Positions 1 to 64,000 of a stretch of 64,000 nucleotides of DNA are shown here, one piece after another. Within the stretch, counting starts at the first letter, position 1. Each line of letters opens with the position of its first letter. The notes below the pieces were generated by a model, which saw nothing but the letters and a program-made list of their open reading frames with translations, made no database searches and was not told where the DNA came from. A program made the position numbers and the translations under genes. The DNA is taken from contig NC_003070.9 of assembly GCF_000001735.4 (NCBI RefSeq), positions 29,869,971-29,933,970 of the forward strand, read 5' to 3'. Source of the stretch: Arabidopsis thaliana. Its lineage: Eukaryota; Streptophyta; Magnoliopsida; Brassicales; Brassicaceae.

Positions 1-1566
1 TACGTTATGCTTCCACATGTTGCAGAGAATTGTGAAACTTGACCACTCAACTCTTAACATCTCGCCGATAATTTTTTGTTTTTGTTTTTTTTGTTTTTGT
101 CATAATTCGCCAAGAAATTATGTTATATATAATATAACGAATAAAGAAAGGGGACTATCAAATTGAATAGTAAAATAAATTATTATAAGCTTGGCTTATA
201 AGATTATCTATGTTCATCTACCGCCACCATTCTCACTGGTGACTTGCCACCTTGTGTTGAATATGCATATATTATATATACATATTGTTCAAATGTTTAT
301 TATTCATTTGATATGCATTAGGGTTATGTTGTTAGTATTATGTTTTAGGTATTAACTAATCACTATTTCAATATTTTCAAATAATCTTATTTATGTATGC
401 ATAATTTTTTTATCCACATTTATATGAGATTATAGGAAAATTAGTGCTCAATGTTTTGGTTTCTATGAGGAATTTAAGTGAGTTCGAATCCCAAGACATC
501 CGGAGAATAAAAGGTGAAAAAGAACAACAAAAATAAAAGATAAAAATTGTATTTGATATAGTATCTTTTAAATGGGCCCTTTATAAAAAGACACAACATC
601 TCTTATTTGACAAAAAGAAAACTACAAACAGTATTAAAAATTCATTAATCCACAGTAATATATATCACTGGGTGTAGTGTCATTTTCCAAGAAAGATCAT
701 ACCTAGAGATCGTAATTACAATTAAATTAAAATGATTAGCCTAGATATCCTCGAAAGACAAGACAAAGATCATATGCTAATCGAGCTAATATGATATTCA
801 AATTTAAAGGACCAAAAAAGTGTGTGATCGAAGACTCAAAAGGAGAGCCCATAGTGTACAAAAAGAAACTGCACGGATCGGATCTATTCACATGACTCGG
901 ATTTTATTCCATGTTATTAGTCGCTGTTCCACATTTCCTTTCCACGTATGACTAATTATAGATACATTGTCTCTTCAAGATAGATAGATAACATATTTGC
1001 AGAAAACAAGTTGGGAAACACACACATTTGTAACATAACTCTTGATTTTCCATACGACAAAATAAAACCATATAATACAGTTAAATGACAAGACAAATTC
1101 ATATAAAACTTACATAATTTTGTCACATATATAGCTGAATGCTGAATATACAAAAATCAATATCACGCAGAATACTTACACGGTTTACCAATTATATAAA
1201 ACATAGTCTATTACTATTAGACGCAGATTATATAACATACAACAAGTAGCCATACGTAGTTTCAAGAATTAATTAAATTTTTAAAGAAACCTTAAAACCC
1301 CAAATAAGTTATTTTTTATTGTCAATATTCGAACTAATTACTATAAGCTTCTTCCCATGAATTTAAAATTATAATGTTAAACTTCTGGGACCGCTAGACT
1401 GATAAAATGTCCCTTTTGTCTCTCTCTACACACATATACATCTCTATACATATATATAAATACGCCAATAATCGCTATCCATTACAAAAACCATTGTGTT
1501 AGATATTCAAACAAAAAAAAAGAACGTCACAAACATCAGACTGATCACCATCACTCTTTGATTAGA
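1..1566. other. 5' intergenic flank, no gene seen
   Basis: AT-rich sequence without a convincing coding region. The only ordered element is a TATA box (TATATAAA, 1453-1460) about 107 bases before the start codon of the next gene. A tRNA B-box-like string near 486 has no matching T-stem, so no tRNA is called. Confidence 0.7.
1453..1460 (+). promoter_or_regulatory. TATA box of the DUF620 gene
   Basis: TATATAAA lies about 107 bases upstream of the ATG at 1567, leaving room for a leader of roughly 75 bases. It is the only good TATA element near this start. Confidence 0.6.
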
Positions 1567-4196
1567 ATGAGCAACTCAAAGTCATACTGGAGAAAGCAAA
1601 GATGGGGAACGCCGCCACAAGCCCTAACACCGTTAATGGAAGGACCAGATCCAGACATGCAAGACGAAAGAACCAAGAAGGAGAGCTCATGGGAAGCAAT
1701 TAGAGAATGGTTTAAGGTTCATAAGGGCATTTCTGGAAATATGTCATCTCCTTCGGTCCAACCACTTTGCAACAGCTATGACGTGCCAGCTAAGGGACAA
1801 GACTTGAGGCTCTTGCTCGGCGTCTTGGGTTGTCCTCTTGCTCCAATCTCCGTTGTCGTCTCTGACCTATTTCCCGATGACCCTCTTCTTGGTTCTTTCC
1901 AAATCAAGAATGTCCCATTTGTGAGTATTACTAATTATTCCCTCTCTTTGGTTTATATTTATTTATTTATTTTCAGTATACAAATTTTATTTGTGTTTCT
2001 TAATTTATTATATTTCTATCTTGTTCCTTTGAGAAAAAGAAAAAAAAAATATTTTCTGGTTATTTGTTGTGTCGAAATTTCAAACGGTAGGTTTATATTA
2101 ATTATTTGAATTGGCCAAACAAAGTCGTCTGAATAGTTATCTTTGAGATAAGATTGGTTGAAAAAATGTTCAAAGGTTAATAATTTTGTTATGGGCCAAA
2201 ACATGTGAAATCAACATGTAATTTGTTTGTCTGTTAAAACATCACTGAGACCAATGATTTTTTTTGCCATTTGATTATGCAAAGTAATTAGTATGATGTG
2301 GATTGTTAATTAATAATACATAAGTATAATTACAGGAGACGTCGACAGCGCATTATATAATACAACAATACTTAGCGGCGACGGGATGTCTAAAGCGAGC
2401 GAAGGCGGCGAAAAACATGTACGCGACGGGGATAATGAAAATGAGTTGCTGTGAGACGGAGATAGCCGCCGGAAAAAGTGTGAAGACACTAGGCGGTGGT
2501 GGAAACGGTAGGAGCGGAGATAGTGGTTGCTTCGTGCTGTGGCAGATGCAGCCTGGAATGTGGTCTCTGGAGCTTGTTCTCGGTGGAACTAAACTCATCT
2601 CTGGCTCGGACGGTAAAACAGTTTGGCGCCATACGCCATGGCTCGGTACTCACGCCGCTAAAGGCCCTCAACGTCCACTTCGTCGTCTAATCCAGGTAAT
2701 TTCATGTTGATAATTACTCGAAAATACTACAAAACATAACTTTAGTTAGTAAAAATAGTATTAACATTGATTTAGAAGAAAATAATTGCATAAACTTGGC
2801 AAAAAGGAGAGATGACGTAATAAGATTGTCCAAGAGATAAGGACGTGGTAGGAAAAAGAGTGGTCGCTGTCCAATAAGCTAATAATATTATTTGAAAAAA
2901 AAAACAAATACTAACCTGACAAGTGATGGAGAAGCTGTCTCCTCCTTTTGCTTGCTTTCTCTTGAAACTTCAAAATCAAACAAAACCCCATTCACCCACT
3001 CTTGACTCTCCCACCACCACACGTGGTTTTCTCCTTTCTTGTCACGTGACGTCATCTGTTATTGAATCGTATATTTGTTTTTTTTGTTCTTTAAGATTAG
3101 TCCGTATACTTACTATTTACAAAATGTTTTGCTAATGGTTCAAGTTTTAGTTCCTTTTTTAGCAAGGTATGAGGTTCTTGTCCTAGATTATTTATTATTA
3201 TTGGGGTATTTCTAAAAGATAGTGAAATAATTAAATTGTCAGAGATTCAGAGCGCATTGTTAAGTGACTGTGTACAATTATTGGTTTAAATAATATGACA
3301 TTATACTAATAGTATTGAAACCCTATGTAATGTACTATATGCTTCATCATGAATACGATCTTACACATTCATTCAATTTTTAAAGTGGGGGAACTTCTTG
3401 GGATTATCAAAGTTTGTCTTTCACTTTATCTTTCTTTCTTTCTTTCTTTCTTTTAAATCTTTTGCTTTATTGTTCTTGTCGTTCAAACCCCAACGAATAT
3501 TTGCCGGACACATTTTTCTTGGATAGTAGTATAATTTATTTAAATTAAGTAACACAAAATCAATATATTTGTGAATTTCCTTTTCTGTTTTTTTTGATAA
3601 AGATATTTGTGAATATTTTTTTAATAAACCCGTTTGTTTTTGTAATTGGGCTACAGGGCTTGGACCCAAAAACCACAGCAAGCCTATTCGCAAAGGCCCA
3701 ATGCTTAGGCGAACGAAGAATCGGCGACGATGACTGTTTCGTGCTCAAAGTCTCCGCCGATCGTGACTCGTTGTTAGAACGGAATGACGCCGGAGCTCCG
3801 GCGGAGGTTATACGCCACGCACTGTACGGATACTTCTGTCAGAAAAGCGGTCTATTAGTCTATTTAGAGGATTCGCACCTCACTAGGGTTATGACGATCT
3901 CGCCTGAGGACGAGGCGGTTTACTGGGAGACGACGATCGGAACAAGCATCGGAGATTACCGTGACGTTGACGGAGTAGCCGTCGCGCATTGTGGTCGTGC
4001 CGTCGCGACGGTGTTCCGATTTGGGGAGACGTCGTTGCAGTATAGCAGAACGAGGATGGAGGAGATTTGGAGGATAGACGACGTCGTTTTCGATGTGCCT
4101 GGTCTCTCTTTGGACTCCTTTATTCCTCCCGCCGATATATTTGAAGATACTAACCCTAACAATAATAATATTTACAGTATTGTTAATTCCCGATGA
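1567..4196 (+). CDS. DUF620 family protein (At1g79420-like), 417 aa
   Basis: Three exons: 1567-1920, 2336-2695 and 3657-4196. All junctions are GT-AG and in phase 0, giving 417 residues. The start is the first ATG; no in-frame ATG precedes it. The N-terminus is basic and aromatic (SYWRKQRW); the body is the plant DUF620 region, including an 'LGVLGCPLAPISV' stretch in exon 1 and 'FVLWQMQPGMWSLELVLGG' in exon 2. No transmembrane segment or signal peptide is visible. The biochemical function of the family is unknown. Intron 2 is unusually long (961 bases) and contains two G-boxes, a (CTTT)n tract and a small insertion with a target-site duplication. Confidence 0.93.
3020..3054. promoter_or_regulatory. 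Two G-boxes in intron 2 of the DUF620 gene
   Basis: CACGTGG occurs at 3020-3026. The composite GTCACGTGACGTCA at 3041-3054 combines a perfect CACGTG palindrome with an overlapping TGACGTCA. These match binding cores of plant bZIP and bHLH factors. Two cores 23 bases apart inside an intron suggest an intronic enhancer, but that is inference. Confidence 0.4.
3430..3454. repeat. (CTTT)n microsatellite
   Basis: About six copies of CTTT in a pyrimidine-rich part of intron 2 of the DUF620 gene. It creates several spurious reading frames on the minus strand. Confidence 0.85.
3565..3614. mobile_element. Small T-rich insertion with 12-bp flanking repeats
   Basis: ATATTTGTGAAT occurs at 3565-3576 and again at 3603-3614. 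Between them are 26 bases made of a T-rich run ending TTTTTGATAAAG. Flanking duplications next to a homopolymer tail are the signature of a truncated non-LTR retroelement (here inserted with its A-tail on the minus strand). The insert is too short to assign to a family. Confidence 0.4.
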
Positions 4197-7100
4197 TTAT
4201 GTGGACTAGTTTAATAACCAGAAAACAATTTTATTGGTGGGTTAATTCGTTGATGGTATATGTATGTACATGTTTGTTCTATAAAATCTAAAAATCCATG
4301 TTTTGTTATTTTGGGTTGTAAGCTTGTAAGATTATGACGAGTTCTAATATTGGATTGGGTTGGAGAAATCAGAATCGTTCGTTTAAAAGTTATTGGATTT
4401 TAAGTAAAAACCATTCATTTTCCTGAAATTAAATCAAGCAAAAAAAAATCATACAAACTAACTAAGGCCTCAGATTTCCCTTAATGATACCCATATTATT
4501 CCTGGTACAAGAGAGTCAAATCAGAACCCACGACATGAGTACTCTAATTTTTCTCCATAAATTTCTGAATAAAACCCTATATGCGGAAATTTAGTGATAT
4601 GAGCAACCAGTCAAACAATTTCTAAGGTTAACTTGGTTACTAAAAGTCTACGATTAATTCTCAAGATCGGAAATGGTCACAACACGAAACCAGAATCGTC
4701 ATTACCGCCAATCGGATTGATGATTCTCAACTAGGGATTTTCCTTTTTCGTACTAGGGAGGATATATAACATTCTTATTGGACTTATCTTAGTGGGCATT
4801 ATATGGAAGCCCAGTCTGATTCTTCAGCGTAAACAAGAAACTGATGCAAATGGGCTTTTCTTCTCTATTCTTTTTTTTTTTTTTTAATGTAACAAATCTA
4901 ATGATTTATTTTTCTTTCCGTAATAAAAATATATGAATAGTTATTTGAATTTTTTGGAAAATACTCAAAATAGGTTAGAACTTAGAAGTAATGGAAAAAT
5001 GACGACAGTAGAGAAAGAAGGGACAAGAAAAATAGATGCTTCGGGAATGTACTTTGTTAAGAGAGCATTCTACATCAACACATACCAAAAATAAAGTATC
5101 ATTTTGAAAAATATAGAATATCAAAAAGAAGTATATTATCTTCTTCTTCTTCTTTTTTTTTTTTTTTTGGAAAACAGAAGAAGTAAGGGAGTAGAAAATG
5201 GAATCCAAGGTCGAGATCGTAATGAGGTGCCTACAGAGGATTTGTATGGAAGAATGTGCATAGACCATCCAAGACCGTTACCTTTATTACTTTATTTGTT
5301 TATTATAAGTACTTTAGTTTGCTTAACAACCATAATAATTACCATATGATATGTGTACAAACATTAGCTTTACTATTAGCCTATTTAAAATTATGATATA
5401 CAAGTAAAGCTACGATCACATGCACGTTTATGCATGTGAATGCGAAAAAAAAAAGTAACAGAATGAGATGTTCAGATGGATATATATTAAAAAGCACCGA
5501 ATAGTTATAATAATTAACTTGTGGTTGGTGTGATTTTATTGTGAAATGAATATTCACAAAACATGCATCATCGTCATTTCGTCGGATCCACTTTGTATAT
5601 AATGCATCTTCACAATTAAATTGATTATTGTACCATAACTAATTTATTGATAAAGTATATGATATTTCAAATGTATCCCCAAATAATAATTATTTTTAGT
5701 TATAATTTATATAGTATTTTTATAATAATAAATAAATAAAAGAAATTTATCTGATTTATTTTTTTTTGTTTTTAATTATTATTACATGGTCGTCTACTCT
5801 TTTTTGTCTTCAAATCCAATTAATTAAATAGAAGGAAAAAAACCGAGGAACGTAATTAGAGGGAATTAGTGGGGGCGTATGTAAAAGGAGAAGAGAAGCT
5901 TCCTCGAGAAGTGCATACATGGGAGTGCGTTAATATCTCTATGCTTCTCCTTCTTCTTCTTCAATTCTCTTTTTGCCTTTTGTTTTCCTCAGCTTTTAGA
6001 GAGAGTGAGAGAGACTGAGAGAGCTTTCTCTTTTACTTGCCAACTTGCAGTGATGACCAGATCTTTATATTTTCTCTCTCTGAACCCAACAAAGTTGATC
6101 AGTAATAATTTATATAAACATATACATATATGAGCCGTAATTTGTAGTTGTGACTAAATGGATGCATCGAGTAAGTAAAAATCATAGCAGAGCAAAAATT
6201 CTGAATTACAAACATTTTTTCCCGATGTTTGTAAGATCTATAACTAAGCTCCTGAAATTCAATTAAGAATGATCAGTGTAATAATTTTCTTTTGTATAAA
6301 TATATGTCCTAATTAGTGGTCATATGAAGCAGAAAAGAAATAAAAGAATAAAGAACAAAGATATATACGGAAGGAAAGATAGATACTCAGTGTCGGTTAA
6401 TTTCTCTTATGACAAGTTCTTTTATTTCTTTTGAAAAGGATCTTGTAGCTATCAATCTCTACATACACACTTACTTACATATGCGTACAACTGCATACAC
6501 ATATACATAGTAGTATCCTACAAAATCAAGTGACTATATATACATTTGAATCAAAGTTTACAGCTTTTCTTGGTGTTTGCATGTGGTTTTCCCAAAACCC
6601 TAAAAACCTTTTGCTTTGATGGGGATCATCATCATCATTATCACTTGCGCTGTCCTTTCTTTTTCGTATTTACTTATGATTTTTTTTTACCATAAACTTT
6701 ATTTTTAAGTTTGATTGAAAATTTAGTTTCCCGATGCAGATATCCCATTTTAGCGTAATCATATATAAGGCATCAAGTACAAACTAACTTGAGATAGAAA
6801 TAACTAACTCATGAAAAAGCAAAGGGCCCTTCAAAAGCTTTAAAATATCGTACATGCCTTGAAACATGAGCAACCTAGCTCTTAACACATAAATGTTTAT
6901 TATTTGTCATATATACAGTTACGTTCATGCATGGGATATATATACTGGTTAAGGTAATATACATATGTACTGATTTATCATATACATGTACTAGATATAC
7001 TTTAGTACATTCACATTTTATATGCCTCTAATTGGCAAACTGTCAAATATGAAAATCGTACAAGTATGTACATATGAAATAAAATTGCGGATGTAAGAAA

Positions 7101-7550
7101 TTAAACTTAATTTATTTGAAATTGCCATTAAAAAAAGCTATCAAACATAGAATATGAAAATAGCTAGTTAACCATAAAAGGCAACTACAGATTTTATGTG
7201 GGTGATAAAAGAATAACAAAACATATATTCGGCAATTCTACTGAGACTAACAATGTAAAGATCAATCATCAAACAGTTGACTAGAAGAAATAAGTAACGA
7301 ATAAGTACAAAATATATAGATCCTAAAATATTATAAGAACAGCAATAATATATAGTTTCCGTACAGATTATAAAACACGAGCAAAACTAATCCGGTAAAC
7401 ATAACAAAGCTTATATATTTTTTATTTTTTTTTGTTTTGTTTTGTTTTGTCTCATCTCTAAACCCTACGTCAAACTCACAATGACAAAACATATATATCT
7501 CGTTCTTACATTCCCATGCATCACTCATAGATAAAAATTAATAAATTGTA
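4197..7550. other. 3.35-kb gene-free interval between DUF620 and APL
   Basis: AT-rich, with poly-T runs near 4870, 5152 and 5760. A GA/CT-rich patch at 5880-6030 could form a weak hairpin. Short open frames here are low-complexity or start without ATG; none looks like a protein. It holds the 3' flanks of both neighbouring genes. Confidence 0.6.
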
Positions 7551-9165
7551 TCACCCAAATGGCGAGTTTCTTCCTTGTATTAATCCACCATTAGGGTTCA
7601 TCATAGGACTCAATGGTGATCTCCTAGGCGATGGCCTTTCCAGTAATTTCCCACCATTATTCCCTTCATCACCTGATAAACCTGATTTCCTTTCGTAGAT
7701 CTCCGACAAAGAATCCAAATCCGTGGAGACATGTGTAGCCATCTGTATCTGAATTCTATGCTCATCATCGATCGATTGGTTTGCGGAAAGATCGTGATCT
7801 TGATCAGACCACATCAATAGTCCTTTCCTTACATCGTTACCAAAATTAGGATTAGGTCGCTTCTTCCCCAAGTAAATGTTGGTGTCTGCAGCATTGTTAC
7901 CCGTGAAATGGTTCTCTATGTTTTGATGATGGAAGTTGTGATGGTCGAGGACTTGGTCGGTTGTGTTTCCATAGATGTTTAGGTCTTGAAACGGCGGGAA
8001 ACTAAGAGGATGAGGAGGTGGGCCCACCGCTGCTGAAAGACTCGAACTTCCCAGATTACCCTTGTATCCTCCTCCGACGGCGGCTGCTGCGGTGGCGGCT
8101 GCCATGTTCTCACCGGCTAGGGTTTGGCAAGCTCTCTCCAAGATAGATTGCATGTACTTTCCTTGTGCTTCAATCCTCAGTTGCAGATGTCTTTGCACCT
8201 ATAAAAATTGAATGAAATCATTTACTATATTTATGGGATACAAATTGATTTTGTACAAGCAGTTATCATAGAATATCTATAGGTTAATTAATTACCTCTA
8301 GCTGTTCATGCAACCTTCTCTGCACTTCCATTTGCATCCTGATCAAACCAACCTGGTGTGAGTTGCTGTAATATATATTAAAATGAAAGTTGAGAAAATT
8401 AACGAAATCTGATTAAAATATTACTCATTCATGTTGCGACTCATCATGCCAGAAGAAGAAGCTACGTTGCGCTGAATATCCATGGCAGAAGCTACACGTA
8501 CGGTAAAAAAAATTAGAAGAAGACGGATCAAAGAACATATATATACATTAATACATATCTATATTATGGGTAACTTTTTTATAAAAACCCTAATTTGATA
8601 GAGAAAGGAAGAGTGGTCACCTCTTGAACCTTCCTTTGTGGAGTGATCTCCGTACTCCTTGTGCGGCTGCTTTCCAAGCCTGAATTTCTGCACCCATAGA
8701 TCCAAATAAGTTGTTAGATTATTATATTATATTATTAAGTGAAAAAAAGAATAGAAAAGATAAAGAGGAGAGAAAATTAAAAGCAAGGAAGAAAAAAACC
8801 CTAATCTATATTTGTGTACATACCTGAAGATGGCTCTTTAGGTGGTAAAGAGTAAGACCCTTCACACCCATAACTCTCATAATCGTCTTTGGGGTCGCTT
8901 CTGCAAATAGAAATGATCAAAAACTTTGAAAAAACACATTTATAATTGGTTAAATGGATTGAATATATATTTGTGTATGTGTGTTCATACTGTCGGGGCC
9001 GCCGAGCTGAGCGACGGCGTCCACAAAACGCTCGTGGAGTTCGACGGTCCAACGCAAACGCGGTTTAGGGTCGGTGGTGAGGACAAGGCCTGAATCGCCT
9101 TGAACGCACATAGCTCTGTTCTCATATGAACCATTCATACTTGAAGGTTTCTTAGCATGGAACAT
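7551..9165 (-). CDS. APL: MYB-CC transcription factor APL, 358 aa
   Basis: Six exons in transcription order: 9165-8991, 8900-8824, 8687-8621, 8491-8425, 8338-8296, 8198-7551. The single MYB-like (GARP/SHAQKYF-type) domain covers about residues 35-89 and contains RLRWTVELHERFVDAV and HLKSHLQKFRLG. The MYB-CC coiled coil with its LHEQLE motif covers about 130-165. The rest is an Ala/Gly/Asn/His-rich C-terminal region. This matches ALTERED PHLOEM DEVELOPMENT, a nuclear regulator needed for phloem identity and for repressing xylem fate. A second acceptor at 8366 would extend exon 5 by 27 bases in frame. The bases just before the ATG are a (GA)n leader. Long gene-free flanks on both sides fit a developmentally regulated gene. 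Confidence 0.96.
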
Positions 9166-9184
9166 TCTCTCTCTCTCTCTCTCT
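9166..9184. repeat. (CT)n tract next to the APL start codon
   Basis: A CT dinucleotide run (GA on the coding strand) directly abuts the APL ATG and continues imperfectly to about 9200. It is a typical plant 5'-leader GA repeat. Confidence 0.85.
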
Positions 9185-12100
9185 GACTCTCTTTCTCTCT
9201 CTGAAAGAGGGGATTCAAGAAACGAATGTGATGCAAAAATGTGAGAGAATACGATGCGTTTTTGAAGAGATCAGATGACGGCTTTTTTTTCTCTCTCTCG
9301 TCTTTTTTGTTTTGTTTGTAAATAAATTATGGTTTAGTTAAATATGTTTTATCGTTAGTAAGGAAGAGAACTAAAGTTTCAGACTAGTACACAGACGTTC
9401 CTTTGTGAAAAGATACTGTCGCTATCTTTTTCATTTGTGTTTTTTATCCTCTTAGCTTGAATACCTTTGAATTTCTTTCAATATAAAATGTGTGTAAAAG
9501 CCACTATACGTATACATTAAGTAAATCATGTCTGTCTCAGATTATTAAATTACTGCGCAAACTTAAAATAATAGTATATATTAGATATTAAATTGATATC
9601 TTTGGGGGAAATTGAATTTTGAACATCGGAGATCTCATATCAAAACGGTTATGGATGTGACGACGAAAAAAACAAAAAAAAAAGACGAAAAAAAGCGGTT
9701 ACGGATGTATCTAATATATATGCATGATTTGTTGCATGATGGTTTTTATTTCTTTATTTCCTGATATAAACATTAAAATGACTTGAGATATCTAAGTTAA
9801 AATATAATTCACCTGAATCAAAGATATTGCACATCTATTATTCTTATATTTTTGGTTTCTTTTTCTTTACTACCTTATAATTTAGAAGTAATTTTTAAAT
9901 CCAAATTTATCATACAATTGTTCTATATACTATTTTCTTAATCATGCTTGATTTGGAGTAAATAGTAATCAAAGATTTGTAAATATTTTCTTTATAGGAA
10001 AATATAAACTTTTAAAGTGAATATATTAAAGTTCTATGTATTCTATTCAATTAAGACCGCACGAGGAGAGTCGTATACTAGACTTATAGTTTGTCTACAT
10101 CGTCATATATCGTAATTGGAGGCATACATACAAATATCTTAACGAAACAAATTCCACAAGGCTAGGGATTTTATCATTTATGGTAGGGTAAACCTTTTTG
10201 GCTAATTATGAGGTGAATATACAATTCTAAGCAATGATGAGCTTCGTTATAAATTAATAGACCGTATATTTTTGGAACAAATTTATTATATACATGCAAT
10301 CCAAAACCGTTAGGTACGGTGGAATATTTGTCTACGACAAAAACGTTTTCCATTCATCGATTAGTAAAAGATGTAGTTTACATCCGCAATTAACTAGCTA
10401 GCAAAAGAAAAAAGAAACAAAAAGGTGAACAAACGAGATAATTAACTAAATTACTTGTATGGACACTACAAACCAGAAAATCAACTTTGTTAATATTGCC
10501 CTATTAGCTACTAAACTAGCTTATGTATAGAACGACGATGCATTTTTCAATATACAAACTAAAATCATATATAATTCATATACGCAACGATTTAGATTAA
10601 CCCCTAAATTCAATTGCATGCATGTAAAATAAATGGTCAACCTAAATATATATGAGTGGGAGGTCCCATAGCATATTTACATAGAACAAGAATAAGTCAA
10701 TGAATATGGCTGAGGCTGATATGCACACACAAAAAAGAGAGAATATTATCTAAGAATAAAATTTGAATTGAATCAGAAATTTATTAGAGGTTATATATTA
10801 AGTATTAATTAAGGGAAAGCATGTACATGTTAAAATGTAGACCAATACCAGTCAATGAATATTGAATTAAAACAAAAAAATTAACATAAGAATATGGAAC
10901 AATTTTTTAAAGTTATACATATTATAAACACGGACTATTAATATGTGGAGAATTATGCATCAATGTGTAAAGATAGAGTTAACGTTGGGGACCTCTTCTT
11001 CTACTTATTAAAGCTCTTTTATTCTTTTTATTTTTACCATATGTTTTTCTTCTTTTCTCCATTTTAATTTATTGGTTAAAGCTTGCTGGGGCTATAACCT
11101 TTTTTGGCTTTTGTAGGACTGACGATTGTGCAGCTATACATGGTAACACATTTTTCAGATATTAATTTCTTGGAATAAATAAAAAAACAGTGTTTTTCTT
11201 TGCCAGAAATGTTAAAAATCTTGGCTGTGAAACGAATTATTTGTACAATAAATTAAATTAATCAATTACCGCACACAATTCTGACCAAGATAAAATAAGA
11301 AAATGGTTATAACTTTTGAATTTAAATATTAAATCAAAGTTCAAATTGCATGAGAATTGGAATCGATTCTTCTCCTCTTTGATGAATAAAGATAGATTCT
11401 TATTGCGCCAACAATATTAAAAAATGAAAATACAACTCCCGCGATAGATGCCAACCGTATAAACTTGGCCAGCCACATTTACATAGTTTACTAGACTTTT
11501 TATTTTTTCTTACCACTTTTTGAGTATAGATACACACATATATTATTCCTACTTATATTATCACGATATTTGTGTTTTCACAATCATCATCACTATTATC
11601 TACAAAATTGATTCATAGTGATATGATGCATATTAGCATTAGCAAATCATCCGCCCTAAAATCATTTAAGTTCTCATCTTTCTTTATTAATGTTTTCAAT
11701 AATGATTTTAAGCTAAATTGTATTTTGCTTTGAAAAAAAGAAACCAAAGTTTTTGTTTTTAGTTAAACCAAGTAAAGCTAATGTTTAACTTTTAGCTAAT
11801 TGTTGTTGAAGCAAACTAAGAGCTTAAAGAAAGAAAGAAATGAAATTAGTGACAATAAAGTAAGTCGGCTTATAAAAAAATAGAGGCCACAGTTGCTTGA
11901 ACTTCAAGCATCTTTTTGTGATGGTGCTTTGGGATTTCTTCTCCGAAATGAATATATTCCTTCTAACCTTCTTATCTTTTCCCCACTTAAAAAAACTACA
12001 AACAAAAATAAAATCCCAACTTTGGCATAGAGCCATGTAATCTAACGCTATTTTGAAACATAACTGATCCAATTTTTTTGAATAATTAATATTTTAATAT

Positions 12101-12554
12101 ATAACACTAAATTCGATAAATCGATCGACTGTTAATAAGTCATAATCCTCCAAAACATTGTCACATGAGACATAAAGCGTTTATAAATAGTAATGACAAG
12201 ATACTGATGAAAAAAGAAAAATAAACCCAATCGATTTCTAAAAATTGCTGATAAATGAAGCAAAGAACAACAACGTTTATTTTTTTATTTTTTTGGGTAT
12301 ATCCAAAGCAAAAATTGTCCGAATTACAAAAATTAACGTAAAACAAAGAAAAAAATAACGTAAACAAAGATAAATAAAATGGAAACCCCAAATTATTACT
12401 TAAAAATCATGCTAACAATTGGTCGTAGACCAAATCTTTATTTCTTAAGAAGTATCCTCCGAATCCTTATTATGTTCCACAGTAAGCTTTTATTAGAAGG
12501 ATACGAGTGGAGGAGAAAAACTTACAATTTCTAAAGCTTTTCAAACAAACCAAA
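9185..12554. other. APL upstream region and ALDH5F1 3' flank, no gene seen
   Basis: About 3.4 kb of AT-rich sequence. The part near 9.2-9.4 kb should carry the APL leader and core promoter. No coding region, RNA gene or tandem array stands out; the short minus-strand frames at 11.8-12.4 kb are rich in Phe and Lys and follow the base composition only. Confidence 0.6.
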
Positions 12555-15500
12555 TCAGTGTCTATTCATATCTCCCAAGCATACGTATTTGATCTGCGTC
12601 AAAGCCAAGAGCCCAGAATCAATAAATGAAAAGTAGTAATTTGCAAAACTTTATGCTTATAAACAATTCAAAAGACAGATTCGCATCGATAGTCTCTGTG
12701 TTATAGTTGGAGTTTGGGAGCAATCGCATGACAGGAAAATGTAAAACTAACCACCTATAAGGCTATAACCTTGCAGACTTTATTACGTAGATTTCTAATA
12801 TTATATAAGACCTATCAACTGAAGCGAGTTCAATAAGAGAGAAATGAGTGTTGTGAGTTACCTCAAGGTATTCGTCCATACCATACTTGGATCCTTCCCT
12901 TCCAAGACCAGACTGCTTCACTCCCCCGAATGGAGCCACCTGCAATCAAAAGATGTAAGCATATGTATGGCTATAATTAGGAGAACGTGGTTCTTTCATC
13001 CCTGGTCTTACCTCTGTTGATATGAGTCCTTCGTTCACCCCTACAAGTCCATATTCAAGTGCTTCAAATACACGCCAAGATCTTTGGACACTGTTTGTGA
13101 ATATATAAGCAGCAAGTCCTGCACACACATACACACACAAGACACATTTCCACTTATTATGTTAGCCTAAGACTCGACAAGTAAAAGAAAAAGGTTACCA
13201 AGATTAAATGAGGACAAACCTGCAATTGTGTCATTAGCAATTCTGATAGCGTCCTCCTCGGTTTTGAACCGAATAAGGGGAGCTACAGGTCCAAAAATCT
13301 CCTCCCTAGAAAAAGTAAATTAGTTCTTCTGATCACAAAAATGCGAGGAACACTATGTTTCTATAACTCGTTCTTTAGAGATACAAGAAGCTGTAACACT
13401 GCAATTATGTGAAATTTTTCAGTACTTACTTAGACATGATCATGTTATCCGAAACATCGCGGATAACAGTAGGCTCATAGAAAGTCATCCCTAGACTGTG
13501 CCTTTTGCCACCAATGATGATTTTTGCTCCCTTTAAAAAGAAGACACCAATAAATAAGATTTTACTTGAACAGAGTACTTGTGTTAGTATTGGCAATACA
13601 AGAATTGTTTTTGGCTGAATACAAATAGAATATATGAACTGCATTGCTTAGAAATCAAGGATTAGCAAGGATGCATAAGGTAAAATACAAACCTTAGAAA
13701 CAGCATCTTGTACAAATGTCTCTACCTGAAATTATCAAGCATGAAGACTATAAACATTCTGTCATCAAACATTATTGTTGTGCATGAAAAACGGAATCTG
13801 CAAAGTATTATTAATAGAATGTACCTTTTGCACTGCTGCATCATTTATAAGTGGACCCTGTAAGAATTTTGAAGCGACAAATAGATTAACAGCAAAATAG
13901 TAGAGCACACAAGAGACTCAGTTAATTTTAAAATCAAATCGCTTGGGATGCTACTCGACAGAACGTAGAAATAAGGTACATGAACGTGAAATTCTCATAT
14001 TTCTTGTAACCCCCTCAATCATCAAGGGTATAACATCACAAAGCAGAAGCATAAGATCGAAAAAGGACATACCTGGGTTGTCCCATCCCTAAACCCATCT
14101 CCTACTTCTAATTTTTGAACCGCTTCAGAAAAGGCCTCAGCAAATTTATCATAGATACCTGCGGAAAAAATATAATTATATTAACACTGGATGCAAGATC
14201 CTGAGGGGTGTGCCGAGTATCCCAATTCTTACCATCTTGCACAAGTACTCTGTTCGCACAAACACATGTCTGACCACTATTCCTAAATTTCGCTGCAAGC
14301 TGCAATCACAGATCAAATGGGTAATATAATGTTTTAGGGTATTGAAGATCCCATAGTGCACCACTAAGAAAATTGAGCTTGAAACTAAGAGCTGGGATAG
14401 GTGGATCATGGACATAAGTATCTATATAAGCAGTAAAACTATATACACATCTAGTATGGAAAAGAGACGGGATACTGTCAGTTCTGAGTAATTCCAGATG
14501 AATCAACGTTTTTGCATCTTTTGGATAAAGAAATGCCTTCAACCTTATGACTATTACTTACCGTTCCTTTTACAGCTACATCCAGGTCTGCATCATCAAA
14601 TACTATAGAGGGTGCGTTGCCGCCAAGTTCTAGAGAAACCTACACCAATAAAAAAGAAGAGGTACCAGGGGGTATTCAATCTAGATTCTAGAGAATATTA
14701 TTTTAAATAGCATGATATCGTTGCTTAAGTATACCTTCTTGACGGTAGGTGCAGCAGCTGCCATCAACTTCTTCCCAACTGCTGTTGATCCCGTGAACGT
14801 GATTTTTCTCACCTGAGTAGCACGAGAAACAAAAGCAGTCAATTAATAAGGATACTTATCAAAATTCACTACTAGTGGCATAGATACAAATAACAGAATG
14901 TACACAAATATGATTAGAGAAACCTGTGGACTCGTAAGCAAAGCATCCCCAATTTCAGGAGCATTTCCCATGACCACATTAAGTGCCCCCTATTGAAAAT
15001 AATAATGCAAATGAAACATGAAGTGTTACAAATACAAAAAAAAAAAAAAAAAAAAAAGAGCAAAACCCTAAAGAGATGGTCTGCCCAAAGAGTTCATTAG
15101 CACAAAAGAAACTTCGTAAAAAACTAGCCTTTAAACCACTTAATCCTACATCAATGGGTCCATACATCAGATAGTAGCCACATTGACGACAATACAAACT
15201 CTTGGAGATGGGCTGATCAAATATTCAAATCAGATTACATGTAAAACGGAAAGACTACTGTGTTCGAACTTAACACATTATTGGTTATTTCCCTGACATG
15301 AGGAAATCCATCTAGATGTGACCAGAGACGCTAGTTGGTTGTATAGTTCAAGCCTAATATAAAAGATTACCGGAGGAACTCCAGCTTGAAGTGCAAGTTC
15401 AGCCGCAGCAAGTGCTGTTAGGGGCGTAAGTTCAGATGGTTTAACAACCACCGTGCATCCAGAAGCAAGAGCAGGGCCGACCTACAATACCATTTACCAT

Positions 15501-17305
15501 CTACATCAAATTTAATGAAAAAAGTTCTACATACTCACTGGGTACTAGGCAGCTATTTACAGAAAGAAGAAGGTAAATTGGAATGGTAAAAAAAGCAAGA
15601 CCTTCCGAGTAATCATGGCTAAGGGGAAGTTCCAAGGGGTAATTGCACCAACAACACCGACAGGCTGCAAAGAAAATCAAGAGAGTCAAGCAATTGAGAT
15701 GTATAGTAAACACTTGCGATTACAAATACAGCCACATTGCATGGAAAAAAAAGTACACGAGGAATATCCACATATAAAATGGAATTCGCAAAGCAAGGTT
15801 AAGGTTCTCCAAGTTCATATCACATTGCTACAAGACTTAGAAAATTGCAAAAAAAAATTCTTGGGAAGGTGTGGGAATGCAGAGCCAAGTCACAGGTTTC
15901 CAAGCCCAGATAGCCTGGCAATTATTTAACTACGCACCTACAAGTTAAGCTTAGGGTGCAGAACTATGTCACTACAAAAAAGCTGCATGTATTAAATATA
16001 GAAGCATGAATGGGGAAACCTGTTTTAGAACCAACAGTCGGCGATCAGACAGATTCGGAGGAATTATATCACCATATACACGTTTTGCCTCCTCCGCATA
16101 GTACTCAATAAAACTTGCCCCATATGCTACCTGTAAACTAAATTGCAGAATCATATATTGCATTTAAGAAACGATTGCAACAGTTGAGACAAGCCTAAAC
16201 AGCACATTCAATGTTCTCAAATAAAAAATGAATCATTAACCTCTCCGATGGCTTCCTTGAGTGGTTTTCCTTGCTCCAAAGTTATAAGTTGTCCAAGTTC
16301 TTCCTTGTGTGCAATCAGGAGGTCATACCTGTGTTTGGTGAAATGAAGTGGCTCAGAACCTTATAATCCTAAACATCCCCATCCAACACTACAAAAGTAA
16401 AAGAGAACGCATTGCTACGGGATAAAAGATTGTACCATCTCCGTAAAACTTTACTCCTCTCTCCAGCAGTCAATCTGCTCCAAGCTGAATGTGATAACAT
16501 GTAAGAGCATTAGAGCAAAATGTTCAGCGTGAATAGAAGTGACCATCAAACATTGAGCAGGAGAGACGGAACAGTTTAAGGTAGAATTAAGAAGCTCGAA
16601 AAGAAAGAAGCTAAAGTAATGAAGAAGAGAAGCATACAAGTAAATGCTTCATAAGAAGAAGCAATAGCATCATTTGTCTCTTTTGTTCCCATACATGCAA
16701 CATCAGCTATAATTTCACCGGTTGCTGGATTGTTAACCTGTCAGGAAGAAAACATGATGTCAACATAAAGCATTCCAAAATAACATCCCCAAAACAAAGA
16801 GAGAGGGTAAAAGGCAGAGTTGTATGACCTTGATTGTCTTATTGTCATACGAGTCAAGCCACTTGCCTCCAATTAGACCTTGAGTTCGTAATAGACCAGA
16901 ACTCCTAAGCTTTTCAGAAACGCTTTGTGCGTCCATACTCATCTGATAATCAATTGAATTAACAGAGTATCATTATCATAACGTATTCACATTTGTTCTT
17001 TAACAAAAACATCCGGAGGAAACCCAATTCACTTTTCCTCCATGAGACCACAAGATCCGAGAAATACTAGAAAAACTGAATTCAGATATATAACCATTGT
17101 TCTGATTTTGAAACCACTCGATCCTTTTCTCCGTGAGAGACTGCGGACGAATCCACGAGTAAATATGTAAATACAGAAGAATCGATTGAGAAGACAGACG
17201 ATTTACCTGGCGACACTGAGAAGAGACGAGGAGGAGGGAGGTATGTGACGAGATGAGCTTTCGACAACCGCCGATGGCTACACGCGCTGCTGCTCCTATT
17301 ACCAT
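12555..17305 (-). CDS. ALDH5F1: Succinic semialdehyde dehydrogenase, mitochondrial, 528 aa
   Basis: Twenty exons, all GT-AG: 17305-17207, 16942-16829, 16737-16638, 16484-16436, 16328-16241, 16130-16020, 15664-15602, 15481-15371, 14989-14924, 14812-14735, 14639-14562, 14299-14233, 14158-14073, 13857-13825, 13725-13693, 13530-13430, 13305-13220, 13118-13012, 12939-12862, 12593-12555. They join to exactly 528 residues. The Arg/Ser-rich N-terminus (about 35 residues) looks like a mitochondrial presequence. The aldehyde dehydrogenase fold follows, with PWNFP, the NAD-site FTGSTAVGK, catalytic Glu297 in LELGGNAPS and nucleophile Cys331 in [10 protein letters not shown]. It oxidises succinic semialdehyde to succinate with NAD+, the last step of the GABA shunt. 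A second ATG at 16942 begins exon 2 but would remove the presequence. A run of 22 A (15036-15057) lies in intron 8. Confidence 0.97.
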
Positions 17306-17860
17306 CACCACTTCCCAAACTTCAATCGAACAAAGATGACGAACACTAGTGAGATCAGAAGCTGTGAAGAAGCTACTAGGCAACGAAATTATATGTTGTC
17401 AAGAGATTTTTTACAAGTAAAATATCTTCAAAATTGGATCCGTCAAAAATGACAGGTGGGTTATTTGACTGTATTCGAGTGGGTTAATTATTAATGACGT
17501 GTAATCCACGTGGCAGTTTAACCGCATTTGCCGGGTTTGTTCGAAAACTTCCGTTTTTTATTCTTTACCCAAATTGCCCTTTAAAAAATAACATAAAAAT
17601 TGGCTTATTATTATTTTATTTTTCCCTCCCATGATAACAGCATTTGTCAAAGTCGTCTTTCTTTTTTCCTTGTCGAGAGTTTTGCTTCTTCATCTAAAAG
17701 ATCTATACATCTTCCCCAAGTAGATATGTTTCATAAGCCTAACCTAACATTCTTCCCCTCATTCGCGTAGGATCTGTTCTTCCCAAAACGACTCATGCCG
17801 TCCATTCGATTCGGAATATAGTTGTAGAGGAGATTTCATTTCTAATCAATTTCTTCGGTG
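17306..17860. other. Divergent promoter between ALDH5F1 and ALIS5
   Basis: 555 bases separate the two start codons, so both genes must share this interval for leaders and core promoters. No clear TATA box for either gene was identified. Confidence 0.6.
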
Positions 17861-19934
17861 ATGAGTTCCACCGCGGCATCTTCCACCGTCGGAGGAGGCG
17901 GATCGTCTGAGATTTCCGGTGTCAAAAAAACCTCCAAGCGACCAAAATGTGATCTTTCTATCTCTATCTATCCTTCTAATCTTCTGATTTGGTCGAACTT
18001 TTTGTATAGTCATGGATCGTCCTTAGAAATTTCGTCTTCTTTTTTTCTTTCTTTCCTGGAATTCGTATTGAATTGACAAAAATTTCTCTGTTGATGGTGT
18101 TGCTATACCTCGATCACCATGTGTTTTTGCATGTTTCTTTGATTTCTAATAGCATTCTTGTATACTCTGGGTTTGATGTAGATTCGTATATACAAGAGGT
18201 GTATAGGTTCATCAGCTTGGTTTTTCAAGTTGTCCTACACCGTGTAGTTGAAACTCACGTTTAGTTGTTGGGTTTTGATGTGACATTGGTTGAAATCTTT
18301 TGTTCGAAAACTTTAAACATTGTTCTCCCATTAAACAAACTGTATGGTTGCTTTGGATTCTCTGTTCTTAACTTCACAAGGAACCAATTTTCTTTACCAG
18401 ATTCTAGGTTTACTCAGCAAGAGCTTCCAGCGTGCAAGCCAATTCTTACTCCAAGATGGGTAAGTTCAATGTTACAATAGTGGAAAAGGATGACTCTTAC
18501 TCTTTTTGCTGTTTTCTTATTGTTCATGGCCATTTGCAGGTGATCTTGACATTTCTTGTCGCTGGGGTTGTCTTCATTCCCCTTGGAGTGATCTGCTTAT
18601 TTGCTTCTCAGGGAGTATGTGCATCATGCTATTGTTTTTCTGCCTTTTCTAATGGTTTATTTTCCAGCTTCGGTTTTGTGGTTTTATTGAGGATATGTTT
18701 CATTCATACTTGAAGGTAGTCGAGATTGTTGATCGATATGACACAGACTGTATTCCAACATCTTCTAGAAACAACATGGTCGCTTACATACAGGGTGAAG
18801 GAGATAAGATCTGTAAGAGAACAATAACGGTACATGTCTTCTTCTATGGCAATTTAGTTCCTTCTATGATTGTGTATATTAGCTGTTCTTCTAGGTATGG
18901 CTCTTTCTAAAGCCTTTCATTTTTTTCAGGTGACAAAAGCTATGAAGCATCCTGTCTATGTATACTACCAACTTGAGAATTTCTACCAAAACCATAGACG
19001 GTACTTTGCCTTATCTGCTTAGTAATAGTTATCGCTTTTGCCTGTTACTTTCCCTGCATTAATACAGTTACTCCTCTGGTTGATTGTATATGATTAGGTA
19101 TGTGAAAAGTCGAAACGATGCACAACTAAGAAGTCCAAAAGAAGAGCATGATGTGAAGACCTGTGCACCTGAGGATAATGTGGGTGGAGAACCAATTGTG
19201 CCATGTGGTCTTGTTGCTTGGAGTTTGTTCAACGATACTTATAGCTTTTCAAGAAATAGCCAACAACTTCTTGTGAATAAGAAAGGTATCTCATGGAAGA
19301 GTGACAGAGAAAACAAGTTTGGGAAAAATGTCTTCCCTAAAAATTTTCAGAAAGGAGCACCAATAGGCGGTGGAACTCTTAATATTTCTAAACCGGTAAA
19401 AAATCCTTGAATATCGATCAATTTAGATTCCTTCTTCTGATAGGATTTTAACAAGTGTAAGAGTTGTCTGTTGGATAGTTGAGTGAGCAAGAAGACCTCA
19501 TAGTCTGGATGCGAACCGCGGCTTTGCCAACGTTTAGGAAGCTGTATGGGAAGATTGAGACAGACCTACACGCGGGTGATACCATAACGGTCTTGTTGCA
19601 GAACAACTACAACACTTACAGCTTCAATGGGCAGAAGAAGCTAGTGCTGTCAACAACTAGCTGGCTCGGCGGAAGGAATGATTTCCTCGGGATTGCTTAT
19701 CTGACTGTAGGCAGTATTTGCTTGTTCTTGGCTGTTACATTTGCCGTATTGTATCTAGTTAAGCCAAGGTACGTCACTCTCAGGGTCATGCATGCTTCAT
19801 TTTGTTAAGACATTATTACACTTTTCAGATTTTGGAACGTGTACAGTGAAATGATCTTCTGTATTAATGGTTTCAGGCAACTCGGAGACCCCTCGTACCT
19901 TTCGTGGAACAGAAGTGCTGGAGGTTTACAGTAA
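17861..19934 (+). CDS. ALIS5: ALA-interacting subunit (CDC50/LEM3 family), 350 aa
   Basis: Eight exons: 17861-17948, 18401-18459, 18540-18614, 18716-18829, 18930-19000, 19098-19395, 19479-19768, 19877-19934. Topology is that of CDC50 proteins: a short cytosolic N-terminus, TM1 at about 50-73 ([19 protein letters not shown]), a large lumenal loop with cysteines and Asn-X-Ser/Thr sites (NDT, NIS), and TM2 at about 305-330 ([20 protein letters not shown]). CDC50 proteins are beta subunits of P4-ATPases, needed for ER exit and activity of these lipid flippases; plant partners are the ALA proteins. Naming it ALIS5 comes from memory of the locus. The start is the second codon of an open frame whose first codon is GTG. 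A weaker acceptor or retained introns would create premature stops. Confidence 0.95.
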
Positions 19935-20597
19935 TAGAGCCCTTCGAGCATCAGGCGTTGATCCCTCCATCGTCAAACGGCGTAGTTTTGGCTTAGCTAA
20001 CAAAAGAGAAAAAACGAAAATAAGTATATAGTTCGTTTATAATTTTGATATTGTTGAAAACAAACGTTTGTGTTTTGTCCTGTTGTTGTTAAGATACTAG
20101 CCAGTAAATGGTGTTTAGAAAATAATGTAAATGAATTACAGTTGGAAATTGCAAAATAAGCAGAGAATTTTGTTCAGTCTTTAGATTTAATCATATGTTC
20201 TTCAGTTCTTGTAATAATCTCATAAAAGTAGTTTTTTGTTGAGTCGATATCTACGGTCCACCTGTTCGGTTGATATACACATGTACACGTTATTTCCTGA
20301 TTTTGATTATCCTTTGTCGTAATGTAATTGGTCAAAAAAGATTTATTTGTATGGTAATGACTTGTAATAATCTACTATTTATTAAGCCAGATTTCCAGAT
20401 ATTTTCGGGTCCTACGGTCGTCGTCAGTCGTCAAGGCTAATTCGTCGCGAGTATGTATATTTCTCTCTCTGTCGCTTTCATTTTTGATTTTATTGTTTTC
20501 GTTTCACAATCTGGAATTGACTCTCACTGTCACTGTTGATGATGATGACATCTCACCAGGTTGCTACGACGCCGTTTCGGTTGCTTCTGGTTTCTTT
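19935..20597. other. Intergenic, ALIS5 3' flank and GA2 promoter
   Basis: 663 bases without a gene. A CT-rich leader (about 20460-20500) precedes the GA2 start. No convincing TATA box. Confidence 0.6.
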
Positions 20598-23500
20598 ATG
20601 TCTATCAACCTTCGCTCCTCCGGTTGTTCGTCTCCGATCTCAGGTTACTGTACTCTCACTCTCGATATCTCTCTTTTTTCATTTCCGGCATTGGTTGATT
20701 TCTTCGCTTGCATGTACTTGGTGATTAAATGGAATTGAAGTAAACTGGCATTATTCTGTATTTTTACCCTACTCTGCGAATTGTTGTCTGATTTGATCTT
20801 TTGGATTATACGAAATGCTTATTTCGTCAGTTCAATTGAAATTGATTTTCTTACATAATCTTCCTTTAGTGAGGATTTAGGACTGATATCAATGAAGTAA
20901 ATAATTGTTGCTACACTCTCTTACCTGAATCAAATGGCAATGTTCTCTTGTTATGCAGCTACTTTGGAACGGAGATTGGACTCAGAAGTACAGACAAGAG
21001 CTAACAATGTGGTAAATAAACAAAACAGCTGATTTTTGCTTGCTTTTACATAAGAGAAAAATTCTGGTCTAGACCAACTAATACTCTTAAACTATCCAGA
21101 GCTTTGAGCAAACAAAGGAGAAGATTAGGAAGATGTTGGAGAAAGTGGAGCTTTCTGTTTCGGCCTACGATACTAGTTGGGTAGCAATGGTTCCATCACC
21201 GAGCTCCCAAAATGCTCCACTTTTCCCACAGTGTGTGAAATGGTTATTGGATAATCAACATGAAGATGGATCTTGGGGACTTGATAACCATGACCATCAA
21301 TCTCTTAAGAAGGATGTGTTATCATCTACACTGGCTAGTATCCTCGCGTTAAAGAAGTGGGGAATTGGTGAAAGACAAATAAACAAGGGTCGGTTTTTTA
21401 CTTTCTCTTTTGTTACTGTTTCACTTTTGGAAGATTCATGGATTGATGAGTGTCAAATAAAAATCCAGGTCTCCAGTTTATTGAGCTGAATTCTGCATTA
21501 GTCACTGATGAAACCATACAGAAACCAACAGGGTTTGATATTATATTTCCTGGGATGATTAAATATGCTAGAGATTTGAATCTGACGATTCCATTGGGCT
21601 CAGAAGTGGTGGATGACATGATACGAAAAAGAGATCTGGATCTTAAATGGTATACTCCTGCTCTTTTATTAGCATACTCAGACGAAACTGAAAGATGGTC
21701 TTGTACAGAAGTCTTCGTTTTCATAACTTTTTGTTGATTTAATATTTGATCAGTGATAGTGAAAAGTTTTCAAAGGGAAGAGAAGCATATCTGGCCTATG
21801 TTTTAGAGGGGACAAGAAACCTAAAAGATTGGGATTTGATAGTCAAATATCAAAGGAAAAATGGGTCACTGTTTGATTCTCCAGCCACAACAGCAGCTGC
21901 TTTTACTCAGTTTGGGAATGATGGTTGTCTCCGTTATCTCTGTTCTCTCCTTCAGAAATTCGAGGCTGCAGGTATATCTTTCAACATGACTATCATTTCC
22001 TTTGTATGTAGAGAGTTCCGCTGCTAATAAGTTTGCTTATCTTTTCAGTTCCTTCAGTTTATCCATTTGATCAATATGCACGCCTTAGTATAATTGTCAC
22101 TCTTGAAAGCTTAGGAATTGATAGAGATTTCAAAACCGAAATCAAAAGCATATTGGATGAAACCTATAGGTAAATGCCTTCATCAAATATGGAAACTTGT
22201 TATGATGATTTTGTAGTTTAACTTGTAAACCATCATTGACCAATGAACAGATATTGGCTTCGTGGGGATGAAGAAATATGTTTGGACTTGGCCACTTGTG
22301 CTTTGGCTTTTCGATTATTGCTTGCTCATGGCTATGATGTGTCTTACGGTGAAGTGACCTCTTTATTTCAGATAATTATAGCCTAGATTTGAGTTAAATG
22401 CATGTCCATGTTAAGTTGAGACGCTGTATTTGTTGCAGATCCGCTAAAACCATTTGCAGAAGAATCTGGTTTCTCTGATACTTTGGAAGGATATGTTAAG
22501 AATACGTTTTCTGTGTTAGAATTATTTAAGGCTGCTCAAAGTTATCCACATGAATCAGCTTTGAAGAAGCAGTGTTGTTGGACTAAACAATATCTGGAGA
22601 TGGAATTGTCCAGCTGGGTTAAGACCTCTGTTCGAGATAAATACCTCAAGAAAGAGGTAATCTCTTTTGCTTATCTATCCTCCTGTGAGAGCTATCTGAG
22701 AATCGAAGCTTTTTCAGGTCGAGGATGCTCTTGCTTTTCCCTCCTATGCAAGCCTAGAAAGATCAGATCACAGGAGAAAAATACTCAATGGTTCTGCTGT
22801 GGAAAACACCAGAGTTACAAAAACCTCATATCGGTAAATTCCTCTTCTTTCCTTTCTAGCCTGTGTTGCCATATGTTTTGGCACAGCCAGCTTCCATTAA
22901 ACGACAATCTAATCAGGGCATTCATTCTCATTCTTGTTTTCTTCTGTGTTCTAGTTTGCACAATATTTGCACCTCTGATATCCTGAAGTTAGCTGTGGAT
23001 GACTTCAATTTCTGCCAGTCCATACACCGTGAAGAAATGGAACGTCTTGATAGGTGCGCTCCCAGCTAAGCTTTTTCATTTATTCAGCCTTCTTGCATAA
23101 GCTAATTAGTTTTACTAATATATAACCACACACTTGAACGAGTTCACGTTATAAATTCAGGTGTGACTTCTATTTGTTATGTAGTCACAATTCAGCAATG
23201 CTGCTCACCAACTTGCAGGTGGATTGTGGAGAATAGATTGCAGGAACTGAAATTTGCCAGACAGAAGCTGGCTTACTGTTATTTCTCTGGGGCTGCAACT
23301 TTATTTTCTCCTGAACTATCTGATGCTCGTATATCGTGGGCCAAAGGTGGAGTACTTACAACGGTTGTAGACGACTTCTTTGATGTTGGAGGGTCCAAAG
23401 AAGAACTGGAAAACCTCATACACTTGGTCGAAAAGTATGTTGATTTGGCTCCTTCTTCTGAGCTCTTCCTCTGCTTGTTCCCTCGTAAAAGCATAATCGT

Positions 23501-24466
23501 TCTTCGCTTACAAATTTCAGGTGGGATTTGAACGGTGTTCCTGAGTACAGCTCAGAACATGTTGAGATCATATTCTCAGTTCTAAGGGACACCATTCTCG
23601 AAACAGGAGACAAAGCATTCACCTATCAAGGACGCAATGTGACACACCACATTGTGAAAATTGTTAAGTATCAATCATCCCACACAATTATATTCTCTGT
23701 TATCATAGCCTAACAACTCATCTGACCATACTTCATTGGTGCTATATCTTACGCAGTGGTTGGATCTGCTCAAGTCTATGTTGAGAGAAGCCGAGTGGTC
23801 CAGTGACAAGTCAACACCAAGCTTGGAGGATTACATGGAAAATGCGTACATATCATTTGCATTAGGACCAATTGTCCTCCCAGCTACCTATCTGATCGGA
23901 CCTCCACTTCCAGAGAAGACAGTCGATAGCCACCAATATAATCAGCTCTACAAGCTCGTGAGCACTATGGGTCGTCTTCTAAATGACATACAAGGTTTTA
24001 AGGTAAGACTCTTCTTAAAATCTCAAACTTTTTACTAAACTGTACAGTTGAAAGATGGGCAAAGACGCCTAAATCCAACAAAATAATGGTAATTAACAAA
24101 CCTCTGCTCATAGATTTGGGATTATATATCCCTTTTGATGTTTTTTTGCAGAGAGAAAGCGCGGAAGGGAAGCTGAATGCGGTTTCATTGCACATGAAAC
24201 ACGAGAGAGACAATCGCAGCAAAGAAGTGATCATAGAATCGATGAAAGGTTTAGCAGAGAGAAAGAGGGAAGAATTGCATAAGCTAGTTTTGGAGGAGAA
24301 AGGAAGTGTGGTTCCAAGGGAATGCAAAGAAGCGTTCTTGAAAATGAGCAAAGTGTTGAACTTATTTTACAGGAAGGACGATGGATTCACATCAAATGAT
24401 CTGATGAGTCTTGTTAAATCAGTGATCTACGAGCCTGTTAGCTTACAGGAAGAATCTTTAACTTGA
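20598..24466 (+). CDS. GA2: ent-kaurene synthase, 785 aa
   Basis: Fourteen exons: 20598-20643, 20959-21011, 21100-21388, 21469-21649, 21754-21971, 22049-22169, 22251-22348, 22439-22656, 22718-22833, 22955-23053, 23219-23434, 23521-23662, 23757-24002, 24152-24466. They join in phase to 785 residues. The class I terpene synthase Mg2+ motif DDFFD is at about 531-535, and the second metal site is around [12 protein letters not shown] near the C-terminus. The betagamma domain is kept, but the class II DxDD acid motif is absent, as expected for a monofunctional enzyme. It converts ent-copalyl diphosphate to ent-kaurene in plastids, the second committed step of gibberellin synthesis. The N-terminus is short and Ser-rich, consistent with a plastid transit peptide. 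Confidence 0.97.
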
Positions 24467-24801
24467 TCCAAGTTGATCTGGCAGGTAAACTCAGTAAATG
24501 AAAATAAGACTTTGGTCTTCTTCTTTGTTGCTTCAGAACAAGAAGAGGTTTGTTTAATTTAGAAAAACAAAGGCTGTTTCTTTTCATTCATTTATATTGA
24601 GTTCTTTTCAAAATTTCAACAAATCTTCTAGTAACTTAGTAGATATAAGACAATATTAGAGGAAAATTGATTTTAGGAGACAATGTAAATCATGTCAATA
24701 AATAAAAAGACTAAAGTTACTAGATTGAAAAGTAATATCTATAAAAATAACATGGAACATGATATAAGAAACACTCTTAGCACTCAATTTTAGGCCAAAG
24801 C
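24467..24801. other. Convergent 3' flanks of GA2 and IMPDH
   Basis: 335 bases between two stop codons on opposite strands. AT-rich, with AATAAA-like strings suitable for polyadenylation; nothing else seen. Confidence 0.6.
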
Positions 24802-26691
24802 TTAAAACGATTTCTTTTCATAAGAAACCAGCCCGTGAACTCCTCCTTCGACCTGTGCAGCACCAGTTCGAGCCTGTCACAAAAACCAAACAGTATTAGC
24901 ACTAATCTCAGCAAAATTAGAGAGTTTTTGGGAATTAGAATTGAGACAACAAGTTTCATTCACCTCAAGCCTAAGGATGTTTGATCTCAACAGACCATGA
25001 GCAGATTGCAAGGAAGAAGCACCAAGGTCTTGGAAACCTTGTTTCACGGCGTGCATTGTGTAAGGTATCAGCTTCAACACTGAGCCTTTATCCGCGACTG
25101 CTCCAACCACTCCTTGAGCAATCTTGAGTTTTGTTTGATCTCCTAAGTATCTTTGGTCACTTCCTTTAGTCATTGCTTCTAGCGATCCCATTCCACGGTA
25201 CTTCTTGATCCTCTTACCGTTCTGTTATTACCACAAAACGATCAAAACAAACAGAGTTTCAAGAAAACTGTAAATTAAACCGAAAGAAGATGTGACTATA
25301 CCGTATACTCGTAACCCCCGGGAGCCTCAGTACTTCCAGCTAAAAAGCTACCCATCATAACAGTTGATGCTCCAAGGACGAGAGCCTTTACAATGTGCCC
25401 TGAATTTGAGATACCACCATCCGCTATAACTGGAATCCCGCTCTGAGCAGCGATCGAACAAACCTTGTACACAGCAGTAGCCTAACAGGTCCAAATCACA
25501 CAAAAAGACAAATCTGTTTAGTCACATATAGTCACAAAGTTTACACCTTTTAAAAGATTAAACAGTTAGGATTCAGAGCTTTTTAATTTACCTGTCCACG
25601 ACCAACTGCACAAACCTCTTGTGTGGTACATATCGAACCAGATCCCATACCAACTCTCAACCCATCAACTCCTGCTTGGATCAAATTCTGTGCCTGGTAC
25701 ATTGTCACAACATTGCCACCAATCACATCCAATTCAGGGTAAGTCTTTTTCACATACTTGATCATCTCAAGCTGGTAAATAGAGTTCCCTTGCGAACTAT
25801 CCAACACTACAGCATTGACCCCAACATTAACCAAATGCTCAAGCCTCTCCTTATCAGACTCCCTCGTACCTATCGCTGCACCAACCATCCACTCACCGTC
25901 TGGGCCCACAGTCCCTGGTCCAGACTTGGGATATCCTTTAACCCTCTGTATATCATCTTTCGTCACCACGTTCACAGTCTCACCATCCCTCTCAAGAACC
26001 ACAAAGCCCTTTTGCTTATCTTCTAAAACAAACTCCAACTTTTCAAAATCAATTTCCCATGGTACACAATAGTCACTGCTATCACAGCTCTTCATGTAAT
26101 CGTATATCTTCATCTCCCTTTGTTCGTAATTCATTCTCTTCCACTGCGATTTCGTTACATAGCCTAACAATTTAGGAGTCGTCATTGTTCCTGCATTTAA
26201 ATCAATACAACAAACAAACTTAAATTCACCATTGTAACTATTAAATTCAGATTCTTTTTGCAAAAAAAAACGAATATGATTCACTCACCTGTTTGCTCGA
26301 CAAAAACGAAGGAAGAAGGACCAAAAGCATCTAAAGAAGTAATCTCATACTCCGGGAACTTCACACCGGCGTCGGAAGCAATCGGATGTTTAAGCGACTT
26401 AGCTTGGCGAATAATCGATGCTTGAGCGGCGATGCCACAGTTATAGTGGACGATTCCAATCCCACCAAGAGAAGCCATAGCAGCAGCCATGTGAGATTCC
26501 GAAACAGTATCCATCGGAGACGAAACGCAAGGTATGGAGAGAGGCACGCGCCGGCTAAGGCGCGTGGATAGAGAAACAGCGTCTGTGGAGAAATCGATGA
26601 AGTGAGGAAGAAAGATGACGTCGTCGTAGGTGTAAGAGTATCCTTGAGCGAAGAGCTTATCCGCCGGAAATCCATCCTCGAGTGTCGACAT
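24802..26691 (-). CDS. IMPDH: Inosine-5'-monophosphate dehydrogenase, 503 aa
   Basis: Five exons: 26691-26289, 26190-25592, 25481-25302, 25221-24964, 24873-24802, giving 503 residues. The TIM barrel is interrupted by a CBS-pair region at about 110-230. The catalytic loop [13 protein letters not shown] places the nucleophilic cysteine at about residue 322, with the GGNVV and GSLEAM phosphate-site strings on either side. The enzyme oxidises IMP to XMP with NAD+, the rate-limiting step toward GTP, in the cytosol. The C-terminus ends EKKSF. A telo-box and a TATA box lie just upstream of the ATG, as in many growth-linked plant genes. A paralogue near At1g16350 is recalled from memory. Confidence 0.97.
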
Positions 26692-26706
26692 GGCCGGCGA
26701 AGTGAA

Positions 26707-26824
26707 TTAGGGTTTAAGCGGAAGGGTTTTTGGAAGAGGACAAAATCGAAAGTAAATTGAATTGAAGTCGTTGGAGCGTTGCGACTTGTGAGAGAGATGA
26801 TGTTATAGAGTTCCCTTTATATAG
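26707..26824 (-). promoter_or_regulatory. IMPDH core promoter: TATA box and telo-box
   Basis: On the minus strand CTATATAAAG (26824-26815) sits about 125 bases before the ATG. AAACCCTAA (26715-26707) lies in the leader 16 bases before it. Telo-boxes are common in promoters and leaders of plant genes for nucleotide and protein synthesis. Confidence 0.6.
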
Positions 26825-27934
26825 TCCCAATCAAATCAAATCGGAAGGGTTCTTCCTTTTTTTTTTTTTTTTACTTTTTTACCTTTTTCCTATTTTCTCA
26901 CCTTTTTTCTGTTTTTATTTTTTTGCCGATTTTGAGTTTACCACTTTTTCATATATTCGATTTTTTTGTTCCATTCTGGTTTAAAAACTAATTTTCCATA
27001 GGTACAGAATACAATACAAAACAAAAATGCTGAACGAACATTATATTCATTTTTTTCTTTTGTATCCATTTAACATTAGGTCTCTGGATTTTGCCGAATT
27101 TTTCTGATCAATACAAAATTTTTTTTTTTTTTTTCACCCACAGAGTTCGAAACCACAGTTCATATGTCTTCAAAACGCCACTAGACCAGTAATTACTTGG
27201 TTACTAAAAAGGCCATATTGTTTTATAGCAACTAATTTTTTGCTAGTTCACCATGAACAAAATGCATGAACCAAAATATTCAAGTGATTAAAGTACTCAC
27301 GCAATATCTGCACACGGTAGAATTAACCCACATTTGTAACGATTAATTTCTATTGTACGAATGTTTTTCGTATAACAGAATAAGGTACATCAAGTTACAT
27401 TGTTCCTACGTAAACTGTTTCACTTACATTGTTGAGACTCTTTCATATATACTCACTTAAATCTGCAGTTGCGATTCTTTTGAATACCTAGTACAAAATT
27501 AGTGAACAACGCTAATCAACAGCAAAACCTAGCAGGGTGACATTTCACGTGTTTGAGATAATAGACCGGCGTAGAAGTTTTTCTATAAATAAAAAAAGAT
27601 GTCGTGGTGAGAAACTGAGAATGCGTATATTACTTTATTTCAAAGCTACTAAATCATTGTGGGAGAAAAGGGATGTGTGTATAAATAAAGGAATTATTAG
27701 TGATAGTAGTTAAGTAGATGCAACGTACCACAAGTCTAGAAGACCTAATTCCATTAGCAAAAGCAATATACGTATTTAGCATAAGATTTATAATTATGCC
27801 ATTCCCAAGAAATAAGCTTTAATTGGTTTCAACTTACAAGTGAGCGACCCACCTAAACATATTATATCTAGATTTCTTTGATATTATTCGTATCCAACAA
27901 AATGTAAAGTGAGAGCTGTCTTCGTCTTCATGCA
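26825..27934. other. Intergenic between IMPDH and the X8-domain gene
   Basis: About 1.1 kb, T-rich near 26850-27130 with two long T runs. No gene, hairpin or direct repeat recognised. It holds the distal IMPDH promoter and the 3' flank of the X8-domain gene. Confidence 0.6.
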
Positions 27935-29297
27935 TCAGAAGAAATCAAAATGGCACCCGTTAAAGCCTGTTTGCCATTCAATAACATTGTTTAAAAAAAT
28001 GAATATTACCAATAAATAATAGTTGATAAACAAATATTTCTCTTACTTGGATCAACGGTGACAAGCATGCCAGTGCCGCCGAACGTGCACGAGCCACCCG
28101 TACTTTTGGTCCGTTGCCAATAGCTATTGTAGGCGAACGAAGCATGGGCCCACAATGTATTAGGCTTAAAGCAAGGCCCGTTAGGCTGAATTGAATGACA
28201 ATCAGCTCCTGACCCACATGCAAAGTTCATGGCTTCTTGAATAATTGGGTCAGGGACCGAGGGCTTAGCTACGCACCAGTAAGCCGACGTCGGAGTTACG
28301 CTCGGTGACGGTGGTGCCATGGGTGGCGGATAAACGATTGGGGGAAGAAACCCCGATGATGGACTTGGAATTGATCCGGTAGGTGTTGATGGGCCCGGTT
28401 CAGAGTAAGGTGGGCCTAAAACGGGCCCTGGTGTATAACCAGATTCTGGAGGGCTAGGAACTATTTCTGGCGGGTTTGGGCTGGAGGATTCAGGCGGGTA
28501 TGGAATGGTAATGGGTGGGTTTGGATTAGAGGATGACTCTGGTGGGTTTGGGTTAGAGGATGATTCGGGTGGGTTAGGGACGGTAACGGGTGGGTTTGGG
28601 TTAGAGGATGATTCGGGTGGGTTTGGGTTTGAGTTTGGATTAGAGGATGAATCAGGTGGGTTTGGGTTAGAGGATGATTCGGGTGGATTAGGGACGGTAA
28701 CGGGTGGGTTTGGGTTTGAGTTTGGATTAGAGGATGAATCAGGTGGGTTCGGGTTAGAGGATGATTCGGGTGGGTTGGGGTTGGAGTTCGGGTTAGAGGA
28801 GGAGTCGGGTGGGTTAGGTAATGTGATTGGGCCGGGAGGTGGGCTAAGACCAGGATAAGAGGAGGAAGGAGGAGTATTTGGGGGATTAATGCAAAAAGGA
28901 GGGGCATTTCCGGGAACTGAAAGTGGGGGAAGTGAAACATAAGGAGGTAGAGTGAGAGTTGTGCTAACGCCATAAGGTTGAGTGTTGGAGGATGAAGAGT
29001 AGTCTAAAGGCTGAGCAAGATTGAGCTGTGTCATCATTTTCTGTAACAATGATGTGTGCTTTAATGCTTTGATCATCATCACCTTCTTTGGCTCTCTCTC
29101 AAATCCCACGCTTTTTCTTGCATCTACTACTATATAAGAAAATCATAATCAATATCAAATGCTTTTAGAGATAGAGTTGGATAGAGAGAAAGAAAGAAAG
29201 AGACAGAGATGATTTTACCATAATGAGTGAAGAAGTTGGCTGAGAGAAAGAGACAAAGAAGAAGACAAATAGTTGTGAAGACTCGATATGATTCCAT
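27935..29297 (-). CDS. Secreted proline-rich protein with C-terminal X8 (CBM43) domain, 397 aa
   Basis: Three exons: 29297-29219, 29129-28047 and 27966-27935. Exon 1 encodes a signal peptide (MESYRVFTTICLLLCLFLS). Residues of about 128-275 are a Pro/Ser/Asn repeat built from blocks such as NPPESSSNPNPPDSSSNP, PVTVPNPP and NSNPN. The X8 domain covers about 311-397: it starts WCVAKP and has the six-cysteine pattern including CGSGADC, GPCF and SCTFGG. The last exon supplies FNGCHFDFF and the final cysteine, so the small third exon is needed for a complete domain. X8 domains bind beta-1,3-glucan (callose); the protein probably acts in the wall or at plasmodesmata. At1g79480 from memory. The exon 2 acceptor is a TAGTAG tandem. 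Confidence 0.92.
28480..28830 (-). repeat. Coding minisatellite in the X8-domain gene
   Basis: GGGTGGGTTTGG- and TTAGAGGATGATTC-type units recur about ten times, encoding the Pro/Ser/Asn repeat. Because units are multiples of three, five or more frames stay open, producing artefact frames on both strands. Confidence 0.8.
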
Positions 29298-30646
29298 GGT
29301 TTTAAGATGAATACCAAAAGAGAAATAAAACCAATTAGCTATACACTCTCAAGAGTAAGAAGACAAAGAAACAGGACCAAGATAGGTTAAATATTTGTCT
29401 CTTCGCTCTCTCGTTCTTTATATATATCGCGTATGTGTGTGTGTGTCATGTGCATGTGTACAAACCAAAACAAAAACCTCAAAGAATCCTTGCAAGGTAA
29501 CCTGTGGAAGGATATAAGGTTCTGTTTCTCATAAAGATTCGCACTTTAGTTGCATACTTTCGTTGTCACAGAAGATCACTTTACTGGAGACAATGTGCAA
29601 ATTTTTACCATATTTAACCAATTTTGATCTGTCTAACTTATGTTGATAGTAGAAGAATATACATATATGTATGGCAATGGGCATATATGCTTGCTTGACA
29701 CTGCAAAAACAATCAGAGAGGAAAGCTGTTTATAAATAAACTTTTGCTTGCTTTGTACTCAAACAAAGCTCTTTTACATTTATCTTTTTCTTGACTACAT
29801 CCATTTGCATAAGCTTCACATATTCTCTTTAGATGCTCTTTTCTACAGACTAAAAGGCTTGCAAATAATATAATTACAAACCAACTGATGAGTTTTTCAC
29901 TATTTAATTGCTTTTATTTTATAGCAATTCATCCAAGTAAATCCTTGATCTACAAAAATTAAAAGAATGTACAAAACCAAAGACATTATTGGGAAAATTC
30001 AAATATTTAATTGCTACCATATATCAAAATATTTTCAGTTTAACATTAGGTAACTAGGAAACTAGTTATAAGAGTGATGAGTTAGTGTTATTGTATCCAT
30101 GTATCCACCATAGTCTAGACTCTATAATCAAATTCAGATTCAAAATTTTGTGTTTATATGATTTTTTTTTCATATAAAATAACTAAAATTTTAAGTAAAA
30201 TACATGAATTTCGATTTTATTTTATTTTCCTTTGTAGAAGATAATTGATAGTTGATGAGCAAAACATTTAAAGAAATTTGTACTAAATTGATGAGTTAAT
30301 TTTTTTTTGTTTTTTGTTTTTGATGTGTGTGTGGTTAATTGGTTATTTTTTCTCTAACGTTAAAATGATTTTTTGCTAATTGGTAATGATTTTTCTCTAC
30401 TATTGTAATCTAAATTAAAGCTGCACTTGTTGTAAAAACGTTTTCTTTTGAATCTAATTTAACATGAAATTCAAAAAAAATAATCTATTTTGGGAAAACC
30501 CCACACTGTTCTAAAGCCTCTGGTTTTAGGGTTTAAGCCGACGGAGGAGACGGAAAAATCGCCATCTCTGGAGTCCAGGTTAGAATTGATTCCTCAAATT
30601 TCAATTCTTCGCATTACATGACCCAATAATTCCGTCTACATCTTCG
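29298..30646. other. Divergent interval between X8-domain gene and EMB2217
   Basis: 1.35 kb. A TATATATATC string near 29420 and a (GT)n run at about 29433-29445 lie on the X8-gene side. A telo-box lies on the EMB2217 side. The middle is AT-rich with nothing recognised. Confidence 0.6.
30524..30536. promoter_or_regulatory. Telo-box upstream of EMB2217
   Basis: TTTTAGGGTTTAA lies 111 bases before the EMB2217 ATG. It contains AAACCCTAAA on the opposite strand, the plant telo-box. Confidence 0.6.
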
Positions 30647-33157
30647 ATGATCCGTGGAAGAACCGCGAAAGTAATTCCCAGAAATGTCATTTTTACGCTT
30701 AGTAGGAGTTCCATTTCTGAGTCTCCATTGATTTCTCCGAGTCGAATAAACCCTAAATTAGCCGGTAGTTTCTCGTTCAACATCCGATTATTGAGCTATT
30801 TCACTGTTAGAAATGGCTTTTGTCCCGATTGTTCTGTACCGAGAGACCCTAATTTTGTTGGATTGACTACACAATGTCGGAGTATTGTCAGGAGGTTTTG
30901 TAGTGAAAAGATTGGAAGTAGTGAATCTAGTGGCTGGACAGAGGAGGTTGAGTATTTAGATGAGTCGGGTAGTGTACTACACAGTGGTAAGGGAATAAGA
31001 TCAGTAGAGCCAGGGCTTGATGACCATGTAATGGTTGGTGGATTGAAGAAGCCTTACATGAATGCTTCTTCTGTTGCAAAGATTGTTGAAGTTGTTCAGA
31101 GGTGGAAATGGGGACCGGAGTTGGAGACTCAGTTAGATAAACTCCAGTTTGTTCCGAATATGGTTCATATTACGCAGTCTTTGAAGATTGTTAAAGAGGT
31201 TGATGCGGCGCTGAGTCTGTTTAGGTGGGCTAAGAAGCAGCCTTGGTATCTGCCTTCGGATGAATGTTATGTCGTGTTGTTTGATGGGTTGAACCAGGGA
31301 AGGGATTTTGTTGGGATTCAGTCGTTGTTTGAGGAGATGGTTCAAGACTCGAGTAGTCACGGTGATTTGTCGTTTAACGCCTATAACCAAGTGATTCAGT
31401 ATTTGGCTAAAGCTGAGAAACTGGAGGTTGCTTTTTGTTGTTTCAAAAAGGCTCAAGAGTCGGGATGCAAAATTGATACGCAGACATATAATAATCTAAT
31501 GATGTTGTTTCTGAACAAAGGTCTCCCGTATAAGGCATTTGAGATTTATGAGAGCATGGAGAAAACTGATAGTTTGTTGGATGGGTCAACTTATGAGCTG
31601 ATAATTCCAAGCTTGGCCAAATCCGGCCGTCTTGATGCAGCTTTCAAGCTTTTTCAGCAAATGAAAGAAAGGAAACTCCGACCAAGCTTTAGTGTGTTTT
31701 CTTCGCTTGTTGATTCAATGGGGAAAGCTGGTCGATTGGACACATCAATGAAGGTTTACATGGAAATGCAGGGATTTGGCCATAGGCCATCAGCAACTAT
31801 GTTTGTTTCCTTGATTGATTCATATGCTAAAGCTGGTAAGCTGGATACTGCTCTTAGGCTTTGGGATGAGATGAAGAAGTCAGGTTTCAGGCCAAACTTT
31901 GGATTGTACACAATGATCATTGAATCTCATGCAAAATCAGGAAAGCTTGAAGTAGCAATGACGGTTTTCAAAGACATGGAGAAAGCTGGGTTTTTACCGA
32001 CACCATCCACATATTCGTGTCTATTGGAGATGCATGCTGGATCTGGGCAAGTAGACTCTGCAATGAAAATCTATAACTCCATGACTAATGCTGGGTTAAG
32101 GCCTGGCCTGAGCAGTTATATTTCTCTTCTTACACTTCTGGCCAACAAAAGACTTGTCGATGTTGCTGGGAAGATACTACTCGAGATGAAAGCAATGGGG
32201 TATTCCGTAGATGTCTGCGCTAGCGATGTTTTGATGATATATATCAAAGATGCTTCTGTGGATCTTGCTCTGAAATGGCTTAGGTTCATGGGTTCTTCAG
32301 GGATCAAAACAAACAATTTTATCATCAGGCAGTTATTTGAATCATGCATGAAAAATGGTCTATACGATTCAGCTAGGCCTTTGCTGGAGACACTCGTGCA
32401 TTCTGCTGGAAAAGTTGACTTGGTGCTTTACACTTCGATTCTCGCCCATCTTGTCAGATGCCAAGACGAAGATAAAGAGAGACAATTGATGTCAATCCTC
32501 AGCGCTACCAAGCATAAAGCTCATGCCTTTATGTGTGGTCTCTTCACAGGTCCAGAACAGAGGAAACAACCAGTTCTAACGTTTGTCAGAGAGTTTTACC
32601 AAGGGATTGATTACGAACTCGAAGAAGGAGCTGCTAGGTACTTTGTGAATGTCCTTCTCAACTACCTTGTCTTGATGGGTCAAATAAACCGAGCTCGATG
32701 TGTCTGGAAAGTAGCGTACGAGAACAAACTCTTTCCAAAAGCCATCGTCTTTGATCAACACATTGCTTGGTCTCTCGATGTGAGAAACTTATCTGTCGGA
32801 GCTGCGCTCATAGCCGTGGTTCACACTCTCCACAGGTTCAGAAAACGAATGCTTTACTACGGAGTAGTCCCGAGACGTATAAAGCTAGTCACAGGACCGA
32901 CATTGAAGATTGTAATTGCTCAAATGCTGAGCTCTGTTGAGTCGCCTTTTGAAGTCAGCAAAGTCGTCTTGAGGGCACCAGGAGAGTTGGTGATGGAGTG
33001 GTTCAAGAAACCGATCGTGCAACAGTTTCTTCTGAACGAGATCCCATCACGGTCTGATATATTGATGCATAAGATGAACGTGATGTTCCCAAGCTCGGCT
33101 CCTGAGCTTAGATCTATGTCACCTCCCAAACCACTCATGTCATCGAAAGCGTTCTAA
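30647..33157 (+). CDS. EMB2217: P-class PPR protein EMB2217, 836 aa
   Basis: One uninterrupted exon of 836 codons, typical of PPR genes. The N-terminus is basic and Ser-rich with few acids, so organellar import is likely. From about residue 170 to 620 there are degenerate 35-residue PPR units, recognisable by strings such as TYNNLMMLFLNKG, AGRLDTSMKVYMEM and PNFGLYTMIIESHAKSGK. They form an RNA-binding alpha-solenoid. The C-terminal 130 residues (around VPRRIKLVTGPTLKI) resemble a degenerate SMR-type tail rather than PPRs. The locus is recalled as embryo-defective 2217, so it is probably essential. Its RNA target is unknown. Confidence 0.93.
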   Translation: MIRGRTAKVIPRNVIFTLSRSSISESPLISPSRINPKLAGSFSFNIRLLSYFTVRNGFCPDCSVPRDPNFVGLTTQCRSIVRRFCSEKIGSSESSGWTEEVEYLDESGSVLHSGKGIRSVEPGLDDHVMVGGLKKPYMNASSVAKIVEVVQRWKWGPELETQLDKLQFVPNMVHITQSLKIVKEVDAALSLFRWAKKQPWYLPSDECYVVLFDGLNQGRDFVGIQSLFEEMVQDSSSHGDLSFNAYNQVIQYLAKAEKLEVAFCCFKKAQESGCKIDTQTYNNLMMLFLNKGLPYKAFEIYESMEKTDSLLDGSTYELIIPSLAKSGRLDAAFKLFQQMKERKLRPSFSVFSSLVDSMGKAGRLDTSMKVYMEMQGFGHRPSATMFVSLIDSYAKAGKLDTALRLWDEMKKSGFRPNFGLYTMIIESHAKSGKLEVAMTVFKDMEKAGFLPTPSTYSCLLEMHAGSGQVDSAMKIYNSMTNAGLRPGLSSYISLLTLLANKRLVDVAGKILLEMKAMGYSVDVCASDVLMIYIKDASVDLALKWLRFMGSSGIKTNNFIIRQLFESCMKNGLYDSARPLLETLVHSAGKVDLVLYTSILAHLVRCQDEDKERQLMSILSATKHKAHAFMCGLFTGPEQRKQPVLTFVREFYQGIDYELEEGAARYFVNVLLNYLVLMGQINRARCVWKVAYENKLFPKAIVFDQHIAWSLDVRNLSVGAALIAVVHTLHRFRKRMLYYGVVPRRIKLVTGPTLKIVIAQMLSSVESPFEVSKVVLRAPGELVMEWFKKPIVQQFLLNEIPSRSDILMHKMNVMFPSSAPELRSMSPPKPLMSSKAF

Positions 33158-33633
33158 CAGGGGAGACAAAAGTCATGGGTTTTTGTAGGCGGGTTCTCTG
33201 TTTCAGATCTCTCATTGTTAATACTTGTCTGAAAATATAATGGAAATGATATTTACGTCTTTAAATCATTGTTAGTTCATTTTTGTTCGATTACGTCTTT
33301 AATGTCTCCGAGTAAAGCTTACGTCCTTATCCTGGATAGGAATTAATCTGTCCCGAGTATTCCTACGTTCTTATCCTGGATAGGAATTAATCTGTCCATG
33401 TATCCAAACATCACCTCTCAGTTAATATCTCCAATTTACACGACGCGCTAAAGGTGAGAGGAGATCTCACTTGCCTTCTTCACTCACTCTGCAGCAACTT
33501 CGAGATCAAGTTAAAGGTCAGATTCCTTAATTCTCCATTTCTTATTTGCTTCGTTGCAGAGAAGAATTAGGTTTTCCCGATCTTCGGATTCTGATTCTGA
33601 TTTTCTTTTGCGATTATTGGCTTGGCGATAAGA
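33158..33633. other. Intergenic between EMB2217 and KDSA1, with a short direct repeat
   Basis: 476 bases containing the EMB2217 3' end, a 33-bp duplicated segment and a CT-rich KDSA1 leader. Confidence 0.6.
33321..33397. repeat. Two copies of a 33-bp direct repeat
   Basis: 33321-33353 and 33365-33397 are identical except for one base (ACGTC versus ACGTT). Each contains the near-palindrome TTATCCTGGATAGGAA. Period is 44 bases. Confidence 0.9.
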
Positions 33634-36019
33634 ATGGCGGCAACATCACTATTGTACAATCAGCTCAAGGTTTGAGTCTCGCCTTTTTGTTTTCAGAATG
33701 TTGAATGTTGGCTTCTTACGGTAAAATCGAGTTTGATTCTAATACGTATATCGTGTATAGGCTGCTGAACCATTCTTCTTGTTGGCTGGTCCAAATGTGA
33801 TTGAATCCGAGGAACATATTCTTCGAATGGCAAAGCACATTAAAGACATTTCCACAAAGTATGATTTCTTGTACTCCGTTTTTCCCCCTGAGAGATCTTT
33901 GTATGAATGTGTATTGATCTCTATATGAAAATTGATTACAGTAGAGAACTCAACTGAGAGATGAACTTTGAACAATGTGTTTTCTTTTTTCAAGATCCTC
34001 ATGCTACTTTTGTTGTGTCTGTGTGTGTGAATGGTGTAGAGTTGGGCTGCCCCTGGTTTTCAAGTCAAGTTTTGATAAAGCTAACAGAACTTCTTCAAAG
34101 TCATTTCGTGGTCCTGGCATGGCCGAGGGTCTGAAGGTATCTTCCCCTGTATACCTTTAATCACTCTTTTTATGCCTTGGGATGTCTAAATATAGATGAA
34201 TTGGATGTTAGGACTGTGGATATGAGAACCTTCACAGAGTATTGATCGATCTTATATATGTAAACTAATTGATAGCAGCCATTGCATTACTCTCCCCTAT
34301 GATGCTACCATATACTTGAACGTGAAATTGCTTTAATTTTTTTTTTTTCTGAACAAGAATAATGATGGTCACATTTCTGGTTCTCCAACGCAGATTCTTG
34401 AGAAGGTGAAGGTAGCATATGATCTACCAATAGTAACTGATGTTCATGAATCAAGCCAGGTATAAATGAACGTAATCACATAAAAGATTGAGATTTAGCA
34501 AGTCTTTAGTACCTTCTAATGTGTGATTTTATTTTCCTTAGTGTGAAGCAGTTGGCAAGGTTGCAGATATAATTCAGATTCCAGCATTCTTATGTCGCCA
34601 GGTGAGACTCTAAACTGTATTTTCCTCAAAGCTTTTGATTGTAGCTTTCAAACTGTCGATCTTGGATTGATATCTGTTCTATGGTTGATGATTTAAGTTG
34701 TTAATTGTAATTCCACAGACAGATCTTCTGGTTGCAGCAGCACAAACCGGAAAAATTATCAATATTAAGAAAGGACAATTCTGTGCTCCTTCTGTGAGTT
34801 CTTTCTTCCTGCGTTTTCAAGCTGGTCAAAATATTTGGCTGGAATACTTTTGATGACTGGTTATATATATGCTAAGGTCATGGAGAATTCAGCTGAGAAG
34901 ATCAGACTGGCTGGGAATCCAAATGTTATGGTTTGTGAAAGAGGAACCATGTTCGGATACAGTAAGTTATCATCTCCTTTTCAAATATTGTGTCCACGGA
35001 ATTTAGTATTGTAGATATTCTCAAATCTCATGCAAATCTCTTGGAATTAAAAAAAATTGGATTGCTGAAGTATACATTAGAGGGTGCTAAAACAATTTTT
35101 TTTCTCTGCCTTTACAATTGACTGACTGATACTCTTTTTGGTTTTGATTATCAGATGATTTGATAGTAGATCCACGAAACTTCGAGTGGATGAGAGAAGC
35201 TAATTGTCCTGTTGTATGTATCTTGCTCCATCCTTTTTTTTCTTTTTCATGTTGCTTATTCTGCTTTATGTTCTTCAATCTGCAATCTACAATTTAACAT
35301 ACACGTTTAATTTATTGGCAGGTCGCTGATATAACCCATTCACTACAACAACCTGCAGGCAAGAAGGTATGATCCTTTTAAAAAGTAACTTTTTATTTTA
35401 TTTTGAAGCCAGCAATAACCAAATAGTTTGAACACGAACAATACATTCTGATGTAGTTGGATGGTGGTGGTGTTGCAAGTGGAGGCCTTCGCGAGTTAAT
35501 ACCATGCATTGCAAGAACAGCTGTAGCAGTTGGCGTCGATGGAATTTTCATGGAGGTAGTATATACCTTGTTTGATACCAAATCGTTTTAGAAATTTTAT
35601 CAAGCTCATTGGATTATTGGTCACATAATTCTGGATTCGTTGTTCCAACTTGATTATGATCAGGTTCATGATGATCCTCTAAGTGCTCCAGTTGATGGTC
35701 CAACTCAATGGGTGAGTTTTATGTCCTACTCAATGTTTACGAAAGTATCCATCTCGTTCTTGCAATGGTGTGAATATTCTTGTGTTTTTCCATTGTCAAA
35801 GCCTTTGCGCCATCTAGAAGAACTCCTGGAAGAGCTCATTGCGATTGCGGTAAGCCTTTTAAATCCATGAATTATTACTCTTTGGTTCACATTTTTGTTT
35901 CAGGGATCTGTCTCCTTGAACACCATTAACAATGGCAAGATCTTGACTCTTTTATTCCGCAGAGGGTTACAAAAGGGAAGCAGCGGCTTCAAATCGACCT
36001 TACACCCTACCGTGATTAA
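33634..36019 (+). CDS. KDSA1: KDO-8-phosphate synthase, 290 aa
   Basis: Thirteen exons: 33634-33669, 33761-33858, 34040-34136, 34394-34459, 34542-34601, 34719-34793, 34877-34961, 35155-35213, 35322-35366, 35457-35555, 35664-35711, 35802-35849, 35963-36019. They join to 290 residues with the whole KdsA TIM barrel: [52 protein letters not shown] and [16 protein letters not shown]. It condenses phosphoenolpyruvate with D-arabinose 5-phosphate to KDO-8-phosphate, a precursor of the KDO in rhamnogalacturonan II of the pectic cell wall. No transit peptide is apparent, so it is cytosolic. The last intron has an alternative acceptor at 35903 that would replace the final exon. A second paralogue (KDSA2, near At1g16340) is recalled from memory. 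Confidence 0.96.
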
Positions 36020-36640
36020 AATCAAAGGCTCAGTGATCGCGAGGTTGGTGACCCAAACGGGCATATATGATACGACTTTCTCATCATTTAAATAATCCCC
36101 ACAAAAAAACTGTTTATAATCTTCTCACTTTCAGTAGAGACTAGTTGCAAAAAGGGTGAACGTTTTAAAGAAGCACCATGTTAATGCATCATCTGTCATC
36201 ACTGTTCTTGTTTACAAGAAGTTAAGAGATCAGAGATTGCTTCTGAAGAACTGAAAATGTTGGGCTTCTCTTATATTGGCCCGGCAATATTCTTATTCAT
36301 TTGTCTGAAACTTTTAGGTCTACTCGCGGACATTTGGGTCCCCATCAAAATCCCAGAGATTAAAGATGATCTAGTCAGTGATGAGCCTTTGTTTCTGTTT
36401 CCTCCACCAACATTCGCTTCAAAATAATTCGAATTAAGAAAGTATTGAGCTCTATACTATAGTCATACTCAGAAATACGGTTGTATATGTGTGGTTTCTC
36501 TCTGATTTTGTACTTGGGATAATATATCTGTTGAACCCTGTAATTTCTCGTGAACGGGATGATAGTCGTGCTTGATTTGCGTTGGATACAGAACTAAATC
36601 CAACAAAGCATCGGTGGACTTAAGCTAAAATGTGATCTAA

Positions 36641-36670
36641 TGGGCTTTGTAATGGGCTTGGGCTATATAT
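36641..36670 (+). promoter_or_regulatory. Site II cluster plus TATA box with no known gene behind it
   Basis: TGGGCT occurs three times (36641, 36653, 36659) and runs into CTATATAT (36663-36670). The arrangement, site II elements just before a TATA box, is a normal plant promoter and points to transcription of the plus strand from about 36700. Confidence 0.5.
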
Positions 36671-36840
36671 GTGAAGACTAAGGCGGTAAATTCAGGGTCA
36701 TAATTCGTCTCTGTTTCAAATACTGAAAGTTGTCTCAAATGATTTCAGCTTTCACAAGTTTGCAAGTACAATTCCTCTTTCTCGGTTCTCGCTCTCTAGA
36801 AAGCGAAACAGAGCGGAAAAGGCAGATGTGAGGAAGAAGA

Positions 36841-37351
36841 TGAGCTTCGAGAAGGTAAAAATCTCCACGAAACCCTAAGTTTCTTCATGATTCTAATTGA
36901 TAGTTTATCCGCATTACTTGATGATGTAGGAAGAGGTACGACGAAATTATTCTATGTGAAATCTTAAGTTTAAGCTAGGGTTTCTCTTCCTCCTCTAATG
37001 GTGTTGAGATGCAAGTAATTTTCGCCTGTTGTTTATTTCTGTGAGCAGCGTTGTAAATATAGAGAAGGGATTTCGAAACTCTAATTACGGATTCCATGAG
37101 TGAATCAAAGCTTTTCTCATTTGTAATTCACTCATTAATTATGCCTATTCTCTTCTCTGGATAAACTAAAGATAGTCTCCTTGAAAACTGCCATGTAGAA
37201 TTGATCTTTTGCATTGTCTACCATATTCAGTCTTGTGTATTTTAGCATTTGATTATCCTAAACCGAAGTGCTGATGCAGGCACAAAACCCAGCTTTGGGC
37301 TTTAACTTAGAAACATGGAATTTCTATCAACTGGCTAATTCAAGTGAGTAG
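36841..37351 (+). other. Possible spliced 30-codon reading frame (very tentative)
   Basis: Joining 36841-36855, 36930-36935 and 37280-37351 at GT-AG sites gives an ATG-initiated 30-residue frame, MSFEKEE plus a segment starting AQNPALGFNLETW, ending at TAG. Skipping the 6-base middle exon also keeps frame. The sequence resembles nothing I know. An upstream frame of similar length starts at 36739. The locus may instead be a non-coding RNA; splice sites are inferred only from consensus. Confidence 0.2.
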
Positions 37352-38300
37352 TAGTTCACTGTAAGTTCAACTTGATTTTGCTTTCTCAATTCTTCTTCCT
37401 CTCTTTACCTTGTTCGTTCGTTGCTTATATGGTTATTGGTGCACTTTTCAAATTTGATCTGATGCCTGAGACTCTCTACCTAGCAGTGAACTTGTTAGAT
37501 TGCTAATAGAAAGGAAATGTGTAGTTGATCGGTCTCACTGCATTTTTGCTCGCACCTAAGTAGGAGGACTATTGGCATCACAGGGTAGAGATATTATGAT
37601 TTATACACATGTACTGTTTTTCAAACTAGTACAATCAGTATCTTCTCTCTATCCGTTCAGATCACAGATTTCATTAGCATCTCAAACTTGTTTTGAGATT
37701 GTTTGGTCATGAGCTTTTGCTTACCTGAATCTTACAGGGGAGCGTAGCCAAAATGATTAACTTTTTCTTTGCATCCCTCCGTACAAAAGGTAAAAATCTC
37801 TGGCTTATGATTCCTTTTATGTGTGTGCTTATCTGTAAATGATCTACTTATTCTAGATTTAGTGTTTTACTTCATATGGGTGACTTCAAATCTGCATCAA
37901 CACTCTTGTTCATCACCCACACTGAATATATAGAAATATGGCTTCTTTGGATTACGCCAAGTTGTCCTACTTAGATATTCCCTTTGAGATTAAGAGAGAA
38001 TTGAACCTAGTATATTATGATGGCATGGCATACATTGTGTCTGGTTTCAAGGGATATAATTTCGCTTGATCGTAAAGACAAATCATCAATGTGTTTTACA
38101 TAACAAAACAACTGTAAGGAATTCTGTTTACATTCAATAGGCAAGTTGTACAAGCTCATGAGTATTCTTGGTTCCCTACCCTCTTTGATATCTAAGTCAA
38201 CCACATCTACTCATATGCATATGCCTGCACACATAGATATATGTATTGTATCTTCAATGTAACAGTATATATATATACACCTGAGTGTGACCTAATGGCA

Positions 38301-39205
38301 TTATGAGCATGGGACGAAATGGTCTTGCACAAGCATTTGCTCTTCTTGCTTGTCTAGTGTCCTTTGCACTGCTTTGTAGAACTCAATCCAAGAAGATGAG
38401 TATGAATCCATGGCGCCAAACATGAAAGTTGGATTGGGACTTGCAGGGCAAGCGGTGACCATATCCAAAACAGAAGTGGCAGGTTTGAGCTGGTGAGGGA
38501 AGTTGAAGGCCAAGTTATCGACCTTATGCTCATAGATTTTGCCATTTCGGTCGAGTTTATAGCGAGAAGTACCCTGAAACTCTCCCTTTGCCTCCCATGG
38601 GACTCTAGGTACACCTTTAAGATTCCACCTGATGAGAATCATGTTCTCTGATGGTTGCCAAACCCTGAAGATCTCAAGTGAGATATCCCTGAAGAGAATC
38701 TTGCCATGAAATCTAAGTGCCCAGAAGATCAATTTGTAGTTGTCAATCCCAGAGAACGTGTTCATTGGATCCACTAATGTTATATCATCCCTGAAAGAGG
38801 AAACACAAATGCTTTCATTGACAGGTTTAAGGAAGGAATCACCTAAAGGAGAAAGAGGAAAACACACCTGTAAATGTCGTAATTGAGATCTTTGGTGAAG
38901 AGGAGAGGCAAATCTTCGCGAAGGGTACGTACAGCTAAACCGAGATTGATGTAGAAGTCATCTTTGCTGCCGTGCTGGTACTTATCCTGCGCACTTGGTT
39001 TGGTCTTAACCTGCGCACCTCGAACAGGAGGAGGAGCCTGGACGCTAAAGAGAGAAAGTGGAGAGAGACTATCTTCTTCAAACTCGTAGCTATTGGACGA
39101 TGATGATGATGATGATAAAGCTTGGTTGGAAATGGGTTTCTCTTTGAGTGATTTTCCGGTCGGAAGAAGGAAAGAAGGAGAGAGATTGGGGAGAAGAAAC
39201 GCCAT
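38301..39205 (-). CDS. DUF2358 protein, probably plastid, 275 aa
   Basis: Two exons: 39205-38868 and 38790-38301. The first about 75 residues are Ser/Pro-rich and poor in acids, with a run of seven serines, as in a chloroplast transit peptide. The conserved domain starts near LRTLREDLPLLFTKDLNYDIYRDD and continues through FRVWQPSENMILIRWNLKG, the SnoaL/NTF2-like fold pattern seen in DUF2358 proteins. No enzymatic residues are obvious and the function is unknown. At1g79510 from memory, with a paralogue near At1g16320. Confidence 0.92.
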
Positions 39206-39787
39206 AGCTGCTGGATTTTAGAGCTTCTCTTGTTCTTTTGTTGTTGTTTTGTCTTAATTTTTCAAGGCGACTTAAGAGAATCAGAGGGAGAGGATGACGA
39301 GTTGAGAAGAGCGAAGATGCACGAAGAAGCTTTGTTGGAAGATAAACAGCTGCTCGTTTTTTGAGTGGTAATCAAACCTTCGCGTTGTATTTTTTCTTTT
39401 CTTTATTTTGACTTCTAATATTTTTATGTTTCTTACTTTTTATTTGATATCTATATATATTTATATTTCTCCTAAGTTTGATCTAATATGAACAAAATAA
39501 ATAGCCACCAAAAAAGAAAGAAAAGACGTACTAATTCCGACCAAAAAGAAAAGACGTACGAATTTATTTAATTATTTTTAGTAAATGATTTTTCAAGGAA
39601 AATATTTGTACATTAGTACCGTAAAAGTATAATCTTATGCATTAAAAAGCAGTAATTTTGGAAAATAAAATTTTCATGTTTAATCTCACATTTACAATAC
39701 TATGTGATCTTTAATGAATTTTTTTTGTTATTGTCCTTGCCATAAGGAATTTTTTAATGCATAGAAAAACATAAAAAAATAAAATGA

Positions 39788-40270
39788 TAAGACACGTGTA
39801 AACTGGGCCTAAGCCCAAAAAATAAAAAGACCGGTATTAAGAAAGCCCACACTAGCGATATTTGTATCCGTTTGAAAATAAAATAACCACGCGCACTATA
39901 TGCGAGTTATCAGCACGCACCTCAAATCTGTAGGTTTAACCCCCTTTCGAAATTAGCTATTTTTGTATAGTTCGAAAAAGTAAGCGCGTGATGTTTTTTT
40001 TTTTTTTTTTTTTGTCAACTAGCGCGTGATGCTTTTAAGTTTTTTTATTTTTTTTTTATTTTTTTTTGGTGCTTCTAAGTTTTAACTCTCCCTCGACTTA
40101 TCTCTGTAGTTTAAGGAATTCGAAAAGTAATTTTGCACCTAAGATCTGTAAATCGTTAGCTCTTTCTAGCCCAGTTACGACAATTTTTTACTCTTATACG
40201 CGTAACGGTTTTCATAAACAAATTTTAAGTTTGCTCGTCGAAACATGTTTTGGGCTATTTTGTGTTCTGA
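39788..40270. repeat. Diverged direct duplication, copy 1
   Basis: Shares ordered blocks with copy 2 (40621-41010): TGGGCCTAA, GCCCACA, AAAATAACCAC, GCACTATA.GCGAGTTAT, AAATCTGTAGGT, AACCCCTTTTGAAAT-like and AAGCGCGT. More distant similarity follows around CGTCGAAA. The best-matching part is 39788-39993. Confidence 0.7.
39983..40031. mobile_element. Poly-T insertion with perfect 11-bp flanking repeats
   Basis: AGCGCGTGATG occurs at 39983-39993 and 40021-40031. The 27-base insert is a long T run followed by GTCAACT. Copy 2 of the surrounding module has AAGCGCGTCA without any insertion, which acts as an empty site. This supports insertion of a truncated retroelement. Confidence 0.5.
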
Positions 40271-40620
40271 AAGAGTGAAATGATTTGTAACCTTCGCCCA
40301 AACCTTACTATATTTATTTATTTAAGGCCTTTTAAATTCGGAATTAAATTAGACAATTGAACTAAATAGTCTAATATGGCATCGTACTTGTCCAATGGGA
40401 TGGTAGCATAGAATACGACGATCGTAAAATTGGGCTCATAGCATTATCAAAGAACCTTAATAGGCATTATAAATTATACTTTAATCCTCGAACAAAATTT
40501 AAGTTTATACGAATTGATCACCCTATGAATGATTTGAGTATCTTTATTGTTCTCAGTAAAACTTTGTTCATTGTACAGACGAGAAAAGAGCTCGAATATA
40601 CGAACATTAAAAATGAAACC

Positions 40621-41010
40621 GACAAGAAAGATGTAAAATGGGCCTAACTCCCTAGGCCTGAAAACGAAAAGGCCGTAAAGTATTTAGTAAGCCCACATTA
40701 GAAGACAATTTGTATGGTAAATAATTAACTATTAGAAAACAAAATAACCACTTGCACTATAAGCGAGTTATTACCACGCGCCACAAATCTGTAGGTAACC
40801 CCTTTTGAAATTGGCCATTTTTGGATATTTGAGAAAATTAAGCGCGTCAGCCTCATTATTTTTGCATTTCGATTCGAATTCACTAAAAAGGAAGGGACTA
40901 TCCAAAGCCCGATTAAGAATTACTGATACAATTATTATCCGGTTCCTATATCAAAATTATAAACTTTCCCGTCGAAAGCTGTTTTATGAAATAATTTATG
41001 ATCTGCTACA
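40621..41010. repeat. Diverged direct duplication, copy 2
   Basis: Second copy of the module described at 39788-40270, about 840 bases away in the same orientation. It lacks the poly-T insertion present in copy 1. Confidence 0.7.
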
Positions 41011-41345
41011 AAGCTACAGTTTACATCAATCTTTTTAGGGGATATTGAATTCGATCTTATAACCCAATGAAATCTAACTGCTACAAGCGCAGCAGTCCAT
41101 AACATTATCAAACATTGCTTTACCAGACATTACTCCTTCAAAATTTCGGCCCATATTTCAGTGTCTAAAAATCGATCGTCTGTCAATGTGTCAGGTAATT
41201 GATCAAAAAGATTTGGTAAATAGCATGATATGGTCAGCTCAGCTATATGAAAACACGTAACAAAATCTATAATTTAGGAACATCGATCATATCGGCTAAA
41301 ATAAGACTGAAAGCCGATTGGGAGATCTTTGGACCAAGTAATTAT

Positions 41346-41411
41346 TGGCAACGTACAGCGCTTTATCCACTATTGAATAAGTGAATCAGAGACTCTAATT
41401 TGTTGCCTTTA
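41346..41411 (-). repeat. 65-bp hairpin-forming repeat, copy A
   Basis: On the minus strand GGCAAC and GTTGCC close a lower stem, ATTCACT and AGTGGAT form an upper stem, and 12-15 bases on each side form an internal loop. Nearly identical to copy B at 41529-41594; they differ by a small change in the apical loop. Confidence 0.75.
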
Positions 41412-41528
41412 CCAAATCAAAATACATATACTAATGGGAATAAGTTGAGAGAAACATGTAAGGGCTTTTGAATGCACATGGAACTATCAAAACTAGTCCA
41501 AGTACCAGAATATCGCCATATCTATCTC

Positions 41529-41594
41529 GGCAACGTACAGCGCTTTATCCACTATTGACATAAGTGAATCAGAGACTCTAATTTGTTGCCTTTC
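41529..41594 (-). repeat. 65-bp hairpin-forming repeat, copy B
   Basis: Same hairpin as copy A, 183 bases away, in the same orientation. Both lie downstream of the snoRNA-like sequences on the same strand and may be in the same primary transcript. Confidence 0.75.
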
Positions 41595-41652
41595 CTATCA
41601 CCAAAACGATTTCATATAACATGTAACACATAAGATTTCAAACAAACAAACT

Positions 41653-41738
41653 AGGCTCAGATTATAAAAAGAAGTTTACATCAACGAGCGAAAAACCTCT
41701 CAAAGTTTGATGGTAATCTTGTTTCATCATCATCGCCG
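41653..41738 (-). ncRNA. Box C/D snoRNA-like sequence 2 (about 86 nt)
   Basis: On the minus strand: short 5' stem GGC, box C in GATGATGATGA (41734-41724), box C' TTGATGT (41684-41678), box D CTGA (41660-41657) and 3' stem GCC. Box D' would be the degenerate TTGA at 41704-41701. The antisense stretch before D' reads GATTACCATCAAACT. Order, spacing and length fit a C/D snoRNA that guides 2'-O-methylation. No rRNA or snRNA target could be assigned, and the closing stem is only three pairs. Confidence 0.45.
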
Positions 41739-41771
41739 AAGTAAAAATAAAACTAATGATCTTAGATCTAA

Positions 41772-41842
41772 AGCCTCAGAAAGTGGAGGTAATCGTCAAG
41801 GAGAAACTCAGATGGTACGGACAATCTCAAACATCACAGGCT
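41772..41842 (-). ncRNA. Box C/D snoRNA-like sequence 1 (71 nt)
   Basis: Minus strand: stem AGCC/GGCT closes box C GTGATGT (41837-41831) against box D CTGA (41779-41776). Internal box D' CTGA (41811-41808) and box C' TGACGA (41798-41793) are present. All four boxes lie in the right order with normal spacing. Candidate guides end at D' (GATTGTCCGTACCAT) and at D (GATTACCTCCACTTT); the nucleotide opposite the fifth guide base would be the methylated one. The target is not recognised. A telo-box/site II/TATA promoter lies about 110-170 bases upstream, typical of independent plant snoRNA genes. Confidence 0.55.
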
Positions 41843-41949
41843 ACGATCCTAAGATAACCTCTAACAATAACTAAAAGATGAGGAAACAAGTAAACAAGAA
41901 AAATTGAGGAGCTCGCTTGGCCGATGTATGGATTTGTGGAAAAGACGGC

Positions 41950-42010
41950 TTATATAGCTTTGATTCTAGGTTACAATAAACCCTAATGAGCGTGACACCT
42001 AAATGGGCCT
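41950..42010 (-). promoter_or_regulatory. snoRNA-type promoter: TATA, telo-box, site II
   Basis: On the minus strand, TATATAA (41956-41950) is preceded by the telo-box AAACCCTAA complement (41978-41987) and site II AGGCCCA (42010-42004). This trio drives many plant snoRNA and ribosomal protein genes. It faces the two C/D-like sequences and no protein gene. Confidence 0.6.
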
Positions 42011-42398
42011 ATACTCTTTTCAAAGCCGACTTAGCTGGGTAATAATAAATGGGCTTATAATATAGAACATACATTATTTGTTGGGCCTAAATCATTTCTA
42101 TGTTTTCTTAACGAGCCGTAACTCGGGCCGATAATATATATTTAGTACACATTAATGAGCCATATGCCTTAGGCCTTCAGCTTGGTCTTAAGTTTTTCTT
42201 CAATGTGGGCTTGAATATATTTTACATTTTTCACCTCATAAAAGGACCAAATCGTTTCTAAAGGTGTCACTCACTCGTATTGGGGGATTTAAAACTTATT
42301 ATCTTTTGTGGAATGCTACATAGGGAACAAAAACTCTAGAGAAATCGAGACATCCTGCTTAATTTATTTCCTCTGGATCCATTAACCTATCGTGATAT

Positions 42399-44545
42399 TC
42401 AAACCTTGCATTTGTGTTCTGGACGATGAGTAAACTCAAAGTCAATATGGACAAAAGCTCTCTCAACCTCAGAGAGTTGCTCCAGCTTCTCCTGAAGAGT
42501 TTCTCCTATGTTGTGAGCTTCATGCAGCCTCATGTCCTCTGGCAACACAATGTCAACTTCCACAAAGTAGTGTGACCCAAACGTGTAGGCTCTCACTGTG
42601 TCTATGTGTTTTATCTTCTCGTGATGGTTCCAAATCAAGAACGTTAGTTTCGCCAAGAAATCTGGTGGTGCTGAGCGTCCTATCAGTGAATGGACATTCT
42701 CTAGAACTGTTCTTGCCCATGTGCTGATTGTATACAGGGCAATCTGAAACCATAAAGAATAAACGTTTTCTCAATATATCTCTTCACAAGAGACATTTCA
42801 AGAATGGATAAGGTTGATGATGATTTACTTACTAGTATAGCCCCAGAGGGATCAATCCACCAGTAGAATTTTACAGCTAAAACAGCGGTTGCTAAACCGA
42901 CTGAATTGGTGATAACATCAAAGAGGTGATCTTGTGCATAGGCCCTGACAATTTCGTTCTGGAAACTCCTGCAGTAAAGCATGAGCAGAAACTTGACGAC
43001 TGTAGCTGAAGCCATTATTCCAATCATCCATTTTTCCTCGGTGCTACTCATATGAGAACCATTCTATACAATGAGAAATATCAAACTAGATTAGATTACA
43101 TCATATAACTGGTGTTAGGAGTTTACGAGAAAAGATTAAATGTGGTCCTCGGTGTTGTACCTTGGAAACAAGTAGCCTAGTTGACTCTAGTATCACTTGT
43201 AGTCCAAGAGTTGCCATCACAGATGCAAACACAATGATTCCCTGCCAAATTTTAAGCAATATGGCTTTTAGTTTCGTGAGTGTTAAGCGAACCAGAGAGA
43301 GAATTACAGAGACTATACCACAGGTTGCATCCGTCGTTTTCCAATTGGATAGCGAAAATTGTTAGGTGTTCTCATGGCATTAGCAGTAAACCATAGAATA
43401 AATCCAGACAAGAGATCTAAGAGAGAGTCCAAAGTGGAAGCAATGACAGCCATAGACCTACTCTCCACAGAAGCATAAACTTTTGCTACAAAAAGCACAA
43501 GGTTTGCTGCGTTTGAGATGTGAACTGCAAGCCTCTCGCTCTTTGCAAGCTTCTTCAGTTCTTCCTGTTGAAATCAACAAGATGCTCCTATATATGAAGA
43601 AAATGGACGAAAGATCTCAGAAGAAGCCTAAATGAAGAGAGCAAGAGTGGTACCTCAGTTGGAGCTCCAGATACAAAACCAGTTTCGTTAATTGTCTCCA
43701 TCTCATTGAAACCCTCCAGAAGCTTCTCTTGCTGTTTGTAGTACTCTGAGACTTTGCGTTCCTTTTCTGATTTTTCACAACAGAAAAGAGTAAAACCCAT
43801 GTTAAGTTTTGTTACCTGATTATTCCTAATGATTCAAAGTTTCAAACGTGTTTAACAATCGATCCTTAATGGTTTTTATCATCCTCCCAGCAAACTACAA
43901 TGCGTGAAAACTCCGAAGAATATGATTCTGTGTCCCTATCACACTAGAAATAAAGAAATGATTATGTTTCCAGCAAAACCAAAAGAATATTCCCAGATTC
44001 ACAATAGAATCTCATATATGCTTCAAGTTGTAAACAGAGAATTTTGCAAAACAGAAAGCTGAGATTCCTTTTTGAATCAATTTAATTGCTTTTAAACAGA
44101 AAATTCGGTAAGATCACTCTACAATTTTCACAGGGTTAACATATTGGGAACACCGTACGTATATTCTTCGACCAATTGCGGAAAGATTTCGCGTAGGGTT
44201 AAAACTATCAATGGAAGAAGAGAAATCGCAGATTAGAGTGACATTCCCTGGCGTGGATCATGTAAACACGTAACAGTACATCGATAATACACATACAGAC
44301 GACGAAACAGAGGAACGGAGATTTAAGACAAGGACGAGGAAGAGAAACTTACTCGGAGTCCGGAGATAACGAGACAAGCGAGTACGGCCGTTGTGACGTC
44401 CTGATGATAACGGTGAAGAAGAAGGGAGACGGAATGTGTCGAGGCTGAGACGCCATGAAGATGGTGGCGAATCGTCTTGGTCAATTGGTAAAAGGTCGAC
44501 ATTGTAGTCTCCTCCACTGAGGCCGCGATGCTCCGTCGCCGCCAT
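42399..44545 (-). CDS. MTP9: Cation diffusion facilitator, Mn-type (MTP9), 402 aa
   Basis: Six exons: 44545-44353, 43766-43654, 43564-43319, 43241-43161, 43063-42833, 42743-42399, giving 402 residues. The membrane core has about six segments. Metal-site motifs are DSLLD (about 148-152, TM2) and DHLFD (about 256-260, TM5); the DxxxD form in both is the signature of Mn-type CDFs rather than the HxxxD of zinc types. The cytosolic C-terminal domain contains [20 protein letters not shown]. It is predicted to export Mn2+ from the cytosol into an endomembrane compartment or out of the cell in exchange for protons. The cytosolic N-terminus is acidic. MTP10 near At1g16310 is the recalled paralogue; the MTP9 name is from memory. 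Confidence 0.94.
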
Positions 44546-45228
44546 AACCGATCGCTCTCGCTCTCGCTCTGCTGATTTTGTGGGGGAAGTTACGAGAGAA
44601 TCAAAAGTTGTTGCTTATTTTTTGGCCTCTTTTTTGGAACTTTTGGTGTTGGCCAAAAAGGGCCACATGTATTTGTAGTAGAAAGGTCCAAAGTCCAAAC
44701 TCCTTTTCCTTAATCAAACCTTGATTAGCAAAAAAAAAACATTATTATTTCCAACATGCAAATCACAAACGATGCAAAGCGTTTAATTATATACACATAT
44801 ATCTATTGGAAAACATGAAACCATGAGCTAACTGGATTTTCTTATGGGTATGTTGAGTTTAAAACGTACTAATTAATTAAGAATATCTGGTATTATCAAG
44901 AGATTTTGTTTGTTTGTCTACGCAACAAAGCAGTATCTTTCGTTTGTCGTATAACGAAATAAGTAGATTTTAATATTCATAAGAACACACGTGGCTGCGG
45001 ATGCATGGTGATGCAAAAGTTGTGGACCGGAAAACTGGTATTGTTTTTCTTCCTGGTGTAGATAAACAAGTACCTTTTTGTCCATATACTGATTAGTTTA
45101 CCCTTACGTGGACGTCTCTGATGAACAATATCACACTCTATTATCCTTTTTTGTAAGATAAATTTTGAAATAATTGTAGCCAATGAAATGCCTTCCGTGT
45201 TAGTTGTTACGTATTTAGAGAAAGAAGA

Positions 45229-45330
45229 GAGACCTTGAATCACTGACGAAATCATTGGAGACTATATATCTTTCTGTGACAAACTTGTTTGATTTTGAGG
45301 TTTTAGGTTTACATCAAACCATGAGAGGTT
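45229..45330 (-). pseudogene. Relic of GAPCP1 intron 11/exon 12 sequence
   Basis: 45230-45262 matches 46567-46602 of GAPCP1 (the end of exon 12 and its splice donor) with few changes, encoding VSNDFV on the minus strand. 45306-45330 matches 46667-46690 in GAPCP1 intron 11. The part between has diverged or been replaced. Order and orientation are the same as in the parent, 1.3 kb away, so this is a partial tandem duplicate that has decayed. Confidence 0.65.
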
Positions 45331-45334
45331 CAGG

Positions 45335-45497
45335 GGAATCTGTAATAAACAAAAACTTGAGGGAACAATATGTAACAAACAAAAATTTGGAGATATTTGG
45401 AATTGACAAAATTTACGTGTGTTTTTGTAATAATACGAAATTTCAGGCGATATCTGTAATAAATAAAGTCTTAGAAAACATATGTAATAAACAATAG
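45335..45497. repeat. Degenerate AATAAACAAA-type repeat
   Basis: TGTAATAAACAAA, TGTAACAAACAAA, TGTAATAAATAAA and TGTAATAAACAAT recur at irregular 30-90 base spacing directly after the GAPCP1 relic. Confidence 0.5.
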
Positions 45498-46261
45498 TTC
45501 GTGGAAAATGTTGTAGTTTCCATGAAATATCGGGGCAAGTGAAAATATATGAGTAACCTTACTTCAAGAGTTCTCCTTATCCGCATGGTGGCCAATAAAT
45601 AACTCATGTCCTTCCTTAGCTATAGCCTCACTTGAGTGAGTCTACTTCCGTTAACTCAAAAACAGCCACCTTTTCTTAAGTGGTGATGATAGAGAAAAGA
45701 CAAACAAGTTTTGAAAGAGATCAGAAACAAGACAGAGGAGATAGATGATGAGGTTGTCCATCTCAATGGATAAATCTTCATGCTTCCCTTCCAGGAATCG
45801 CCAATACCAAACGAGTTTCGTCGGATGAAAAAACGAGTAAGCTTTCTTCTGAAACATGGTTACACAGGCTAATCAAGTTCAATTTCTGTTTTCATTTGTA
45901 AAAAATATGTTTCAGTGGTTAGTGATCTTTTGTCATAAGCACGGGCAAAGCTAACGATGCGCTATCAAGAAGTATCCAAACGTTGCTTATACTGGTAAGC
46001 TATTTTTGGTAAAGTACAACTAGCTTAGCCCCTTATTCATAGATGTAAGTCGCACAGTTTTTCAGTCTTTTGGACCAAATCATGGTTGCTGATACTGGAA
46101 CAGAACAAAAATAGAGTAAAGGCTCGAGATTCAAGCCAAATATTTCAAAACACCTAGCACAGTGGCACCTAATTGAACCGAACAAATCCAAACCGGCTTT
46201 GTAGAGCAGGTTACGCAAAAAGCAGAAAGACTCAAGCTTCTGCAAGAACTGGTGTGTGTAT

Positions 46262-49118
<2,857 letters not shown>

Positions 49119-50363
49119 TGATTCGGAAGTGGGAGAAACAAAAGAAAGAGATCTGGCTCGCGGTCAAAAACCCTAAAACCCCCTTTGCTTGGCTTATGAC
49201 TTCTGAGAGTAGGTGTAGAGCCAACCCAAAATATAAACAAACGTGAAGAATCCAAAATGTTCGCAGATTTACACCTTTTTCCTATTTTTAAAATCTATAA
49301 GAATAAGAAATGCTTTGGAATTGCACTCTTTTTGTCTACTCAACGGAGTTTTTAAGGCAATTATAGTATTAATGTGCCTACGACTGTTGTAGAGAGACGA
49401 CACACTCTGTTCCTATAAAATTGATGGGTTAAAATCTGCTGCGGCACACCTATGAATTATTGCATTTTTTCAACGGTATTAAAATAAAACTAATGACTGA
49501 TTTTTGCATATTAAATAGAGATACTGATACAACGAGATTATTGTTTCTAAATTAATGACAGCAAAAAAAAAACTCACACATAAAACTCACAAAAAAATGG
49601 TGAAAAAGATGATGACATGGCATATGTAAAGGAAGGGTTGAGATTTGGACGTGGAATACAAAGACACGTGGATCAACGGTCAGGCCCATGATTAGTCGGC
49701 CTCACTGTGATCTTTTGTCGTTTTGGCACTGAGATACTGAATTAGGAAAGCCCTTGGTGATGCCACGTCAGACAGATATGGTCATATGGCCCGGGGATTT
49801 TTTTTAAAAGGCCCTTTCCAGCCTGAAATCAGCAGATGCTTTTTGTTGATGTCAACTTCAGGAAACTTTGGCCAAATCTTGTGATTCGAACAATATCTGA
49901 TAAGCCAAGTCCACAACGAAGAATCAAGAGGTATTTATGATTGATTCATGTCTCTTTGTCTAACCAAAAGGATTCAGGAAGCTCCCTTATCTTACAAACA
50001 AGCTGTGTACATAATTTATGGGAGGGTCAAAAATGTTGGAACAGGTCTTGGAAGGAAACCAGAAAGATTTAGACATGTTTAGTCTTTATTTCAAAGAAAT
50101 TTAACATCATAATACAAAACAAATCAGTGTACAATAAAGATAAGGAAAAACTTCATGAACAATAAAGCATACAAAGCATTTACGTATAAACCTCATATTT
50201 TTCCTTTTCCTTTTCCTCAAAGAGCTTCCGGTTCCAGAGATTTTTCTATTCTAATGTAGTGTTAAGGTAAAGAGATTCGAATCAAAACTCATATTTCTCT
50301 TCTCCACAAAACTAATGCCTATGAATCCGGATGTAGATAAACCTTTAATAATCATTTCATTAC
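49119..50363. other. Intergenic between GAPCP1 and the second PPR gene
   Basis: 1.2 kb. A telo-box (AAACCCTAAAA, 49168-49178) sits in the GAPCP1 leader or promoter. A CACGTG-containing string is near 49672. The remainder is AT-rich 3' flank of the PPR gene. Confidence 0.6.
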
Positions 50364-52706
50364 CTAAAGATCTATCAGCACCTGCTTTCTATGTCTATGA
50401 TATTTCAAAATCTCGAATCGAAGCATCGAGTCAACATTGTACCCTGCACGTTCCATTCTGTTTGTAAGTTGCGAAACAATCTCCATCTTTTCTGTTGATT
50501 CCAGGAGGGAGCTTAGGAGGTAGTTGCAAACTCTAGGCATCAGCTTGAAGTTGTTATCTAGAGTGTATAAGAACACCTCTATTGCAGCATCAAGTTGTTC
50601 TCTTTTGCAGAGTCCATGAATCAGTTTGACACAGCTCGGAGGTGTTACAAGGATCTTCTTCTCCCTTAAAACCGAAAACACCATCAAGGCCTCGTGAAAT
50701 CTCCCTGATTGGCATAACCCGATAAGCCATATCGTGTAAGGCCCTAAAGTTAACTCGTCTTTTCTGGTATCTAATTCAATAAGTCGTCTTAAAGCTCTCT
50801 CGGTTTCCCCTTCCTTGAAACATTGTTCAATCTCATTAGCTGTTTCATCATCCAGACAAGATATCTTCTTAAGGTATTTCATCCATAGATTAAAAGCCAC
50901 CAAGACTTTTCTTTTCCGACATGACCATGTCATGAGCGATCTGTAAACCGCGGGACTGTGTCTAAAATCATCTTTAGCGTAAAAGAGTTTAAAAGCTTCT
51001 TCTTCTCTGCCGACTCTATGAAGTCCATTGATGAGAGTGTTGTAAGTGACGCTATCAGGGGATAATCCCTTTAGTTGAAGCACATTGAGAAGCTTGAGAG
51101 CACCGTCAATGTCTCCTGCTCTGCAGAACCCATTTATAAGAACATTGTAAGAAACAATGTCTGGCGAACTCCCGGTATCAGCAAAATGTGCAAGATCCCT
51201 GTATGCCTTGAGAATCGAACCGGATTCAACCATGGTGTCAAAACTCCGGTTTCCACTGTGCGAAAGCCTAAGAAACAAGGAAGCAGGTCTCCCGACCTCC
51301 ATTTTATGCAACAATAACCTGGCTTCCTTGAGCTCACCGGACTTGCACAGTCCATCAATTAAAGCATTGAACGTAGCAACCGAAGGAGAACAACCACTCT
51401 TCTCAATCTCCGTAAAAATTTCTTCAGCTTCCCTAACCAGCCCATTCCTGCACATACTACAGATAAGAATTGTGTGTGTGCACGCATCAGGGAAGGATTC
51501 CGTTTCTGACATTTCGAGTTGGAGGGACCGACCCTCTTCCAAAAGTCCCCTCCCACATAGAGCCTTTATAACAGCATTGTAACAGTAGGTATCTGGGCTA
51601 ATGCCCTTACTTGGCATGCTGCTTAACAGCTTCAATGCATCCTCAATCTTACCGGCTTTAGATAACCCTTGAATCAATATCGTGTACAAAATGATGTCAG
51701 GTTTAATATTCTTCTTCAGCATATTTGCATACAGCTCAAATGCCTGAGTGTATCTCCTAGCTCTGAACAATCCATCGATTAAACTGCTATAACCTCGAAG
51801 ACCAAGCACAAAACCATCTTTCTCAAAAAGCCGCAACAGCTCAAATGCTTCAACCATCCGACCCAATTTACAAAACCCATCAAGCAAAGCATTGTGTGCG
51901 ACGGAATCAGGATAGTTACCGCTCGTTTGCATCTCGTAGAATAGCTTTCGTGCATCGTCAGCACTTCCCCTCTGACACAAACCTGAAATGAGAATGGTAT
52001 AGGTAACTCTGTTAGGCGAAATTCCTCTACCGGTCATATCGTCGAACATCTTCTGTGCATCACTCGTTCTCCCTTTCTTATACAATCCATCCATCAAGAT
52101 ACCAAACGTGTATAGATTTGGGGAACAATTGCACTTGAGCATTTCATTGTACACAGCAAAAGCCAGCATAAAGAAGACCTCCTCTCGCATCATGACTCGC
52201 AATATCACGTTGTACGTGAACACATCGGGTCTGCAATCAAACTCCTTCATCCTTCCAAACGATTCCACTGCTTTTTCCGCCATACCCATCTTAGCATAAG
52301 CAGAGATCAAAACACAGAAGCAATAAGAATCGACAGAGACGCCACCAGATTTAAGCTCCTCCAATGTCTGCCAATATAGATCGCAACCATTATCTTCAGA
52401 GAGCATATCGATGACCAAACCAAAAGACTCTCGGCTCCTGAGACGCTCTCTTCTCGACGCCCATATAAAAAAACGGAATCCTAATTGTCTATTGACCTCA
52501 TCTTTGATTACCGATGTGATGATATTCTTCGAGAGAAACGGAACAAGCGGCTCCAAAGCAGGCTCTATAGGTTTCTTCTTAGCTAGAATGCTGATGACCT
52601 CGCCGGAGATATTGAATTCGGCGTTACCGGAAGAGTAGGAACGTTGCATCCATGACGGCTTTGAATAGAACTGAATGACTGATCGAAAGAACATCTGTGG
52701 TTTCAT
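50364..52706 (-). CDS. P-class PPR protein, 780 aa
   Basis: Intronless, 780 codons. The start ATG has no in-frame ATG upstream, and the first 30 residues are Arg/Ser-rich with no acids (MKPQMFFRSVIQFYSKPSWM), pointing to mitochondrial import. About 15 to 17 canonical 35-residue P-type PPR units run from roughly residue 115 to 750, for example PDVFTYNVILRVM, PNRVTYTILISGLCQRG, PDIILYTILIQGLSKAG and PDSVTYNTLINGLHRVG. The repeats are sharper than those of EMB2217, as in Rf-like PPR proteins. It should bind organellar RNA; the target is unknown. At1g79540 from memory. Confidence 0.93.
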   Translation of the reverse strand: MKPQMFFRSVIQFYSKPSWMQRSYSSGNAEFNISGEVISILAKKKPIEPALEPLVPFLSKNIITSVIKDEVNRQLGFRFFIWASRRERLRSRESFGLVIDMLSEDNGCDLYWQTLEELKSGGVSVDSYCFCVLISAYAKMGMAEKAVESFGRMKEFDCRPDVFTYNVILRVMMREEVFFMLAFAVYNEMLKCNCSPNLYTFGILMDGLYKKGRTSDAQKMFDDMTGRGISPNRVTYTILISGLCQRGSADDARKLFYEMQTSGNYPDSVAHNALLDGFCKLGRMVEAFELLRLFEKDGFVLGLRGYSSLIDGLFRARRYTQAFELYANMLKKNIKPDIILYTILIQGLSKAGKIEDALKLLSSMPSKGISPDTYCYNAVIKALCGRGLLEEGRSLQLEMSETESFPDACTHTILICSMCRNGLVREAEEIFTEIEKSGCSPSVATFNALIDGLCKSGELKEARLLLHKMEVGRPASLFLRLSHSGNRSFDTMVESGSILKAYRDLAHFADTGSSPDIVSYNVLINGFCRAGDIDGALKLLNVLQLKGLSPDSVTYNTLINGLHRVGREEEAFKLFYAKDDFRHSPAVYRSLMTWSCRKRKVLVAFNLWMKYLKKISCLDDETANEIEQCFKEGETERALRRLIELDTRKDELTLGPYTIWLIGLCQSGRFHEALMVFSVLREKKILVTPPSCVKLIHGLCKREQLDAAIEVFLYTLDNNFKLMPRVCNYLLSSLLESTEKMEIVSQLTNRMERAGYNVDSMLRFEILKYHRHRKQVLIDL

Positions 52707-53540
52707 AGTAAATGCGAAGCCGATGAGAAATCAAATCTCATTGTTGCAGAGTTCGTAGATGCAGAAATTAGGGGTTTAGAAGGGGATTGGATTCCATGAC
52801 TAACAAATGAAGAACACCAAATGAGATAAGAATTAGGCGGCAATACTCCGCCGCCCACCTTCACTTGGATTGGTCGGAGAGATTAGACGGGAGAGAAAGC
52901 TCACAGAACTTCCGGTGATCTGAAGAGATTTCAAATCCTCCTCCGATTAAAGATAGATGGAAGAGACTCTGTCTGGGGAAGAAGACGGCTTTCTTTGATC
53001 GTCAAGGGTTTTCTGCCATCGGAGCAAAGTCTGGATCGATTTCAGCCGGTTAGTGGGTAAACCGGTATCGAGAATTAGTGGAACGTCTCGGTTTTGGGTA
53101 CAGAATAAAATCTTCTATCAGATTCCTACATATTAGAATTAGAAAACCGAAAAATGCAAATACAAAAACAAACAAATTCATAAATCTTCTAACTAATAAT
53201 GCCAAATATATATTCTTATCTCTTCAAAATCACACTAAACGAGCTACGTCTAATAAGTATCATAACTTTGAGTTTAGTAACCCACTAGTTAACCGCAGTA
53301 CTAACTGACTTGATAACCTTCCGTTGAGTAATCGATCTTCAATGGATTCTATAATCGAAATAAATTATCAACAAATAAATAACAAATCGATCTATAATCG
53401 CTATGAGTTGAACCCAGCACTTGGTTCACTTAACCGCTCCTGAAGACTTCAGAACCGGCATCAATCTTTGGTCAGATAATCTCATTATTTTTTCCTGTCA
53501 AGTAATTGTATACTATTACTAATGGTTAATCAACTAAAGA

Positions 53541-53547
53541 TTGAACT
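53541..53547 (-). terminator. Plant snRNA 3'-end signal
   Basis: AGTTCAA fits the plant Pol II snRNA 3' consensus CA(N)3-10AGTNNAA. The CA is at 53559-53558, ten bases before it, exactly after the last stem of the RNA. Confidence 0.6.
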
Positions 53548-53557
53548 GAGGGATTAA

Positions 53558-53687
53558 TGGAGCAAACTTCAGATGAAGTTACTCCTCCAAAAATTGGTGT
53601 ATGCCGTTTAGCGTGGAGAACACACGGTATTCTTTAGTAAAAGGCGAAAGAATAGTTCGCTTTGTATTCACCACACGGCTCCATAAC
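53558..53687 (-). ncRNA. U5 small nuclear RNA, divergent variant (about 130 nt)
   Basis: On the minus strand TATTCTTT and AAAGAATA form a perfect 8-bp stem around the loop CGCCTTTTACT, the invariant U5 loop 1 that aligns exons in the spliceosome. A lower stem pairs GTGTGG with CCACGC. The Sm site AATTTTTGG is at 53595-53587, followed by a 3' hairpin with AACTTC/GAAGTT and an outer GGAG/CTCC. Canonical plant U5 begins AUACUCUGGUUUC; this RNA differs outside loop 1, so it is a variant. The USE, TATA box and 3'-end signal are all in place with Pol II spacing, so it is probably transcribed. The exact 5' end (about 53684-53689) is inferred from TATA distance. Confidence 0.8.
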
Positions 53688-53711
53688 TTCTGAAGTGAGT
53701 GCACCAATGCA

Positions 53712-53763
53712 TTTTATATGTGAATCCTTCCACATCTACTTTCTGTTCCATCCGATGTGGGAC
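53712..53763 (-). promoter_or_regulatory. snRNA promoter: USE and TATA box
   Basis: GTCCCACATCG (53763-53753) is a perfect plant upstream sequence element. TATAAAA (53718-53712) follows after 34 bases. That spacing is the one used for Pol II snRNA genes such as U5; Pol III U6 genes use about ten bases less. Confidence 0.85.
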
Positions 53764-53890
53764 GATTTCTGATGTCGTTATTTGTCGTTATTGGGCAATT
53801 TCTGGGCCTTTAACTTGTCTAATGAGAACTCAATAACAATCGACTCTATAGAAACTATTTAGCTAAGAATTATCGAACTGATGATTTAAT

Positions 53891-53978
53891 GGAGCGGACT
53901 TCATATGAAGTTGCTCCTCCAAAAATAGGTGTATGCCGCTTAGCGTAGAGAACACACGGTATTCTTTAGTAAAAGGTG
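53891..53978 (-). pseudogene. 5'-truncated U5 snRNA copy
   Basis: About 85% similar to the U5-like RNA over loop 1, the 3' arm of the main stem, Sm region and 3' hairpin. It stops just 5' of the loop: the 5' half of the stem, the USE and the proper TATA are missing. Loop 1 reads CACCTTTTACT instead of CGCCTTTTACT, and the Sm site is TATTTTTGG. The 3'-end signal is also altered (AGTTCGA). It is a non-functional duplicate about 310 bases upstream of the intact gene. Confidence 0.7.
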
Positions 53979-54158
53979 TTCTAATTTTCTTTATATCTCC
54001 TTTAGTTGTTAACAAATAAGATGGAATACGAATCTTCTTTTTTTTTTTTTTTCTAAAACATGTTAAGCCAATTATGCGTCCCAACGATCTTGTTTCGTTT
54101 TAAATGGACAATTATAGGCAAGAGACAAATCATTGGTTGAAGTATGGAGGAGTTTGCT

Positions 54159-54207
54159 AATCAGAGTTTCATTTCTTTTCTTTTTTTGTCGTCAATCAGA
54201 GTTTCAT
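54159..54207. mobile_element. T-rich insertion with perfect 14-bp flanking repeats
   Basis: AATCAGAGTTTCAT at 54159-54172 is repeated at 54194-54207. The 21-base insert is TTCTTTTCTTTTTTTG plus TCGTC. Same architecture as the insertions at 3565 and 39983: target-site duplication, T run, GTC-type end. Confidence 0.45.
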
Positions 54208-54376
54208 CTCTTATTATTAAAAAAAGGCTCCAAACTAAAAAACTCATAAAAAGAGAGCCGTAGACGAAAATCTCAAGCTGATAAATAATGGCTTGCTCGT
54301 CTGGTCACAAGATAACCAGACGACTTGTTATACATATAACAACACAAAATAGCGATGAAATCCAACGTGAGGATTT

Positions 54377-56325
54377 TCAAGCTTCGTCGAGAGCGAGGAC
54401 TCCTGGAAGTGGCTTACCCTCAAGAAGCTCCAAACTAGCACCGCCTCCGGTAGAGATGTGGCTCATCTTGTCTGCCAAACCAACCTTCTCGACGGCAGCA
54501 ACAGAGTCACCTCCTCCAATGATTGTGGTTACTCCCTTTCCGCTTAGTTCTGCAAGCTGCTTTGCTACGGCCTGATGGTGAAACAAGACAAGAGATTGGG
54601 TTAGTTAAGTTGGGTTTCTCCGATTAACAAACATGTTGAAGACAGATGATTAACAAACATGTTGAAGACAAATGGATTTAGACAAAAGTGAGACTAAAAC
54701 TTGTGTTTATATGTGTTTAGTTGCTCATACCTCAGTTCCAGCAGCAAACTTATCGAATTCAAACACACCCATGGGACCATTCCAGATGATGGTTTTGGTT
54801 GTGTCCAGAGCTTCGCTGAATGTCTTGATGGAGTCTGGACCAATATCTAGACCCATCCAGCCATCAGGGATGGCAGTGGCTGGCACTATCTGCAAGAGTC
54901 ATATGTGTCAGCTTTAAAGAGACCAGACCAGACGCTTAAATGTTTTACTTTCATACATGGCCCATTGAGAGTCAACCACAATGACTGTGATAGTTACCTT
55001 GCTGTTAGCATCGGGAGCAAACTTGTCAGCAATAACCACATCGGTTGGGAGCAAGAGAGAGACACCTTTGGCCTTTGCTTTCTCCATGAGTGACTTTGCC
55101 AAGTCAAGCTTGTCCTCCTCCACAAGGGAAGATCCGACTGAGAGTCCTTGTGCCTTGTAGAAAGTAAAAATCATACCTCCACCGAGCAGGAGGATGTCAA
55201 CTGTGTTCAAGAGAGACTCAATGACACCAATCTTTGTTGAAACCTTTGAGCCTCCAACAATGGCAGCAAAAGGCTTCTTGGGGTTTGCCACAGCTCCGAC
55301 AAGGTAATCAAGTTCCTGACACAATAAAACAAGTAATAGTCTGATCAGTAAAATAAAGAGACTCATCTAAGAAGATACTCTTTATGCTGCAAATTTTAAA
55401 TACCTTCTGCATGAGGAAACCAGCAACTGAAGGCTTCAAGAATTTGGCAACTCCCTCAGTGGAAGCATGAGCTCTGTGAGCAGTTCCGAAGGCATCATTA
55501 ACGTAAACATCGGCAAGAGCAGCAAGCTTCTTTGCAAATTCAGGATCATTCTTCTCTTCCTCGGCGTAGAACCTCACATTCTCCAAGAGCAAAACACCAC
55601 CTTCAGGTAGTCCTGCAACCAACTTCTGGACTTCCTCACCAATAGAGTCATTTGCCATTACAACCTATTAACACAAACAGAGTGAGAACAGTGTTCTTTT
55701 AAAAGCTAATGTTCAGAAACCTTGCAAGTCTAGAAGAGGAAGAGGAACAAACCTCAACACCAAGAAGTTCAGACAATCTGGGCACAAGAGGCTTTAAGCT
55801 GTACTTAGGAGTAACACCTTTTGGGCGGCCCTGAAACATAAATTGAGATCAGATACATCCATTAATTCAACAGCATCATCCAATTGAACTTGAGTATAAA
55901 CATATCCAAGTAAACTTACTAAAACAATTACCCAAACAACACCAGAAAATCAACCGATAGAGTCAATGAACATATTGAAAAACAAGAATACTATATCTAC
56001 ATCCTAACATGCAAAGAGACTCTTCTTATACGCATGGCTCTCCGGATAAACAGATCAGATCAAAATTCCCACACCAAAATTACAACAGATAAGCAAGTAG
56101 TGAAGTGAGAACTGAGATAAGATATCATACCAAGTGACTGCAGAGAACAACCCTAGATCCATTACCCATCAAGTACTTGATGGTGGGAACAGCGGCACGA
56201 ATCCTGGTGTCATCGGTGATGTTAGAGTTATCATCCAAAGGAACGTTGAGATCAACCCTCACGAACACACTCTTTCCCTTCAGATCCGCTTCCTTCAAAG
56301 TTCCAACGCTTCTCTTCGTCGCCAT
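54377..56325 (-). CDS. PGK3: Phosphoglycerate kinase, cytosolic, 401 aa
   Basis: Six exons: 56325-56131, 55830-55753, 55664-55404, 55315-54998, 54889-54731, 54571-54377, joining to 401 residues. There is no N-terminal extension before [20 protein letters not shown], so this is the cytosolic isoform. Substrate motifs are [15 protein letters not shown] (split by intron 1) and the glycine-rich [13 protein letters not shown] nucleotide site near the C-terminus. It transfers phosphate between 1,3-bisphosphoglycerate and ADP in glycolysis. A leader intron precedes the ATG. Together with GAPCP1 the window carries two consecutive glycolytic activities, but they act in different compartments and are not an operon-like pair. 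Confidence 0.97.
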
Positions 56326-57005
56326 AGTTGATTCTTCGTAAAACAAACTAAAAACACTGCAAACAACAAGATGCACACCGCGAGTTCAGATTGACGGAGA
56401 AATCAACCAAATCGGTGAAACAGATCTAGAGAATCTAGCTCAAAACTTAATCGAAGAAAACAATCGGAATCTGAAGAAAGAATATACTTACATGAGTGGT
56501 TGAAATGAAATACAAGATGATCGAACGTTACAGAGGCTGGTATAAAGAGTTGGTGAATGGATCTTTCGAGAAGCGAGAGAACAATATCCCTTCCTTATAT
56601 AAAAGCAGCTTGGACAACACCCCAAGAAATGTCCCTATAATTACCCTTTTTGCCACTGTGTCTCTCCTTGGATTCCACGGTTTAAATATATTATTTTTCG
56701 GATAGTGGGCTGATGGACCTTAATGGGCTAGCCCAATTATATAACTAATAGGCTTCGAGCCTCTTTGAGTTTAAGCGTCATCTTTCTCCTTCGAAGTATT
56801 AGGACACTCTCAACGACGGATCAGTGTAGATAAACCTCCTTACCGGAGAGAAGCGTAAGTCTTGCCGGAGAGTCGAGTGAGCTGAATGGTTGGTACTCAC
56901 CATTTTCCTTCAGTAATTTTCTCAGAGAGAGCTCTTTAATCGGGAAAAATCTTCAAATGCGTCTGGTTTTGTTCTCTTTTTAATTTTTTTCTTGTGATTT
57001 CATTC
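56326..57005. other. Divergent promoter between PGK3 and FTSH12
   Basis: 680 bases between start codons. TGGGCTAGCCCA at about 56723-56734 is a palindromic pair of site II elements, with another TGGGCT at 56706. Such elements act in both directions and could serve both genes. Confidence 0.6.
56357..56491 (-). other. Leader intron of PGK3
   Basis: Donor CAT|GTAAGTATAT begins at 56491 and acceptor TTTGCAG ends at 56357, 31 bases before the ATG. A leader intron of 135 bases is common in highly expressed plant housekeeping genes and often raises expression. Confidence 0.65.
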
Positions 57006-60000
57006 ATGGAGATTGCAATTTCGTATAAACCGAATCCGCTTATCTCTTCATCGACTCAGTTGTTGAAAAGATCAAAAAGTTTTGGTCTTGTTCGGTTTCC
57101 CGCCAAGTATGGACTGGGAGCTACCCGGAAAAAACAGCTCTTTCGAGTCTATGCGTCTGAAAGTAGTAGTGGGTCTTCATCTAATAGCGATGGAGGCTTT
57201 TCGTGGGTGAGATTGGCTCAGTCTATTCGCCTTGGTGCCGAGCGGATTGGGGAGAAGATTGGAGAATCTGTGAAGACAGAAATTGGGTTTGACTCGGAAG
57301 AAGCAAGTGGGAGAGTGAATGAGTATGTGGCTCGAGTTAAGGATAGTGTGCACAAGGGCCATCACGAGCTGACTCGCTTTAAGAATGAGACAGTGCCTTC
57401 GTTTATTGATTGGAACAAGTGGGAGCATTGGAAGGTAAGCTGGTTCAGCTTTTTAACGTAATTATCAAATTTCTGATTCTCAAGTATTGTTAGACTTCTG
57501 CTTGTGTTCTAAAACATTGAGGGACAAACGTATGGTATTTATTTATTTTGTTGTTGATTTAACGGAAGCATAAATTTTGGAGGAGACTACAACTACGCTT
57601 ATTCTAGCGACATATACTAGTGTATTAGGTTGTTTCTTAATGAGGGAAGATGTATTGTATCAGGACATCAGGAATTGGGACGGTAAACGAGTTGCTGCCT
57701 TGTTCATATATGCTTTTGCGCTGTTACTTTCTTGTCAAAGAGTTTATGTTGCCATCCAAGCTCCTCGGGTAGAACGAGAGAGAAGAGAGTTAACAGAGTC
57801 TTTTATGGAGGCTTTGATCCCCGAGCCATCTCCTGGAAATATAGAAAAGTAGGTGCTTCCTAATCCTCAGTTTCCGATTGTAATTTTCTCTACTGGGACA
57901 TGGTAAAATATGGTTCATATTCAAACTATGGTATCATCCTTTAACAAGTAAATACTCAGCTAATGAGGCATCTAAAGCGTCAAGAGTGGGAAGACTAAAA
58001 GAACTTCTGTTTATTTGATTTTGTAGAATGTCCTGACTTATTCTAGTGTTTCAGGTTCAAGAGAAATATGTGGAGGAAAGCAACACCTAAAGGCTTGAAA
58101 TTAAAAAGGTTCATTGAAGCGCCTGATGGAACACTTGTCCACGATAGTTCTTATGTTGGAGAAAATGCGTGGGATGACGATCTAGAGACCACAGAGGGAT
58201 CTCTCAAGAAAATAATTGGTAGAAATGCTAGGATTCAGACAGAGGCAAAGAAGAAACTAAGCCAAGATCTGGGTGTCTCTGGTCAGTATACATTCGTTAG
58301 GTGATACTTGTTTAGTAGTGGCATGCTGAAGATATAACAAGAAGTGATTTATTGTGCGAAACCTTTGTTTTTGACGACCTAATCTTATCTCACTAATCAA
58401 GTTTCTTTCAGAGCAGCACTTCTAGATCCCTCATCTACTATCATTGGTAACCTGTGCTTTTGACCATCTAATCCTCTATTGCATTCTTCTATGATAGGTG
58501 AAATTGGAGACAGTGTAGGTAATTGGCGGGAAAGGCTTGCAACCTGGAAGGAAATGTTAGAACGAGAAAAATTATCAGAACAGTTAAACTCCTCAGCGGC
58601 GAAGTATGTGGTTGAATTTGATATGAAAGAGGTAGAGAAAAGTCTTCGCGAAGATGTTATTGGAAGGACATCTGAAACTGAGGGAACTAGAGCTCTCTGG
58701 ATATCAAAGAGATGGTGGCGATATCGCCCTAAGCTTCCCTATACCTACTTCCTTCAGAAGCTTGATTCTTCTGAGGTACAGCTCTAACCTATACTCTTGT
58801 CCGGCTTTGGGATTGTGAGTGGCAAGTGTCATTATATCCAGTTGAATTTTTTAAATGATAACAAGTGATGGTATATTCATTATGAGTTAAAATATGATGA
58901 ATATATTCCTTTTCCAAAGCAATTAATTTGAAGCTGGACGTGATAGGATGATAGATCTTTTTTTTAGCTTATGTTGGCACGATAATCTGTGTATGTGTTC
59001 ATAACAGGTTGCAGCTGTTGTTTTCACGGAAGACCTAAAGAGATTGTATGTGACCATGAAAGAAGGTTTCCCTCTAGAATATATTGTAAGTAAAAAAATT
59101 ATAGTTGCAAGTATTTGGAAATGAATGATGTACATTCACCATGTCATATCCTTTTTATTTCTAGGTTGACATTCCCTTAGATCCTTACTTGTTTGAGACT
59201 ATTTGCAACGCCGGAGTTGAGGTGGATCTTCTTCAGAAGAGGCAGATCCACTACTTCATGAAAGTTTTCATTGCACTTCTGCCGGGGATACTAATTTTAT
59301 GGTTTATAAGAGAATCTGCCATGCTTCTCCTTATCACATCCAAGCGCTTTCTCTACAAGAAGTATAATCAGCTGTTTGATATGGCTTATGCAGAAAATTT
59401 TATATTGGTAATCATCGTTACTGTATACCATTAACCTCGTTACTTCTTTGTTTAGTTGCCTTCTTCCCACATATTCACACTTCTATTGATGAGTTTTAAT
59501 TATCATACAGCCGGTTGGAGATGTCAGTGAGACAAAATCAATGTATAAGGAAGTGGTACTAGGCGGTGATGTCTGGGATCTTCTTGATGAGCTAATGATC
59601 TACATGGGGAACCCAATGCAATACTATGAAAAAGATGTGGCTTTTGTCAGGGTAAATTACATCTTGACCCAAAAACTAACATGTGGATATTGGTTTATTC
59701 CATTTAACTGTCTAAGCTAAGCTCAAACTCTCCTCTGTTTTCATTTTTGAGTCAGGGTGTGCTTCTTTCTGGACCTCCTGGAACTGGAAAAACACTTTTT
59801 GCGCGAACACTTGCAAAGGAAAGTGGGCTACCATTTGTGTTTGCATCTGGTGCGGAGTTCACAGACAGTGAAAAAAGTGGTGCTGCAAAGATCAATGAGA
59901 TGTTTTCAATCGCGAGACGAAATGTAAGGTTCTTAGTTATGTGTTTTAAAGCTCATACGGTATAGTTGTCTTCTACTCACACTATTATTGTGGATCTAAT

Positions 60001-62338
60001 TTTATATACTATCTCCAGGCCCCTGCTTTTGTGTTTGTGGATGAAATAGATGCTATTGCTGGTAGACATGCTAGAAAAGATCCACGGAGAAGAGCAACTT
60101 TTGAAGCTTTAATTGCGCAACTCGATGGGGAGTAAGAGAATCTGCACTTGTTTATAAATCTTAGTGATATGTACATGTTTTCATCGGGTTTGTATCAAGG
60201 CTTTCATACTTAATATTGTACCACCTGCAGGAAAGAGAAGACAGGTATCGATAGGTTTTCTTTGAGACAAGCTGTGATATTTATCTGTGCTACCAATAGA
60301 CCTGATGAACTCGACCTTGAGTTTGTCCGTTCTGGCCGTATTGACCGTCGGCTGTATATTGGGTTGCCTGATGCAAAGCAAAGGGTGCAAATATTTGGAG
60401 TTCACAGTGCTGGGAAGAACCTTGCAGAAGATATAGACTTTGGGAAGGCAAGTTGTTTTCCTGCTATTTTTCAATCCCAATAACATGTTTGATATAGGTG
60501 TTTGCTCATTCATAACAACTATATCCTTTTTCACATCCAGCTTGTTTTTCGAACGGTTGGCTTTTCCGGGGCAGATATCCGGAATCTTGTTAACGAAGCG
60601 GCTATAATGTCGGTATGTCATATTCTTATGTGGATCTCAATTTCCCAATTTAGTTATACCATTTCTAGAGGAGCGTTGTTGATCGTAATCCAATTTTACA
60701 GGTAAGGAAGGGACGTTCTTACATATATCAACAAGACATTGTTGATGTGTTAGATAAACAATTGCTCGAGGGTATGGGTGTACTTCTTACAGAGGAAGAG
60801 CAACAGAAATGTGAACAAAGTGTTCGTACTGACATCCTTTGTACTATTTATCTCAAAACATACTATGCTCCACAGCTAAAAAAGCCCTAACCGTTAAAGC
60901 TTATGTAATATTAGGTATCTTACGAAAAGAAGAGACTTCTGGCTGTTCATGAGGCTGGTCATATAGTGTTGGCTCATTTGTTTCCTCGATTTGACTGGCA
61001 TGCATTTTCGCAGCTCCTTCCTGGTGGCAAGGTCTGTTTCAAATATATATTTTTCAGTTGTAATGATAGTGGTGTTTGAACACTCAACAGTCAACACAGT
61101 GTAAGAATGGATTAAATAAACTTTTCTCTTGAATCTTACAGGAAACTGCTGTATCGGTTTTCTATCCACGTGAAGACATGGTAGACCAAGGGTATACCAC
61201 GTTTGGTTATATGAAAATGCAAATGGTGGTAGCTCATGGTGGACGCTGTGCTGAACGTGTGGTTTTTGGCGATAATGTCACTGATGGAGGAAAAGATGAC
61301 CTGGAGAAGATAACAAAAGTAAGTACTCTCCCTTTCTCGTTTAACTAATTACTGTGCCTTGCTTTTCAGCTTCTGATTAAACCTTCAACTCGGTAGCTAA
61401 AATAACATCTATGTAACTGCATATCTGCAAAGTGCTTGTGTTTTGAGTAATATTAATGTTTAGTCTTCCATTCTAAATTTGACCTGACATTACATTTTCA
61501 GATTGCCAGGGAGATGGTGATTAGCCCTCAAAGTGCGAGATTAGGTCTCACTCAACTTGTAAAAAAGATTGGAATGGTGGATTTACCAGATAACCCAGAC
61601 GGCGAGCTGATAAAATACCGGGTATATCCATTAATCAGAGACTGATACTATCCCATTTTTGCTGATCTTACATATTCTCAGTAGTTCCTCACGTTCTTTT
61701 CAACTTGGTGATGTTATATCAGTGGGACCATCCTCATGTAATGCCAGCAGAGATGTCGGTAGAAGTATCCGAGCTATTCACCCGTGAGTTGACAAGGGTA
61801 ATTTATCTTCGACTCAGCACACCTAATCTGATTTAAACTCTCCCATGTGGAGCTTGAACATATAGATGGTATTTGAATGTTGGTGACAGTATATCGAGGA
61901 GACTGAAGAACTTGCGATGAATGCTCTGAGAGCAAACAGGCACATTCTGGACTTAATCACCAGAGAGTTATTAGAAAAATCAAGGATTACTGGATTGGTA
62001 CACTTTCTGAAACTTCAATGACAATTCATTATGACCTTTTATGTGCTTAGATACTCTCAGTCTGAAGAAATATTGCTTTCATTTTGTAGGAAGTGGAAGA
62101 GAAAATGAAGGATCTTTCTCCGTTAATGTTTGAGGATTTTGTGAAGCCATTCCAGATAAACCCTGATGATGTAGTCTATATATTATCTTCTTGTTGATCC
62201 TCAATCCTCAGCTCTAGTTCCCATTTTAAGTGTGTGACACTAGTTGTTCTTTCTTTTCAGGAGGAGCTTTTACCTCACAAGGATCGAGTGAGCTATCAGC
62301 CAGTTGATTTACGTGCTGCGCCACTCCACAGAAGCTAG
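57006..62338 (+). CDS. FTSH12: Plastid AAA/M41 metalloprotease FTSH12, 1008 aa
   Basis: Nineteen exons: 57006-57434, 57664-57848, 58055-58281, 58498-58775, 59008-59085, 59165-59407, 59511-59651, 59756-59923, 60019-60131, 60231-60447, 60541-60612, 60702-60821, 60915-61031, 61142-61318, 61502-61621, 61723-61797, 61890-61997, 62090-62170, 62261-62338. They join to 1008 residues. N-terminal transit peptide (about 50), a membrane segment near 155-175 (AALFIYAFALLLSC) and another near 430-455. Walker A GPPGTGKT is at 533-540, Walker B FVFVDEID near 588-594, then the second region of homology with RSGRIDRR. The zinc motif HEAGH is intact at 769-773. It is the proteolytic member of the inner-envelope FtsH12-FtsHi import-motor complex. 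Intron 10 (60448-60540) has a GC donor. Length exceeds ordinary FtsH (about 700) because of the N-terminal extension. Confidence 0.96.
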
Positions 62339-62885
62339 AAGCTTTACTCTTATCCTGTCACACCACAGGATTGTTCCCAACTTCTTCAATAGTGAAAACC
62401 AAAAAGGTTTGATCAATCTAAAAAAATCATCTTAAAAGAGCTTTTGCCCCCCATCATTGGTTTAGGTATAGAATATCCGCAGTTATGTTCCTGGCCCAGC
62501 CGGATTTTGTACTGTGTCTGTCTGTATTTGATGATATATATCTGCAGTTGAACATTTTCAGAGAAACCATATGATATGCTCACATAAGAAAACCTTTCCT
62601 GTTATTTGCCTGGTCAAGAATTCTTCATCTTTGCAAACACAGTGCATAGCTATAAAAGGGATGCATGTGTATTCAACAGATACATGTGACAAAACAATTT
62701 CAACCAACTGGAATAAACTTTTCAACTTTTTTTTGTTTGTTTTTGTTAAAGAACAAAAAAAGGAAAGGAGAAGGATCAAGAAATATCTCTCTCCAAACCC
62801 CAAATCGAAAAAGTATAAAAGAATTGGACTCTTTGTAATCGACTTATGTTCTCTTTTCACTGCACATAAGAAAAAGAAAGGTTTT
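62339..62885. other. Convergent 3' flanks of FTSH12 and the Raf-like kinase
   Basis: 547 bases without a gene. Open frames on both strands here run into poly-A/T-rich sequence and are artefacts. Confidence 0.6.
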
Positions 62886-64000
62886 TCATTTGGAAGCCCT
62901 GTGAGCTGATGGCTTGGATTGAGTTGAAGTTGCTGCTGATGACATTACTCGTAAGCGACCAGCTATCTCTGTGAAAGATGGTCTTGCCATTGGGTTTGGT
63001 GCCCAACATTCCTCCATTAGTGTTCTCCATTCATCGTCACAGAAGCCTGGTATGGTTGGTCTCAGTGTGTTGTTCACTATCCCACCTGCACTTTCACAAT
63101 GAAGTCATCATCATCTTAAATTTCATACCCACGGCATTCAGAACAAGAATGAACAGGCAGAAACTCGATAGACCATGAGTTACTTGCACGCACCTATTAT
63201 TGCCCCATAGTGCATATTGGCATATGGTTCCTCTCCGGTTAGAATCTCCCACAGAACGATACCGAAAGAGAAAACATCAACCTGCAGGCAAAAAAACAAG
63301 AATATAACAGATCTTCTAGTTTAGTTGCATTCTCAGTCAGTTTGTGATAACATAAGATTCTCATCTCAAGAAACTAAACACTATTCATCTCAGCTTTTCA
63401 TAAACGGGAAGATAGGTGACTGTTGCAGAGGATTCATCATTCTAGCAGTTAAAGTGGTAATTGATATTTACTGTGCATCTTATCATATTAATGTTTACCT
63501 TTTCAGAAACTTTGCTACTGCTCCCGTTTAGAAGCTCTGGTGCCATCCACGGTAAGGTTCCACGTACACCACCAGATACCAACGTATTTCTCTTGATTTT
63601 TGACAAACCAAAGTCACCAACCTGAGGTAGAAGAGCATGCGGATATTAATGCGATTTATTCAAAAATCATATTAAACTAAATTCATCGACGGGAAGGTCT
63701 AGCAATCGTGTTACCTTGCAGATTGGGCGAGAAGGATCTTTCAAGTTCACAAGTAAATTGTCACATTTCAAATCAAAGTGAACAGTGTTTTTGGAGTGTA
63801 AATATTCCATTCCAAATGCAGCATCCATGGCAATGATTAGTCTCTTACGACGATCAAGATGCCTGATAATACAAAGAAGGAAAATAGATAAAACTTTATA
63901 AGATAAACGAACTGGAACCAATTAAAGTGATATCAGAGAACCTAACAAGCCGAACTTTACCTGTCCTTCCGGACCAGAACATGCCTCAGAGAACCATCAA
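62886..64000 (-). CDS. Raf-like MAPKK kinase, C-terminal part only
   Basis: Five exons are inside the window: from 64000 to 63961, then 63862-63715, 63621-63499, 63281-63194 and 63085-62886; the gene continues beyond the edge. They encode the last 198 complete codons: the end of the N-lobe ([10 protein letters not shown]), the catalytic loop [24 protein letters not shown] in the activation segment, [18 protein letters not shown] and [16 protein letters not shown]. The arginine of the usual HRD is Phe, so it is a non-RD kinase. The tail is Ser/Thr-rich. It resembles B4-group Raf kinases (RAF20, At1g79570 from memory), which carry a PB1 domain at the N-terminus, outside this window. Signalling partners cannot be read from the sequence. 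Confidence 0.9.

Follow-up and report, generated by a model that had tools for sequence, protein, structure and literature searches.

The minus strand at positions 53541-53763 of the window, the whole stretch of 64,000 nucleotides from chromosome 1 of Arabidopsis thaliana that was analysed, carries a complete U5 snRNA gene. Very probably, this locus is atU5-9 (At1g79545), a member of the Arabidopsis set of 14 full U5 copies, and works as an ordinary U5. A gene read from raw sequence was thus confirmed as a real U5 snRNA gene and placed in a catalogued family of 14; the small gain in knowledge is an unlisted truncated copy next to it and a set of paired base changes through which the U5 genes of Arabidopsis preserve their long stem. 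The Rfam U5 model (RF00020), proposed as a check in the preliminary description, matched positions 53680-53564 (minus strand) over its full length (1-117 of 117) with 95.2 bits, well above the gathering cut-off of 40 (E = 1.7e-15). The gene comprises the following features:

53753-53763, minus strand: USE (upstream sequence element) GTCCCACATCG, exact match
53712-53718, minus strand: TATA box TATAAAA, 34 bases after the USE
53558-53690, minus strand: U5 snRNA (atU5-9), from the RF00020 match and the fold, 5' end uncertain by several bases
53647-53654 with 53628-53635, minus strand: loop-1 stem TATTCTTT/AAAGAATA, 8 bp, checked by letter
53636-53646, minus strand: U5 loop 1 CGCCTTTTACT, closed by the 8-bp stem
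53587-53595, minus strand: Sm site AATTTTTGG, its first A being a T in the other 13 U5 genes
53559-53585, minus strand: 3' terminal hairpin, from the fold and checked by letter
53541-53547, minus strand: 3' box AGTTCAA, ten bases after CA, fitting CA(N)3-10AGTNNAA

The preliminary description had named the same parts, and a letter-by-letter recheck found the USE, the gap of 34 bases and TATAAAA exactly where it had put them; the 8-bp stem around the loop, the Sm site, the 3' hairpin and the AGTTCAA end signal ten bases after CA were likewise in place. A putative 5' end of the RNA at about 53684-53690 is consistent with the distance of some 30 bases to the TATA box.

The alignment to known Arabidopsis U5 genes, also proposed in the preliminary description, placed it next to U5-8, and the gene turned out to be listed already. 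Table 1 of Wang and Brendel 2004 (PMC545797) gives atU5-9, At1g79545, on the minus strand of chromosome 1 at 29928543-29928447, and the 97 query bases (86-182) which align with other U5 genes correspond to 29923650-29923554. Chromosome, strand and the match length of 97 bases are the same, and both ends are shifted by 4893 bases, an offset that a change of assembly version would explain; no difference from the table entry was found. Since strand, match length and, with a constant shift, position agree, the two are taken as the same gene, which is not new and was catalogued in 2004. In a literature search of full texts without supplements, no paper besides PMC545797 was found that names At1g79545, none besides it was found for At3g25445 (atU5-8), and no match was found for "U5-9" combined with snRNA and Arabidopsis. 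In the PMC545797 table, GenBank identifiers stand beside U5.1, U5.1b, U5-3, U5-5 and U5-6, not beside U5-9; the same survey finds USE and TATA in all 14 U5 genes and judges all of them active.

The USE GTCCCACATCG is the single site of its kind in the window even when one mismatch is tolerated, but taken alone it is weak evidence because 34 of 100 shuffled windows also contained at least one such match. An exact USE was found in all 14 Arabidopsis U5 genes, with a gap of 32-36 bases to the best TATA-like box, and 13 of them have the six letters TATAAA without a mismatch. In plant snRNA genes, a USE-TATA spacing of about 34 bases goes with transcription by Pol II rather than one of about 25, and U6 genes are transcribed by Pol III. 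For comparison, 16 of 22 U6 matches, those above the cut-off, were examined; six of the 16 carried an exact USE no more than 120 bases upstream, and in these the first gap from USE to TATA was 25-26 bases. The gap of 34 bases in U5-9 therefore has the Pol II spacing and fits the U5 genes, not U6, so that the reading as a U5 snRNA gene whose signals are of the Pol II type stood and transcription by Pol III was ruled out. A genome search for the USE followed by 31-37 bases and TATAWA gave 122 matches (overlaps counted separately) vs 0 for the reversed control, and many among the first matches listed resemble a repeat family. Therefore, it is the covariance-model match, not the promoter taken alone, that is diagnostic. 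The 3' box fits the consensus CA(N)3-10AGTNNAA, as given in PMC545797 and PMC5079582, exactly; an exact AGTNNAA no further than 140 bases from loop 1 occurs in only 5 of the 14 U5 genes, U5-9 among them. As a separate observation, a repeat in which an exact USE stands about 34 bases from TATAAA occurs at many sites on contigs C1 to C5 among the matches listed (for example C1:759058-759108), and it may be a mobile element which carries an snRNA-like promoter.

At the level of the RNA, loop 1 CGCCTTTTACT is identical in 14 of 14 U5 genes, the loop-1 stem of U5-9 forms 8 of 8 pairs, and the predicted Sm site AATTTTTGG is followed by a 3' hairpin, as in a U5. The fold of 53558-53689 has a z-score of -4.0, none of 200 shuffles folding as well. 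Pairing was then compared across the family in a structure of 23 pairs made up of the stem base, the long stem and the loop-1 stem, from which the 3' hairpin was omitted because it aligns poorly; since the structure was built from Rfam plus the same 14 sequences, it is favoured over the slid controls used below. U5-9 forms all 23 as standard pairs, and one mismatch each is seen in U5.1, U5-4, U5-5 and U5-10; in total, 98.8% of 322 cells pair. Eight pairs are changed on both sides across the 14 genes (mean of shuffles 3.8), and none of 500 shuffles reached that count or the observed covariation score. These shuffles ignore relatedness; slid controls, which keep it, had at most 4 pairs changed on both sides. 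One of five measures did not exceed the shuffles, that of further pair types (15 observed vs 15.5 in shuffles, 414 of 500 being as high).

The search of the genome (119.7 Mb, 7 contigs) with the Rfam U5 model, in which 46 of 12494 first-look candidates were scored, gave 14 U5 matches, all above the cut-off. The survey in PMC545797 also lists 14 U5 genes, and the loci were named by position against its table. U5-9 has the highest Rfam score (95.2), followed by U5-8 (95.0) and the remaining genes (79.1-90.4). Its identity to the 12 genes other than U5-8 is 71.1-77.3%, and averaged over the other 13 genes it comes to 76.1% overall and 88.0% through the Sm site; the corresponding means are 82.2% and 91.4% for U5.1 and 71.1% and 83.3% for U5-11. 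Of the 390 columns that differ between U5-9 and the other 12 genes, 247 are located beyond the Sm site, in the variable region of the 3' hairpin. U5-10 to U5-13 depart from the remaining genes more than U5-9 does. These values make U5-9 moderately different from the majority group and less so than U5-10 to U5-13. The atU5.1 family (U5.1, U5.1b, U5-2 to U5-7) is 72.7-77.3% identical to U5-9 and shares with it loop 1, the stem architecture, the exact USE, a TATA-like box and the Sm-site core ATTTTTGG; the sequence of the 3' hairpin differs, and the base of the long stem reads GCCGT/ACGGC in U5-9 vs mostly GCCAT/GTGGC in the atU5.1 family. The word "divergent" in the preliminary description is thus right only in part: U5-9 does stand apart with U5-8 from the other 12 genes, but it has the highest of the 14 Rfam scores, and its differences lie largely after the Sm site and are exceeded by those of U5-10 to U5-13. 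A divergence at the level of the two-gene subfamily with U5-8, and at that level only, is weakly supported by the sequence comparison.

The closest relative among the full copies, atU5-8 (At3g25445), lies on contig C3 (chromosome 3 in the PMC545797 survey) and has the same type of 3' hairpin. The two RNAs are 93.7% identical, and identity over the 228 bases of promoter, RNA and 3' box is 82.9%; they were grouped in a FastTree tree with a support value of 0.915. The USE-TATA gap of U5-8 is 36 by scan, within a TATATATAAA run, vs 34 in U5-9. In the aligned RNA region the two genes differ at 8 columns. Columns 16 and 63 are partners, where G-C in U5-8 is A-U in U5-9, as it is in U5-11 and U5-12, and at column 17 the C-G pair of U5-8 is U-G in U5-9. 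Column 89 gives U5-9 the Sm site AAUUUUUGG, which matches the Rfam consensus; at columns 71, 73 and 74 U5-9 carries the commonest base of the other 12 genes, and the difference at column 110 falls in the 3' hairpin. A larger segmental duplication was not found when 4,001 bases of the window were compared with 3,225 bases around U5-8; this comparison returned the 228-base gene match, the partial copy described below and one inverted 21-base match.

The subfamily could be taken to mean that U5-9, perhaps together with U5-8, is a specialised isoform expressed in certain tissues or conditions, its stem and 3' hairpin altering the assembly or stability of the U5 snRNP. A variant of restricted expression had also been considered possible in the preliminary description. 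The support value of 0.915, the 3' hairpin and promoter spacer sequence which U5-8 and U5-9 have to themselves and the missing GenBank identifier beside U5-9 in the PMC545797 table would agree with this. However, loop 1 is identical in all 14 genes and the exon contacts should therefore be the same, U5-9 keeps 23 of 23 pairs, the majority of the columns in which it differs from the other 12 (247 of 390) fall after the Sm site, and all 14 U5 genes share the exact USE. We therefore regard a specialised isoform as very unlikely, and equally so the proposal that U5-8 and U5-9 together form a functionally distinct isoform, in which changes to the long stem and 3' hairpin would give a U5 snRNP for particular tissues or stresses.

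As an ordinary U5 gene, U5-9 would act as established for the family: the USE and TATA box at Pol II spacing would start a short transcript, the 3' box would direct cleavage of this transcript immediately beyond the 3' hairpin, the RNA would bind Sm proteins and enter the U5 snRNP, and the unchanged loop 1 would hold the exon ends as in any other U5. Since all 23 pairs of U5-9 are standard, including the two-sided change from G-C to A-U, there is no sign of decay, and from its sequence U5-9 is apparently an intact member of an ordinary multicopy family. That it is a recent pseudogene which still looks intact is highly improbable; a broken copy does adjoin it, but none of its 23 pairs is broken (U5.1, whose row is starred in the PMC545797 table, has one broken), the change at columns 16 and 63 preserves pairing, and no damage is seen in the USE, TATA box, Sm site or 3' box.

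The broken copy sits 332 bases upstream of U5-9:

53872-53976, minus strand: 5'-truncated tandem copy of U5-9, 105 bases, beginning inside loop 1

It spans the gene from the interior of loop 1 to a point shortly beyond the 3' box. The gene nearest to it is U5-9, with 11 differences (89.5% identity over 105 bases), 3 of them in the first 61 bases, followed by U5-8 with 85.8% over 106 bases. Six other U5 genes match its first 61 bases only (93.4%) and the remaining six match over 59-63 bases (85.0-91.8%). The copy keeps the Sm site and 3' hairpin, and the 3' box is altered to AGTTCGA (53879-53873). With E values up to 1 allowed, Rfam did not match it, and no USE was found in the 300 bases upstream, where the best USE-like site has 4 mismatches. 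Its fold is still slightly better than those of shuffles, with a z-score of -2.1 and 7 of 200 shuffles as good. The PMC545797 table has no row for it among its 14 U5 genes, and the tandem list of that survey names U2-10 and U5.1, not this place. Most likely, the copy is a pseudogene. Its Sm site has the T that is found in 13 of the 14 genes, so the copy may predate the gain of the A by U5-9; the simplest account of its origin would be that the gene was duplicated in tandem and the copy then lost its 5' half.

In the surroundings, a PPR gene on the same strand (ORF 50364-52706) starts about 835 bases downstream of the U5 gene, and a phosphoglycerate kinase exon (54914-55366) lies about 1.15 kb upstream. 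Between this exon and the U5 gene, a 26-base unit is present in two head-to-tail copies (54622-54673, 96% identical). Elsewhere in the window, Rfam identified two tandem box C/D snoRNAs at 41653-41842 on the minus strand, snoR117 (41771-41842) and snoR116 (41653-41738).
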